A DNA stretch of 64,000 bases. Source: Crambe crambe. Taxonomy: Eukaryota > Porifera > Demospongiae > Poecilosclerida > Crambeidae. The notes under the pieces were generated by a model. The model was not told the origin of the DNA, searched no databases, and saw only the letters and a list, made by a program, of their open reading frames with translations. The position numbers and the translations under genes were made by a program. Position 1 is the stretch's first letter. Every line of letters starts with the position of its first letter. Below are positions 1 through 64,000 of the stretch, piece by piece. The stretch is taken from contig OZ004586.1 in NCBI GenBank assembly GCA_963924555.1, positions 3,740,501 to 3,804,500 on the forward strand. The letters are read 5' to 3'.

Positions 1-20
1 GCTCCATTCGATCTTTTTAG

Positions 21-1993
21 ATCTCAGAATCAGAGCACAGGACGGTGGTCAGACCGAGGGTGTTCCAGGAATCAAGATCTCTCAAGTTCATCAGTGACAG
101 TGTGTGAATGTAGGCATCTCACTCACTTCGCCATACTGTTGAGTGCAGCACCTCCAAACATCTCGAAACCAGTCAGGCTTTCTATGGAGATCATAGAATA
201 TGTGGGTGTGTCAGTTTCACTGGTTGCCATGGCAATCACAGTATTCACTTTCATTGCATTCAGGTATGTATGTGCAATACTATGAGGTCAGAGAGATAAT
301 GCAGTGACTGAGGTATTAGGGGGGGGCCTTCTTGGACTTGGTGCAATTATAGGTGGCAACCATTCATTGTTTCACTTTAACCTTAAGTGAACGACACCTT
401 TGAACCTTTGCATGAACATATCTTGATAGCATGGCGACATGACATCAGCTCTCCGTCCCCCAATCTTAGTGTGGTGTTTCTGCCTCTGGACTATTGCAAC
501 AAGATTATGTACCTGCGGTCAAGTAGCTATATTTTTTTCATATGTAGGTCACTATTCAATATGCGTAGCTTCATTCACATCAACCTCTGCATCAACCTTG
601 CAATAGCTCAAATCATCTTTGTGATTGGAGTCAATCGGTTTGACTCCCTGGGTGATCATGTCCCTGTCCCCTGTCAGGTCATAGCGGTCATCCTCCACTA
701 TTTCTTCCTTGTGTCCTTCATGTGGATGCTGATGGAGGGTGTGGTCTTGTACATCATCCTTATTAAAGTATTTGTTACAGATCACGAGAAGAGGTATATG
801 CTGCTCTTTACCATAGCTAGCTATGGAGTCCCCATGCTCTACCTTGGTCTGCTATCTTTACCCATTGGCTTTGGTCTATCAGAGTGGCAGAATTATGGCT
901 ATGAAGCTACCAAACGGAAAGCAAGGCAAGTAGACAACCCGTTAGAACCCTCTAAATTAAGAAAAGATCATGGTGTGGTGAAAATTTAATGTGGGGGTTA
1001 GCTACTAGCTATATAGCTAGCTAGCTATGACTAATATTATGTTTACATCTCTGTCTGTCATAATAATATTATGCATAATTACAGCTGTTTCTTGAATCCG
1101 AATAATAACTTCATATGGGCCTTCATAGCTCCAACAATAGTCATCTTTGTAACCAACATTGGTTTTTTCATCATGGCAGCTATTGCTATGTGGCGTCACC
1201 AGAAGAAGAAAGTTGGACATATGGACAAAACAGACATAAGGTCAGCCATAACAATGTAGACAATCTACTTGCTTTTTAGCTAGCTAGTAAGCTGTAGCTA
1301 CATGATTCGAAGACTGAACTATTTAAGGAATTGGTTGCTGGCATTGATACCTCTTGTGGTGGTGATGGGAGTGACATGGCTGCTAGGATTACTGGTGGTG
1401 CGAGTGAAGGAGCTTCTCCCCATAGCCTACATCTACACCATCATGGTGGCCTTTCAGGGCTTCTTCATCTTCCTCACCTTCATCGTCTTCTCCAAACCAG
1501 TCAGAGATGTGTATTTGAAATGGTACAAAAAGAAGGACAGAAAACATGACACCCTAAAAGTAAGTAATTTTGCTGGAGGTTATTTTGAAAATAGCTAATG
1601 TTGGGAAAACTCTTTGCTATAGCCTAAGTAGCTATGATCACACAATCTATTAATACTATCACATCAGTTATTTCTCTCCATTTTACAGCAATGTTAGCTA
1701 CTTACTATAGGATTATTTGAAATGGCTAATCAAAATTTCAAGCTATCTTGCTAATTCATTTCAGCTAGCACTCTTCTTTCTCTCCCCAGTTGGTGAAGCC
1801 AGGTACACCAAGGACCTCAAAACCAGGGAATGTGCTCTCTTCATCTCAGGAGTATGGGAACACACAGTCACCAGAGAACACAGAAAGTGTGAATATGAGC
1901 AGCAAGCATCACTCCAAGTGGTCAAGTGGTGTGAAGTATTCTAACAGTGTTATAGAAAACCACTATGTCTATGTTGAAACTCCACTCTCATAG
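21..1993 (+). CDS. Adhesion GPCR gene 1 (alpha subtype), 3' part only
   Basis: This is the 3' end of an adhesion-type GPCR; exons A to I lie outside the window. Exons: J 21-263, K 548-925, L 1085-1240, M 1328-1559, N 1790-1993 (TAG stop), giving about 403 residues. J holds the second half of the GPS (CECRHLTHFAILL, cleavage expected between L and T), the tethered-agonist-like THFAILL and TM1. K carries TM2-4 with SFMWMLMEGVVLY, a class B2 signature; L carries TM5; M carries TM6-7 with GVTWLLG and QGFFIFL. The 3' end of K fits the frame only with a GC donor (AG/GCAAGT). The tail has a two-residue YV insertion (HYVYVETPLS) not seen in the other copies. It is nearly identical to the 3' end of gene 5. 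The reading frame is intact over the visible part. The family call is from motif recognition; the ligand is unknown. Confidence 0.85.
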
Positions 1994-2261
1994 CTAGCTC
2001 TACTTTTTAATCTCTCTCTGATGTTTTTTGTTAAACTGCATGTATAGCTATAGCTCTACGATCTTACTCTATTTTGTAATAAGTTGTTTATACAATACCA
2101 GAGGAGCAGCTATACCATTAGGGCTTGCCCTAACATGGAAACAAAGCTGTTTGTAGTATGACTGAAAAATGGGTGTGGTCAGCAAATAGGGTATGGAAGG
2201 TCACCAAATCATACTACTCCCATGAATGTAGCTTTTCAATCATGCTATTATATCTAGCCAG

Positions 2262-2403
2262 GAAATAAAGAATGATGTAACCAACTCCTTCATTACAACC
2301 ACTCCAACAGGAATATGCAACCTCAGGCAAAGAATGATGTAATAGCTAACTTCATTCATTACTACTTCCAATTCCAAGATTTCCCACAGGAATGTGCAGC
2401 CTC
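2262..2403 (+). promoter_or_regulatory. Duplicated upstream module of gene 2
   Basis: There are two degenerate tandem copies of a roughly 70-bp unit about 80-220 bp before the gene 2 start codon. Each runs AAAGAATGATGTAA ... TTCATTAC ... CC(A)ACAGGAATRTGCA. The same module precedes every gene of the array. The CCCACAG/GAATGTGCAG end resembles a 3' splice acceptor, so this may be a 5' UTR exon boundary rather than a promoter element. The first unit also contains AATAAA (about 2264), a possible poly(A) signal for gene 1. The regulatory role is inferred from position and conservation only. The rest of the 1994-2483 spacer shows nothing else I recognise. Confidence 0.5.
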
Positions 2404-2483
2404 TTTCCCTATTTATTGCTACTCCAGAGAACTATTATAGGGCTAGCTACTTGTCTAGATATAGCTACTACTCAAATTCCACA

Positions 2484-5400
2484 ATGTTTCTGCAAGCAGT
2501 AATACTATGCTTTGTGATGTGCCTTGATAATATGGTGATGAGCTATCTTGTTGTGAAAGTAGATGTTACAGTTGATGCTCAAGTAGAGTTAGATCCCTGC
2601 GTAGGTGGAGATGTGGCACTGACTGACACTTCAATCCAGCTGCAGTACAGAGAAGTTTACAATTCCAGTGTGGCTGAGTGGATGACTCTGGATGTGATAA
2701 GAATCAGCACATACTACAATCAGACAAGGAATCTGACTCATTTTAGTAGCTGTGATGTCCTAGGTGTGCAGTTCAGACTGCTGCAGTTGGAACATGGTGG
2801 ATTTGAATGTAACTGTTGGGAGTTTGTGAGTTTAGAAGCCAGAGTCAGTGATAATCTGTACATATACAATTCGATGTACCAGTGTGCAAGCACAGAAAGC
2901 AAGTGGCAGAATCTCTATTGTGGTGGCAGTGTCCTGGATGCTAGAGGATTAATCACCAATGTGCTCTACTTGTATCGTGTTAATAGTGCTGAATGGAATG
3001 GGGGTTGTCCAGGTGACTCTAATATTGAGCTTATATCTAACAAAGGTCCTCCTTTGCCTTCATGCTCTACTGCCACTCCAAGTCTGTAAGTTATAGCTAG
3101 TATTGTAGCAAGATACGGATCAGTACATACATAGCACAATCTTTTTTGCATGTGACATATTTTGACCAGAATAGCATCAAAATTTTGTGAATGCAGTGAT
3201 AGCTAGTTTTGTTGGTTAGTAAATAATTAAGGTTTGGAGTAGGGGCACTATAATATCCATTAGTGGCCAGCCCTAACTCTACAATACATTCAGTATATAT
3301 GTGTATACTATAATCGCAGTGTAGTTTCTTATGGACTCATTTTGCATGTGAGGGATATTGAAGATGGATGTGGAGGAGTTAATGGTATAAATGAAGGCAT
3401 TGAGTTTGCCATTCGTAACAACACAAATGGAGGTCCCTGGATTCCTCTACAGCTAGACTATCTTACGAATACAGGAGATACTGATGAATGGAGGGAGATA
3501 AGAGGTTATAATGTCTCAGCTATTGGGCATAATAGAACTAGAGCAGTGATTGATCGTAATGTCTCCATTTGTGGAGATATCTTGGACACTAATGCCATTC
3601 AGTTACACTGGATGCAATCGTCTAGTGTGAGTAATAATACACCTCATAATGATGTGTGGGCACTGGCATATGTAAACGCAACTTTCATTCAAGCAAATGA
3701 AACTATTAATTTAATCAATGAAACATTTGGATGTGGAAGTACTGGAAAATGTGCTCTAAAGTAAGTCATTATATAGTCACATACGTAGCTGTGTTCTACA
3801 ATAATAGTATTTATGACCTAGGAAGAAACATGCCAAGCAGAAATTGAATACTAATCAGTTGTTGTTATTTTGGCCTACTTAAGCTGAGTAGTAGTATGGC
3901 ATATCTAGACAGTTATTGCTTGTCCTTTCTCCTCCCTCCCTCTCTCACTCCCTTGTAGTGCCTCACTTTGGGAAGAACCAAGATTGGGAAGCTTGAATTG
4001 TTCAAGATGCTTACAAAGCACACCATGCAGGAATCACTACCTCACGTTTGGTGTTACAGACGAGGGCTATAATATGCAGTCAAACTTTAATCGAATTGCA
4101 CTGACTAAAATGCTCAATTTGACATCTGATCCTACAGACATGATGACTCCCATTGCCAACACCTCAGGTAATAATCTATGTTTTGCTGGGACTACTTTGA
4201 GTACTTCCACACCCACTACCACCAATACTCCACCCACAACTGCCGAGGCTATCACCGCTAGTGCTCCTACATCTGAGACTACTACAAGTACAATCATGCC
4301 CACTGCCACCAATACTCCTCCCACAACTGCCGAGGCTATCACCACTAGTGCTGCTATATCTGGGACTACTACAAGTACAATCATGCCCACTGCCACCAAT
4401 ACTCCACCCACAACTGCCGAGGCTATCACCACTAGTGCTCCTACATCTGGGACTACTACAAGTACAATCATGCCCACTGCCACCAATACTCCACCCACAA
4501 CTGCCGAGGCTATCACCACTAGTGCTGCTACATCTGGGACTACTACAAGTACAATCATGCCAACTGCCACCAATACTCCTCCCACAACTGCCGAGGCTAT
4601 CATCACTAGTGCTGCTACATCTGGGACTACTACAAGTACAATCATGCCCACTGCCACCAATACTCCACCCACAACTGCCGAGGCTATCACCACTAGTGCT
4701 CCTACATCTGGGACTACTACATCTGTAGAGACTACTTTGGTATGTAGTGCTCCATCATAATTATAGCTACAGTATGTATACTGTAATTTAACTTTATCAA
4801 TAGAATGTGCTCAAAAGGACAAGAGATTTGGTTTCCATGAAGCCTGCCAGTTCTATTGTACAAACTCTGAGGAACATTCTTTCCAGTTTCAATTCAACAG
4901 ATAAAGACCAGATAGAAATGTTCAATAGGGTGAGGAATTACTTACTGCTTAATGATTTGTAGCTGGTTATTAATATTATGAATTATTTAATTAATGAATG
5001 CAGGCCCTTATCAGAGTTGCTGATGAAATAATACAAGAAACTTCTGAAGGAGAAAAGGTATGCACAACCTTTGGTGGGATATGAAATGAAATTATTGATT
5101 TGCTTCTTCTCAGCTCATCAATTTTATCCTTTGATATGAAACTTTCATCAAGTGATGCTACAAATAGGAATATTTCACTGCAAAAAGAATATGTTATCTG
5201 AATTCCATTTTAGGTTTTTGAGGGAAACTAGTATGGTTCATGAAAATATTGAGGGAAAAATTAGAATTGGAGGGAAAATAGGTGATAGGAGTATAGGTCG
5301 AAATTTGAAATCTGCCAAGGCCTACAAAATGAGTGCCCTGAGCCATGCATGCTGGATACTTTGTTTGCACTAATTCTGACAGTTCATTCTTGACACTTGT

Positions 5401-7150
5401 GAACTTGGTTGTATGCACGGTCATGCTGTTTTTGAACTGTATGCAATTTGTTGGTGATATCTGACAGAGCACGATTAGTATTTTCCATGCCAACGAGTCA
5501 TGACCTGGAGGTTTGAATAGCTGTACCTATTGTAGATTTCAGGATGGTTGTCCATTTAAGGGCAGTGTAAGGATTTTAAAAAAGAAATTCACCCCTCAAA
5601 TTTAAGCCTTGAATAAACCTGGGTGCATGTATGCACACATAAAATAGCAGTAGGGTAATAGGTACTCCCAAGCATCAAGCATAATAGATGCATAATAAAT
5701 GCAAAAGTCATGCCACAGTGGTGCTGTAAAAGGGTGTGGCTTCAATGAGCATCTCATACAGAATGACCCCCATGGACCACCAGTCGACACCGAAACCATA
5801 TCCCTGTCCCAAAATGACCGCAGGAGCAGCTACATAGCTAGCAGTTGAAAGTAAATTATGGATTCCCTACTTAAATTAGGTTAATTAATGAAATTGTTTG
5901 AAAATCCTGCCTTATGACAGGTCCAGGCACTCAAGTATATCATGAATGAAAACTGTGATCACTCAACATGAAGTGCCAGACAGACTGGCTTTGCTATTGA
6001 ATTTCCTGGAACAGTACAAGCCTTAATTGTTATTGAATTTCCTGGTATCTCAGCCAAATCACAAGCCTTGCTATTGAATTTCTCAAAAAATTAATGTTTC
6101 CCTATAATAATATCTACGATTCCTCCAAGTCACTGGAACATGAGGATGACCATAACAACATAAGGAATGATCAAACAGTGGATGTAGTAAAAAACAGGAT
6201 ATAATAACTGTTTTATTTTAGACTGAAGTCAGTTTAATTAAATGTGCACTGTACGTATATACATACACTTTTTACTGTAAGCATTTTTTTTTAATTTTTT
6301 TTTTACTGTGGTTAAAGTGAACCATGTAGCTATTACCAGTGCATAACCTTTTTTTGTTATCAATTCCAAATAGAATGATTCAAGATCTGCTGGGAGTTCA
6401 TTGCTGAGTGTGATGGATCAGTTAGCTTTTCAGACATTACCTGACAGTGGAAACATATCTGAAGGGAATATTGGTAAGTGATGGTCAATAAGCAATGGTC
6501 CATGGCTATATACAGTAGGTAGATAAAGACTGAACTGAGCAGCTTGCTATAATTATTTGTTTTAGCCAGACATAAAACTTGAAGCACATCCAGCTTACAT
6601 TCATTCACCAAGCAAAGAATATGGCAGAAGGTTGCAGCAAAATAGCTAATTTATCAATTATTAATATGTATATAAAATTCTCACTTTGCAACAGTTACAT
6701 AATAGCTATACATACAGATAACATACCCACCCACTCTAGGTCATTGAACAGTTCATCGACCCACATGATTATGATATCAAGGTCATTATCACCTCATAAA
6801 ATATAGTCCTTGATCTACTAATCTGATTAACAGGTTATTAACAAAATATGTATCCTATATATGATCAAACATAGTTTTCTATAACCATCACAGCCCTCAG
6901 AAGTGATTCTAGAAATAATTTTGTTAAAAAGCTCATTATTAATTTTGAGGTGCTTGTAATTATGAGAACAATTTCACTTGATAGTCCTGATACCATCAGT
7001 CTTGATCAAATTATCTACGCCACTTAGCTATAATATCAACTATAAGCAGAGTCAATTCAAGCAGAATCAATACACTAGTGGCTATAGGAAGTGTATGTTA
7101 GGAGGTATATGTGATATGTGGGGAGTCTTCCAGACAACCTAGGGCTAGCT

Positions 7151-7188
<38 letters not shown>

Positions 7189-10100
7189 AGAGGCTTTGCT
7201 TTAGCTAAGTGGAACATGTTGCACAGTATACATACGTATTTGGCTCACACATATTTTTTTGCCTGGCTATAGTTTTCCAAGCTCGTCTGATATCACCAGA
7301 GAGTGGAGACTATGTGACAACAATCAACTCCTCCCAGTTCACTAACAACACGTTTCCAGAGATGTCCCTTGGACTCCCACTAGAGATAATTCAGCGTGTG
7401 TCGAATAAGAGTTTGAGGGAGGATGGTAGAGTGAGAGCAGTCTCCTTCCTCTACTACAATGTGGAAAATCTATTTCCAAGTGGAAGACCTGGGGAAACTG
7501 AGTGAGTTCTTACTGAGCATTGCCCAGAATTAAAACAAGAAATTATAGCTATATTTATTTAAAGCTATCTTTAAAAATAGTTAACAAGTGGATTGTGGCC
7601 ACTCCTCCAGGATGGGTTGGGTTAATTAATCAACCATGCATGCATAGAGATTGCACGTGCCAGTTTACTTGATCGAGCCTAGCCTGTACACCGCATCAAT
7701 GCTGTCCTTGACCACAGTCTTCTCCCTAGTCTCTCCAGTTATTTTTCAATTACCTACCCATGCCAGGCAGAGCACGGATGTGGCACAAGTGTGGACCCAA
7801 CTAGATATTCAAACCGTGCCCTTTTAACACCAAATAATACTAAAATAAATTAATGTTAAATTGATAATACTATTATTGTGTCTCACTTATAATTAAGAAA
7901 CAGTAAAATATTAACGCAGTAACTAATTAACAAGAATTATGTTGTGATTTGTATAGTTCTGTACTGGCATCAGGCGTAGTGTCGACTGCTTTACAATGTG
8001 GGAAAGGCAGATGTTCCACCCGAAATCTGCACTTGAATAACTCTGTGATTGTACACATACAACATTCTGATGATGTCAAGGTGTGTGTCATGTGTCTGTA
8101 GAGTGAATCAGTGCATTATTATATTCTACGTACTTGTAGGAACGTTTGATGAATGGATCAACACTCGATAATAATACGAGTTGCGTATTTTGGAATTTTC
8201 AGGATGAAAGGTTTAGCTACAGTTAGTATAACTCTGGAACAAAAAAGAAAAAAAAGAAGAAGTTTACCCAATTCAGATTATTGTACATGTACACAAAAAC
8301 AAGAAATAGCTATTTGCACCATATCAATATTATTGAGGCATGCTATCTAAAATCAACCATATAATATCAGCTCTAATATTAAATTTTGCTTGACATGAAT
8401 GAACAGACTTTTTAATTTTTTTGTTGAAACTGTGTCATCATTGTAGAAAAAGTATCATTGCAGCTATTAGTTATGCCATAACAATGCTTAGGGGTACATG
8501 TACTAAAAATAGTTAATTTCACAGGTATGAAGTCACACACTTGATCAATTAATTATTGCTCCATTTGATCTTTTTAGATCTCAGAATCAGAGCATAGGAC
8601 AATGGTCAGACCGAGGGTGTTCCAGGAATCAAGACCTCTCAAGTTCATCAGTGACAGTGTGTGAATGTAGGCATCTCACTCACTTCGCCATACTGTTGAG
8701 TGCAGCACCTCCAAGCATCTCGAAACCAGTCAGCCTTTCTCTGGAGATCATAGAATATGTGGGTGTGTCAGTTTCACTGGTTACCATGGCAATTACAGTA
8801 TTCACTTTCATTGCATTCAGGTACATATATATGTATATATATATCCTAAGTGATCGACAACTTTGCACCTTTACATGAACATATCTTTATAGCATGGCTA
8901 TATGACATCAGCTCCACCCACCCACCCTCAATCTTAGTGTGGTGTTTCTGCCTCTGAACTAGTTAATATAATGCAATAAAACATGAACAAGATTATGTAC
9001 CTGCAGTCAAGTAGCTATGTTTTCACATGTAGGTCACTATTCAATATGCGTAGCTTCATTCACATCAACCTCTGCATCAACCTTGCAATAGCCCAAGTCA
9101 TCTTTGTGATTGGAGTCAATCGGTTCGACTCCCTGGGTGATAATGTACCTGTCCCCTGTCAGGTCATAGCGGTCATCCTCCACTATTTTTTCCTTGTGTC
9201 CTTCATGTGGATGCTGATGGAGGGTGTGGTCTTGTACATCATCCTTATTAAAGTATTTGTTACAGATCATGAGAAGAAGTATATGCTGCTCTTTACCATA
9301 GCTAGCTATGGAGTCCCCATGCTCTACCTCAGTCTGCTGTCATTACCCATTGGCTTTGGTCTATCAGAGCAGCAGAATTATGGCTATGAAGCTGCCAAAC
9401 AGAAAGCAAGGCAAGTAGACAACCTGTTAGAACCTCATAAATTAAGAAAAGATTATGGTGTGGTGAAAATTTAATGTGTGGGTTAGCTACTAGCTACACA
9501 GCTATAATAGCTAGCTATTAATATTATGTTTACATCTCTGTCTTTCATTGTCATTACAGTTGTTTCTTGAATCCGAATGATAACTTCATATGGGCCTTCA
9601 TAGCTCCAACAATAGTCATCTTTGTAGCCAACATTGGTTTTTTCATCATGGCGGCTATTGTTATGTGGCATCAAAAGAAGAAGAAAGTTGGACATATGAA
9701 CAAAACAGACATAAGGTCAGCCATGATATTGTAGACAATCTATACTGCAGCTTGCTTTTTTATTAATGGACAACATGTGAATTATTTAAGGAATTGGTTG
9801 CTGGCATTGATACCTCTTGTGGTGGTGATGGGAGTGACATGGCTGCTGGGATTACTGGTGGTGCAAGTGAAGGAGCTTGTCCCCATAGCCTACATCTACA
9901 CCATCATGGTGGCCTTTCAGGGCTTCTTCATCTTCCTCACCTTCATCGTCTTCTCCAAACCAGTCAGAGACGTGTATTTGAAATGGTACAAAAAGAAGGA
10001 CAGAAAACATGACACTCTAAAAGTAGGTATAGGTAATTATTTGCTTTGGGTAGCTACTGAAAATAGCTAATGCTGGGAATGCTATAGCTATAATAGCTAG

Positions 10101-10369
10101 CTATGATCACATGACACCTACAATCTATTAATACTGTCTCATCAGTTATTTCTCTCCATTGTACAGCAATATTAGCTACTTTACTATAGGGTTATTTGAA
10201 ATGGCTAATCAAAATTTCAAGCTAGCTAGCTATCTAATTCATTTCAGCTAACACTCTTCTTTCTCAGTTGGTGAAGCCAGGTACACCAAGGACCTCAAGA
10301 CCGGGGAATGTGCTCTCTTCATCTCAGGAGTATGGGAACACACAGTCACGAGAAACACTGATATTCTGA
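2484..10369 (+). CDS. Adhesion GPCR gene 2 (alpha subtype)
   Basis: This is a complete receptor model of about 1212 residues. Exons: A 2484-3085, B 3320-3760, C 3959-4739, D 4804-4929, E 5004-5057, F 6374-6473, G 7273-7501, H 7957-8080, I 8140-8210, J 8578-8820, K 9033-9410, L 9560-9715, M 9791-10022, N 10268-10369. The ATG at 2484 opens a hydrophobic signal peptide (MFLQAVILCFVMC). A and B encode two Cys-containing beta-rich modules with many N-glycosylation sequons. C ends in a mucin-like stalk. D to H are the GAIN-like region. The GPS spans I and J (CVFWNF, W, GC, CECRHLTHF). All splice phases match the paralogs. The K/L intron needs a GC donor (AG/GCAAGT). Oddity: a deletion in exon N shifts the frame, so the tail ends in RETLIF at 10369 instead of IENHYVETPLS. 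Intron E/F (1.3 kb) holds a kinase fragment; introns F/G and H/I show nothing recognisable beyond a poly-G tract and an alpha/beta inversion segment. Confidence 0.82.
4200..4738 (+). repeat. Mucin-stalk repeat of gene 2, about 6 units
   Basis: These are tandem 87-bp units inside exon C encoding a 29-residue Thr/Ser/Pro-rich block (TSGTTTSTIMPTATNTPP followed by TTAEAITTSA). About six units are present, the first degenerate and the last running into SVETTL before the splice donor. The composition predicts dense O-glycosylation and an extended, rigid stalk between the distal modules and the GAIN region. Confidence 0.9.
5711..5833 (-). pseudogene. Fragment of an AGC-type protein kinase domain, antisense in an intron
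   Basis: Read on the minus strand, this stretch encodes APAVILGQ, then GYGFGVDWWSMGVILYEM, then a TPFYS stretch, and stops at 5708-5710. This matches kinase subdomains VIII-IX of AGC kinases: APE loop, D-W-W-S-M-G and LYEML...TPF. The VILxQGYGxxVDWW pattern is most like MAST-type kinases. The APE glutamate is Ala here. Only about 40 residues are recognisable and no flanking kinase exon is visible. It sits antisense in intron E/F of gene 2 and is absent from the matching introns of genes 3 and 5. It is probably an exon fragment carried in by a transposon or duplication; no function is expected. Confidence 0.6.
6580..6815 (+). other. Intron F/G segment that is inverted in beta genes (alpha orientation)
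   Basis: This noncoding segment contains ATTCTCACTTTGCAAC, a block reading GAACAGTTCAT, and ATCAAGGTCATTAT near AGTCCTTGATC. It recurs in the same orientation in genes 3 (about 21540-21730) and 5 (about 47060-47250). It appears reverse-complemented in beta gene 6. It is listed as the reference orientation for the inversion. Confidence 0.7.
7151..7187 (+). repeat. Poly-G tract
   Basis: This is an uninterrupted run of about 37 G residues in intron F/G of gene 2, just before exon G. The corresponding spot in genes 3 and 5 has only GGGGGGG. Run lengths this long may be inaccurate in the assembly. Confidence 0.9.
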
Positions 10370-10815
10370 CAGTGTTATAGAAAACCACTATGTTGAAACT
10401 CCACTCTCATAGCTAGCTCTACTTATTAATCTCTCTCTGATGTTTTCTGTTAGTTATTCTTGCTTGATATAGTTACTACCCACACGTAGTTCTCTCTATA
10501 ATTAGTTCTGTGGGTCTTAGACTTGTAATTAATTTTTGTTATTCTGCTATTTAGCTAATATTGCATATAACTATAGCTACGATTTTACTTTATTTTGTAA
10601 TAAGCGTTTATACAATGCCAGAGGAGAAGCTGCTATACCATTAGGGCAACTAAGGCACTTGCCCTAGTAAAATTTCATGGAAACAGCTGTTTGTAGTATG
10701 CCTGAAAATGGGTGTGGTCAGCAAAAATGGTCAGATTATTATTTTTTCCCCTAACCAAATCATAAATTCTAGTTACTCCCTTAAATGCAGCTTTTCAATC
10801 AGCTATTATGTAGGG
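10370..10815 (+). other. 3' flank of gene 2
   Basis: This contains the displaced remainder of the ancestral tail (GAAAACCACTATGTTGAAAC just after the new stop, now untranslated) and 3' flank similar to the other alpha genes, ending near GCAGCTTTTCAATCAGC. No gene or RNA is recognised. Confidence 0.6.
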
Positions 10816-11035
10816 TTAGCACGGAATGGGCGTGGCTTCTCGCACTAGAACAATACAAACTAGACTCTCTGTATCTCTTCTATTCTTGGTACAGGCTCAA
10901 CTAAACTTCTTACATCTGGAAAACAATGCAGAAGATGATGATATGACCGCTCTCGCGTAGCCACCGTGCAAATTCTATTGCAGACCGGAAGTGACGTCAT
11001 GGGCCTAAGGCCGAGGTGGTCAGTTTTATAGTTTC
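10816..11035. other. Unidentified insert DNA
   Basis: The host-like intergenic sequence stops near 10815 and foreign DNA begins. It is richer in GC, with short open frames on the minus strand that show no recognisable protein similarity. It marks the left border of the transposon nest between genes 2 and 3. Confidence 0.4.
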
Positions 11036-11039
11036 TTAA

Positions 11040-11440
11040 GGGTGCAGGCACACTCCGCCCACGCATGGTTGCTAGGGAAAATTAACTCAAAAACTATTCA
11101 TGATAGAAATTTCAAACTTGCACCATGTTATTAAGTATCAGAATAGTACTACATACACAAAAAATGAAGGAGGACCCATCAAAATGACTGATGTTATGAC
11201 TGATTCCATTCTCAAGGTAAACTGCGTTACATCTCAATGACCACTTGGAATCAATGGCTGATTTTTGATATACAGCTTCTTATACTTATTGCCATAAAAA
11301 TTACATTTAGTTTTTGTCAATTCACATTCTACTTTTCAATTTATCCATATAGGATCTAGTGTCCTGCACATTCTGTACTAGCTATGAACTAAAGCAAAAT
11401 GTAACTTTTTAGACCTTATCAAGTAGTTGCCATATGCAAA
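11040..11440 (+). mobile_element. TTAA-flanked MITE, 5' part only
   Basis: It starts at GGGTGCAGGCACAC directly after TTAA (11036-11039) and is nearly identical to the complete copy at 52767-53352 up to CATATGCAAA, where similarity ends abruptly. The 3' terminal repeat is missing, so the copy is truncated or interrupted. TTAA flanks with a GGG-type terminus fit a piggyBac-like nonautonomous element. Confidence 0.65.
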
Positions 11441-11836
11441 GTTAATAAGGCAAGCCCGACGTCTCCAAGGGAAAGCGACGGCGTCAGAAAAACAAGTAAC
11501 TATCGTTTGTAGCCGACCTTATCGGTAGCTGAAGCTGGAGAAGCACCTTCCATTGTTCTAACTAATTACTAGCAACCGTCATAGAAACAAGGCCCCGCCC
11601 AATTATTGTGACGTTTACGTATCCTAAAATTTCCGAAAGTGCACAAATTCACGGAAAAGCGTGAAAAACCAGCACATGCGCAAACAGTGGATACCAGGCC
11701 CTTATTTTAATAAGGCCTGGGGACGAGGCTACGTGTAGCGGTGATGGAATGAGAAGTTTCTTACACAATTATTTTGCTAAATGAAAGTATTTTACCGATT
11801 TACCAACTTTTCGATGTAAGACTAGCGCTACGAAGA
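11441..11836. other. Unidentified spacer with a near-palindrome
   Basis: No gene is recognised. An imperfect palindrome (CCAGGCCCTTATT/TTAATAAGGCCTGG) lies at about 11694-11720, next to GGGGACGAGGC. It may be the end of another small foldback element whose other end I could not place. Confidence 0.4.
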
Positions 11837-12152
11837 CAGGGGCGGATCTAGGCCTTGAAATTGATAGTCTTCCACCTGTCACTTGCGCGCGCGAAGCCAC
11901 GCCCGCCTTTGCTTAACCACGCCCACTTCACATTATTTAACAGTGTCAGGTGCTCGATGTCTAAAGCTTCAGCTGTAGCTTGTAGCTAGCTAAACTTCTA
12001 GTAGCTGTACCTTGTAGCTAGCTGCTAGCAATAAACTGTACTGGCTGAAACTAACCAAATATTTGAGTGTAAGCGCACGCGCTGACGATCTTTACCTAAT
12101 ACACAAAATAATTGACAGTCTTACGGAAGAAGACTGCCTAAATCCGCCCCTG
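11837..12152. mobile_element. hAT-like MITE with CAGGGGCGGAT termini
   Basis: The left end CAGGGGCGGATCTAGGC (11837) and right end GCCTAAATCCGCCCCTG (to 12152) are inverted copies differing at one position. The flanks share GAAGA directly on both sides (11832-11836 and 12153-12157), a possible target duplication; a full 8-bp duplication is not visible. There is no coding capacity. Similar CAGGGG...GATCCAG termini recur at 19163 and 20260. Confidence 0.7.
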
Positions 12153-13530
12153 GAAGAGAAACAGGCAGCTGACCTTGCTCCTTACCAATTTAGCAAGCTG
12201 CCTCGAGCTACGACTTTTTCCGCTAACATTCAGCAGAAGTATTTTGCAGTTTCAAGATTCAACGAAAGGTAAGTTCAGAGTATATTCTAGAGTATTTGGA
12301 CAAAAAAAGGTCGAGTGCACGTTGCGGAATGATTTGTGCCAAGTGATCAGTGTTCGAATGAAGTCATTCCGTCACGTATTTGTGGTTAATCAGCATTCTA
12401 TTGACTACATCAATGGGAAGATGTACTTGAAGGCATTGTGGGCCCTTATTCTTAAGATATACTGGGGAGAACACTGCTTTTTTACACTTGCATCTCTGTT
12501 GTACATGTCATTCAACAAGGATTCTGTATGGTGCACACCTGTTCTTGGGTTCCACTTGCATATACCTTTTATTGCTTAGTTATGAGTAGATTTCTATCTG
12601 GAATGTACTCTCTAATACAAACCACCCAGTATTTGAATCCTATTTCACTTTCTTTCTTTGTCCTTTTGTCTTTCGGTGAATGTCCGACTCTCAAAGGATT
12701 TGTAGGCATGTGGTTTAAGGGGTGATTTAAGTTATACTACTGACCAATACTTATGATCTATTTATGAAAGAAGCAATAAAAGATGCAAGCGAGTCAGAAA
12801 TAAGAAGAGATGCTTGCTCAATGCCTTTTTTTTGGCATTTCTGTACATGTGATAGTTGAGGGTAGAAATCAAACTTTATTTACACTTTCTACTTTTGAAA
12901 AAAGTTTGAAAGGCAGAAATTTTCATTGTAGAGCATCAAAGTAACCTCGACTGTCACACAGTAAGATCATTGGCACAGATCTCATCACATGCCTAACCAA
13001 AACACTAAGGGGATGGGGGTGTCTTTTGTAATTCTTGAAAAGATACAAGACGATCTCAAAGACCATGAATCTCTAGTACCTATCAGGGTTTCATTATACC
13101 GGGGGGGGGGGGGGGGGGGGATATGAAGGTTGAGAAATAAGGGGGAGGGGGCAGCATATCTGCACACTTGTGTGTGGAAAATTTTTCGCCTAACCATGCC
13201 CACTTTTGCCTGACCTCACCTTTTGGATGGACTGTATGATATTAACAATGACTATGTATTGTATGTATTGTCAATTAGTTAATTTACTGAAATCCCAAGG
13301 GTGAACCCCTGCCTCTTCTTTCACATACTATTATCTATCTCCCTTTCTGCCCCCACAGAGTTCACTTGTTGAAGTAAATCATCAAGATTGTGATCATGGC
13401 TTATGGTTTATGATTGAAAGGTGAGTGTTATAACAGTTAGTGCATGTATTGTCCTAGTATCGTCTCTTGATGTTTCAATGTCACCATGAGTAGAGAAATG
13501 AAGCTAGTGGTTTGGGGATCTGGGTACCGG
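12153..13530. other. Unassigned DNA with one exon-like open stretch
   Basis: An open frame running from the MITE into 12153-12268 reads PYQFSKLPRATTF and QQKYFAVSRFNER and ends at a good donor (GAAAG/GTAAGT, 12269). It could be an orphan exon, but I recognise no family and see no clear partner exons. Downstream there is a poly-G run near 13101-13120 and a G-rich/T-rich stretch. Other open frames here have no recognisable features. Confidence 0.35.
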
Positions 13531-13744
13531 CAAGGGCGTATCGAGCCACAAAGCGGCGAGAGGGCATGCAACTAGTATAGACGGCAAAATGTAAATTGTT
13601 ACTATATTTAACCACAGTTTACTGCAGTATCCGGACATATGCAGACGGAACCTAAGCTATTTATAGTAATATTTTACATTATGCCGTCTCAGAACATTGG
13701 AAGTTGCATGCCCTCTCGTCGCTTCGTGACTCAATAAGCCCTTG
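13531..13744. mobile_element. Foldback MITE with CAAGGGC termini
   Basis: These are long imperfect inverted arms of about 80-90 bp each: CAAGGGCGTATCGAGCCAC on the left and the complement of GTGACTCAATAAGCCCTTG on the right. Both arms contain a GAGAGGGCATGCAACT block. The spacer is about 40-50 bp. The flanks read GGTACC(GG) and TAGTACC, suggesting duplication around GTAC. No coding capacity. Confidence 0.7.
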
Positions 13745-13829
13745 TAGTACCTGCTTCGGCCCATAATATATTATTGTCTACGTACATCGTGGTGCACTGG
13801 AATGATGCAGTGATATACATTTCTTTTAC

Positions 13830-15894
13830 AGTGGACCCTCACATATCCGAACCCATTGGGACCGACCCCTGTTCGTATATGCCAAAAATTCGGATATGCG
13901 AAATCATGAATATCATTAAGTACAATGTATATCTTTTAAATGCAGGAAGTGTCAGGATGACTTGTTCATCTTCAACCCTGCCAGTTTGGCACCCTCCAGA
14001 GCCTTCCAGACCTCACCCCCTTGTCTTGAAAGGCCAAACACAGTGACTTTGACATCACAGACTCTATATCCATGCCTCATACTGGTCCCTGCTCTGGAAT
14101 ATGGCAGGGATGTCACTGTCCTGTAATTAAAACTTATTTTTATACCTGTAGGTATACACTTATTGTTATAATTTACCCAGATGCCTGCAAACCACTACTT
14201 AGTAGTGGAGACAAATAAACAGCAGCTTCTCTAGCCAGATTGCCAAGCTTTCTTGCTGAACCAGAACCTGTAACCCAGATTGAAATACAGTTGCTGTCCC
14301 ACTCATTATCTGGCTCCAGCTGGAAGTTCAGCAGATCTCCAACAGCAATCTCTGATGTTTCCACTTCATAGAACTTTATGCCTCTTGCCTGGCAGGAGAA
14401 AGATGCTAGCTCACATGTCATCATCAATGCAGCTGCTAATCCAATGTTAAAAAAATGATAATAGGTAAAGAATGGCTATAGGTTGCAAAATAATTCAGTG
14501 TGTGGAAAATGTACTTCCTAGAGTCCTTTGCTTGAGGTTATGGAACCGCTTCCTGCATGCTAGATCTCTTACTCCCTTTAAAACCATAAGAGATGTAGGA
14601 GTTGCCTCTTCTTGCTTTTCATACCATTTCAGACACTCTCCTAGCATATCTGCAGCTTGGCTACTTGTAATGCTACTCTCTGTCGAAACATCCTCATCGT
14701 CTTCGTCAGAGGATTCTGGTTGCGCTGTTTGTGAGACTTGTTGAACTAGCTATCTCTTCATCAGTGGCTAACTGATATCCAGGATCTTCTGAATCCACAG
14801 ACATCCACTGTGCTATCTCTTCAGAAGTGAGAGTGCCATCCAACTGCTGCATGAGCTGTGCACACGTCTCACCAGGTTGACTTCCATCTTCAGAAGACTG
14901 GTCAGAACCTTCAGGTAGGCTGCCTGGTAAGGGTACAGTAGCTAAGAGTTTATACCAAGATTTACACAGGGTAGAAGATGGAATATCCTCCCAGGCGTCA
15001 GCGACCATATAGACAACGTGTTTGATGTTTATAGTCTTTACGAAAGTAACCATCGACTGACCTTCTCCATCCACCATCAGCAGCTTCCGCAACAATGACT
15101 TCCTGTATCGCCGTTTCATAGCTTCCAGCACACCTTGATCCATTGGTTGAATCAGAGCTGTTGTATTTGCAGGTAAAAACATCATAGTAATCTTCTTATC
15201 CTTGCTAACCAGCACAGTTTCACTTGGGTGTGAAGGGGCATTGTCCATCAACAAGAGAGCCTTAGGCTCTAAACCCTTATCTTTTAGGTGCTTGGTCACT
15301 GCGGGAACAAACTCAGCTTCAAACCACTTCTTAAAAATGTCGGAATCCATCCAAGCATTGCGTTGTGAGTAATATTTCACAGGTAGTGCACTTTTATTCA
15401 AGTTTTTGAAACACCGAGGGTTTAAAGACTTGTGTATTAAAACCAGAGGTAACTTATGACTTCCACTAGCATTAGAACATGCCATGATAGTGACCCTATC
15501 TTTCTGCTTCTTCATACCTTTGGCTCCTTTTTCTGCTCTAGCAGCAAGCGTCTTTGTTGGTAGCATCTTATAACACAAACCAGTTTCATCACAATTGTAT
15601 ACTTGTTCAAGTGTCAGCGATTCTTTTTCCATTATCTCCTGCAGCCTCTTCTTGAAAGTAGCAGTAGCACTTTCATTGGATGACAGCTGCTCACCTTGAA
15701 GAGAAAGCTGATGGATTCCATGCCGTTTACAAAATCGCCACAGCCATCCTGCACTAGCATTGAATGATGGCGGGTCTGCTTCTCCCTCATGTAGCATATT
15801 GTGAAATTCCAAAGCCTTTTCTTTCAGTAATGGTCCACTGATAGGAGTATCTTGTCCTCGTTTCTGAGTGAACCAAAGGTAAAGAGACTAAGCA
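13830..15894 (-). mobile_element. Decayed Tigger/pogo-type transposon, 5' end missing
   Basis: The right-hand (3') terminus lies at 13830: CAGTGGACCCTCACATATCC, preceded by TA, as expected for the Tigger branch of Tc1/mariner. The coding strand is minus, with a DDE transposase (14706-15887) followed by a HIRAN-domain exon (about 14173-14427). The opposite terminus is not found: the element stops at the Harbinger-like MITE starting at 15898, and host flank resumes directly after that MITE. The 5' end was therefore lost, probably by a deletion near the MITE. Confidence 0.7.
14173..15887 (-). pseudogene. Tigger-type DDE transposase with HIRAN exon, broken
   Basis: The minus-strand open frame 15887-14706 begins inside a CENP-B-type HTH (LYLWFTQKRGQ, PISGPLLKEKALEF), preceded by an in-frame TAG at 15888-15890. 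It continues through the DDE domain with catalytic-type Asp in YNCDETGL, LLLMDNAPSHP and QPMDQGVLEA. Near 14740 an indel shifts the frame: the acidic tail (QPESSDEDDEDVSTESS) continues in another frame to about 14540. After a possible intron, 14427-14173 encodes a HIRAN-like domain (VGDLLNFQLEPDNEWDSNC, then KLGNLAREAAVYLSPLL). HIRAN domains bind 3' DNA ends in proteins such as HLTF; that knowledge is from other families. The N-terminal HTH is incomplete and the frame broken, so it is not functional. Confidence 0.75.
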
Positions 15895-15897
15895 TTA

Positions 15898-16226
15898 GGC
15901 CACTATTTATAGAATCCTAGTTTCCTGTCCAAGAAAATATCCACAAGTGCTGCGGGCGGGCGGTTATTATAATTATTCTATTACTGCTTCGTTGTTTGTC
16001 TCAGGGGTCCTGTCTTCATCATTCACTAGTCTCGCGGCCCACGAGACTAGTCATTCACCACGGGCTTTCCCAAAAAGAGCTGCATGTGAAGCCAAATGTG
16101 CGCGCTCTACTGCGCGCATGAGCAATGGCAGGCGCTATAGGCGCTAGGCAGTAATAATTTTTGATGCGGTGACATTTTCAATACGCGGGCGGTGGACAGG
16201 AAACAATCATTCTATTAATAGTGGCC
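15898..16226. mobile_element. Harbinger-like MITE with TTA duplication
   Basis: The terminal inverted repeats are about 30 bp: GGCCACTATTTATAGAAT... on the left and the complement on the right, ending ATTAATAGTGGCC, with a shared TTTCCTGTCC block inside. TTA is duplicated on both sides (15895-15897 and 16227-16229), the target preference of PIF/Harbinger. The interior is GC-rich with CpG palindromes (TGCGCGCTCTACTGCGCGCA) and an internal ACTAGTCTCG...CGAGACTAGT hairpin. No coding capacity. Confidence 0.85.
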
Positions 16227-16267
16227 TTAGCTATGATTATAGCTGTCTAACTATCATTATTCTGAGC

Positions 16268-16400
16268 ATTCCTTCATTACAACTTCCACTCCCACAGGAA
16301 TGTACAACCTCTATATAGCTACCCAGGCAAAGAATGATGTAATAACCTCATTCATTATAACTTCCAATTCCAAGATTTCCCACAGGAATGTGCAGCCTCT
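16268..16400 (+). promoter_or_regulatory. Duplicated upstream module of gene 3
   Basis: Two units end in CCCACAGGAATGTACAACC and CCCACAGGAATGTGCAGCC, before the start codon at 16473. Role inferred from conservation with the other genes. Confidence 0.5.
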
Positions 16401-16472
16401 TCAGAACCTACTTCAGAGAGCTATTATAGGGCTAGCTACTCGTCTAGATATAGCTACTACTCAAATTCCACA

Positions 16473-19400
16473 ATGTTTCTACAAGCAGTAATACTATGCT
16501 TTGTGATGTGCCTTGATAATATGGTGATGAGTTATCTTGTGGTGACAGTGGATGTTACAGTTGATGCTCAAGTAGAGTCAGACTCCTGCATAGGTGGAGA
16601 TGTGGCACTGACTGACACATCAGTCCAGCTGCAGTACAGAGAAGTTTACAACTCCAGTGTGGCTGAGTGGATGACTCTGGATGTGATAAGAATTGGCACC
16701 TACTACAATCAGACAAGGAATCTGACTCATTTCAGTAGTTGCAATGTCCTAGGTGTTCAGTTCAGACTGCTGCAGTTGGAACATGGTGGATTTGAATGCA
16801 ACTGTTGGAAGGTTGTGAGTCTAGAAGCCAGAGTCAGTGACCATATGTACATATACAATTCAACATACCAGTGTGCAAGCAAAGAAAATAACTTGAATCT
16901 CTATTGTGGTGGCAGTGTCCTGGATGCTAGAGGATTAATCACTAATGTGTTCTACTTATATCTTGTAAATAGTGCTGAATGGAATGTGGGTTGTCCAAGT
17001 GACTCTCTTATCTCCTATAAAGGTCCTCCTTTGCCTTCATGCTCTACTGCCATCCCAAGACTGTAAGTATGGGTATATAAGTCCTTTATCATCAAGGGTC
17101 ACAATTTTAGTTGTTGGTGCATGTGATATTTTTAGTATCAAAATTTAGAAAACAGCTACAGTGATACAGTGATAGATATAAGTTTGACTCTGACTAGATA
17201 TCAACGTTTGCAAGCAAGCCTTGGTTATGTATTGCAAGTATTCTTGATAGGGTAAGCATTTGAGTAGGGGAAACATATCATTATCAATCATAGTGACCCT
17301 GTACAACACAGTCAATATTCACTGATATATGATTATGTATAATCCAGTGTAGTTTCTTATGGACTCATTTTAAGTGTGAGGTATGGATGTCATGGAGTTG
17401 AAGGTATAAATGAAGGCATTGAGTTTGCCATTCGTAACAACACAAATGGAGGTCCCTGGATTCCTCTACAGCTGGACTATCGTATGAATAATAATAATGA
17501 TGAATGGAGGGAGATAAGAGGTTATAATGTCTCAGCTATTGGACATGCTAAAACTAACAGAGCAGTGATTGATCGTAATGTCTCCATTTGTGGAGATATC
17601 TTGAACACTAATACTATTCAGTTACGCTGGATGCAATCGTCTAGAGTGATTAATAACGCACCTCATAGGGATGTGTGGGCACTGGCATACGTAAGTGCAA
17701 CTTTCATCGAAGCAAATGAAACTATCCATTTAATTAATGAAACATTTGGATGTGGAAGTACTGGAGAATGTGCTCTAAAGTAAGTCATTAGTCACATAGT
17801 TGTGTTCTACAATAGTAAAGAATACTAATTATGGCCTAGGAAGAAAATTGAATGCTAATCAGCTGTAGTTTTTTTGTTATGTTTATTTGGTCTACTTAAG
17901 CTGGTCAGTAGATATGGTAGACATAATTTGTTACTGCTTGCCCTCCCTCCTTCTCTCTGCAGTGCCTCACTCTGGGAAGAACCAAGATTGGGAAGCTTGA
18001 ATTGTTCAAGATGCTTACAAAGCACACCATGCAAGAATAACTACCTCACATTTGGTGCTACAGACGAGGGCTATAATATAACATCAGAATTAAGTCGAAT
18101 TGCACTGACTAAAATGCTCAATTTGATATCTGATCCTACAGACATGATGACTCCCATTGCCAACACCTCAGGTAATAATCTATGTTTTGGTGTGACTGCT
18201 TTGAGTACTTCCACACCCATTACTACAAATAATCTTCTCATAACTGCCGAGGCTATCACCGCTAGTGCTCCTGCATCTGGGACTACTACAAGTACAATCA
18301 CGCCCACTGCCACCAATACTCCTCCCGCAACTGCCGAGGCTATCACCACTAGTGCTGCTACATCTGGGACTACTACAAGTACAATCACGCCCACTGCCAC
18401 CAATACTCCTCCCGCAACTGCCGAGGCTATCACCACTAGTGCTGCTACATCTGGGACTACTACAAGTACAATCACGCCCACTGCCACCAATACTCCTCCC
18501 GCAACTGCCGAGGCTATCACCACTAGTGCTGCTACATCTGGGACTGCTACAAGTACAATCACGCCCACTGCCACCAATACTCCTCCCGCAACTGCCGAGG
18601 CTATCACCACTAGTGCTGCTACATCTGGGACTACTACAAGTACAATCACGCCCACTGCCACCAATGCTCCTCCCGCAACTGCCGAGGCTATCACCACTAG
18701 TGCTCCTACATCTGGGACTACTACAAGTACAATCACGCCCACTGCCACCAATGCTCCACCCACAACTGCCGAGGCTATCACCACTAGTGCTGCTACATCT
18801 GGGACTACTACAAGTACAATCATGCCCACTGCCACCAATACTCCACCCACAACTGCCGAGGCTATCACCACTAGTGCTCCTACATCTGGGACTACTACAT
18901 CTGTAGAGACTACTTTGGTATGTAGTGCTCCATCATATTGCTACAGTATGTATACTCAAGGGTGTAGATAAGTTTTTTCAACTGGGGGGGCTAAATATGT
19001 ATGCATGAATGTATTATGTGTGAAATGCAGCACTGCATTATCTAGAGGGGTCCAGTGGCATGCTCCCCCGGGAAAATTTTGAATCTCAGGTGTTCTGAGA
19101 TTGCTTCTTGTGTGATATGAGGTGATTATATCACTATTAATTTACTATATAACAGTACATACCAGGGACTGATCCAGGTAGGGGCCTAAGGGACCTGGCC
19201 CCCCCCCCCCCCCCCCCCCCCCTTTTTCCATTACCATTAGCCACAGCATACTCACTGCATGGTTCAATGTAGCTGTAGATATATTTATTGTGGTTTAAAT
19301 GAAAGGTAAATTAAAGACATACTTTGAGCCAGAGAAAGACTACATGTAGCTAGACAAGAACAGAAGTATGAGCCAAAAATTTTCCATGTGCACAGGGCCG

Positions 19401-22400
19401 GAGCTAGCTATTTTATTGTGGTATGGCTTGTGACCACATACTGTGCAAAGTGCATCATCTTGGCCCAGAAAAAAAATTAGATTTTAGGGTGTCTCAGATT
19501 CAGTCTGGTGCAATATGGAGCATCAAATTTGTCAAAAATGATCTTAGTCTACCTTCTCTACTACCAACAAGTTAATTTGCAACTGAACTTGGATAAACTA
19601 TCGGTTTCATCTGTGTGAATGTGCAGCACCATTAGGTTATTCAAAGCATCTCAGGTAAGGACATTTGAGAATGCAAGTCTCTGAGTGATACAACTATGAG
19701 CTTTTAAAAAGGGGTGAACAATAAATAGTGCCAAATCACATTGTGCACCCATGGTTCACCATGCTTTCTTAAATCAGCTAGGCTATAGAATTACAACTTC
19801 ATTGTGGGTGGATGAATACCACATAACTTGCAATTTCAATCATTACTAGAGTAATGAAGTGTGAAATTGAAATTGCTGCAAGTTATGTGGTATTCATCCA
19901 CCCACTAATTAGAGTAATGGAGTATGAAATTGCTGCAAGTTATGTGGTATTCATCCACCCACTAATTAATTAATGAAATACATTGGAACGGGATGTGGTG
20001 TGATCACAAATAATTTACACAATTTCACAGGTGAACACTTGCTAGCAAAACTTGTCTACGGCCCTAAAGGACTGTTGAACATCAGACCCAGTGATATGCA
20101 TCAGGTTTTTACAATGTGTTGCTCATTTGAGAGGGACCCATTTCATCCCTAGAGTCTCCACTACAGTTTTCTGGGTTTTGAAATAATTAATGATGCTTAT
20201 GTTCATGCACTGAAATCCAACATCTTGATTGAGATACTTCAAAGTTAACCATACATAATCAGGAGCTGATCCAGGGGCCATGGTGCAAGCACACGGCCCC
20301 CTCTTTCCAAAAACTCTGGATCAGCCCCTGCACTACATGTACACAAGAACAAAACTGACCATTCCTTTACAGTTGCAAAATGAGTTCATCATAATTATAT
20401 AATACTAAATAATAAGATATACGATTCAAAAATTCTGGGGGGGCTTTAGCCCCCCAAGCCCCCCCCCCCCTTACCTACACCCTTGATACTATTACATTAA
20501 ACTTTATCAATAGAATATGCTCAAAAGGACAAGAGATTTGGTTTCCATGAAGCCTGCCACTTCTATTGTACATACTTTTAGGAACATTCTGTCCGGTTTC
20601 AATTCAACAGATAAAGACCAGCTAGAAATGTTCAATAGGGTGAGGAGTTACTACTAATGCTTAGTGATTTGTAGCTGGTTATCATGAATCATTTAATTAA
20701 TGAATGCAGGCCTTTATCAGAGTTGCTAATGAGATAGTACAAGAAACCTCTGATGGAAAAAAGGTATGTACAACTGTTGGTGGGATATGAAGATGATTTG
20801 CTTCTTCTCAGCTCATTAATTTTATCCTCTGATATGAAACCTTCATCAACTGATGCTGTATGGTACAAATAGGAATATTTCACTGCAAAATATTATCTGA
20901 GTTCCATTTTTAGGTTTTTGAGGGAAACTAGTAGCTATGGTTCATAGGAAATATTGGGGGGGGGGGGGGGGAAATAGAATCGGATGAAAAATATGGAGTA
21001 AAAGTCATCAAAATTTGAAATCTGCCAAGGCCTACAAGATGAGTGCCCTGAGCTATGCATGCTGGATATATTTTAATGAAAATCCCGTGAGACACTAGAT
21101 TCCAGGTAGGTCCAGGCAATCTAGCTGAATGAGAATTGTGATCACTCAACTGAAAGTGCTCAGACAGACTGGTCTTAATTGCTGTATATACATACACATT
21201 TTACTGTAAGTATATTTTTTTACTGTGGTTAAAGCGAACCATGTAGCTGTTACTAATATGTAATTTTTCTCACTACATACGTAATGGTTTTAATTTTATT
21301 TTGGTTCCAAACAGAATAATTCAAGATCTGCTGGGAGTTCATTGCTGAGTGTGATGGATCAATTAGCTTTTCAGACATTACCTGATAGTGGAAACATATC
21401 TGAAGGGAATATTGGTAAGTGATGGTCAATAAGCATTGGGCCATTACTATATACAGTAGGTAGATAATGACTGAACTGAGCAGCTCGCTATAATTTGTTT
21501 AGACAGATGTACAATTTAAGCATATCAAGTTTACATTCATTCACCAAGCAAAGAATGTGGCAGAAGGTTGCAGCAAAATTGCTCATTCATTTTGCATCTT
21601 ATTGATGACTTGCACACCCACTCTGTTATTGAACAGTTCATTGACCTGCATATTATGATATCAAGGTCATTATTACCTCATAAAACATAGTCCTTGATCT
21701 TGCATTGTTTGCTAATCAATGATTAACAGGTCATTAAAAATAATTGATCAAACATAGTTTTCTAATCACAGCCCTCAGAAGTGATTCTACAAATAATTTT
21801 GTTAAAAAGCTCTAATTATGAGAAAAATGCAGTCTTGATCAAATGACTTATTATGGCCACTTATAATACAAGCACAGTCAATTCCATGATATGTGGGGAG
21901 TCTTCCAGACAACCTAGGAGCTGCTAACTAGGGGGGGAGAGAGGCATTGCTTTAGCTAAGTGGAACATGTTGTGCAGTGTACATATTTCCTTCAATTTGG
22001 CTCACACAGCCTTTTTTTTTTTTTTTTTTTTTTGCCTGGCTATAGCTTTCCAAGCTAGTCTGATATCACCAGAGAGTGGAGATTATGTGACAACAATCAA
22101 CTCCTCCCAGTTCACTAACAACACATTTCCAGAGATGTCCCTTGAACTTCCACCTGAGATAATTCAGCATGTGTCAAATAAGAGTGGGAGGGAGGATGGT
22201 AGAGTGAGAGCAGTCTCCTTCCTCTATCACAATGTGGAAAATCTATTTCCAAGTGGAAGGCCTGGGGAAAACGAGTGAACCTTTTAATTAACTTAGCTAC
22301 TCAATAATTAGCTATTTTTGAGTGAATTAGCTATAGCTACCATATGCAATTTATGTCAGAATTTGATATTAAGAAATTTAGATAACTTGTGAAGACTAGC

Positions 22401-25104
22401 AATAAACTAGATTTAGAGCTTGTTGAATAACATAATATGATTAATGGCAAAAGTGAAAATAGCAATATAATATGCAGGTTAACAGAATTATTTAACAGAA
22501 TTATGGTTGTGTTTTGTACAGTTCTGTACTGGCATCAGGCATAGTGTCGACTGCTCTGCAATGTGGGAAAGGCAGATGTTCCATTCAAGACCTGCACTTG
22601 AATAACCCTGTGATTGTACACATACAACATTCTGATGCTATTAAGGTGTGTGTCATGTGTCTGTAGGGTGAATCAGTGCATTATCATCTTCTACTTGTAG
22701 GAACGTTTGATGAATGGATCAACACTCAATAATAATACGAGTTGCGTATTTTGGAATTTTCAGGATGAAAGGTTTAGATTATTGCACAAAAACAATAACA
22801 ACAACAACAAGAACAATTGGCACCATATTAATATTATTGAGGCATGCTGACCAAATAATTTCAGCTCTAATATAAAATTTTGCTTTGCATACATACGTAT
22901 GTAGCTTATAGCTATACAAAGAACAGACTTTTTAATTTTTTTTTGTTTAAACTGTGCCATCATTGTAGAAAAGTATCATTACAGCTATTAAATATGCCAT
23001 AACAATGCTTAGGGGTATACTAAAAATAATTTATTTCACAGGTGTGCTTTATGGGAAAGTCACACACTTGATGAATTAATAATTACTAATTGCTCCATTT
23101 GATCTTTTTAGATCTCAGAATCAGAGCACAGGACGGTGGTCAGACCGAGGGTGTTCCAGGAATCAAGACCTCTCAAGTTCATCAGTGACAGTGTGTGAAT
23201 GTAGGCATCTCACTCACTTCGCCATACTGTTGAGTGCAGCACCTCCAAACATCTCGAAACCAGTCAGGCTTTCTATGGAGATCATAGAATATGTGGGTGT
23301 GTCAGTTTCACTGGTTTCCATGGCAATTACAGTATTCACTTTCATTGCATTCAGGTATGTATGTGCAATATTATGAGGTCAGAGAGATAATAGAGATAAT
23401 AGCATACTAGGTGGGGGGGGGGGGGGGGGGGCGGGGGCTTCTTGGACTTGGTGCAATTATAGGTGGCAACCATTCATTGTTTCACTTCAACTCTAAGTGA
23501 ACGACACCTTTGAACCTTTGCATGAACATATCTTGATAGCATGGCGACATGACATCAGCTCTCCCCCAATCTTAGTGTGGTGTTTCTGCCTCTGGACTAG
23601 TTCATATAATAAAACATGACAAGATTATGTACCTGCAGTCAAGTAGCTATGTTTTCATATGTAGGTCACTATTCAATATGCGTAGCTTCATTCACATCAA
23701 CCTCTGCATCAACCTTGCAATAGCCCAAGTCATCTTTGTGATTGGAGTCAATCGGTTCGACTCCCTGGGTGATAATGTACCTGTCCCCTGTCAGGTCATA
23801 GCGGTCATCCTCCACTATTTTTTCCTTGTGTCCTTCATGTGGATGCTGATGGAGGGTGTGGTCTTGTACATCATCCTTATTAAAGTATTTGTTACAGATC
23901 ACGAGAAGAGATATATGCTGCTCTTTACCATAGCTAGCTATGGAGTCCCCATGCTCTACCTTGGTCTGCTATCTTTGCCCATTGGCTTTGGTCTATCAGA
24001 GTGGCAGAATTATGGCTATGAAGCTACCGAACAGAAAGCAAGGCAAGTAGATAACCCGTTAGAACCCTCTAAAATAAGAAAAGATCATGGTGCGGTGAAC
24101 ATTTAATGTGAGGGTTAGCTATATAGCTAGCTATGACTAATATTATGTTTACATCTCTGTCTGTCATAATAATAATATTATGCATAATTACAGCTGTTTC
24201 TTGAATCCGAATAATAACTTCATATGGGCCTTCATAGCTCCAACAATAGTCATCTTTGTAACCAACATTGGTTTTTTCATCATGGCGGCTATTGCTATGT
24301 GGCGTCACCAGAAGAAGAAAGTTGGACATATGGACAAAACAGACATAAGGTCAGCCATAACAATGTAGACAATCTACTTGCTTTTTAGCTACGTAGCTAG
24401 TAAGCTGTAGCTACATGATTCAAAGACTGAACTATTTAAGGAATTGGTTGCTGGCATTGATACCTCTTGTGGTGGTGATGGGAGTGACATGGCTGCTAGG
24501 ATTACTGGTGGTGCCAGTGAAGGAGCTTCTCCCCATAGCCTACATCTACACCATCATGGTGGCCTTTCAGGGCTTCTTCATCTTCCTCACCTTCATCGTC
24601 TTCTCCAAACCAGTCAGAGATGTGTATTTGAAATGGTACAAAAAGAAGGACAGAAAACATGACACCCTAAAAGTAAGTAATTTTGCTGGAGGTTATTTTG
24701 AAAATAGCTAATGTTGGGAAAACTCTTTGCTATAGCCTAAGTAGCTAGCTATGATCACACAATCTATTAATACTGTCACATCAGTTATTTCTCTCCATTG
24801 TACAGCAATGTTAGCTACTTACTATAGGGTTATTTGAAATGGCTAATCAAAATTTCAAGCTATCTTGCTAATTCATTTCAGCTAGCACTCTTCTTTCTCT
24901 CCCCAGTTGGTGAACCCAGGTACACCAAGGACCTCAAAACAAGGGAATGTGCTCTCTTCATCTCAGGAGTATGGGAACACACAGTCACCAGAGAACACAG
25001 AAAGTGTGAATATGAGCAGCAAGCATCACTCCAAGTGGTCAAGTGGCGTGAAGTATTCTAACAGTGTTATAGAAAACCACTATGTTGAAACTCCACTCTC
25101 ATAG
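16473..25104 (+). CDS. Adhesion GPCR gene 3 (alpha subtype), apparently intact
   Basis: Model of about 1295 residues. Exons: A 16473-17062, B 17348-17779, C 17963-18917, D 20514-20639, E 20710-20763, F 21315-21414, G 22046-22274, H 22522-22645, I 22701-22771, J 23112-23354, K 23665-24042, L 24194-24349, M 24441-24672, N 24907-25104. All exon lengths keep the family phases and no stop interrupts the model. Exon A lacks four residues found in genes 2 and 4 (the SNIEL segment before SYKGPPLPSC is shortened). The GPS reads CVFWNFQDER then CECRHLTHFAILL; the tail ends HYVETPLS. K uses the GC donor. Intron C/D is enlarged to 1.6 kb by a transposon. D to J, with their introns, are nearly identical to gene 5, pointing to recent duplication or gene conversion. 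Partner and ligand are unknown. Confidence 0.84.
18180..18916 (+). repeat. Mucin-stalk repeat of gene 3, about 8 units
   Basis: The 87-bp units are strongly homogenised here: five consecutive units read TITPTATN(T/A)PPATAEAITT with almost no base changes, which suggests recent unequal exchange within the array. The last two units revert to the PTTAEA type and run into SVETTL. Confidence 0.9.
18957..20485. mobile_element. 1.5-kb nonautonomous transposon with CAAGGGTGTAG termini and ATACT duplication
   Basis: The left end CAAGGGTGTAGATAAG and right end CTTACCTACACCCTTG are inverted copies. ATACT is repeated at 18952-18956 and 20486-20490, and paralogs carry the undivided site. Next to the right terminus is a GGGGGGGCTTTAGCCCCCC hairpin. 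The interior includes a C-run (19199-19222), CAGGG(A)CTGATCCAGG termini of a possible nested MITE (19163 and about 20330), a 71-bp hairpin at 20260-20330 and a repeated inverted block at 19804-19963. No protein is encoded. Superfamily not assigned. Confidence 0.8.
19804..19963. repeat. Inverted plus tandem repeat inside the 1.5-kb element
   Basis: The arm GTGGGTGGATGAATACCACA (with ACTTGCAATTTCA after it) is followed by two head-to-tail inverted copies ending TGGTATTCATCCACCCAC, separated by AGAGTAATGRAGT. Either downstream copy could pair with the first to make a hairpin of about 35 bp per arm. Confidence 0.85.
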
Positions 25105-25379
25105 CTAGCTCTACTTTTTAATCTCTCTCTGATGTTTTTTGTTAAACTGCATGTATAGCTATAGCTCTACGATTTTACTCTATTTTGTAATAAGTTGTTT
25201 ATCAATACCAGATGAGCAGCTATACCATTAGGGCTACTGGGGCACTTGCCCTAACATGGAAACAAAGCTGTTTGTAGTATGACTGAAAAATGGGTGTGGT
25301 CAGCAAAAAGGGTATGGAAGGTCACCAAATCATACATTCTAGCTACTCCCATGAATGTAGCTTTTCAATCATGCTAGCC

Positions 25380-25535
25380 AGGAAATAAAGAATGATGTAA
25401 CCAACTCCTTCATTACAACCACTCCCACAGGAATATGCAACCTCCATAGCTACCCAGGCAAAGAATGATGTAATAACTTCATTCATTACTACTTCCAATT
25501 CCAGGATTTCCCACAGGAATGTGCAGCCTCTTTCC
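25380..25535 (+). promoter_or_regulatory. Duplicated upstream module of gene 4
   Basis: Two complete units lie here, with AATAAAGAATGATGTAA at the left edge and CCCACAGGAATGTGCAGCC at the right edge, 76-230 bp before the ATG at 25611. Confidence 0.5.
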
Positions 25536-27379
25536 CTATTTATTGCTACTCCAGAGAGCTATTATAGGGCTAGCTACTCGTCTAGATATAGCTACTACTC
25601 AAATTCCACAATGTTTCTGCAAGCAGTAATACTATGCTTTGTGATGTGCCTTGATAATATGGTGATGAGTTATCTTGTTGTGACAGTGAATGTTACAGTT
25701 GATGCTCAAGCAAAGTCAGACTCTTGTATAGGTGGAGATGGGGCACTGACTGACACTTCAATCCAGCTGCAGTACAGAGAAGTTTACAACTCCACTGTGG
25801 CTGAGTGGATGACTCTGGATGTGATAAGAATCGGCACATACTACAATCAGACAAGGAATCTGACTCATTTTAGTAGTTGTGATGTCCTAGGTGTGCAGTT
25901 CAGACTGCTGCAGTTGGAACATGGTGGATTTGAATGCAACTGTTGGGAGTTTGTGAGTTTAGAAGCAAGAGTCAGTGATAATCTGTACATATACAATTCG
26001 ATGTACCAGTGTGCAAGCACAGAAAATAAGAGGCAGAATCCCTATTGTGGTGGCAGTGTCCTGGATGCTAGAGGATTAATCACCAATGTGCTCTACTTGT
26101 ATCGTGTTAATAGTGCTAAATGGAGTGGGAATTGTCCGGGTGACTCTAATATTGAGCTTATATCCAACAAAGGTCCTCCTTTGCCTTCATGCTCTACTGC
26201 CACTCCAAGACTGTAAGTTATAGCTAGTATTATTGTAATAAGATAAGGAACTCCTGATCTAGCACTTTTTTTTTGCATGTGAAATGATCAGAACAGCATC
26301 AAAATTTTATGAATGCAATAACAGGAGTTTTGTTTTGAGCAAGCCTTGGTTAGTAAATAATTAAGGTTTGGAATAGGGGCACTAGCTATAATATCCATTA
26401 GTGGCCAGCCCTAACTCTACAATACATTCAATGTATATATGCGTATACTATAATCCCAGTGTAGTTTCTTATGGACTCATTTTACATGTGAGGGATAATG
26501 AAGATGGATGTGGAGGAGTTAATGGTATAAATGAAGGCATTGAGTTTGCCATTCGTAACAACACAAATGGAGGTCCCTGGATTCCTCTACAGCTAGACTA
26601 TCGTAATAATACACCAGATACTGATGAACGGAGGGAGATAAGAGGTTATAATGTCTCAGCTATTAGGCATGCTAAAACTAACAAAGCAGTGATTGATCGT
26701 AATGTCTCCATTTGTGGAGATATCTTGGACACTAATACCATTCAGTTACGCTGGATGCAATCGTCTATTGTGAGTAATAAAACACCTCATTTTGATGTGT
26801 GGGCACTGGCATATGTAAATGCAACTTTCATTGAAGCAAATGAAACTATTCATTTAATTAATGAAATATTTGGATGTGGAAGTACTGGAGAATGTGCTCT
26901 AAAGTAAGTCACTAGTCACGTAGCTGTGTTCTACAATAATAGATACTAATTATGACCTAGGAAGAAAACATGCCAGGCAGAAATTGAATACTAATCAGTT
27001 GTCGTTGTTTTTTGTTATGTTTTTTTATTATTTGGCGAACTTAAGCTGATCATTTCATAGCTGGTCAGTAGTAGATATGGTAGACATAATTAATTTGTTA
27101 TTTTCTCCTTCCTCCCTCTCTCTTACTCCCTTGTAGTGCCTCACTCTGGGAAGAACCAAGATTGGGAAGCTTGAATTGTTCAAGATGCTTACGAAGCACA
27201 CCATGCATGAATAACTACCTCACATTTGGTGTTACAGACGAGGGCTATAATATGACATCTGAATTTAGTCGAATTGCACTGACAAAAGTGCTCAATTTGA
27301 CATTTGATCCTACAGACATGATGACTCCCATTGCCAACACCTCAGGTAATAATCCATGTTTTGCTGGGACTACTTTGAG

Positions 27380-27727
27380 TACTTCCTCACCCGCTACCAC
27401 CAATACTCCTCCCACAACTGCTGAAACTATCACCACTAGTGCTGCTACATCTGGGACTACTGCAAGTACAATCACGCCCACTGCCACCAATACTCCACCC
27501 ACAACTTCCGAGGCTATCACCGCTAGTGCTGCTACATCTGGGACTACTACGAGTACAATTGCACCCACTGCCACCAATACTTCACCCACAACTGCCGAAG
27601 CGATTACCACTAGTGTTGCTACATCTGGGACTACTACTAGTACAATCATGCCCACTGGCACCAATACTCCACCCACAACTATCACTACTAATACATCTGT
27701 GACTACTACATCTGTAGAGATTACTTT
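27380..27727 (+). repeat. Mucin-stalk repeat of gene 4, about 4 units
   Basis: This is the shortest uninterrupted stalk of the array. The units are more diverged from each other than in genes 3 or 5 (TITPT, TIAPT, TIMPTG variants), and the last is shortened to TTITTNTSVTTTSVEITL. Confidence 0.88.
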
Positions 27728-30118
27728 GGTATGTAGTGCTCTATCATATAGCTACGTATGTATAATATTAATTAATTGCATTAAACTTTAAACAATAGAA
27801 TATGCTCGAAAGGACAAGAGATTTAGTGTCCATGAAGCCTGCCAGTTCTATTGTACATTGTCTGGGGAGCATTCTTTCCGGTTTCGATTCAACAGATAAA
27901 GACCTGCTAGAAATGTTCAATTGGGTGAGGAGACTCTTAATACTACTGTTTAGCTATTTTATGATTTGTAGTTAATAGCTATGACGAATACATTATTTAA
28001 TTAATGAGTGCAGGCCTTTATCAGAGTTGCTAATGAAATAGTACAAGAAACCTCTGATGGTGAAAAGGTATGCACAATGTTTGGTGGGATAGGAAGATGA
28101 TATTGATTGGTATACCTATTATGCTTCCTCTCAGCTCATTAATTTCTTTTTGCAGGAATATATCACTGCTGAATTCCATTTTATTTTCGAGGGGAAATTA
28201 TATGCAATAGAAGAAAATAGGAACATAGGTAGAATTGGAGAAGTATAGGTCGAAATTTGAGCATACAATCTGCTAAGGTCTTGGGTGTCATTTATGAGGC
28301 AGGTTCACGCACTCAAGTACAGCTTAATTATGAGAATTGGGATCACTCAACTAGAAGTGCCCAGACAGACTAGCCTTGTTATTGAATTCCCTGGAACTGC
28401 AGCCAAATCACAAGCGTATAGCTATTATAATATTAGCTATGATTCCCGGAACATTGAGGATAAGCATTGTAGGGAAACTGTCTCAAAATTATATTCTCAA
28501 TAATGGCAATCACATGTAACTATCTCAAATGTTTTATAACATCGCTAGTGAAAGTCAGTATATTAGAAATCATAATGAATCATGTGAAGCATAATTATAC
28601 AGTCTGTTCTTAGTCATCTGATGTCTAGTGTGGGGGTGTATCCCCAACAAGCATGACTAAGAATGTAAACCATAATGTGTGCATAAGGATTTATCGATTC
28701 CAAATAGAATGATTCAAGATCTGCTGGGAGTTCATTGCTGAGTGTGATGGATCAGTTAGCTTTTCAGACATTACCTGATAGTGGAAACATATCTGAAGGG
28801 AATATCGGTAAGTGATGGCCAAGAATGGTCACTAAGCAATGGGCCATGAACGACTGAACTGAGCAGCTCGTTATAATTCGTCTTAGAGAGATGTACAATT
28901 TGAAGCATATCAAGCTTACATCCTGAAATTGTTTGTGCTTTTTCAAAAGCAAAAATGAATTACAAGCAGAACTGTTCAATAACCTAGAGTGGGTGTGCAT
29001 GCATGTAGCTATTGAGTTGCAAAGTGAGAATATTGAAATTTGCCATGAATTAGTAATTTTGCTGCCACATTCTCTGCTTGATAATATAGCTGTTACCTCA
29101 ACAACGTCTATATTTGGCTTGATATTCCCTCAGTATTGAAGCTACAATATTATGGTTACTTTATAAAGCACAGTCAATTCTATGAGCTGCTACAATAGTG
29201 GCTGTAGGAGGTGTATGTTAAGAGGTATATGTGGGGAGCAGTCTTCCAGGTGACCTATAGGGCTAGCTAGGGGACAGAAACATTGCTTAAAATGTAAGCT
29301 AAGTGGACCATGTGGTGCAGTGTACACATTTCCTTCACACACATTTTTTTTTGCTTTACTATAGCTTTCCAAGCTCGTCTGATATCACCAGAGAGTGGAG
29401 ACCATGTGACAACAATCAACTCCTCCCAGTTCACTAACAATACATTTCCAGAGATGTCCCTTGTAATCCCCCCTGAGATAATTCAGCATGTGTCCAATAA
29501 GAGTGGGAGGGAGGATGGTAGAGTGAGAGCAGTCTCCTTCCTCTATTACAATGTGGAAAATCTATTTCCAAGTGGAAGACCTGGGGAAAATGAGTAAATT
29601 CTTTAATTAACTTAGCTACTCGATAATTGAGTGAATTAGAATTAAATTTTGTATAGCTACCAATTTATGTCAGAATTTGATATCAAGAAATTTAGATGCA
29701 TAACTTGTGAAGACTACAAACTAGATTTGGAGCTTATTGAATAGTATAATGTAATTATTTAGTAATATGTGAAAATAGTAAAATAAATGACTAGCAGGTT
29801 AACAAGAATTATGTTGTGTTTTGTATAGTTCTGTACTGGCATCAGGCATAGTGTCGACTGCTCTGCAATGTGGGAAAGGCAGGTGTTCCACTCAAAACCT
29901 GCAGTTGAATAACCCTGTGATTGTACACATATGATGTCAAGGTGTGTCATGAATAAAATTACGTACCTTGTGTCATTTTCTACTTGTAGGAACGTTTGAT
30001 GAATGGATCATTTGCACTGAATAAAATGAGCTGTGTATTTTGGAATTTTCTGAATGAAAGGTCTACATAGGCTAGCTACATTAGAATTAGTTAGACTGTT
30101 CCCAAGCATTGGACAATT

Positions 30119-30150
30119 TAGGGCTAGGGCTAGGGCTAGGGCTAGGGCTT
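30119..30150 (+). repeat. Telomere-like (AGGGCT)n tract
   Basis: There are about five head-to-tail copies of AGGGCT within intron I/J of gene 4. The matching place in gene 6 lacks them (CATTGGAGTTACTTC). The unit resembles the metazoan telomere repeat TTAGGG with a C replacing one T; it may be a simple microsatellite expansion. Confidence 0.85.
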
Positions 30151-30255
30151 TACTTCTTCAGCATCCCATAACTTGTGATTACTAATACAGAAACACAAGA
30201 AAGTATTACAAGGTACCAAACAAGGCAAGATAAATCAGTTCCAATGGTATAATAG

Positions 30256-31497
30256 TAGTGATACCGGGCTATTTTTAAAAATACTATGAAACTATAAATT
30301 CATTTCTTAAAAATATTAAGCTCTCTTTCCTCAGCCAGATAAACTTTATCCGATAGAAATCCATCCAGTAGAAGCAGAGATACGTAACATTTTACAATTG
30401 AAATTGTACAGGAAAATTTTACTTTCTTTTAATTAAAAAAACGGCACCTTTCCAAGTAGGTTAAAGGTCATAATGGCTAATAGTACTGCAATCTTTTGCT
30501 CGTATCTTAGGATCTACTGGATGGATTTTCTTCAAACAAAGTTCATATGGAAGAGTATGAAAGTGAGTATAGAACTAAGGGTAAATTAAAAAAAAAAAGG
30601 CCATGTAGTCTGGACTACACCAGACTAGTAAAACTGTTGTACAATCGTTGTTAATTTGTCCTAGAGTCTGTCCCTGTTCTGAATGTACACAACATTGACA
30701 AAGTTAGGAACTTGAGTAGGCCTACCCTCCCCATCTAAAACGTGTTTTGGTTGCTCATTTCAAATTTACTGTATTACGGCTTTGCTATATTTTAGAATTT
30801 GTGGCATTAAACCTGCAATTTCTGCTTCCAAGCTTTGCAGTGGACAGTGATTGATGTTCAAAGTCATGTACAGGATCTGAGAGCTTTGCTGTTATTAAGG
30901 AATTCAGACTGCAGCATTAATCAACTATGACTCCACAGCCAGAACTGATTTGTGTTGTTCAGAGATTGATTCAGAATTCAAACCTTTTTCACAACTTTTA
31001 TTTTACATTAAAATGTGTACTATGGGGGTGAGGGGGGTTAGGCTATTCACCTGAGGCAGCACAGATTCAAATTTAGCGGGAAAGGGTTGAGGTCGTGAAC
31101 TTTGACCTATCAGTTATATAAGTTGAATGCCTTATCCTTCTTGCGTGCCTTCTTTTCCGCTTGATGCAAGAAGTTATCCAAGGTACCAGAATCAGTTTTT
31201 GATGAAGTTTCCAAAAAATATGGTTTCATGACCTATTCAAGCGTTATATCATAAGAAAATCGAAATTTAAATATGTTTTTGAACATCAAATCTAATTTTA
31301 GCACTATATCTAAAAGAAACTGTCACAGTTAGATTCTCTAGAATATTAGGATTCTGTTGATATGCTTTTTTTCTGAATTTCTTTGGATCTGGACCTTCGC
31401 AGCCAGGTTATATCTTGGTCACTTTTGGTGCCGTCCTGCAGTATTATCTTTACGTATAAAAAATTGACCCCGCCCACCATAGCATCCGGTATCACTA
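30256..31497. mobile_element. hAT-like nonautonomous element, 1.24 kb
   Basis: The termini TAGTGATACCGG (30256) and CCGGTATCACTA (to 31497) are perfect 12-bp inverted repeats. ATAATAG is duplicated on both sides (30249-30255 and 31498-31504), and gene 6 shows the unoccupied region. TAGTG termini and a 7-8-bp duplication fit hAT. No protein-coding region is recognised inside; the interior is AT-rich. Confidence 0.75.
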
Positions 31498-31531
31498 ATA
31501 ATAGTCCAACTTCAAAGCAGAAGGTATCAAT

Positions 31532-31832
31532 TATGGCGGGGTATAAGCGTCTTAAACTCTGGGCGAATGTCCCAGTAATCGCCCGGGCATATGTCCGGGC
31601 AAATGCCCGGGCAGTTGCCTGGGCACGGCACAAAAAAGGGGCGTGACGACCACACCTTACCTAAAAAGGGCGGGGCAGATCACAAGTGGGCGTAGCTGGA
31701 CTGCAGACAGATGCCCAGGCAACTGCCCGGGCAATTGCCCGGGCAGATGTCTGGGCGAATGCTGGCCTTCAGTAAAGGGTTCAGGCCAGTCTAGCTTTAT
31801 GCCCAGGCAGAATCGGAATCAGACTTTGTGTG
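31532..31832 (+). repeat. Left terminal inverted repeat with GCCCGGGCA iterons
   Basis: This is about 300 bp, matching the right end almost base for base. It contains clustered copies of a palindromic core (T)GCCCGGGCA spaced about 12 bp apart in two blocks (about 31580-31625 and 31710-31760). The left block has one more iteron than the right end. These are likely transposase-binding sites; the promoter of the HECT gene must lie here or just inside. Confidence 0.85.
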
Positions 31833-31888
31833 TCAGCCTGATTTATGGGCTAGCTGGTGTAGAGCATGCATGTGTAATAGAGCTAGAG

Positions 31889-34800
31889 ATGACTGAAAGG
31901 CCTATAAGATCCAGAGGGCGCCGTTTGCAACTATCTTCGTCTAGGATTCGAGCTCAGAGTCTCTCCAGCAGAGATACAACAACGACAACTGATTCTGCGG
32001 AAGAGTTTATAGAGCCATCTCCATCATCTTTCAGTAGGAGCCGAGGACGAGGTAGAAGCAGATCTTCCACTCCAGCAGCAACTGCTGTATCAAGTAGTAC
32101 TGCAACAGTGACAGCTACTACACCAATAGCCAGTGCTACAGAGAGAGTGTACCGGGCAGTACAGCATGGGTTATCACTCCTTAACTCCACTGCTCCTCTT
32201 CCAACAGAGCTAGGTACCAGGTTCCCATTCTTGAATCAGGGGGGTAGACGCCAAAAAAGACGAAAGATCTCAAAATGGAAAACCATACCCTGCTGTCTCT
32301 CTAAGCCAGATATTAGCAGAGTGCCCACCAAATCAGCAATGGACGACCTCTGCAGAGATGGTATGGGAACTCTATGGTTCAGCAGAGATGAGGAACCATT
32401 AGAACTTGACCTTCTCAGCTCAACTGAGTTACACTACCTTGTTGTATCGCTATACCCTATGCTCAAGAACACGTCATATGAGTTTTGCAGAGCAGGGGGT
32501 CCAGGGCACCAAGTTATCGTTCCCCTGTCCATCGATGACCCAACTCGAATACCAAGCAATGACCAGCCGTTTTTACCATATTTCACGGTGGAGATGCTTA
32601 AAACCTCAATAGGGAGAAAAGGCCGTGTTTATATTCGGCCCTTGAAGGAGGTACGTGGATCACACCGAGTATCACAAGTGGAGGTAATTCCTTCCAGTCT
32701 AATAGCTAACTTAGTGTTTATTATACATCAAATTTAGGCATATACACCCAAGAGATCCATAGATTGCATTGACTGTGTATCACAGATCAGGATTGCAGAC
32801 ATTCCCGATCATATGTACACGTGCAATCATCAACCTGAATTAATAAGTACTTCAGAAAGTGATTCAGGTGTGTTATAATTATGTGCGATTTATGTAGGAG
32901 GCATAATTCAATTCTGGAGATGACACTTATAACTTATTTTATTTTCAGAGTTCTATAGTGATTTATTTAGACCCCCTCGAACTCGGCATACCTCTACTGA
33001 CAACAGATCCCCTCGATCATCACGCTATTCCCCTGAAGAATCCCTTGGTTTCTCAACCCATAGTTCTCCTCAATCTCGGGTTGACACTACTTCAGTAGGT
33101 GGACTTCATGGTGAATCAACTCTTCGTGATTTGCTAACTCGTTCTCCAGTCGATGGTGGCAATTCACATAGTAGTGGCATGGCAACGATGCACAGAGATG
33201 CTGGCACACACAGCACTAGCTTTAGTCAAGAGGCTGGAGGTGGGCAGCAAATTATTGATGAGCTTGATGACGCCATAGAACCGAATGAGTTTGGAGCTAA
33301 CCAAGAGGTGGTTGTTGATGGATCTGATGGTAGCAGTGCCAGGCCTAGTCCAAATGAAGAACTGACTTTATCTGAGGTTGTCCAAGAAGTTCAAGCTGAG
33401 TCTAGTGTTAGCAGTCCCAGTCAAAACGAAGAACCAAATCACTCTGATGTCGAAGTACAGGCTGGATCTATCAATGAGAGGGCATCACTTGAAGAGGTAT
33501 TAGCTACTAATTATGTCTTAGCAAGCTATTGAATATAATTTTGCACATGCACATTCCAGTCTAGACTATACGAGCAGAGCAAGATAGAGCTTTCCAGCAA
33601 AGCCTAGAGATTGACAGAGAGCAGGTGATGTCTTAAAAACTGTGATCCCACAATAGTGCAAATGTTATGTTCTGCTGCAGCAAAGGAATAGTATTATATC
33701 AAGACAAATTACTGAAGATGATGAAATTCAAAATAGGATAGACGAAGTGGATGAACAACAACAACAAAGAAGAATGAATGAGGTTAGTTCTTGTGCAAAA
33801 AAAAGTTGCCACTTTCATTCTGAATACCAACAATAGTGGCATCGGCAGATCCGTTCTGATCTAAGCTTAACGATACCACCAGAGCCTGCCATGGGATTGC
33901 CAAACATAATGAAAGTCCGAGTTCTCTTTCCTGACGGCAGCCGAATATCCAGACGGTTCCTGATGACTGACAGAGTTGATGTACGTATGCATGTATATCA
34001 CTGGTACATGATTTTTTTATACGCATACACAGGCCATTTACGCATTAATTGGTTCACACGAATCCATTAACCCACGAAATTTTCGAGTGCTTGCAAGGTT
34101 TTCTACAATACCAGTACCTCTCACCACGAATAGAGAAATGAGACTTTCTGAATCAGGTCTACCACCATTCTGTGTTGTAATTGGAGAGAATAAACAGGTA
34201 AGTACGCACATAGCAGAATTTAGGTCCAATAATAAATATTAATACCCTTATGCAGAATGAGGAAGTTGCTGTACCGGAAACCCCCCCAGATGTTCACGTA
34301 AGTATCATTATTAGTACATACACTTGTTCAACTGATGAGGGCATCTTCTTTGCTAGTGTGGGAATGGGTGTAGGCATAAATTTTATAGTGGGGGGGGATT
34401 CTAAATTCATTTTTAGCCTGCCCTCTATCAGCATGTATGTAATGTGGTTATGAGTCATGAGTCAGCACATTCATTTATTATGTTATAAAATAATAATTAT
34501 AATTTCTGGGGATTTTTAGCCCCCAAAGCCCCCCCTCCCCCGGTATTTACACCTATGAGTTCACTAATATCGTGCACTGTAGGAAGCTGTCGAAATTGTA
34601 GATCTGACACAGGTAGAGCCTGCATCTCCAAGTGAAAGCGAAAGGTTAGCTAAGAGTGTTAAGCATGCATCTGAAATCACATACATAATTATTACTATTT
34701 CAGGTCATTTTTTCGAGATATAGTGGAAATGGATGGTGGGCGGGCAAATATTCGTGCTAAGCTAATTCAAAATGGCGTGTCCACATTAAATGTGGATCGC

Positions 34801-35784
34801 TCTAACGTTGTTTCTTGTATAATCGATGCATATGCTTCGGATCAAAATCTACATTGGAAGGAGATTAAAGTCCACTTCAATGATGAACGTGGGATTGATA
34901 TGGGTGGTCTACGTCGTGAAGTAGTAAATTGTTTCTGGGATGAGTTCGAGCGTGTCATGGATGGTAGCAGTGCTAAGGTGCCACCAGTAATTCCATCTTA
35001 TCTCCCACAGTTTTATCATATTGGTCGCTTTGTATCTCATGCATATATTCTCACTGGCTATTTCCCCGTTAACTTATCTGTTGTTTGTGCCAAGATTTTG
35101 ATAAATGGTGTGGATGTTCCCTTATCTGATGGTGAGATAGTGTCTTCCTTCTATGACTACATTGATGACTTTGAAAGATCGGCTTTGGAAAAGACAGGTG
35201 AATCACTAACAAGTGACTTGATTGCTAGGGTAATCACCCCGATGTTGAGCCGATTTTATGTGTCAGCTGTAGCAACACGTGAAAACCTTTCTAAGTTAGT
35301 CACCCAAGCTGCAAGATATGCCTTGATAGCAAAGCCATTTTACGCCCTCAGTGAAATGAGAAGGGGTATGCTCAGTTCCCATCCCACACTTTGGAATAGG
35401 TGTACCGGCAACACACTGCTGGTTGATGCTATGTATGAGATGTTGCATCCAACTACCACACGAGTCTGGGAGATGATAGCTGAACCTGACTTCAAGAATC
35501 AATCTGAAGAAGCCGTATATGACTTTCTACGCCGTTTTGTTTATTCTCTAGTTCCTCAAGTGCTGGTAAGATTTCTCAGTTTCATTACTGGATTTTCGGT
35601 TTGTAGCAACAAGAAAATCAAAGTGTTATTTAATTCCATGGAAGGCTTCGAAAGAAGACCCACAGCAAACACATGCACGATGACTCTCCACCTCCCCATA
35701 TCTTATGAGTCATACACTACCTTTTCTGATGAATTTACATCTGTTATAAACAACAGGAATATGTGGTTTTTCGATGTATTTTGA
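31889..35784 (+). CDS. Transposon-borne HECT E3 ubiquitin ligase with UBX-like domain
   Basis: Ten-exon model, about 1031 residues: 31889-32650, 32738-32867, 32949-33496, 33565-33624, 33681-33782, 33837-33980, 34033-34197, 34256-34297, 34583-34644, 34704-35784. Residues 1-120 are Ser/Arg-rich; a basic NLS-like RRQKRRK lies near 190. About 200-254 is a conserved-looking segment ending KGRVYIRPLKE. About 555-637 resembles a UBX/ubiquitin-like fold (VRVLFPDGSRISRRFLMTDR ... ENKQ), which in UBX proteins binds p97. VEIVDLT near 655 matches a SUMO-interaction motif. The HECT domain fills 680-1031 with HFNDERGIDMGGLRRE and the catalytic Cys in RRPTANTCTM (codon 35674-35676, about residue 996). The open frame extends upstream into the terminal repeat, so the start at 31889 is a choice. 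Splice sites are predicted from GT/AG and frame. Its role in transposition is unknown. Confidence 0.78.
34358..34560. mobile_element. Small MITE inside a HECT-gene intron
   Basis: The termini ATGGGTGTAGGCATAAA and GGTATTTACACCTAT are imperfect inverted copies, followed inward by G-runs and a GGGGATTTTTAGCCCCC hairpin. The ends resemble those of the 18957-20485 element, so both may belong to one family. It lies wholly in the intron between the exons ending 34297 and starting 34583. Confidence 0.6.
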
Positions 35785-35799
35785 TAACTTCTCTCACAG

Positions 35800-36005
35800 T
35801 TGCTCACTCATGATCACTCTTTGAACAATGCTCAATTTTTTCATAATCACTCATGAACCTTAACTCTAAATTCAGTCACAATCTTTGAATAATGGTCTTT
35901 TTTTTTCACGATCACTCATGAACCTAAACTCATAGCTAGCTATCCTCTTTCTTTTTTTCACAATCACTCATGAACCTCAATAACTCTAAACTCAGTCACT
36001 CCTCC
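35800..36005. repeat. Three degenerate repeats between the convergent transposon genes
   Basis: ATCACTCATGAACC recurs at about 35840, 35911 and 35963, each followed by TAACTC-like and T-run sequence, in the 300-bp gap between the HECT stop (35784) and the integrase stop (36087). It probably forms the shared 3' UTR/terminator region of the two genes. Confidence 0.7.
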
Positions 36006-36086
36006 CATAATCAACTTCACAAGATTTGTGCAATTACTTCATCAATAATATTATTTTGATACAGGTTATTGGCTATAATAGGTCAT

Positions 36087-37632
36087 TCAATCAGAGGACT
36101 CACTGGCCACATCAATCAGAAATTCCAGAACACTAACATAAATATCAATACCCCACACGAAACTTTCTTGCAATGGGTCAATTGACTGTTCTAGGTCTTG
36201 GAGGGGAACTCCGTGTAATGATCCATTGTCTTCTGACTCTGTGGTTCTAGACCTATCTACATCAGGTACATAATCTGTCATGCTTGTAGCCTCAGAAGCG
36301 AAAACCTCTTGGATAGGCAAATGTGCTGAATGATAGTTTTGAAGCATTCCAGTAACCCATAGTTGAATTGGACTTAGGTTACCAGCTGTTCGTATTGGAT
36401 GCCTGTTCCAGGCCCCAAGAAATGCAACCAGAGATCGATTAATTCGAGGTCTATAAACATACTGAAGTGCAAAAATATGCAGGTCATTTTCAATATCCAA
36501 AATGCCATTGTTTTCCATGAAATAAAAGAGGTGGTAGTAAGTACTCAGGCATCCAGTGAATACATCCCTCCAAAAGCGTTCTATACGCTGGTTGTTTACT
36601 GATCTTCCCGTAAGATGGCTCCCCCGATCAGTACCTCTCACAAGAGTCATAAAGTGAGCAACAGAAATGTTCTCTCCTCCAAAGTCTGATCTCACTCGAG
36701 ATGGGAAACCATATCTCTCACCACCTCTAACAAACTGAGCCAAAACAGTTTCAGAATTGTTATAGGTTGAACAATGCAGGTAAGTCACAAGGCGGCTGTA
36801 TCCATCCACTGCCCCATGAACAGTAAAGCTCCACCTGTTCAGGCTCATGTTGCCATCAATGTGCCAAATGGCATTGGGATATGGTACCGAATATTGTCTT
36901 CGATGTATCCTGCCATTTCGACTCCATCTGTATGCTACTGATAATGGATCAGTGCGAGCAAGTGATTCTCTGACTCTTCTTTCCTGGATTCTGAGTCCTC
37001 TATTAAGCAGGTGGCTACGGATCATTCTATATCCAGAATTGGGATGTTCGCTTACAATTTCTGCCACTAAATCATCAAGCTCTGTGTCAGGTAAGGGAGC
37101 GTATGTCTGTCGAATGGACAGTCCATACAGTTGCATTCTTCTTCGAACTGTTGCCTGAGACACACCGAGTAGAGTTGCAATTTCAGGAACAGTAAAATTA
37201 ATTCCAACCAGGTACTCGAGTTGATTTTGTGGTATGGAGAAAGGAGGCCTTCCCTGCTGACCTGTATCATAAAGAACCCTGATTTAATATCTATGTTGCC
37301 AAGTAGCTACTATTGGTATGTTTACCATCAAAATCCTGATGAGATATGTAAGCATCATCATTGGAACCTATTCTTCTTCCTCTTTGTCCCAAAGATCTCA
37401 ACACTTCATGCAGACCATCTATAATGTTTTGATGGTTCTCCCTTCCTAACAAGTGAGATAGACGTTCTACATTCCTCAAGGAATCTCTTAGACGCAGTTG
37501 AAATCCATGAATTCTATCATGGAAGATGCTACCATCCCTGCAAGAATGCTGTACCTCTGATAGAAGTCTTCCTACGCCCTCTAGAACTTCTATAGAGCTG
37601 AATGAAACAGCAGCCCTACTTCTTCTTGCCAT
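36087..37632 (-). CDS. IS3-type DD34E integrase/transposase
   Basis: Two-exon model on the minus strand, about 493 residues: exon 1 37632-37326 (ATG at 37632-37630), intron with GTAAAC donor and ACAG acceptor, exon 2 37261-36087. The N-terminus (1-100) is a helical Arg-rich region. About 120-150 is an HTH (FTVPEIATLLGVSQATVRRR). About 170-215 resembles the IS3-family HTH_21 linker (EHPNSGYRMIRSHL). The catalytic core has D in WHIDGNMSL, D in VRSDFGGEN and E in NNQRIERFWRDVF; the last two are 34 residues apart. C-terminal acidic tail. All catalytic residues are present. It would bind the terminal repeats and cut and join the element. The start codon lies only about 20 bp inside the right terminal repeat, so the promoter is probably within it. 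Confidence 0.85.
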
Positions 37633-37652
37633 TTACGTGCTAGAGACACACG

Positions 37653-37943
37653 GGCACACAAAGTCTGATTCCGATTCTGCCTGGGCATAAAGCTAGACTG
37701 GCCTGAACCCTTTACTGGACGCCAGCATTCGCCCAGACATCTGCCCGGGCAGTTGCCTGGGCATCTGTCTGCAGTCCAGCTACGCCCACTTGTGATCTGC
37801 CCCGCCCTTTTTAGGTAAGGTGTGATCGTCACGCCCCTTTTTTGTGCCGTGCCCAGGTAACTGCCCGGGCATTTGCCCGGACATATGCCCGGGTGATTAC
37901 TGGGACATTCGCCCAGAGTTTAAGACGCTTATACCCCGCCATA
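37653..37943 (-). repeat. Right terminal inverted repeat
   Basis: It is the inverted partner of 31532-31832 and differs by a handful of substitutions and by the lack of one GGCAATTGCCCGG iteron present on the left. It carries the GCCCGGGCA-type core sites and reaches to within about 20 bp of the integrase start codon. Confidence 0.85.
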
Positions 37944-37972
37944 ATCAATTGTTGTAGCACTATTGCAAAGTG

Positions 37973-38390
37973 CATAGTTCCCAACTGTCCCGAAACGTCC
38001 GGGACAGCCCCGGATTTATCAGCTCTGTCCCGTCCCGCCACGGAAGTGTAAACTGCCTATTGTTTGTCCCGGAAGCTCGTTTTTACTAGCTACAGACTAC
38101 AGTAGTTTGTTTACTTAACGGCATAACCAGTCACTAATGAATGCACCACACTGACTGCACAGCATTCAGACAATGCAGTAAGCTAAGACAGCTGCATGTA
38201 TCAATCAACAGTGCACAAGGTCCAATATCCAGTTCATGAAAACTGTTCTTCTCCACAGTTCTTGAGTCCTTCTGTCTTCAGTCAGTGGCCAGAATATGGG
38301 CGTGGTACAGGGGCGGGACTTCAAAAGTAGGTGTGACTTGTGGTAGAATTTAGTGTCCCTGACGTTAGTTTCTCAAAGTTGGGAACTATG
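37973..38390. mobile_element. MITE with CATAGTTCCCAACT termini
   Basis: The left terminus CATAGTTCCCAACTGTCCCG and right terminus AGTTGGGAACTATG are inverted copies, flanked by AAAGTG on both sides (37967-37972 and 38391-38396). It lies 23 bp from the 6.4-kb element's target duplication and is absent from gene 6. No protein is encoded. The remaining intron to 38501 is host-like. Confidence 0.75.
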
Positions 38391-40800
38391 AAAGTGTGTT
38401 GATTACACTCAAGTATAACATTAATACAATGCAATAAATATTCTAAATATTTGCAAAATTAACGAATAATTTCCAGATAATTTTTCCAATTATTTTTTTA
38501 GTTCTCAAAATCAGAGCAGGGGACAGTGGGAAGACCGTGGGTGTTTCAGGAATCAAGACCTCTCAAACTCATCAGTGACAGTGTGTGAATGTAGACATCT
38601 CACTCACTTTGCCATATTGCTAAGTCCAGCACCTCTAAACATCTCAAAACCAGTCAGGCTTTCTCTGGAGATCATAGGTTATGTGGGTGTGTCGGTATCA
38701 CTGGTTGCCATGGCTCTTACTGTATTTACATTCTTAGTCATGAAGTAAGTTAGTATTATATAACATGCTGTGATACCTGGAATTGTAGTTAGTTTAATTT
38801 GGAATTAGTCTCATTTTTCATTACCAGAAAGTACTATAACAGATGCTTTGCATAGCAGTCATAATTATTATAATTATACAGATCACTGCACAACATGCGC
38901 AACTTTGTTCATGTGAATCTCTGCATCAGTCTGGGAATTGCTCAAATCATTTTTGTATCCGGTATCAATCAATATGGGACTGATCATGTTCCTATCCGCT
39001 GTAAAGTGGTGGCTGTCCTCCTCCACTACTTCTTCCTGGTATCCTTCATGTGGATGCTGATGGAGGGTGTGGTACTCTACGTGCTTCTCGTGAAAGTGTT
39101 CATCAAGAAAAAGATTCGGTACTTGTTAGCATTTTTCTTTGCCAGCTATGGAGTTCCTCTGATCTACATGGGGATTCTTACCTTACCTCTTGGCTTTGCT
39201 TTGCCAGCATCAATGCAACCAAATTATGGTTACGGTTCTGCGTAAGTAATTGGATATCTGTGTGTACTATGATAGCTCTTTGGGCAATTGGATTGGTGAT
39301 AAGGGAATTGGTTACATGCAGGAAATGTGTAGAATCAATCACAGCCACTTAAGTTGAACTAGAGTATGTAAATTAGAAGCAGTAGAACTACGTACTGCAT
39401 GCATGAAGAATAAGCATATAGCTTGGGATCCAAGCTCAAAAATTTAGTTTACGGGAAATTTCAGGCATCCAAGTAACTAGTGAATATTAATTTAGGTTGA
39501 CAGTTAATGTACGTTAATGTTATTGTTAATTCCATTCATATTATTTGCAGCTGCTACTTGAACCCAGAGACCAAATTCACATGGGCCTTGATAGTTCCAG
39601 TGATTGTGATATTTTTGGCCAATAGCTGTTTCCTTGTGATGACAGCTGTGATTATGTGGCGGCACAAGATGAAAGAGATTGATAAGACAAAAATCCAGAA
39701 TATCAAGTGAGTTGGATTGCATGCCTAGCACCTGTGGCCTTTTTATTCAGCTTTTCCCTCCTATAGCTACGCATGAAAGGGGGGGGGTGGTCATATCAAG
39801 TCCTCCCCTCCCCTAAAATTGTGGCCTCCTGCATTTCACCTTGGATTATCTGTTCCTCTTTCTAGGAATTGGTTGAGGGGTACATTTTCTTTGGTGCTGA
39901 TAATGGGTCTGACGTGGATATTTGGGACAATAATTGTTAAAGTGGAGGCACTCTTACCCTTTGCCTACATCTACACCATTTTGGTGGCTTTTCAAGGTCT
40001 CTTCATCTTCTTCATTTTTGTGGTCTTCTCCAAACAAGCGAGGGGAGCTTACACCAAATGTTGGAGGGTGAAAGTCAATGAATCTGACGTACTCCACAAG
40101 TATTTTGGTGAAAAACTTACATCAACAAAAGTATGTTTTGAAGTTGCTATCTAGCTACTAAAATGTTCCCTTCCTTCTCCTTTTCCCTCTCTTTGCGTCC
40201 CCTCCCCTCCTTCCCTTCTTTTCTCCCTCTATTCCTTCAGCCAAGTTTGCCAAGGACGACCCCGAGATTGGGGAGTGGGTTGTCTTCATCTCGAGATATG
40301 CTCAATCCTGGGAATATGCTGTCTCTGAAAGACAAAGGTGCACATGGGACTTCTCTCTCTCTCTATCTCAAGATCAAGAGTGTCCTGATTCCAGGAATAG
40401 TATGCCATCAGTAAATATAGGTTGGTCCAACTATCCGAATGACACAAAGAACTCAGAAGAAGATGATGTCATAGAAAACCATTATGTTGAAACTCCACTT
40501 TCTCTGTGAAGGCAGTTTTCCTTTTCTTCTTATTTTTGTGGTTAGCATTAGCTAGCTATAATTATGGTTGTCTAACTATAGCCAACTTCTTTATATTAAA
40601 ATGATTAGCTACAATTATCACTGATGATTGAAGCCACTATAATAATTATTATGTATACTTTTATAAAGGTACAGAGTTAAGACATAAAAGGTATCAATAC
40701 AGCAGTACAATGACATTGTTATTCTGATCATTATTCTGAGCATGAATATGACAGCTTGTGGGATTCAGTTAAATTTTTATCACCATTAATTACCACAGTG

Positions 40801-41715
40801 CCCCCCCCCAAACGTGGATATTATTAATAATAATCATTGAAGTGGAGGACCTCTTACCCTTTGCCTATGTACATCTACACAATTTTGAAGTTTCGGTGGT
40901 TTTTCTAGGTCTCTTCTCTTCTAATTGTATACCAACCATGAACACAAAAATTTTCTTCTAATAGAAAGTGAAGTGGTGATAGCAATACATTCTGCTGCAT
41001 TATTACTATTCTCCTATCACTCCTAGCCCTCCTAATTTCAATAACTTACTAAAATCCCTATTCATTCCCCCTTCAACAACAAGTGAGCCAAGTAACCCCT
41101 ACCCGTACTCATCACCAAACTCAAGAATCACAGGAACTACTTTTCCTACTTCACTCCTAGGCCTCCTAATTTAAATAACAACACCCATATCACCCAACTT
41201 AAGCAAACTATCCCTTATGGTTGAGGGGATTAGGTGATTGGAATGAAGTCTCTAAAACTATACACACGCGTTATTACTTGGCCGTATACTAGGCTGTGAT
41301 AATTATATACTACAGTTTCATATCAAAAACACTTTCTCCATCCACAGCTCTGCCATGCTAGATATGTGTACATAGCTATACCAAGCTAATCTAATTGAAT
41401 TGAATTGAAACGGCTAATCAAGATTACCCAAATATTTTTCTATATCTTAGCTATAAATCTTTCTTCTCCCAGTTGATGAAGCCAGGTGCACTAAGGATCT
41501 CAAGATTGGGGGAATGTGGCTATAGTATAATAATATCAACACTAGCTCTCATCTCAGAGAATTCTGAAAGTTTCAATATGAGCAACAAGCTTCGCTCCAA
41601 GAGGTCAAATGGCTTTTCTCTTAGGAATTCTTACCCTTTGCCTATGTATGTACATCTACACGATTTTGCAGTTTCGGTGGCTATAGCAACCATGAACACA
41701 AAAAATTTCTTTTAA
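40801..41715 (+). pseudogene. Decayed receptor exons after gene 4
   Basis: About 40815-40930 is similar to beta exon M (ATTGAAGTGGAGGACCTCTT, CCTTTGCCTA...CATCTACAC, then GGTCTCTTC) but carries insertions and stops. About 41470-41610 is similar to alpha exon N (AGTTGATGAAGCCAGGTGCA, then ATGAGCAACAAGC). Another partial exon-M copy is at about 41630-41690. These are remnants of at least one lost receptor 3' end, mixing alpha-like and beta-like pieces. Confidence 0.65.
41021..41240 (+). repeat. Dispersed intergenic repeat, copy 1
   Basis: A 220-230-bp block (CCTCCTAATTTCAATAAC ... AACAAGTGAGCCAAGTA ... CCCTTATGGTTGAGGGG) recurs at 41773-42001 and 60545-60765. Each copy follows a remnant of receptor exon M, so the block was duplicated with those remnants. 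No coding capacity recognised. Confidence 0.8.
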
Positions 41716-41772
41716 ATAGAAAGTGAAGTGGTGATAGCAATAAATTTAGCTGCATTAATTATTACTATTCTC

Positions 41773-42001
41773 CTATCCCTCCTAGTCCTCCTAATTTCAA
41801 TAACACCCAACTTAAATCCCTATTCATTCCTCCTTCAGCAACAAGTGAGCCAAGTAGCTAACCCCTTACCCGTACTCATCACCAAACTCAAGAACCACAG
41901 CAACTACTATTCCTACGTACTTCACTCCTAGGCCTCCTAATTTCAATAACCACACCCATATCACCCAACTTAAGCAAACTATCCCTTATGGTTGAGGGGG
42001 T
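41773..42001 (+). repeat. Dispersed intergenic repeat, copy 2
   Basis: Second copy of the block at 41021-41240, about 750 bp downstream in the same orientation, indicating a local tandem duplication between genes 4 and 5. Confidence 0.8.
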
Positions 42002-42094
42002 TTGGTGATTGGTGTAAGGGGCGAATGAAGTCTCTAAAACTATACACACACATTATAAGGGAAAAAACATTTCCATTGAAATGAAAAGGAAAAA

Positions 42095-42298
42095 AGTTTG
42101 CTTGAGAAAGTAAGGAAATAAGGGTAAAGATGAAGGATGGAAATGGGATCAATCTTTGTTCTGTATATCCAGCAACAATCCCTACAGATAATAGTGTGTA
42201 TAGCTATGTAGGGATTGTTGGCTGGATATAGAGAATAAAGATTGATTTCATCATCCCTACCCTTGTTTCCTTACTTTTTCAAGCAATGGTCGTCCCTA
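42095..42298. mobile_element. MITE of the TAGGGATGACC family, 5' end degenerate
   Basis: The right end (TTTCAAGCAATGGTCGTCCCTA) and the inner inverted pair (TATCCAGCAACAATCCCTA / TAGGGATTGTTGGCTGGATA) match the complete copy at 60862-61066. The left terminus has decayed to TTTGCTTGAGAAAGTAAGG. It ends immediately before the upstream module of gene 5. Confidence 0.65.
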
Positions 42299-42300
42299 CA

Positions 42301-42440
42301 ACTCCTTCATTACAACTTCAACTCCCACAGGAATGTACAACCTCTATAGCTATAATACCCAGGCAAAGAATGATGTAATAACCTCATTCATTACAACTTC
42401 CAATTCCAGGATTTCCCACAGGAATGTGCAGCCTCTTTCC
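42301..42440 (+). promoter_or_regulatory. Duplicated upstream module of gene 5
   Basis: Two units end in CCCACAGGAATGTACAACC and CCCACAGGAATGTGCAGCC. A MITE abuts the left edge, so the sequence needed for expression, if this is a promoter, is probably within about 215 bp of the ATG. Confidence 0.5.
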
Positions 42441-42515
42441 CTATTTATTGCTACTCCATAGAGCTATTATAGGGCTAGCTACTCGTCTAGATATAGCTAC
42501 TACTCAAATTCCACA

Positions 42516-45500
42516 ATGTTTCTACAAGCAGTAATACTATGCTTTGCATTGTGCCTTGATAATATGGTGATGAGTTATCTCGTGGTGACAGTGGATGTTA
42601 CAGTTGATGCTCAAGTAGAGTTAGATTCCTACATGTGCATAGGTGGAGATGTGGCACTGACTGATACTTCAGCCAAGCTGCAGTACAGAGAAGTATACAA
42701 CTCCAGTGTGGCTGAGTGGATGACTCTGGATGTGATAAGAATCGGCACCTACTACAATCAGACAAGGAATCTGACTTATTTCAGTAGTTGCAATGTTCTG
42801 GGTGTGCAGTTCAGACTACTACAGTTGGAACATGGTGGATTTGAATGCAACTGTTGGGAGGTTGTGAGTCTAGAAGCCAGAGTCAGTGACCATCTGTACA
42901 TATACAATTCAACATACCAGTGTGCAAGCACAGAAAACAAGTGGCAAAATCTCTATTGTGGTGGTCGTGTCCTGGATGCTAGAGGATTAATCACCAATGT
43001 GCTCTACTTGTATCGTGTTAATAGTGTTGAATGGAATGGGAGTTGTCCAGGTGACTCTAATATTGAGCTTATATCCAATAAAGGTCCTCCTTTGTCTTCA
43101 TGCTCTACTGCCACTCCAAGACTGTAAGTTATCAGAGAGTGCAGTAGCACTCTCTATGTAGGGATGACTCGGACAGCCGCGTGCGCCACCTATAGACTAA
43201 TACAAAAGTGAATTTCTAGTTCCCCCAGTTAGACCTAACAAAAGCTACTGTGAATGATTATCCAGCCTACTACAATATGCAGACCAAGTTTCAGGGCCAG
43301 GAAGCTTACCGTTTCAGAAATACGGCAAGCAAGTTGGGTAGCTTCAGATTGTAGTGTAGTAATGTACGTATGTAGGGATTGTTGGCTGGATATACAGAAC
43401 AAAGATTGATACCATTTTCATCCTTCTTGTTTCCTTACTTTTTTTAACAGTGGTCATCCCTACATCTTTTTTCATTTCAGGAAATATTTTCCCCTTACTT
43501 GTAGCTAGTATTATTGTAGCAAGATAAAGAACTCCAGATCCTGATCAGTACAGTCATGTATGGCACAATTTTTTTTGCATGTGACATGTTTTGAACAGAA
43601 AAGCATCAAAATTTTTGAATGCAGTGATAACTACGTACGTAGTTTTGTTTCCAGTAAGCCTTGGTTAGTAAATAATTAAGGTTTGGAGTAGGGGCACTAT
43701 AATATCCATTAGTAGCCAGCCCTAACTCTACAATACATTCAGTATATATGTGTATACTATAATCCCAGTGTAGTTTCTTATGGACTCATTTTGCATGTGA
43801 GGGATATTGAAGATGACTGTGGAGGAGTTGATAATATAAAGGAAGGCATTGAGTTTGCCATTCGTAGCAACAAAAATGGAGGTCCCTGGATTCCTCTACA
43901 GCTAGACTATCGTCTAGGAGATATTGAAGAATGGAGGGAGATAAGAGGTTATAATGTCTCAGCTTTTGGGCATGCTAGAAATAACACAGCAGTGGTTGAT
44001 CGTAATGTCTCCATTTGTGGAGATATCTTGGACACTAATACCATTCAGTTACGCTGGACGCAATCATCTAGAGCCATACCTCATAAAGATGTGTGGGCAC
44101 TGGCATATGTAAGTGCAACTTTCATTGAAGCAAATGAAACTATTAATTTAATTAATGAAACATTTGGATGTGGAAACACTGGAAAATGTGCTCTAAAGTA
44201 AGTCACTAGTCATGTAGCTGTGTTCTACAATAGTAAAGAATACTAATTATGGCCTAGGAAGAAAATATAGAAATTGAATAGTTAGTGTTTTTTTGTTGTT
44301 GTTGTTGTTGTTGTTATTGTTGTTTTTGGCCTACTTAAGCTGGTCATTTCACAGCAGGTCAGTAGTAGCTATGGTATGGGATATCTAGACATAATTGATT
44401 TCCTTTTCTCCTCTCTCCCTCCCCCTCTCTTTGCTGGGTAACCCCTCACTCCCTTGTAGTGCCTCACTCTGGGAAGAACCAAGATCGGGAAGCTTGAATT
44501 GTTCAAGATGCTTACAAAGCACACCATGCAGGAATAACTACCTCACATTTGGTGCTACAGACGAGGGCTATAATATGGTGTCAGTTAGTCGAATTGCACT
44601 GACTAAAATGCTCAATTTGACATCTGATCCTACAGACATGACTCCCATTGCCAACACCTCAGGTAATAATCTATGTTTTGCTGGGACTACTTTGAGTACT
44701 TCCACACCCACTACCATAAATAATCTTCTCATAACTGCTGAGGCTATCACCGCTAGTGCTCCTGTATCTGGGACTACTACAAGTACAATCACACCCACTG
44801 TCACCAATACTCCACCGACAACTGCCGAGGCTATCACCACTAGTGCTGCTACATCTGGGACTACAAGTACCATCACGCCCACTGCCACCAATACTCCTTC
44901 CGCAACTGCCGAGGCTATCACCACTAGTACTGCTACATCTGGGACTACTACAAGTACCATCACGCCCACTGCCACCAATACTTCTCCCGCAACTGCCGAG
45001 GCTATCACCACTAGTACTGCTACATCTGGGACTACTACAAGTACCATCATGCCCACTGCCACCAATACTCCACCTACAACTGCCAAGGCTATCACCACTA
45101 GTGCTGGTACATCTGGGACTACTACGAATAAAATCATGCCCACTGCCACCAATACTCCACCCACAACTGCCGAGGCTATCACCACTAGTGCTGCTACATC
45201 TGGGACTACTACAAGTACCATCACGCCCACTGCCACCAATACTTCTCCCGCAACTGCCGAGGCTATCACCACTAGTGCTGCTACATCTGGGACTACTACG
45301 AGTACAATCATGCCAACTGCCACCAATACTCCACCGACAACTGCCGAGGCTATCACCACTAGTGCTGCTACATCTGGGATTACTACACGTACCATCACGC
45401 CCACTGCCACCAATACTTCTCCCGCAACTGCCGAGGCTATCACCACTAGTGCTGCTACATCTGGGACTACTACGAGTACAATCATGCCCACTGCCACCAA

Positions 45501-48500
45501 TACTCCACCCACAACTGCCGAGGCTATCACCACTAGTGCTGCTACATCTGGAACTACTACAAGGCCCACTTCCACCAATACTCCACCCACAACTGCCGAG
45601 GCTATCACCACTAGTCCTGCTACATCTGGAACTACTACAAGGCCCACTTCCACCAATACTCCACCCACAACTGCCGAGGCTATCACCACTAGTCCTGCTA
45701 CATCTGGGACTACTACATCTGTAGAGACTACTTTGGTATGTAGTGCTCTGTCATAATTATAGCTACAGCATGTATACTATTAATTTATCACATTAAACTT
45801 TATCAATAGAATATGCTTGAAAGTATAAGAGATTTAGTTTCCATGAAGCCTGCCGGTTCTATTGTACATAGTCTGAGGAACATTCTTTCCGGTTTCAATT
45901 CAACAGATAAAGACCAGCTGGAAATGTTCAATAGGGTGAGGAGTTACTACTACTGCTTAGTGATTTGTAGCTGGTTATTATGAATTATTTAATTAATGAA
46001 TGCAGGCCTTTATCAGAGTTGCTAATGAAATAATACAAGAAATCTCTGATGGAAAAAAGGTATGCACAACTGTTGGTGGGATATGAAGATGATTTGTTTC
46101 TTCTCAGCTCATTAATTTTATCGCTCAGCTCATTAATTTCAGCCTTCAATATAAAATTTCATCAAGTGGTGCTGTATGGTACAAATAGGAATATTTCACT
46201 GCAAAGTATTATCTGAATTCCATTTTTATGCTTTAGAGGGAAACTAGTAGCTATGGTTCATAGGAAATACCCCCCCCCCCCCCTCCCCCCAATATAATAT
46301 TGGGGAATTGGAGGAAAAATATGGAGTAAAGGTCGAAATTTGAAATCTGCCAAGGCCTACAAGATGAGTGCCCTGAGCTACGCATGCTGGAAACATTTTA
46401 ATGAAAATCCTGTGAGGTACTAGATTCCAGGTAGGTCCAGGCAATCTAGCTGAATGAGAATTGTGATCACTCAACTGAAAGTGCTCAGACAGACTGGTCT
46501 TAATTGCTTTTGAATTTCCTGGAACAGCACAAGCCTTAATTATTATTGAATTTCCTGGAACCTGAGCCAAATCACAAGCCTTGCTATTGAATTTCTCAGA
46601 AAATTAATGTTTCCCTATAATAATTAGCTACGATTACACGAAATCACTGGAACATTGAGGATGACCATAACAGCATAAGGAATGATCACACAGTGGATGT
46701 AATTATTTTAGACTGAAGTCAAATGTGCACTCTATATACATACACTTTTTACTGTAAGTATATATTTTTTACTGTGGTTAAAGTGAACCATGTAGCTGTT
46801 ACTAATATGTCACTACAAACGTAATAGTTTTAATTTTTGATTCCAAACAGAATGATTCAAGATCTGCTGGGAGTTCATTGCTGAGTGTGATGGATCAGTT
46901 AGCTTTTCAGACATTACCTGATAGTGGAAACATATCTGAAGGGAATATTGGTAAGTGATGATCAATAAGCAATGGGCCATTACTATATACAGTAGGTAGA
47001 TAATGACTGAACTGAGCAGCTTGCTATAATTTGTTTAGACAGACGTACAATTTAAGCATATCAAGTTTAAATTCATTCACCAAGCAAAGAATGTGGCAGA
47101 AGGTTGCAGCAAAATTGCTCATTCATTTTGCATCTTATTATACATACTTGATGACTTGCACACCCACTCTGTTATTGAACAGTTCATTGACCTGCATAAT
47201 ATATCAAGGTCATTATTACCTCATAAAACATAGTCCTTGATCTTGCATTGTTTGCTAATCAATGATTAACAGGTCATTAAAAATAATTGATCAAACATAG
47301 TTTCCTAATCACAGCCCTCAGAAGTGATTCTACAAATAATTTTGTTAAAAAGCTCTAATTATGAGAAAAATGCAGTCTTGATCAAATGACTTATTATGGC
47401 CACTTATAATACAAGCACAGTCAATTCCATGATATGTGGGGAGTCTTCCAGACAACCTAGGAGCTGCTAACTAGGGGGGGAGAGAGGCATTGCTTTAGCT
47501 AAGTGGAACATGTTGTGCAGTGTACATATTTCCTTCAATTTGGCTCACACAGCCTTTTTTTTTTTTTTTTTTTTGCCTGGCTATAGCTTTCCAAGCTAGT
47601 CTGATATCACCAGAGAGTGGAGATTATGTGACAACAATCAACTCCTCCCAGTTCACTAACAACACATTTCCAGAGATGTCCCTTGAACTTCCACCTGAGA
47701 TAATTCAGCATGTGTCAAATAAGAGTGGGAGGGAGGATGGTAGAGTGAGAGCAGTCTCCTTCCTCTATCACAATGTGGAAAATCTATTTCCAAGTGGAAG
47801 GCCTGGGGAAAACGAGTGAATCTTTTAATTAACTTAGCTACTCAATAATTAGCTATTTTTGAGTGAATTAGCTATAGCTACCATGCAATTTATGTCAGAA
47901 TTTGATATTAAGAAATTTAGATAACTTGTGAAGACTAGCTATTTAGAGCTTGTTGAATAACATTAATGGAAAAAGTGAAATAGCAATATAATATGCAGGT
48001 TAACAGAATTATTTAACAGAATTACGGTTGTGTTTTGTACAGTTCTGTACTGGCATCAGGCATAGTGTCGACTGCTCTGCAATGTGGGAAAGGCAGATGT
48101 TCCACTCAAGACCTGCACTTGAATAACCCTGTGATTGTACACATACAACATTCTGATGCTATTAAGGTGTGTGTCACGTGTCTATAGAGCGAATCAGTGC
48201 ATTATCATCTTCTACTTGTAGGAACGTTTGATGAATGGATCAACACTCAATAATAATACGAGTTGCGTATTTTGGAATTTTCAGGATGAAAGGTTTAGAT
48301 TATTGCACAAAAAACAACAACAACAACAAGAAGAAATACAATTGGCACCATATTAATATTATTGAGGCATGCTATCTAAAATTGACCTAATAATTTCAGC
48401 TCTAATATAAAATTTTGCTTTGCATACGTACGTAGCTTATAGCTTTACAAAGAACAGACTTTTTAATTTTTTTGTCCATCATTGTAGAAAAGTATCATTA

Positions 48501-50607
48501 CAGCTATTAGCTAAATATGCCATAACAATGCTTAGGGGTATACTAAAAATAGTTTATTTCACAGGTGTGCTTTATGGGAAAGTCACACACTTGATGAATT
48601 AATAATTACTAATTGCTCCATTCGATCTTTTAGATCTCAGAATCAGAGCACAGGACGGTGGTCAGACCGAGGGTGTTCCAGGAATCAAGATCTCTCAAGT
48701 TCATCAGTGACAGTGTGTGAATGTAGGCATCTCACTCACTTCGCCATACTGTTGAGTGCAGCACCTCCAAACATCTCGAAACCAGTCAGGCTTTCTATGG
48801 AGATCATAGAATATGTGGGTGTGTCAATTTCACTGGTTGCCATGGCAATCACAGTATTCACTTTCATTGCATTCAGGTATGTATGTGCAATATTATGAGG
48901 TTAGAGAGATAATGCAGTGACTGAGGTATTGGGGGGGGGGGGGGGGGGGCCTTCTTGGACTTGGTGCAATTATAGGTGGCAACACTTCAACTCTAAGTGA
49001 ACGACACCTTTGAACCTTTGCATGAACATATCTTGATAGCATGGCGACATGACATCAGCCCTCCGTCCCCCAATCTTAGTGTGGTGTTTCTGCCTCTGGA
49101 CTATTGCAATAAAACATGACAAGATTATGTACCTGCAGTCAAGTAGCTATATTTTTTTCATATGTAGGTCACTATTCAATATGCGTAGCTTCATTCACAT
49201 CAACCTCTGCATCAACCTTGCAATAGCTCAAATCATCTTTGTGATTGGAGTCAATCGGTTTGACTCCCTGGGTGATCATGTCCCTGTCCCCTGTCAGGTC
49301 ATAGCGGTCATCCTCCACTATTTCTTCCTTGTGTCCTTCATGTGGATGCTGATGGAGGGTGTGGTCTTGTACATCATCCTTATTAAAGTATTTGTTACAG
49401 ATCACGAGAAGAGATATATGCTGCTCTTTACCATAGCTAGCTATGGAGTCCCCATGCTCTACCTTGGTCTGCTATCTTTGCCCATTGGCTTTGGTCTATC
49501 AGAGTGGCAGAATTATGGCTATGAAGCTACCAAACAGAAAGCAAGGCAAGTAGACAACCCGTTAGAACCCTCTAAATTAAGAAAAGATCATGGTGTGGTG
49601 AAAATTTAATGTGGGGGTTAGCTACTAGCTGTATAGCTAGCTAGCTATGACTAATATTATGTTTACATCTCTGTCTGTCATAATAATATTATGCATAATT
49701 ACAGCTGTTTCTTGAATCCGAATAATAACTTCATATGGGCCTTCATAGCTCCAACAATAGTCATCTTTGTAACCAACATTGGTTTTTTCATCATGGCAGC
49801 TATTGCTATGTGGCGTCACCAGAAGAAGAAAGTTGGACATATGGACAAAACAGACATAAGGTCAGCCATAACAATGTAGACAATCTACTTGCTTTTTAGC
49901 TAGCTAGTAAGCTGTAGCTACATGATTCGAAGACTGAACTATTTAAGGAATTGGTTGCTGGCATTGATACCTCTTGTGGTGGTGATGGGAGTGACATGGC
50001 TGCTAGGATTACTGGTGGTGCGAGTGAAGGAGCTTCTCCCCATAGCCTACATCTACACCATCATGGTGGCCTTTCAGGGCTTCTTCATCTTCCTCACCTT
50101 CATCGTCTTCTCCAAACCAGTCAGAGATGTGTATTTGAAATGGTACAAAAAGAAGGACAGAAAACATGACACCCTAAAAGTAAGTAATTTTGCTGGAGGT
50201 TATTTTGAAAATAGCTAATGTTGGGAAAACTCTTTGCTATAGCCTAAGTAGCTATGATCACACAATCTATTAATACTGTCACATCAGTTATTTCTCTCCA
50301 TTGTACAGCAATGTTAGCTACTTACTATAGGGTTATTTGAAATGGCTAATCAAAATTTCAAGCTATCTTGCTAATTCATTTCAGCTAGCACTCTTCTTTC
50401 TCTCCCCAGTTGGTGAAGCCAGGTACACCAAGGACCTCAAAACCAGGGAATGTGCTCTCTTCATCTCAGGAGTATGGGAACACACAGTCACCAGAGAACA
50501 CAGAAAGTGTGAATATGAGCAGCAAGCATCACTCCAAGTGGTCAAGTGGCGTGAAGTATTCTAACAGTGTTATAGAAAACCACTATGTTGAAACTCCACT
50601 CTCATAG
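42516..50607 (+). CDS. Adhesion GPCR gene 5 (alpha subtype), longest stalk, apparently intact
   Basis: Model of about 1407 residues. Exons: A 42516-43123, B 43769-44197, C 44460-45735, D 45810-45935, E 46006-46059, F 46851-46950, G 47587-47815, H 48043-48166, I 48222-48292, J 48634-48876, K 49168-49545, L 49705-49860, M 49948-50179, N 50410-50607. Phases and frames are intact. Exon A has a two-residue insertion (DSYMCIGGD) adding no net cysteine. Exon C holds about 12 stalk repeats, the most in the window. The GPS (CVFWNF ... CECRHLTHFAILL), TM3 SFMWMLMEGVVLY and the C-terminus HYVETPLS are all present. K uses the GC donor. Intron A/B carries a 304-bp MITE. The 3' third is nearly identical to gene 1; D to J are nearly identical to gene 3, so the gene looks like a mosaic. 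Confidence 0.84.
43159..43462. mobile_element. MITE of the TAGGGATGAC family in intron A/B of gene 5
   Basis: TAGGGATGAC at the left and GTCATCCCTA at the right are inverted termini beginning with TA. An internal TAGGGATTGTTGGCTGGATA matches the other family members, but the left half (CTCGGACAGCCGCGTGCGCC) is different. Other genes lack it at this position. Confidence 0.7.
44690..45734 (+). repeat. Mucin-stalk repeat of gene 5, about 12 units
   Basis: Units alternate between TITPTATNTSPAT and TIMPTATNTPPTT types, giving a two-unit (174-bp) higher-order period across the middle. Two terminal units are shortened (RPTSTNTPPTTAEA) and identical to each other. Confidence 0.9.
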
Positions 50608-50879
50608 CTAGCTCTACTTTTTAATCTCTCTCTGATGTTTTTTGTTAAACTGCATGTATAGCTATAGCTCTACGATTTTACTCTATTTTGTAATAAGTTG
50701 TTTATACAATACCAGAGGAGCAGCTATACCATTAGGGCTTGCCCTAACATGGAAACAAAGCTGTTTGTAGTATGACTGAAAAATGGGTGTGGTCAGCAAA
50801 AAGGGTATGGAAGGTCACCAAATCATACATTCTAGCTACTCCCATGAATGTAGCTTTTCAATCATGCTATTATATCTAG

Positions 50880-51050
50880 CCAGGAAATAAAGAATGATGT
50901 AACCAACTCCTTCATTACAACCACTCCCACAGGAATAAGCAACCTCCATAGCTACCCAGGCAAAGAATGATGTAGCTAATAGCTAACTTCATTCATTACT
51001 ACTTCCAATTCCAGGATTTCCCACAGGAATGTGCAGCCTCTTTCCCTATT
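50880..51050 (+). promoter_or_regulatory. Duplicated upstream module of gene 6
   Basis: Two units, the second interrupted by a short GTAGCTAATAGCTAAC expansion, precede the ATG at 51121. Confidence 0.5.
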
Positions 51051-51120
51051 TATTGCTACTCCAGAGAGCTATTATAGGGCTAGCTACTCGTCTAGATATA
51101 GCTACTACTCAAATTCCACA

Positions 51121-54100
51121 ATGTTTCTACAAGCAGTAATACTATGCTTTGCATTGTGCCTTGATAATATGGTGATGAGTCATCTTGTGGTGACAGTGGA
51201 TGTTACAGTTGATGCTCAAGTAGAGTCAGACTCCTGCATAGGTGGAGATGTGGCACTGACTGACACTTCAATCCAGCTGCAGTACAGAGAAGTTTACAAC
51301 TCCAGTGTGGCTGAGTGGATGACTCTGGATGTGATAAGAATCAGCACATACTACAATCAGACAAGGAATCTGACTCATTTTAGTAGTTGTGATGTCCTAG
51401 GTGTGCAGTTCAGACTACTGCAGTTGGAACATGGTGGATTTGAATGCAACTGTTGGGAGTTTGTGAGTTTAGAAGCCAGAGTCAGTGATAATCTGTACAT
51501 ATACAATTCGATGTACCAGTGTGCAAGCACAGAAAATAAGATGCAGAATCTCTATTGTGGTGGCAGTGTCCTGGATGCTAGAGGATTAATCACCAATGTG
51601 CTCTACTTGTATCATTTTAATAGTGCTGAAAGGAATGGGAGTTGTCCAGGTGACTCTAATATTGAGCTTATATCTAACAAAGGTCCTCCTTTGCCTTCAT
51701 GCTCTACTGCCACCCCAAGACTGTAAGTTATAGCTAGTATAATTGTAGCAAGATAAGGAACTCCTGATCCTGATCAGTAACTACATGTATAGCACAATTT
51801 TTTTGCATGTGACATGTTTGACCAGAACAGCGTCAAAATTTTATGAATGCAGTGATAACTAGTTTTGCTTCTAGCAAGCCTTGGTTAGTAAATAATTAAG
51901 GTTTGGAGTAGGGGCACTATAATATCCATTAGTGGCCAGCCCTAACTCTACAATACATTCAATATTCACTGTAGTATATACAGTTTACACTAAGATGCGT
52001 TAAGTACCTGATTGTGGAATGTCAGGATAAACCACACTACAAACCACTTGATGACCTTTCATAAGGCTTCACATGATGTAGAGACTGGGACATGTTATTA
52101 TAATAACCACCTGTTCAATTGAGCTGTAGCCACAAACCACGCATCAAATTACACCTGACGTTTTGATGACATCACAACTGTGGGTCTGAAGCTGTAAACC
52201 AGATATTTTCTATACTTTTCAACAGTCATATTTCATTTATGACAAGGTTTTGTGCTTATCTTATCATATCATATTAAAGTTCAAACTGTGTGGATCAGAT
52301 AGCAACTTAAAATTTTGGGAACAGACCATTTGCATCGAGATGTCCGGTGTACTAAAGTTGACCAGTTTGGAGAAAGTCAGAAAAGTAATGCCAATAAAAC
52401 TTGTATAACTTTTTATTGGTTAAACATACAAACAATCTGATTGCTCCACACTATAAAGAAATGGCTATTTAAGCCTCCATTCAAGTCTCAGAAACCTTTT
52501 ATGAGTAGAAAGTTTGCTGTGTCACTCCAAAATAAGTGGTTTTTTGTGATATTTCATTGTCCTGCAGTTCAGTGCGTTTTCAAGCTAGACTTAAGTTTTT
52601 TGCATGATTATATAGTTCATACTGTTGGCTATCCACATGCAAAGTATCAAAGGCCTAATCCATTTTGCATCGAGATGTCCGGTGTACTGAAGATAGGTAC
52701 CTATGCCGAAATCTCACTAGTTAGCCCTGCCATATCAGAGAGGGCACTGAGTTTTTGCTGAATTAAGGGTGCAGGCACACTCCGCCCACGCATGGTTGCT
52801 AGGGAAAATTAACTTAAAAACTATTCATGATAGAAATTTCTAACTTGCGCCAAGGTATTAAGTATCAGAATAATACTACATACACAAAAAATGAAGGAGG
52901 ACCCATCAAAATGACTGATGTTATGACCGATTTCATTCTCAAGGTAAATTGTGTTGCATCTCAATAACCACTTGGAATCAATGGCTGATTTTTGATATAC
53001 AGCTTCTTATACTTATTGCCATAAAAATTACATTTAGTTTTTGTCAATTCACATTCTACTTTTCAATTTATCCATATAGGATCTTGTGTCTTGCACATTC
53101 TGTACTAGCTATAAACTAAACCAAAATGTAACTTTTTAGACCTTATCGAGTAGTTGCCATATGCAAAATATTGGCTCATTCCCATGCATAGTTCCTGAGT
53201 TGCAATGACTTGTTCATTATTCATGCTAGCATGGATTTTATGTGCCAAAGCAGCTGCTATTGTGTTTACTATCTGTTATTTTAGCGCGGTAGTGTTTGTG
53301 GTTAATTAGTGCTAGTACTAGCGCATGCCTTGGTTACTATGTGCCTGCACCCTTAAAGGTAAAAAGAGTGATCACCAACCTTTCATTTAGTAAGTATCAA
53401 AAAATAAAAGCACTAGCTGAAGCATTTCTGAGATATCACAGGTAAAATACAGTAATATTAAAAGTCAAATTCCACTCCATTGACCTAGTACAAGCCACCA
53501 GACAGGAAGTGATCACGTAATTAACGTGTCTTAGTGTAAACTGATATGTGTCTACTATAATCCCAGTGTAGTTTCTTATGGACTCATTTTGCGAGTGAAG
53601 AATATGGGGGGTTCTGAAAATGACTGTGGAGGAGGAGGAGGAGTTAATGGTGTAGAAGAAGGCATTGAGTTTGCCATTCGTAATAACACAAATGGAGGTA
53701 CCTGGATTCCTCTACAGCTAGACTATCGTATGAAAAAAGAAGATCAGGATACTGATGAATGGAGGCAGATAAGAGGTTATAATGTCTCAGCTTTTGGGTA
53801 TGCTTCAGGCAACAGAGCAGTGATTAATCGTAATGTCTCCATTTGTGGAGATATCTTGGACACTAATACCATTCAGTTACGCTGGATGCAATCGTCTAGA
53901 GTGAATAATAATAATACAGATGTGTGGGCACTGGCATATGTAAGTGCAACTTTCATCGAAGCAAATGAAACTATTAATTTAATCAATGAAACATTTGGAT
54001 GTGGAAGTACTGGAGAATGTGCTCTAAAGTGAGTCACTAGTCATGTAGTGTTCTACAATAGTATAGAATACTAATTATGGAAATTGAATGCTAATCAGTT

Positions 54101-57100
54101 GTAGTTGATCTTTTTTTAAAATATTTGGCCTACTTAAGCTGGTTATTTCATAGCTGGTCAGTAGTAGATATGGTAGACATAATTAATTTGTTACTGCTTA
54201 CCCTTTCTCCTTCCTCCCTCTCTCTCACTCCATTGTAGTGCATCACTCTGGGAAGAACCAAGATTGGGAAGCTTGAATTGTTCAAGATGCCTACAAAGCA
54301 CACCATGCAGGAATCACTACCTCACATTTGGTGTTACAGATGAGGGCTATAATATGACATCAGAATTTAGTCGAATTGTACTGACTAAAATGCTCAATTT
54401 GACATCTGATCCTACAGACATGACTCCCATTGCCAACACCTCAGATAATAATCTATGTTTAGCTGTGACTACTTTGAGTACTTCCACAGCCACTGCCACC
54501 AATACTCCACCCACAACTTCCGAGGCTATCACCACTAGTGCTGCTACATCTGGGACTACTACAAGTACAATCATGCCCACTTCCACCAATACTCCACCCA
54601 CAACTGCTGAGGCTCTCACCACTAGTGCTCCTACATCTGGAACTACTGCAAGTACAATCACACCCTCTGCCATCAATACTCCACCCACAACTGCTGAGGC
54701 TATTACCACTAGTGCTCCTACATCTGGAACTACAGCAAGTACAATCACGCCCACTACCACCAATACTCCTCCCACAACTGCCGAGGTTATCACAACTAGT
54801 GCTGGTACATCTGAGACTAATGTGAATACAATCATGCCCACTGCCACCAATACTCCACCCACAACTGCTGAGGCAATTACTACTAGTGCTCCTACATCTG
54901 GAACTACTGCAAGTACAATCATGCCCACTACCACCAATACTCCTCCCACAACTGCCGAGGTTATCACAACTAGTGCTGGTACATCTGAGACTAATGTGAA
55001 TACAATCATGCCCACTGCCACCAATACTCCACCCACAACTGCCGAGGCTATCACGACTAGTGCTACTGCTGAGGTTATCACCACTAGTGCTGCTACATCT
55101 GGGACTACTACAAGTAATGCAATTATGCCCAATACTCCTCCCACAACTGCCGAGGCTATCACCACTAGTGCTGCTACATCCGGGACTACTACATCTGCAG
55201 GGACTACTTTGGTATGTAGTGCTCTATAATAACTAACGTCGTATAATATTAATTTATTGTAAACAATAGAATATGCTCGAAAGTACAAGAGATTTGGTTT
55301 CCATGAAGCCTGCCAGTTATATTGTACGTAGTCTGGGGAACATTCTTTCCAGTTTCAATTCAACAGATAAAGACCAGCTAGAAATGTTCAATAGGGTGAG
55401 GAGTTACTACTACTGCTTAGCTATTTTATGATTTATAGTTAATATGATGAATAAATTATTTAATTAATGAATGCAGGCCTTTATCAGAGTTGCTAATGAA
55501 ATAGTACAAGAAACCTCTGATGGAAAAAAGGTATGCACAACGTTTGATGGGATAGGAAGATGATATTGATTGGTATAGCTATTATGCTTCTTCTCAGCTC
55601 ATTAATTTCTTTTTGCAGGAATATATCACTGCTGAATTCCAATTTTGTTTTCGAGGGGAAATTATATGATTCATAGCAATTGAAACATAGGTAGAATTGG
55701 AGGGAAAATGGGAGCATGATAGAAGTATAGGTCAAAATTAGAGCATATAATCTGCCAAGGTCTTGGGTGTCATTTATGAGGCAGGTTCAGGCTCTCAAGT
55801 ACAGCTTAATTATGAGAATTGGGATCACTCAACTAGAAGTGCCCAGACAGACTAGCCTTCTTATTGAATTCCCTGGAACTGCAGCCAAATTACAGGTGTA
55901 TAGCTATTATAATATTAGCTATGATTCCCGGAACATTGAGGATAAGCATTGTAGGGAAACTACAGCTTGCTATCTCAAAATTATATTCTCAATAATGGCA
56001 ATCACATGTAGCTATCTCAAATGTTCTAGAACATCGCTAGTAAAACTACGTGAAAGTCAGTATATTAGAAATCATAATGAATCATGTGAAGCATAATTAT
56101 ACAGTCTGTTCTTAATCATCTGATGTCTAGTAAGTGTGGGGGTGTATCCCCAACAAGCATGACTAAGAATGTAAACCATAATGTGTGCATAAGGATTTAT
56201 CGATTCCAAATAGAATGATTCAAGATCTGCTGGGAGTTCATTGCTGAGTGTGATGGATCAGTTAGCTTTTCAGACATTACCTGATAGTGGAAACATATCT
56301 GAAGGGAATATCGGTAAGTGATGGCCAAGAATGGTCACTAAGCAATGGGCCATGAACAACTGAACTGAGCAGCTCGCTATAATTCGTCTTAGAGAGATGT
56401 ACAATTTGAAGCATATCCAGCTTACATCCTGAAATTGTTTGTGCTTTTTCAAAAGCAAAAATGAATTACAAGCATCTCATTTTTTTGTATAAATTCTTCC
56501 TGGGATCACTTGAGGGTTGTGGTTTGAAAACTATTACTAGGACACAATGATAATTATTATTTAGATGTGTTAATTAGTAAATAATGCAAGATCAAGGACT
56601 ATGTTTAATGAGGTAATAATGACCTTGATTCATAATTATGCAGGTCAATGAACTGTTCAATAACCTAGAGTGGGTGTGCATGTGTGTAGCTATTAGGTTG
56701 CAAAGTGAGAATGTTGAAATTTGCCATGAATTAGTAACTTTGCTGCCACATTCTCTGCTTGATAGTATAGCTGTTACCTCAACAACGTCTATATTTGGCT
56801 TGATATTCCCTCAGTATTGAAGCTACAATATTATGGTTACTTTATAAAGCACAGTCAATTCTATGAGCTGCTACAATAGTGGCTGTAGGAGGTGTATGTT
56901 AAGAGGTATGTGTGGGGAGTAGTCTTCCAGATGATCTATAGGGCTAGCTAGGGGACAGAAACATTGCTTAAAGTGTAAACTAAGTGGACCATGTGGTGCA
57001 GTGTACACATTTCCTTCACACATATTTTAGACTTTTTTTTGCTTGATTATAGCATTCCAAGCTCGTCTGATATTATCAGAGAGTGGAGACTATGTGACAA

Positions 57101-60097
57101 CAATCAACTCTTCCCAGTTCACTAACAATGCATTTCCAGAGATGTCCCTTGTAATCCCCCCTGAGATATTTCAGCATGTATCAAACAAGAGTTTGAGGGA
57201 GGATGGTAGAGTGAGAGCAGTCTCCTTCCTCTATTACAATGTGGAAAATCTATTTCCAAGTGGAAGACCTGGGGAAAACGAGTAAATCCTTTAATTAACT
57301 TAGCAACTCGATAATTGAGTGAATTAGAATTAAATTTTGTATAGCTACCAATTTATGTCAGAATTTGATATCAAGAAATTTAGATGCATAACTTATGAAG
57401 ACTACAAACTAGATTAGGAGCTTATTGAATGGTATAATTATTTTTCAATATGTGAAAATAGTAATATAACATTAATGATTAGCAGTTTGTGTTTTTTAGT
57501 TCTGTACTGGCATCAGGCATAGTGTCGACTGCTCTGCAATGTGGGAAAGGCAGATGTTCCACTCAAGACCTGCACTTGAATAACCCTGTGATAATACACA
57601 TACGACATTCTGATGATGTCAAGGTGTGTATCATGAATAAAATTACGTACCTTGTGTCATTTTGTACTTGTAGGAACATTTGATGAATGGATCACTTGCA
57701 CTGAATAACATGAGCTGTGTATTTTGGAATTTTCTGAATGAAAGGTCTACATAGGCTAGCTACATTAGAATTAGTTAGACAGTTCCCAAGCATTGGAGTT
57801 ACTTCTTCAGCATCCCATAACTCGTGATTACTATTATAGTACACAGAAACACAAGAAAGTATATTGCATGGTACCAAAACAAGGCAAGATAAATCAGTTC
57901 CAATGTTATACATGTAATAGTCCAACTTGAAGGTATCAATTGTTGTAGCATATTATATTACAAAGGTTTGAAGTGTGTCGATTACACTCAAGTATAACAT
58001 TACAATGCAATAAATATTCTTTGCAAAATTAACAAATAATTTCCAGATAATTTTTCCAATTATTTTTTTAGTTCTCAAAATCAGAGCAGAGGACAGTGGG
58101 AAGACCGAGGGTGTTCCAGGAATCAAGATCTCTCAAACTTATTAGTGACAGTGTGTGAATGTAGACATCTTACTCACTTTGCCATATTGCTAAGTCCAGC
58201 ACCTCTAAACATTTCAAAACCAGTCAGGCTTTCTCTGGAGATCATAGGTTATGTGGGTGTGTCGGTATCACTGGTTGCCATGGCTCTTACTGTGTTTACA
58301 TTCTTAGTCATGAAGTAAGTTAGTGAGTATTATGTGACATGCTGTAATCACAGGAATTATAGTCTCATTACCAGAAAGTACTAGCTAATAACACGCATAA
58401 CAGATGTTTTGCATAGCAGTCATAATTATTGGTATACAATTATACAGATCACTGCACAACATGCGCAACTTTGTTCATGTGAATCTCTGCATCAGTCTGG
58501 GAATTGCTCAAATCATTTTTGTATCTGGTATCAATCAATATGGGACCGATCACGTTCCTATCCGCTGTAAAGTGGTGGCTGTCCTCCTGCACTACTTCTT
58601 CCTGGTATCCTTCATGTGGATGCTGATGGAGGGTGTAGTACTCTACGTGCTTCTCGTGAAAGTGTTCATCAAGAAAAAGATTCGCTACTTGTTAGCATTT
58701 TTCTTTGCCAGCTATGGAGTTCCTCTGATCTACATGGGGATTCTTACCTTACCTCTTGGCTTTGCTTTGCCAGCATCAATGCAACCAAATTATGGATACG
58801 GTTCTGCGTAAGTAATTGGATATCTGTGTACTATGATAGCTAGTTGGGCAATTGCATTGGTGATAAGGGAATTGGTTACATGCAGAAAATGTGTATAATC
58901 AATCGCAGCCACTTTTAAGTTGAACGAGAGTATGTAAATTAGAAGCAGTAGAACTACTGCATGCATGAAGAATAAGCATATAGCTCGGGATCCAAGCTCA
59001 GAAATTTAGGTTATGGGAAATTTCAGGCATCCGAGTAACTAGTGAATATTAATTTACGTAGGTTGACAGTTGATATACAGTTTGTACTATGTTAATGTTA
59101 TTGTTAATGTTTCCATTCATATTATTTGCAGCTGCTACTTGAACCCAGAGACCAAATTTGTGTGGGCCTTGATAGTTCCAGTGATTGTGATATTTTTGGC
59201 CAACAGCTGTTTCTTCATGATGACAGCTGTGATTATGTGGCGGCACAAGATGAAAGAGATTGATAAGACAAAAATCCAGAATATCAAGTGAATTGGATTG
59301 CATGCCTAGCACCTATGGCCTTTTTTTTATTCAGCTTTTTCCCTCCTATAGCTACATATGAAAGGGGGGGGATCATATCAAGTCCCCCCCTCCCCTCAAA
59401 TCGTAGCCTCCTGCATTTGACCTTGGATTATCTGTTCCTCTTTCTAGAAATTGGTTGAGGGGTACACTTTCTTTGGTGCTGATAATGTGTCTGACGTGGA
59501 TAACGGGGACAATAATTGTTGAAGTGGAGGCACTCTTACCCTTTGCCTACATCTACACCATTTTGGTGGCTTTTCAAGGTCTCTTCATCTTCTTCATTTT
59601 TGTGGTCTTCTCCAAACAAGTGAGAGGAGCTTACACCAAATGGTGGAGGGTGAAAGTCAATGAATCTGACGTACTCAGTAAGTATTTCGGTGAAAAACTT
59701 ACATCAACAAAAGTATGTTTTGAAGTTGCTATCTAGCTACTAAAATGATCCCTTCCTTCTCCTTTCCCCTCTCTTTGCTTCCCCTCCCCTCTTCCCCTTC
59801 TTTTCTTTCTCCCTCCCTCTATTCCTTCAGCCAAGTTTGCCAAGGACGACCCCGAGATTGGGGAGTGGGTTGTCTTCATCTCAAGATATGCTCAATCCTG
59901 GGAATATGCTGTCTCTGAAAGACAAAGGTGCACATGGGACTTCTCTCTCTCTATCTCAAGACCAAGAGTGTCCTGATTCCAGGAATATTATGCCATCAGT
60001 AAAGATAGGTTTGTCCAACTATCCGAATGACACAAAGAACTCAGAAGAAGATGATGTCATAGAAAACCATTATGTTGAAACTCCACTTTCTCTGTGA
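51121..60097 (+). CDS. Adhesion GPCR gene 6 (beta subtype), apparently intact
   Basis: Model of about 1343 residues. Exons: A 51121-51722, B 53567-54028, C 54239-55211, D 55270-55395, E 55477-55530, F 56214-56313, G 57053-57281, H 57500-57623, I 57674-57744, J 58072-58314, K 58448-58807, L 59132-59287, M 59448-59712, N 59831-60097. It has the same ectodomain plan as the alpha genes, with a poly-Gly insertion in exon B (CGGGGGVNG). The GPS reads CVFWNFLNER then CECRHLTHFAILL. The 7TM is the beta type: SLHNMRNFVHVNLCISLGIA, a shorter TM4-5 loop, an ordinary GT donor after K (GC/GTAAGT) and a longer acidic tail (NSEEDDVIENHYVETPLSL). Intron A/B is 1.8 kb because of nested transposons. It is the intact sister of pseudogene 4. 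Confidence 0.84.
51981..53543. mobile_element. 1.56-kb transposon with CAGTTTACACTAAGA termini
   Basis: The left end CAGTTTACACTAAGATGCGT and the right end ACGTGTCTTAGTGTAAACTG are inverted copies over about 28 bp. The site in paralogs reads AGTATATATGTG; here ATA flanks both sides, giving a probable 3-bp duplication. A CATCGAGATGTCCGGTGTACT block is directly repeated inside (about 52334 and 52668). No convincing protein is encoded. It hosts the TTAA MITE at 52767-53352. Confidence 0.75.
52767..53352 (+). mobile_element. Complete TTAA-flanked MITE, 586 bp (piggyBac-like)
   Basis: GGGTGCAGGCACA at the left and TGTGCCTGCACCC at the right are perfect 13-bp inverted termini, directly flanked by TTAA at 52763-52766 and 53353-53356. 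It is nested in the 1.56-kb element, so it arrived later. It provides the full-length reference for the truncated copy at 11040. Confidence 0.85.
54480..55210 (+). repeat. Mucin-stalk repeat of gene 6, about 8 units
   Basis: A unit pair (TTAEVITTSAGTSETNVNTI followed by an APTSGTTA unit) occurs twice, showing a 174-bp higher-order duplication. One unit is truncated and fused (AITTSATAEVITTSAATS). The TSETNV variant is unique to this gene. Confidence 0.88.
56461..56790 (-). other. Intron F/G segment inverted relative to alpha genes
   Basis: The reverse complement of about 56580-56790 lines up with 6580-6815 of gene 2, including the GAACAGTTCATTGACCTGCA, ATTCTCACTTTGCAAC and AGTCCTTGATCTTGCAT blocks. 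Gene 4 has the same inverted orientation (about 28970-29100) but lacks the left part. Flanking intron sequence and exons F and G are in normal order, so only this piece flipped. Confidence 0.75.
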
Positions 60098-60309
60098 AGG
60101 CAGCTTTCCTTTTCTTCTTATTTTTGTTAGCTAGCTATAATTATAGCTGTCTAACTATAGCCAACTTCTTAAAATGATTAGCTGCAATTATCACTAATAA
60201 TTATTATGTATACTTTTATAAAGGTACAAAGTTAAGAGGAATCAAGACAGCAGTACAATGACATTGTTATTCTGATCATTATTCTGCACAGTGCCCCCCC
60301 CCCCCCCCC

Positions 60310-60430
60310 CCCCCCCCCCAACTTGGATATTATTAATAATAATCATTGAAATGGAGGAACTCTTACCCTTTGCCTATGTACATCTACACAATTGTACAGT
60401 TTCGGTGGCTTTTCAAGGTCTCTTCTCTTC
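60310..60430 (+). pseudogene. Remnant of receptor exon M after gene 6
   Basis: The piece reads ATTGAAATGGAGGAACTCTT ... CTTTGCCTA ... TTTCGGTGGCTTTTCAAGG and corresponds to the TM6-TM7 part of exon M with a small insertion. It follows a C-run of about 25 bases (60294-60318). It matches the remnant after gene 4, supporting duplication of the gene 3-4 and gene 5-6 blocks together with their flanks. Confidence 0.65.
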
Positions 60431-60544
60431 TAATTCAAAAACAACTATATTATTGTTTGTATACCAACCATGAACACAAAAAATTTCTTCTAAATAGAAA
60501 GTGAAGTGGTGATAGCAATAAATTTAGCTGCATTATTACTATTC

Positions 60545-60765
60545 TCCTATCACTCCTAGCCCTCCTAATTTCATATCACCCAACTTAAATCCCTATTCAT
60601 TCCCCTTTCAGCAACAAGTGAGCCAAGTAGCTAACCCCTTACCCATACTCATCACCAAACTCAAGAATCACAGCAACTACTCTTCCTACTTCACTCCTAG
60701 GCCTCCTAATTTCAATAACCACACCCATATCACCCAACTTAAGCAAACTATCCCTTATGATTGAG
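60545..60765 (+). repeat. Dispersed intergenic repeat, copy 3
   Basis: Third copy of the block at 41021-41240, here single, between the exon-M remnant and the MITE upstream of gene 7. Confidence 0.8.
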
Positions 60766-60861
60766 GGGGTTAGGTGATTGGTGTAATTGGTGAATGAAGT
60801 CTCTAAAACTATACATATACATTATAGCTAAGGGAAGAAACATTTCTGTTGAAATGAAATT

Positions 60862-61066
60862 TAGGGATGACCATTGCTTGAAAAACTAAGGAAACATGGG
60901 TTTTGTTCTGTATCCAGCCAACAATCCCTACATAAAATGCCAGGTAGCTTCAGATAATAGTGCGTATATGTAGGATTGTTGGCTGGATATAGCTACAGAA
61001 TAAAGATTGTTCCATCCTTCATCCCTACCCTTGTTTCCCTACTTTTTTGAGCAATGGTCATCCCTA
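60862..61066. mobile_element. Complete MITE of the TAGGGATGACC family
   Basis: The termini TAGGGATGACCATTGCTTGA and the complement of GAGCAATGGTCATCCCTA are inverted over about 35 bp. An inner inverted pair around ATCCAGCCAACAATCCCTA makes a second hairpin. It ends next to the upstream module of gene 7, as its relative does for gene 5. The termini begin with TA, suggesting a TA target, but the superfamily is not settled. Confidence 0.75.
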
Positions 61067-61067
61067 C

Positions 61068-61200
61068 AACTCCTTCATTACAACTTCAACTCCCACAGGA
61101 ATGTACAACCTCTATAGCTACCCAGGCAAAGAATGATGTAACAACCTCATTCATTACAACTTCCAATTCCAGGATTTCCAACAGGAATGTGCAGCCTCTT
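61068..61200 (+). promoter_or_regulatory. Duplicated upstream module of gene 7
   Basis: Two units: CCCACAGGAATGTACAACC and then CCAACAGGAATGTGCAGCC (acceptor-like CCCACAG changed to CCAACAG). The whole module is open in the gene 7 frame from an ATG at 61054, but the start at 61279 matches all paralogs. Confidence 0.5.
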
Positions 61201-61278
61201 TCCCTATTTATTGCTACTCCAGAGAGCTATTATAGGGCTAGCTACTCATCTAGATATAGCTACTACTCAAATTCCATA

Positions 61279-63617
61279 ATGCTTCTACAAGCAGTAATAC
61301 TATGCTTTGTGATGTTCCTTGATAATATGGTGATGAGCTATCTTGTTGTGACAGTGAATGTTACAGTTGATGCTCAAGCAGAGTTAGATCCCTGCATAGG
61401 TGGAGATGTGGCACTGACTGACACTTCAGTCCAGTTGCAGTACAGAGAAGTTTACAACTCCAGTGTGGCTGAGTGGATGACTCTGGATGTGATAAGAATC
61501 GGCATATACTACAATCAGACAAAGAATCTGACTTATTTCAGTAGTTGTGATGTCCTAGGTGTTCAGCTCAGACTGCTGCAGTTGGAACATGGTGGATTTA
61601 AATGCAACTGTTGGGAGGTTGTGAGTCTAGAAGCCAGAGTCAGTGACCATCTGTACATATACAATTCAACATACCAGTGTGCAAGCAGAGAAAGCAAGTG
61701 GCAGAATCTCTATTGTGGTGGCAGATTCCTGGATGCTAGAGGATTAATCACCAATGTGCTCTACTTGTATCGTGTTAATAGTGCTGAATGGAATGGGAGT
61801 TGTCCAGGTGACTCTAACATTGAGCTTATATCTAACAAAGGTCCTCCTTTGCCTTCATGCTCTACTGCCACTCCAAGACTGTAAGTTATAGCTAGTATTA
61901 TTGTAGCAAGATAAGGAACTCCTGATCCTGATCAGTACATACATAGCACAATCTTTTTTGCATGTGACATGTTTTAACCAGAATAGCATCAAAATTTTGT
62001 GAATGCAGTGATAGCTAGTTTTGTTGGTTAGTAAATAATTAAGGTCTGGAGTAGGGGCACTATAATATCCATTAGTGGCCAGCCCTAACTCTACAATACA
62101 TTCAGTATATATGTGTACTATAATCGCAGTGTAGTTTCTTATGGACTCATTTTGCATGTGAGGGATATTGAAGATGACTGTGGAGGAGTTGATAATATAA
62201 AGGAAGGCATTGAGTTTGCCATTTGTAACAACACAAATGGAGGTCCCTGGATTCCTGGAGGTCCCTGGATTCCTCTACAGCTAGACTATCGTAATAATAC
62301 AGATACTGGTGAATGGAGGGAGATAAGAGGTTATAATGTCTCAGCTATTGGGCATAATAGAACTAGAGCAGTGATTGATCGTAATGTCTCCATTTGTGGA
62401 GATATATTGGACACTAATACCATTCAGTTACGCTGGATGCAATCATCTAGAGCCATACCTCATAAGGATGTGTGGGCACTGGCATATGTAAGTGCAACTT
62501 TCATCGAAGCAAATGAAACTATTAATTTAATTAATGAAACATTTGGATGTGGAAGCACTGGAAAATGTGCTCTAAAGTAAGTCACTAGTCATGTAGCTGT
62601 GTTCTACCATAGTAAAGAATACTAATTATGGCCTAGGAAGAAAACAGTGTTTTTTTTTGTTGTTGCTGTTGTTTTTAGGCCTACTTAAGCTGGTCATTTC
62701 ACAGCAGGTCAGTAGTAGATATGGTAGACATAGTTAATTTATTACTGCTTGTCCTTTCTCCTTCCTCCTTCTCTCTCACTCCCTAGTAGTGCCTCACTCT
62801 GGGAAGAACCAAGATTGAGAAGCTTGAATTGTTCAAGATGCTTACAAAGCACAACATGCAAGAATAACTACCTCACATTTGGTGCTACAGATGAGGGCTA
62901 TAATATGGCGTCAGAATTTAGTCGAATTGCACTGACTAAAATGCTCAATTTGACATCTGATCCTACAGACATGACTCCCATTACCAACACCTCAGGTAAT
63001 AATCTATGTTTTGCTGTGACTGCTTTGAGTACTTCCACACCCACTACCACAAATAATCTTCTCATAACTGCCGAGGCTATCACCGCTGGTGCTCCTGCAT
63101 CTGGGAGTACTACTAGTACAATCACACCCACTGCCACCAATACTCCACCCACAACTGCCGAGGCTATCACCACTAGTGCTGCTACATCTGGGACTACTAC
63201 AAGTACCATCATGCCCACTGCCACCAATACTCCTCCTGAAACTGCCGAGGCTATCACCACTAGTGCTGCTACACCTGGGACTACTACAAGTACCATCACG
63301 CCCACTGCCACCGATACTCCTCCCGCAACTGCCGAGGCTATCACCACTAGTGCTGCTACATCATATCACCACGCCCACTACCACCAATACTCCTCCCACA
63401 ACTGCCCTAATACTCTTCTCTTTCTCTCCCAGTTGGTGAAGCCAGGTGCACCAAGGGCCTCAAGACCGGGGAATGTGCTCTCTTCGTCTCAGGAGTATGG
63501 GAACACACAGTCACCAGAGAACACTGAAAGTGTGAACATGAGCAGCAAGCATCACTCCAAGTGGTCAAGCAGTGTGAAGTATTCTGACAGTGTCATAGAA
63601 AATCACTATGTTGAAAC

Positions 63618-63714
<97 letters not shown>

Positions 63715-63744
63715 GTTTCTGTTAGTTATTCTTGCTTGATATAG
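61279..63744 (+). CDS. Gene 7: receptor ectodomain and stalk fused to the cytoplasmic tail, no 7TM
   Basis: Exons A 61279-61880, B 62130-62576 and C from 62790. Within the stalk repeat (about 63405) the sequence joins directly to the intron end and exon N of an alpha gene (TCTTTCTCTCCCAG/TTGGTGAAG). Exons D to M, that is GAIN, GPS and all seven TM segments, are gone. Read through, the frame stays open to 63744, giving about 667 residues: signal peptide, two beta-rich modules, about four stalk units, the tail (KHHSKWSSSVKYSDSVIENH) and a Leu-Ser run. Exon B has an in-frame 15-bp duplication (GGPWIPGGPWIP). The original TAG stop was replaced by a (TC)n expansion. It could make a secreted mucin-like protein, or be a dying gene; expression is unknown. 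Confidence 0.7.
63040..63405 (+). repeat. Mucin-stalk repeat of gene 7, about 4 units
   Basis: Four recognisable units (one PETAEA, one ATDTPPAT variant) lie before a break at ATSYHHAHYH. There one more partial unit continues in a shifted frame up to the junction with the intron remnant. Confidence 0.85.
63623..63711 (+). repeat. (TC)n microsatellite, about 88 bp
   Basis: A nearly perfect dinucleotide run sits where other alpha genes have CTCATAGCTAGC, followed by TGATGTTTCTG. It removes the usual stop codon and codes Leu-Ser repeats in the gene 7 frame. Confidence 0.95.
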
Positions 63745-63894
63745 ATACTACTCACATGCAGCTCTCTCTATAATTAGTTCTGTGGGTCTTAGACTTGTAA
63801 TTACACTGCGTGTACGATTTTATTTTATTTTGAAAAAAACTGTTTATACAATATTGTGCAGCTTTTCAATTATGCTATTATAATGTCTATTATC

Positions 63895-64000
63895 TAGCCA
63901 GGCATGAGAGAAATAAAGAGTGATGTAATCAACTCCTTCATTGCAACTTCCACTCCCACAGGAATGTGCAACCCTACAGGCAAAGAATGATGTAATAACC
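63895..64000 (+). promoter_or_regulatory. Upstream module of a next array gene at the window edge
   Basis: CCAGGCATGAGAGAAATAAA, ACTCCCACAGGAATGTGCAA and CAGGCAAAGAATGATGTAAT follow the same order as before genes 2 to 7, so another receptor gene probably starts within about 150 bp past the edge. Confidence 0.6.

Follow-up and report, generated by a model that had tools for sequence, protein, structure and literature searches.

Few transposons are known to encode enzymes with a possible effect on host defence, and divergent HECT genes are present in excess in animal genomes. A 64,000-nucleotide stretch of the Crambe crambe genome (hereafter referred to as the window, to which all coordinates refer) contains a transposon that encodes a putative HECT ubiquitin ligase beside its integrase. 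This arrangement raises the question of whether the ligase is the transposon's own gene and, if so, what it would do for the element.

The element spans positions 31532 to 37943 (6412 bp), with the termini TATGG...CCATA, inverted repeats of approximately 290–300 bp and an exact 6-bp duplication, in agreement with the original prediction of a 6.4-kb element with repeats of about 300 bp and a clean duplication. Flank comparison placed the duplication, ATCAAT, at 31526 to 31531 on the left and 37944 to 37949 on the right. The left terminal inverted repeat (TIR; 31532 to 31832) begins with TATGGCGGGG and contains arrays of 12-bp-spaced palindromes of the TGCCCGGGCA type, and the right TIR (37655 to 37943) ends in CCCCGCCATA; none of these four features has a strand. 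The inverted arms are 96% complementary between 31530–31749 and 37726–37945 and 94% complementary between 31716–31832 and 37655–37771, and the two ends of the element (positions 1–301 and 6124–6412 of its own length) match at 94%. The element is most likely an IS3EU-type DNA transposon.

The same genome holds five further long copies with 98.7–99.3% identity (~99%) to the window element. Four of them are flanked by an exact 6-bp duplication of their own, whereas the flanks of the fifth (L010) differ; with the window element included, exact duplications accompany five of the six long copies. Our best explanation takes the element to be recently mobile. The HECT gene is present in all five further copies and damaged in two, with an in-frame stop in L009, and exon 1 partly and exon 2 wholly missing in L011. 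Two other copies (L014 and L015) are truncated, each with a single terminus left, and L016 consists of internal sequence only, as a fragment. Among at least seven places elsewhere in the genome with the termini of the window element, we found no TIR-bounded copy without the HECT gene, which had been named beforehand as the case that would count against the original prediction; this check thus favours it.

The two genes are convergent (tail-to-tail) within the TIRs. The integrase gene (36087 to 37632, minus strand) is interrupted by one GT–AG intron (37262 to 37325) and encodes 493 residues, with a Pfam rva_4 match of 279 bits and 34 residues between the second aspartate and the glutamate, as anticipated for an IS3-type DD34E integrase. 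Counting across its coding exons in the five other long copies gave no stop and no change in length. The HECT gene (31889 to 35784, plus strand) was modelled with ten exons (31889–32683, 32738–32867, 32949–33496, 33565–33624, 33681–33782, 33837–33980, 34033–34197, 34256–34297, 34583–34644 and 34704–35784) and nine introns, all GT–AG. The model encodes 1042 residues; the predicted HECT protein with its cysteine stands, with its length and splicing revised from about 1031 residues and ten junctions. The HECT domain (residues 776 to 1034; 34981 to 35757, plus strand) matches Pfam PF00632 at 37.3 bits (cut-off 23.9), and the predicted catalytic cysteine is residue 1007, within RRPTANTC (codon 35674–35676, plus strand). 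A profile of four HECT sequences aligns with PDB chains over the N- and C-lobes (HUWE1, E = 2e-13); the window HECT sequence alone retrieved no PDB chain at E ≤ 0.01. The product looks able to act as a ubiquitin ligase with an intact predicted active-site cysteine.

Both frames had been expected to be open after splicing, which is the case for the integrase and conditionally for the HECT gene. At the start of exon 4, the window copy lacks one nucleotide relative to every one of the other five long copies. The nearer AG acceptor yields an early stop and a product of 506 residues, and the frame is open only with an alternative AG acceptor 5 nt further on. Because of this shortening and the dependence on the alternative AG, the HECT gene of the window copy may be impaired. 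Across the five other long copies compared with the window copy, pN/pS is 0.3–0.67 for HECT and 0.24–0.73 for the integrase, values that rest on 4 to 15 differences per copy, too few to prove selection.

The region preceding the HECT domain comprises several parts. The conserved N-terminal domain (32240 to 32683, plus strand), of the YPxL...YEFC...YIRPL type, was delimited by alignment with the loci L017 and L018 and has no Pfam match in the window protein. A zinc-finger-like motif read by eye (CxxC-x11-HxxxC; 32765 to 32824, plus strand) has the same spacing in an open reading frame (ORF) of L018 and a similar form, CxxC-x11-HxC, in L025; no Pfam entry matches it in the window protein or in this ORF. 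The motif EQDRAFQQSLEIDREQ (33565 to 33624, plus strand) aligns with FAF1, and similar motifs occur in L028, L035 and L041. The UBX domain (residues 570 to 634; 33909 to 34155, plus strand) is split by one intron and scores 24.5 bits against Pfam PF00789 (cut-off 21). This score, together with the FAF1-like stretch, confirms the UBX domain that had been read from the window: the alignment with FAF1 (PDB 11ta) has an E value of 5.6e-8 over the motif, the linker, PPEP and the start of UBX. Most of the FAF1 likeness comes from the motif and the linker, as FAF1 chains holding UBX alone score E values of 0.7–0.9 against the window stretch. A UBX-like piece in L017 exceeds the cut-off, at 21.2 bits, only if taken together with its neighbours in the frame, and those in L018, L025 and L035 score 15–20.5 bits, below the Pfam cut-off. 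The p97-contact loop of UBX domains is FPR, or FP(R/N); at this position, as located by eye, the window has TIPVP, L018 ILPR, L025 FPPK, L035 FPRQ and L028 MPRK. Since the contact loop is degenerate in the window copy, p97 docking of its HECT protein is unproven.

Exon 9 contains the predicted SUMO-interaction-like motif VEIVDLT (34589 to 34609, plus strand), which is present as described yet statistically weak and absent in the nearest relatives. SUMO-interaction-like patterns occur in 9 of 16 regions and are missing from 7, including L018 and L025, the nearest relatives of the window element. Pattern A is found in the window, L020, L031 and L032, and pattern B in L021, L027, L028, L035 and L041. 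These patterns were picked after examples had been seen, and their excess over shuffling is clear for pattern B only (5 versus 0.42; pattern A, 5 versus 2.68); the antisense control gave 0 for each.

The pairing of the two genes recurs across diverged families, bearing out the reading of HECT as the transposon's own gene. Among the matches listed, a HECT match accompanies 36 of 52 strong integrases at no more than 8 kb, in 33 cases tail-to-tail. No HECT was found near the other 16, of which four have match scores equal to those of the L033/L034 family; a HECT-like stretch is present in the C9 copy of that family. An integrase occurs within 8 kb at 33 of 43 low-scoring HECT loci (27 of 37 when the six focal copies are set aside) and at 0 of 28 high-scoring ones. 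The DDE triad of the integrase is invariant in all 15 families compared, as are the HECT cysteine and the threonine before it. At five further loci (L017, L019, L027, L028 and L032), TIRs and exact duplications enclose both genes, and the termini are TATG..CATA. The same convergent pair occurs on a contig from the bin of a symbiont that belongs to another sponge; viral contigs searched with the integrase and HECT alignments contained no relative. As judged from its sequence and distribution, the HECT gene is no recent passenger.

The distances of the two proteins are correlated (r = 0.45, Mantel p = 0.0004). Their trees have 5 of 12 bipartitions in common (shuffled mean 0.25, maximum 3 in 2000 shuffles), some of these splits being poorly supported in the HECT tree (0.50 and 0.63). 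The trees conflict on L028 and L035, which suggests that HECT can be swapped between integrase lineages. The HECT assignment of L036, L032 and L037 rests on our own iterated profile: the longer HECT-like ORF of L036 has no Pfam match, and for L032 and L037 no match of the N-lobe ORF exceeds the cut-off. We considered the L033 family as one without HECT and rejected it, as its sister copy L034 adjoins L036, with HECT-like ORFs by our own profile (E = 7.5e-13 and 4e-4). No HECT was found at L030. At L023/L024, an ORF resembles, by eye, a HECT protein of the L028 type in its N-terminal part.

We tentatively propose, at somewhat less than even probability, an IS3EU transposon with two core genes, in which the HECT ligase feeds nuclear targets at the element to p97, clearing silencing complexes or the integrase–DNA complex. 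The DD34E integrase would bind the ends, possibly by way of the 12-bp palindromes repeated within the TIRs, and insert the element with a 6-bp stagger. The HECT ligase, with its FAF1-like UBX stretch and possible SUMO-binding motifs, would recognize nuclear proteins at the element, ubiquitinate them and hand them to the p97 unfoldase. This would strip host silencing complexes off the transposon chromatin or, alternatively, dismantle the stable integrase–DNA complex after strand transfer. The HECT protein may have ligase activity, p97 binding, SUMO binding and targets of this kind. The sequence itself shows how the element is built, its copies, the domains, the unchanging active sites and the repeated pairing of the genes, all of which favour the proposal; the degenerate contact loop, the uneven occurrence of the SUMO-interaction-like patterns, the L028/L035 conflict and the 16 listed integrases near which no HECT was found weigh against it.

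The two targets left side by side in this proposal correspond to two narrower explanations. In one, which we consider rather unlikely, the ligase would act on its own integrase, limiting its lifetime or using p97 to strip the strand-transfer complex, and would play no part in silencing; ClpX acts likewise on the MuA strand-transfer complex. The recurrent pairing, the correlated divergence and the FAF1-like UBX stretch are consistent with this explanation, whereas the L028/L035 tree conflict points to possible swaps between integrase lineages, and the SUMO-interaction-like motifs, though weak, would be left unexplained where present. In the other, an unlikely explanation for which viral ICP0 offers a comparison, the ligase would be a SUMO-targeted anti-silencing effector whose task is to extract or degrade chromatin proteins marked with SUMO. 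This fits the patterns in 9 of 16 regions, the SUMO requirement of Piwi-directed silencing in C. elegans stated in the text of PMC8131101, and the TET gene on board fungal IS3EU elements, proposed in the main text of PMC12730594 to counter silencing; the last two points also favour the main proposal. Against the SUMO-targeted effector stand the choice of the patterns after the fact, the clear excess for pattern B only and their absence from L018 and L025. Because these nearest relatives lack the motif, we rate lower both this explanation and a wider, distinctly doubtful one, in which an animal IS3EU lineage would have an ancestral core HECT ligase, p97-coupled and SUMO-reading, with the role of taking apart silencing complexes that bear SUMO marks at the element.

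It is highly improbable that the HECT gene is a functionless hitch-hiker. The 16 of 52 listed integrases near which no HECT was found, and the damage in L009 and L011 and the 1-nt shortening in the window copy, beside integrase coding exons free of counted stops and length changes in the five other copies, would suit such a passenger; the invariant cysteine and threonine largely refute it, and the convergent layout at 33 of the 52, the pair in the symbiont bin and the four of these 16 integrases that score like the L033/L034 family also count against it. HECT genes are common in animals, and 28 high-scoring loci stand away from integrases, but a host gene caught by chance within the TIRs is refuted almost beyond doubt by the five further long copies and by the TIRs and exact duplications around both genes in the focal family and at the five further loci.

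Under the preferred reading, a two-gene element coupled to p97, transposition would be linked to the ubiquitin machinery of the host by a ligase that has a p97-cofactor domain and is a usual gene of the transposon lineage. Many divergent HECT genes of the C. crambe genome would be accounted for (33 of 43 low-scoring loci lie beside integrases), and animal HECT gene counts may need correction for transposon copies. If the lineage-wide core ligase were true, part of the divergent-HECT excess in animals would consist of transposon genes rather than host genes.

Comparison with known systems places these features in context. FAF1, a UBX-domain p97 cofactor, has in common with the window protein the EQDxAxxxSLxxD motif, PPEP and the start of UBX, whereas the UBX of the window protein is joined to a HECT domain and its contact loop is degenerate. 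The HECT ligases HUWE1, TOM1 and NEDD4 align with the profile over both lobes and have the conserved cysteine, despite low identity. The window element resembles IS3EU, as described in the main text of PMC10045372, in its TA..TA termini, a usually 6-bp target-site duplication and an IS3/IS481-like DDE transposase, and its TATGG...CCATA ends are like the TAYGG..CCRTA ends of IS3EU in Pucciniales (main text of PMC12730594). The words HECT and ubiquitin are absent from both main texts, and we found no printed description of an IS3EU element with a HECT gene in the literature searched, Repbase lying outside that search. Relative to IS3EU as published in these texts, the window lineage differs in having a HECT gene as its usual partner. 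The fungal TET-bearing IS3EU elements, according to the main text of PMC12730594, likewise have a further gene (an alpha-kinase) opposite to the transposase and an extra enzyme proposed to act against silencing, with TET and the alpha-kinase in the place where the window element has HECT and UBX.

The IS3EU-type element occupies positions 31532–37943 of the window (6412 bp), with TATGGCGGGG at its 5′ end and CCCCGCCATA at its 3′ end, and is flanked on each side by ATCAAT. Its terminal inverted repeats (TIRs; ~290–300 bp, ~94% identity) contain palindromic repeats of the TGCCCGGGCA type with 12-bp spacing, which are plausible candidate integrase-binding sites. The element appears to lie in or adjoin a secretin/adhesion-type GPCR gene. 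Downstream of it, 7tm_2 matches are located at 38874–39245 and 39777–40154 on the + strand (88 and 26 bits), and a candidate upstream GPCR exon near 29365–29600 is GAIN-like by eye and has no Pfam match. A short telomere-like run of GGGCTA repeats (30120–30149) is also present upstream of the element.

The element carries two genes in tail-to-tail orientation. The integrase gene (− strand, 493 aa, a single 64-bp intron) matches Pfam rva_4 with 279 bits, and 34 residues separate its second D from the E. The HECT gene is modelled on the + strand with 10 exons, GT–AG at every intron and a product of 1042 aa, whose Pfam matches are HECT, at 37.3 bits against a cut-off of 23.9, and UBX, a domain of p97 cofactors, at 24.5 bits against a cut-off of 21. 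The stretch surrounding the UBX domain matches FAF1 (E=5.6e-8) in an alignment covering EQDxAxxxSLxxD, the linker, PPEP and the beginning of UBX, whereas FAF1 chains with UBX alone give E values of 0.7–0.9 against this stretch. At the start of exon 4, the window copy is 1 nt shorter than all five other long copies; the nearer acceptor leads to an early stop, and the frame is open only via an AG 5 nt beyond it. When the form with the additional nucleotide is read from the nearer acceptor, it yields a stretch that by eye resembles those of the related loci L028, L035 and L041.

A search of 143 Mb (119 contigs) of the same genome located the element termini at at least seven further places, including five long copies (L009–L013; 98.7–99.3% identity), of which L011 is shorter by ~320 bp. 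Exact 6-bp duplications flank L009 (TCCGGG), L011 (TTTGAC), L012 (ATCTGT) and L013 (CCAGAG); L010, situated within an array of tandem repeats, has two unlike flanks. L009 and L010, ~99% copies in opposite orientation, are separated by ~130 bp (G000:C1:5438680-5451653). The HECT gene is present in all five long copies, interrupted by an in-frame stop in L009 and lacking part of exon 1 and the whole of exon 2 in L011. L014 and L015 are truncated copies, each with a single terminus and the same flank beside it, and L016 is an internal fragment.

HECT genes commonly accompany integrases of this type in this genome. We merged 120 Pfam HECT rows by hand into 71 loci and split them at 42 bits, a threshold picked after the table was seen. 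Among the integrase matches listed (94 loci, from 155 matches in all, leaving out short fragments and second rows of the same locus), an integrase lies within 8 kb of 33 of the 43 low-scoring HECT loci (26 convergent, 6 divergent and 1 tandem) and of 0 of the 28 high-scoring loci, against a chance expectation of ~0.01 per locus; without the six focal-family copies, the low-scoring count is 27/37. Conversely, a HECT match lies no more than 8 kb from 36 of the 52 listed integrase matches of at least 200 bits, the six focal copies included (33 convergent, 3 divergent), counting Pfam matches and 10 from our own profile. No HECT was found near the remaining 16, four of which are score-identical to the L033/L034 family.

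This association extends to diverged families. An iterated HECT profile, seeded with the window sequence, matched 13 of 17 integrase-centred loci (L017–L033), with no match in L023, L024, L030 or L033. At five loci (L017, GACTAG; L019, CTACAT; L027, CAGCAC; L028, TTGTCA; L032, GAAATC), both genes lie between TATG..CATA inverted repeats that are flanked by exact 6-bp duplications; such a clean end pair was not found at the other 12. At L030 (G000:C1:8462707-8472706), where HECT was sought and not found, two integrase copies lie within 2.1-kb inverted repeats that are 99.4% identical. Some HECT assignments are weaker and depend on our own profile: the longer ORF of L036, which adjoins L034, a sister copy of L033, has no Pfam match; in L032 and L037, the C-lobes match Pfam (36 and 38 bits) and the N-lobe ORFs have no match over the cut-off.

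Each residue of the integrase D, D, E triad, like the HECT Cys and the Thr before it, is invariant in 15/15 families, the window included, in a set picked by profile similarity and thus biased towards conserved sequences. This set comprises families with enough aligned columns, leaving out near-duplicates (L017, L022 and L034), L038 (59 HECT columns) and loci without HECT in the stretch examined (L023, L024 and L030); the L033 entry combines its integrase with the HECT of L036. HECT and integrase distances are correlated (r=0.45, 105 pairs, Mantel p=0.0004), and 5 of 12 bipartitions are common to the two trees (against a mean of 0.25 and at most 3 over 2000 shuffles), though certain shared ones are poorly supported in the HECT tree (0.50, 0.63). 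The positions of L028 and L035 differ between the HECT and integrase trees, which may reflect exchange between lineages.

UBX-like pieces recur in L017 (21.2 bits, at the Pfam cut-off only together with its neighbours in frame) and, under the cut-off, in L018 (20.5 bits), L025 (17.5 and 16.1 bits, in two ORFs in profile order) and L035 (15.1 bits); our own UBX profile matches L017, L018 and L025. The FAF-like motif is also present in L028, L035 and L041. By eye, the HECT-protein N-termini fall into two types, one in the window, L017, L018 and L025, and the other (RDIxCLP..IPRG..GLIGKI type) in L023 (993–1586, −), L028 (3036–3800, +), L033 (8639–9361, +), L035 (6409–6927, −) and L041 (7893–8231, −); the second-type ORFs of L023, L028 and L035 have no Pfam match over the cut-off. 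Three SUMO-interaction-like (SIM-like) patterns, defined after examples were seen, occur 5 (A), 5 (B) and 4 (C) times against 2.68, 0.42 and 0.14 in shuffles, and 0 times each in antisense frames. Pattern A or B is found in 9/16 regions, and both are absent from L018, L019, L025, L026, L029, L036 and L037, L018 and L025 being among the closest relatives of the window element. These sequence patterns are no more than suggestive of a SIM.

Outside the genome, the integrase alignment matched four contigs in a prokaryote genome collection (44–52% identity; LWTN01000118.1, LWTN01000139.1, QPIL01000069.1 and LWTN01000127.1), all filed under MAGs of sponge symbionts (from Poecilosclerida sp. and Iophon sp.) and probably host DNA contamination. 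QPIL01000069.1 (L041, 8.2 kb) encodes an integrase and a convergent HECT domain (E=6.6e-90; Pfam, 28.5 bits, over the cut-off) carrying RRPVAHTC, preceded by SIM-like, FAF-like and UBX-like stretches, the last without a Pfam match. HECT was not found on the other three contigs, one of which ends inside the integrase and another of which runs into a retroelement-like ORF. Neither of two viral-contig scans gave a match.

IS3EU elements have TA..TA ends and usually 6-bp duplications (PMC10045372), and fungal IS3EU elements carry TET and alpha-kinase genes, the latter opposite to the transposase, with TET proposed to aid escape from silencing (PMC12730594). The words HECT and ubiquitin are absent from the main texts of both papers. 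A literature search, with Repbase reports and most subscription papers outside its scope, found nothing on IS3EU with HECT or on a transposon-encoded HECT ubiquitin ligase; earlier notice of the pairing in such reports or papers is possible.

In Caenorhabditis elegans, Piwi-directed silencing requires SUMO (PMC8131101). The predicted ligase, with its SIM-like motifs and UBX, could attach ubiquitin to silencing proteins marked by SUMO and then hand them to p97. Alternatively, it could clear the integrase off the strand-transfer complex. We favour p97-coupled clearance in general as the predicted function; either silencing proteins or the integrase could be the target, and we make no firm choice between the two. 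Clearance of the integrase would be analogous to the action of ClpX on MuA.
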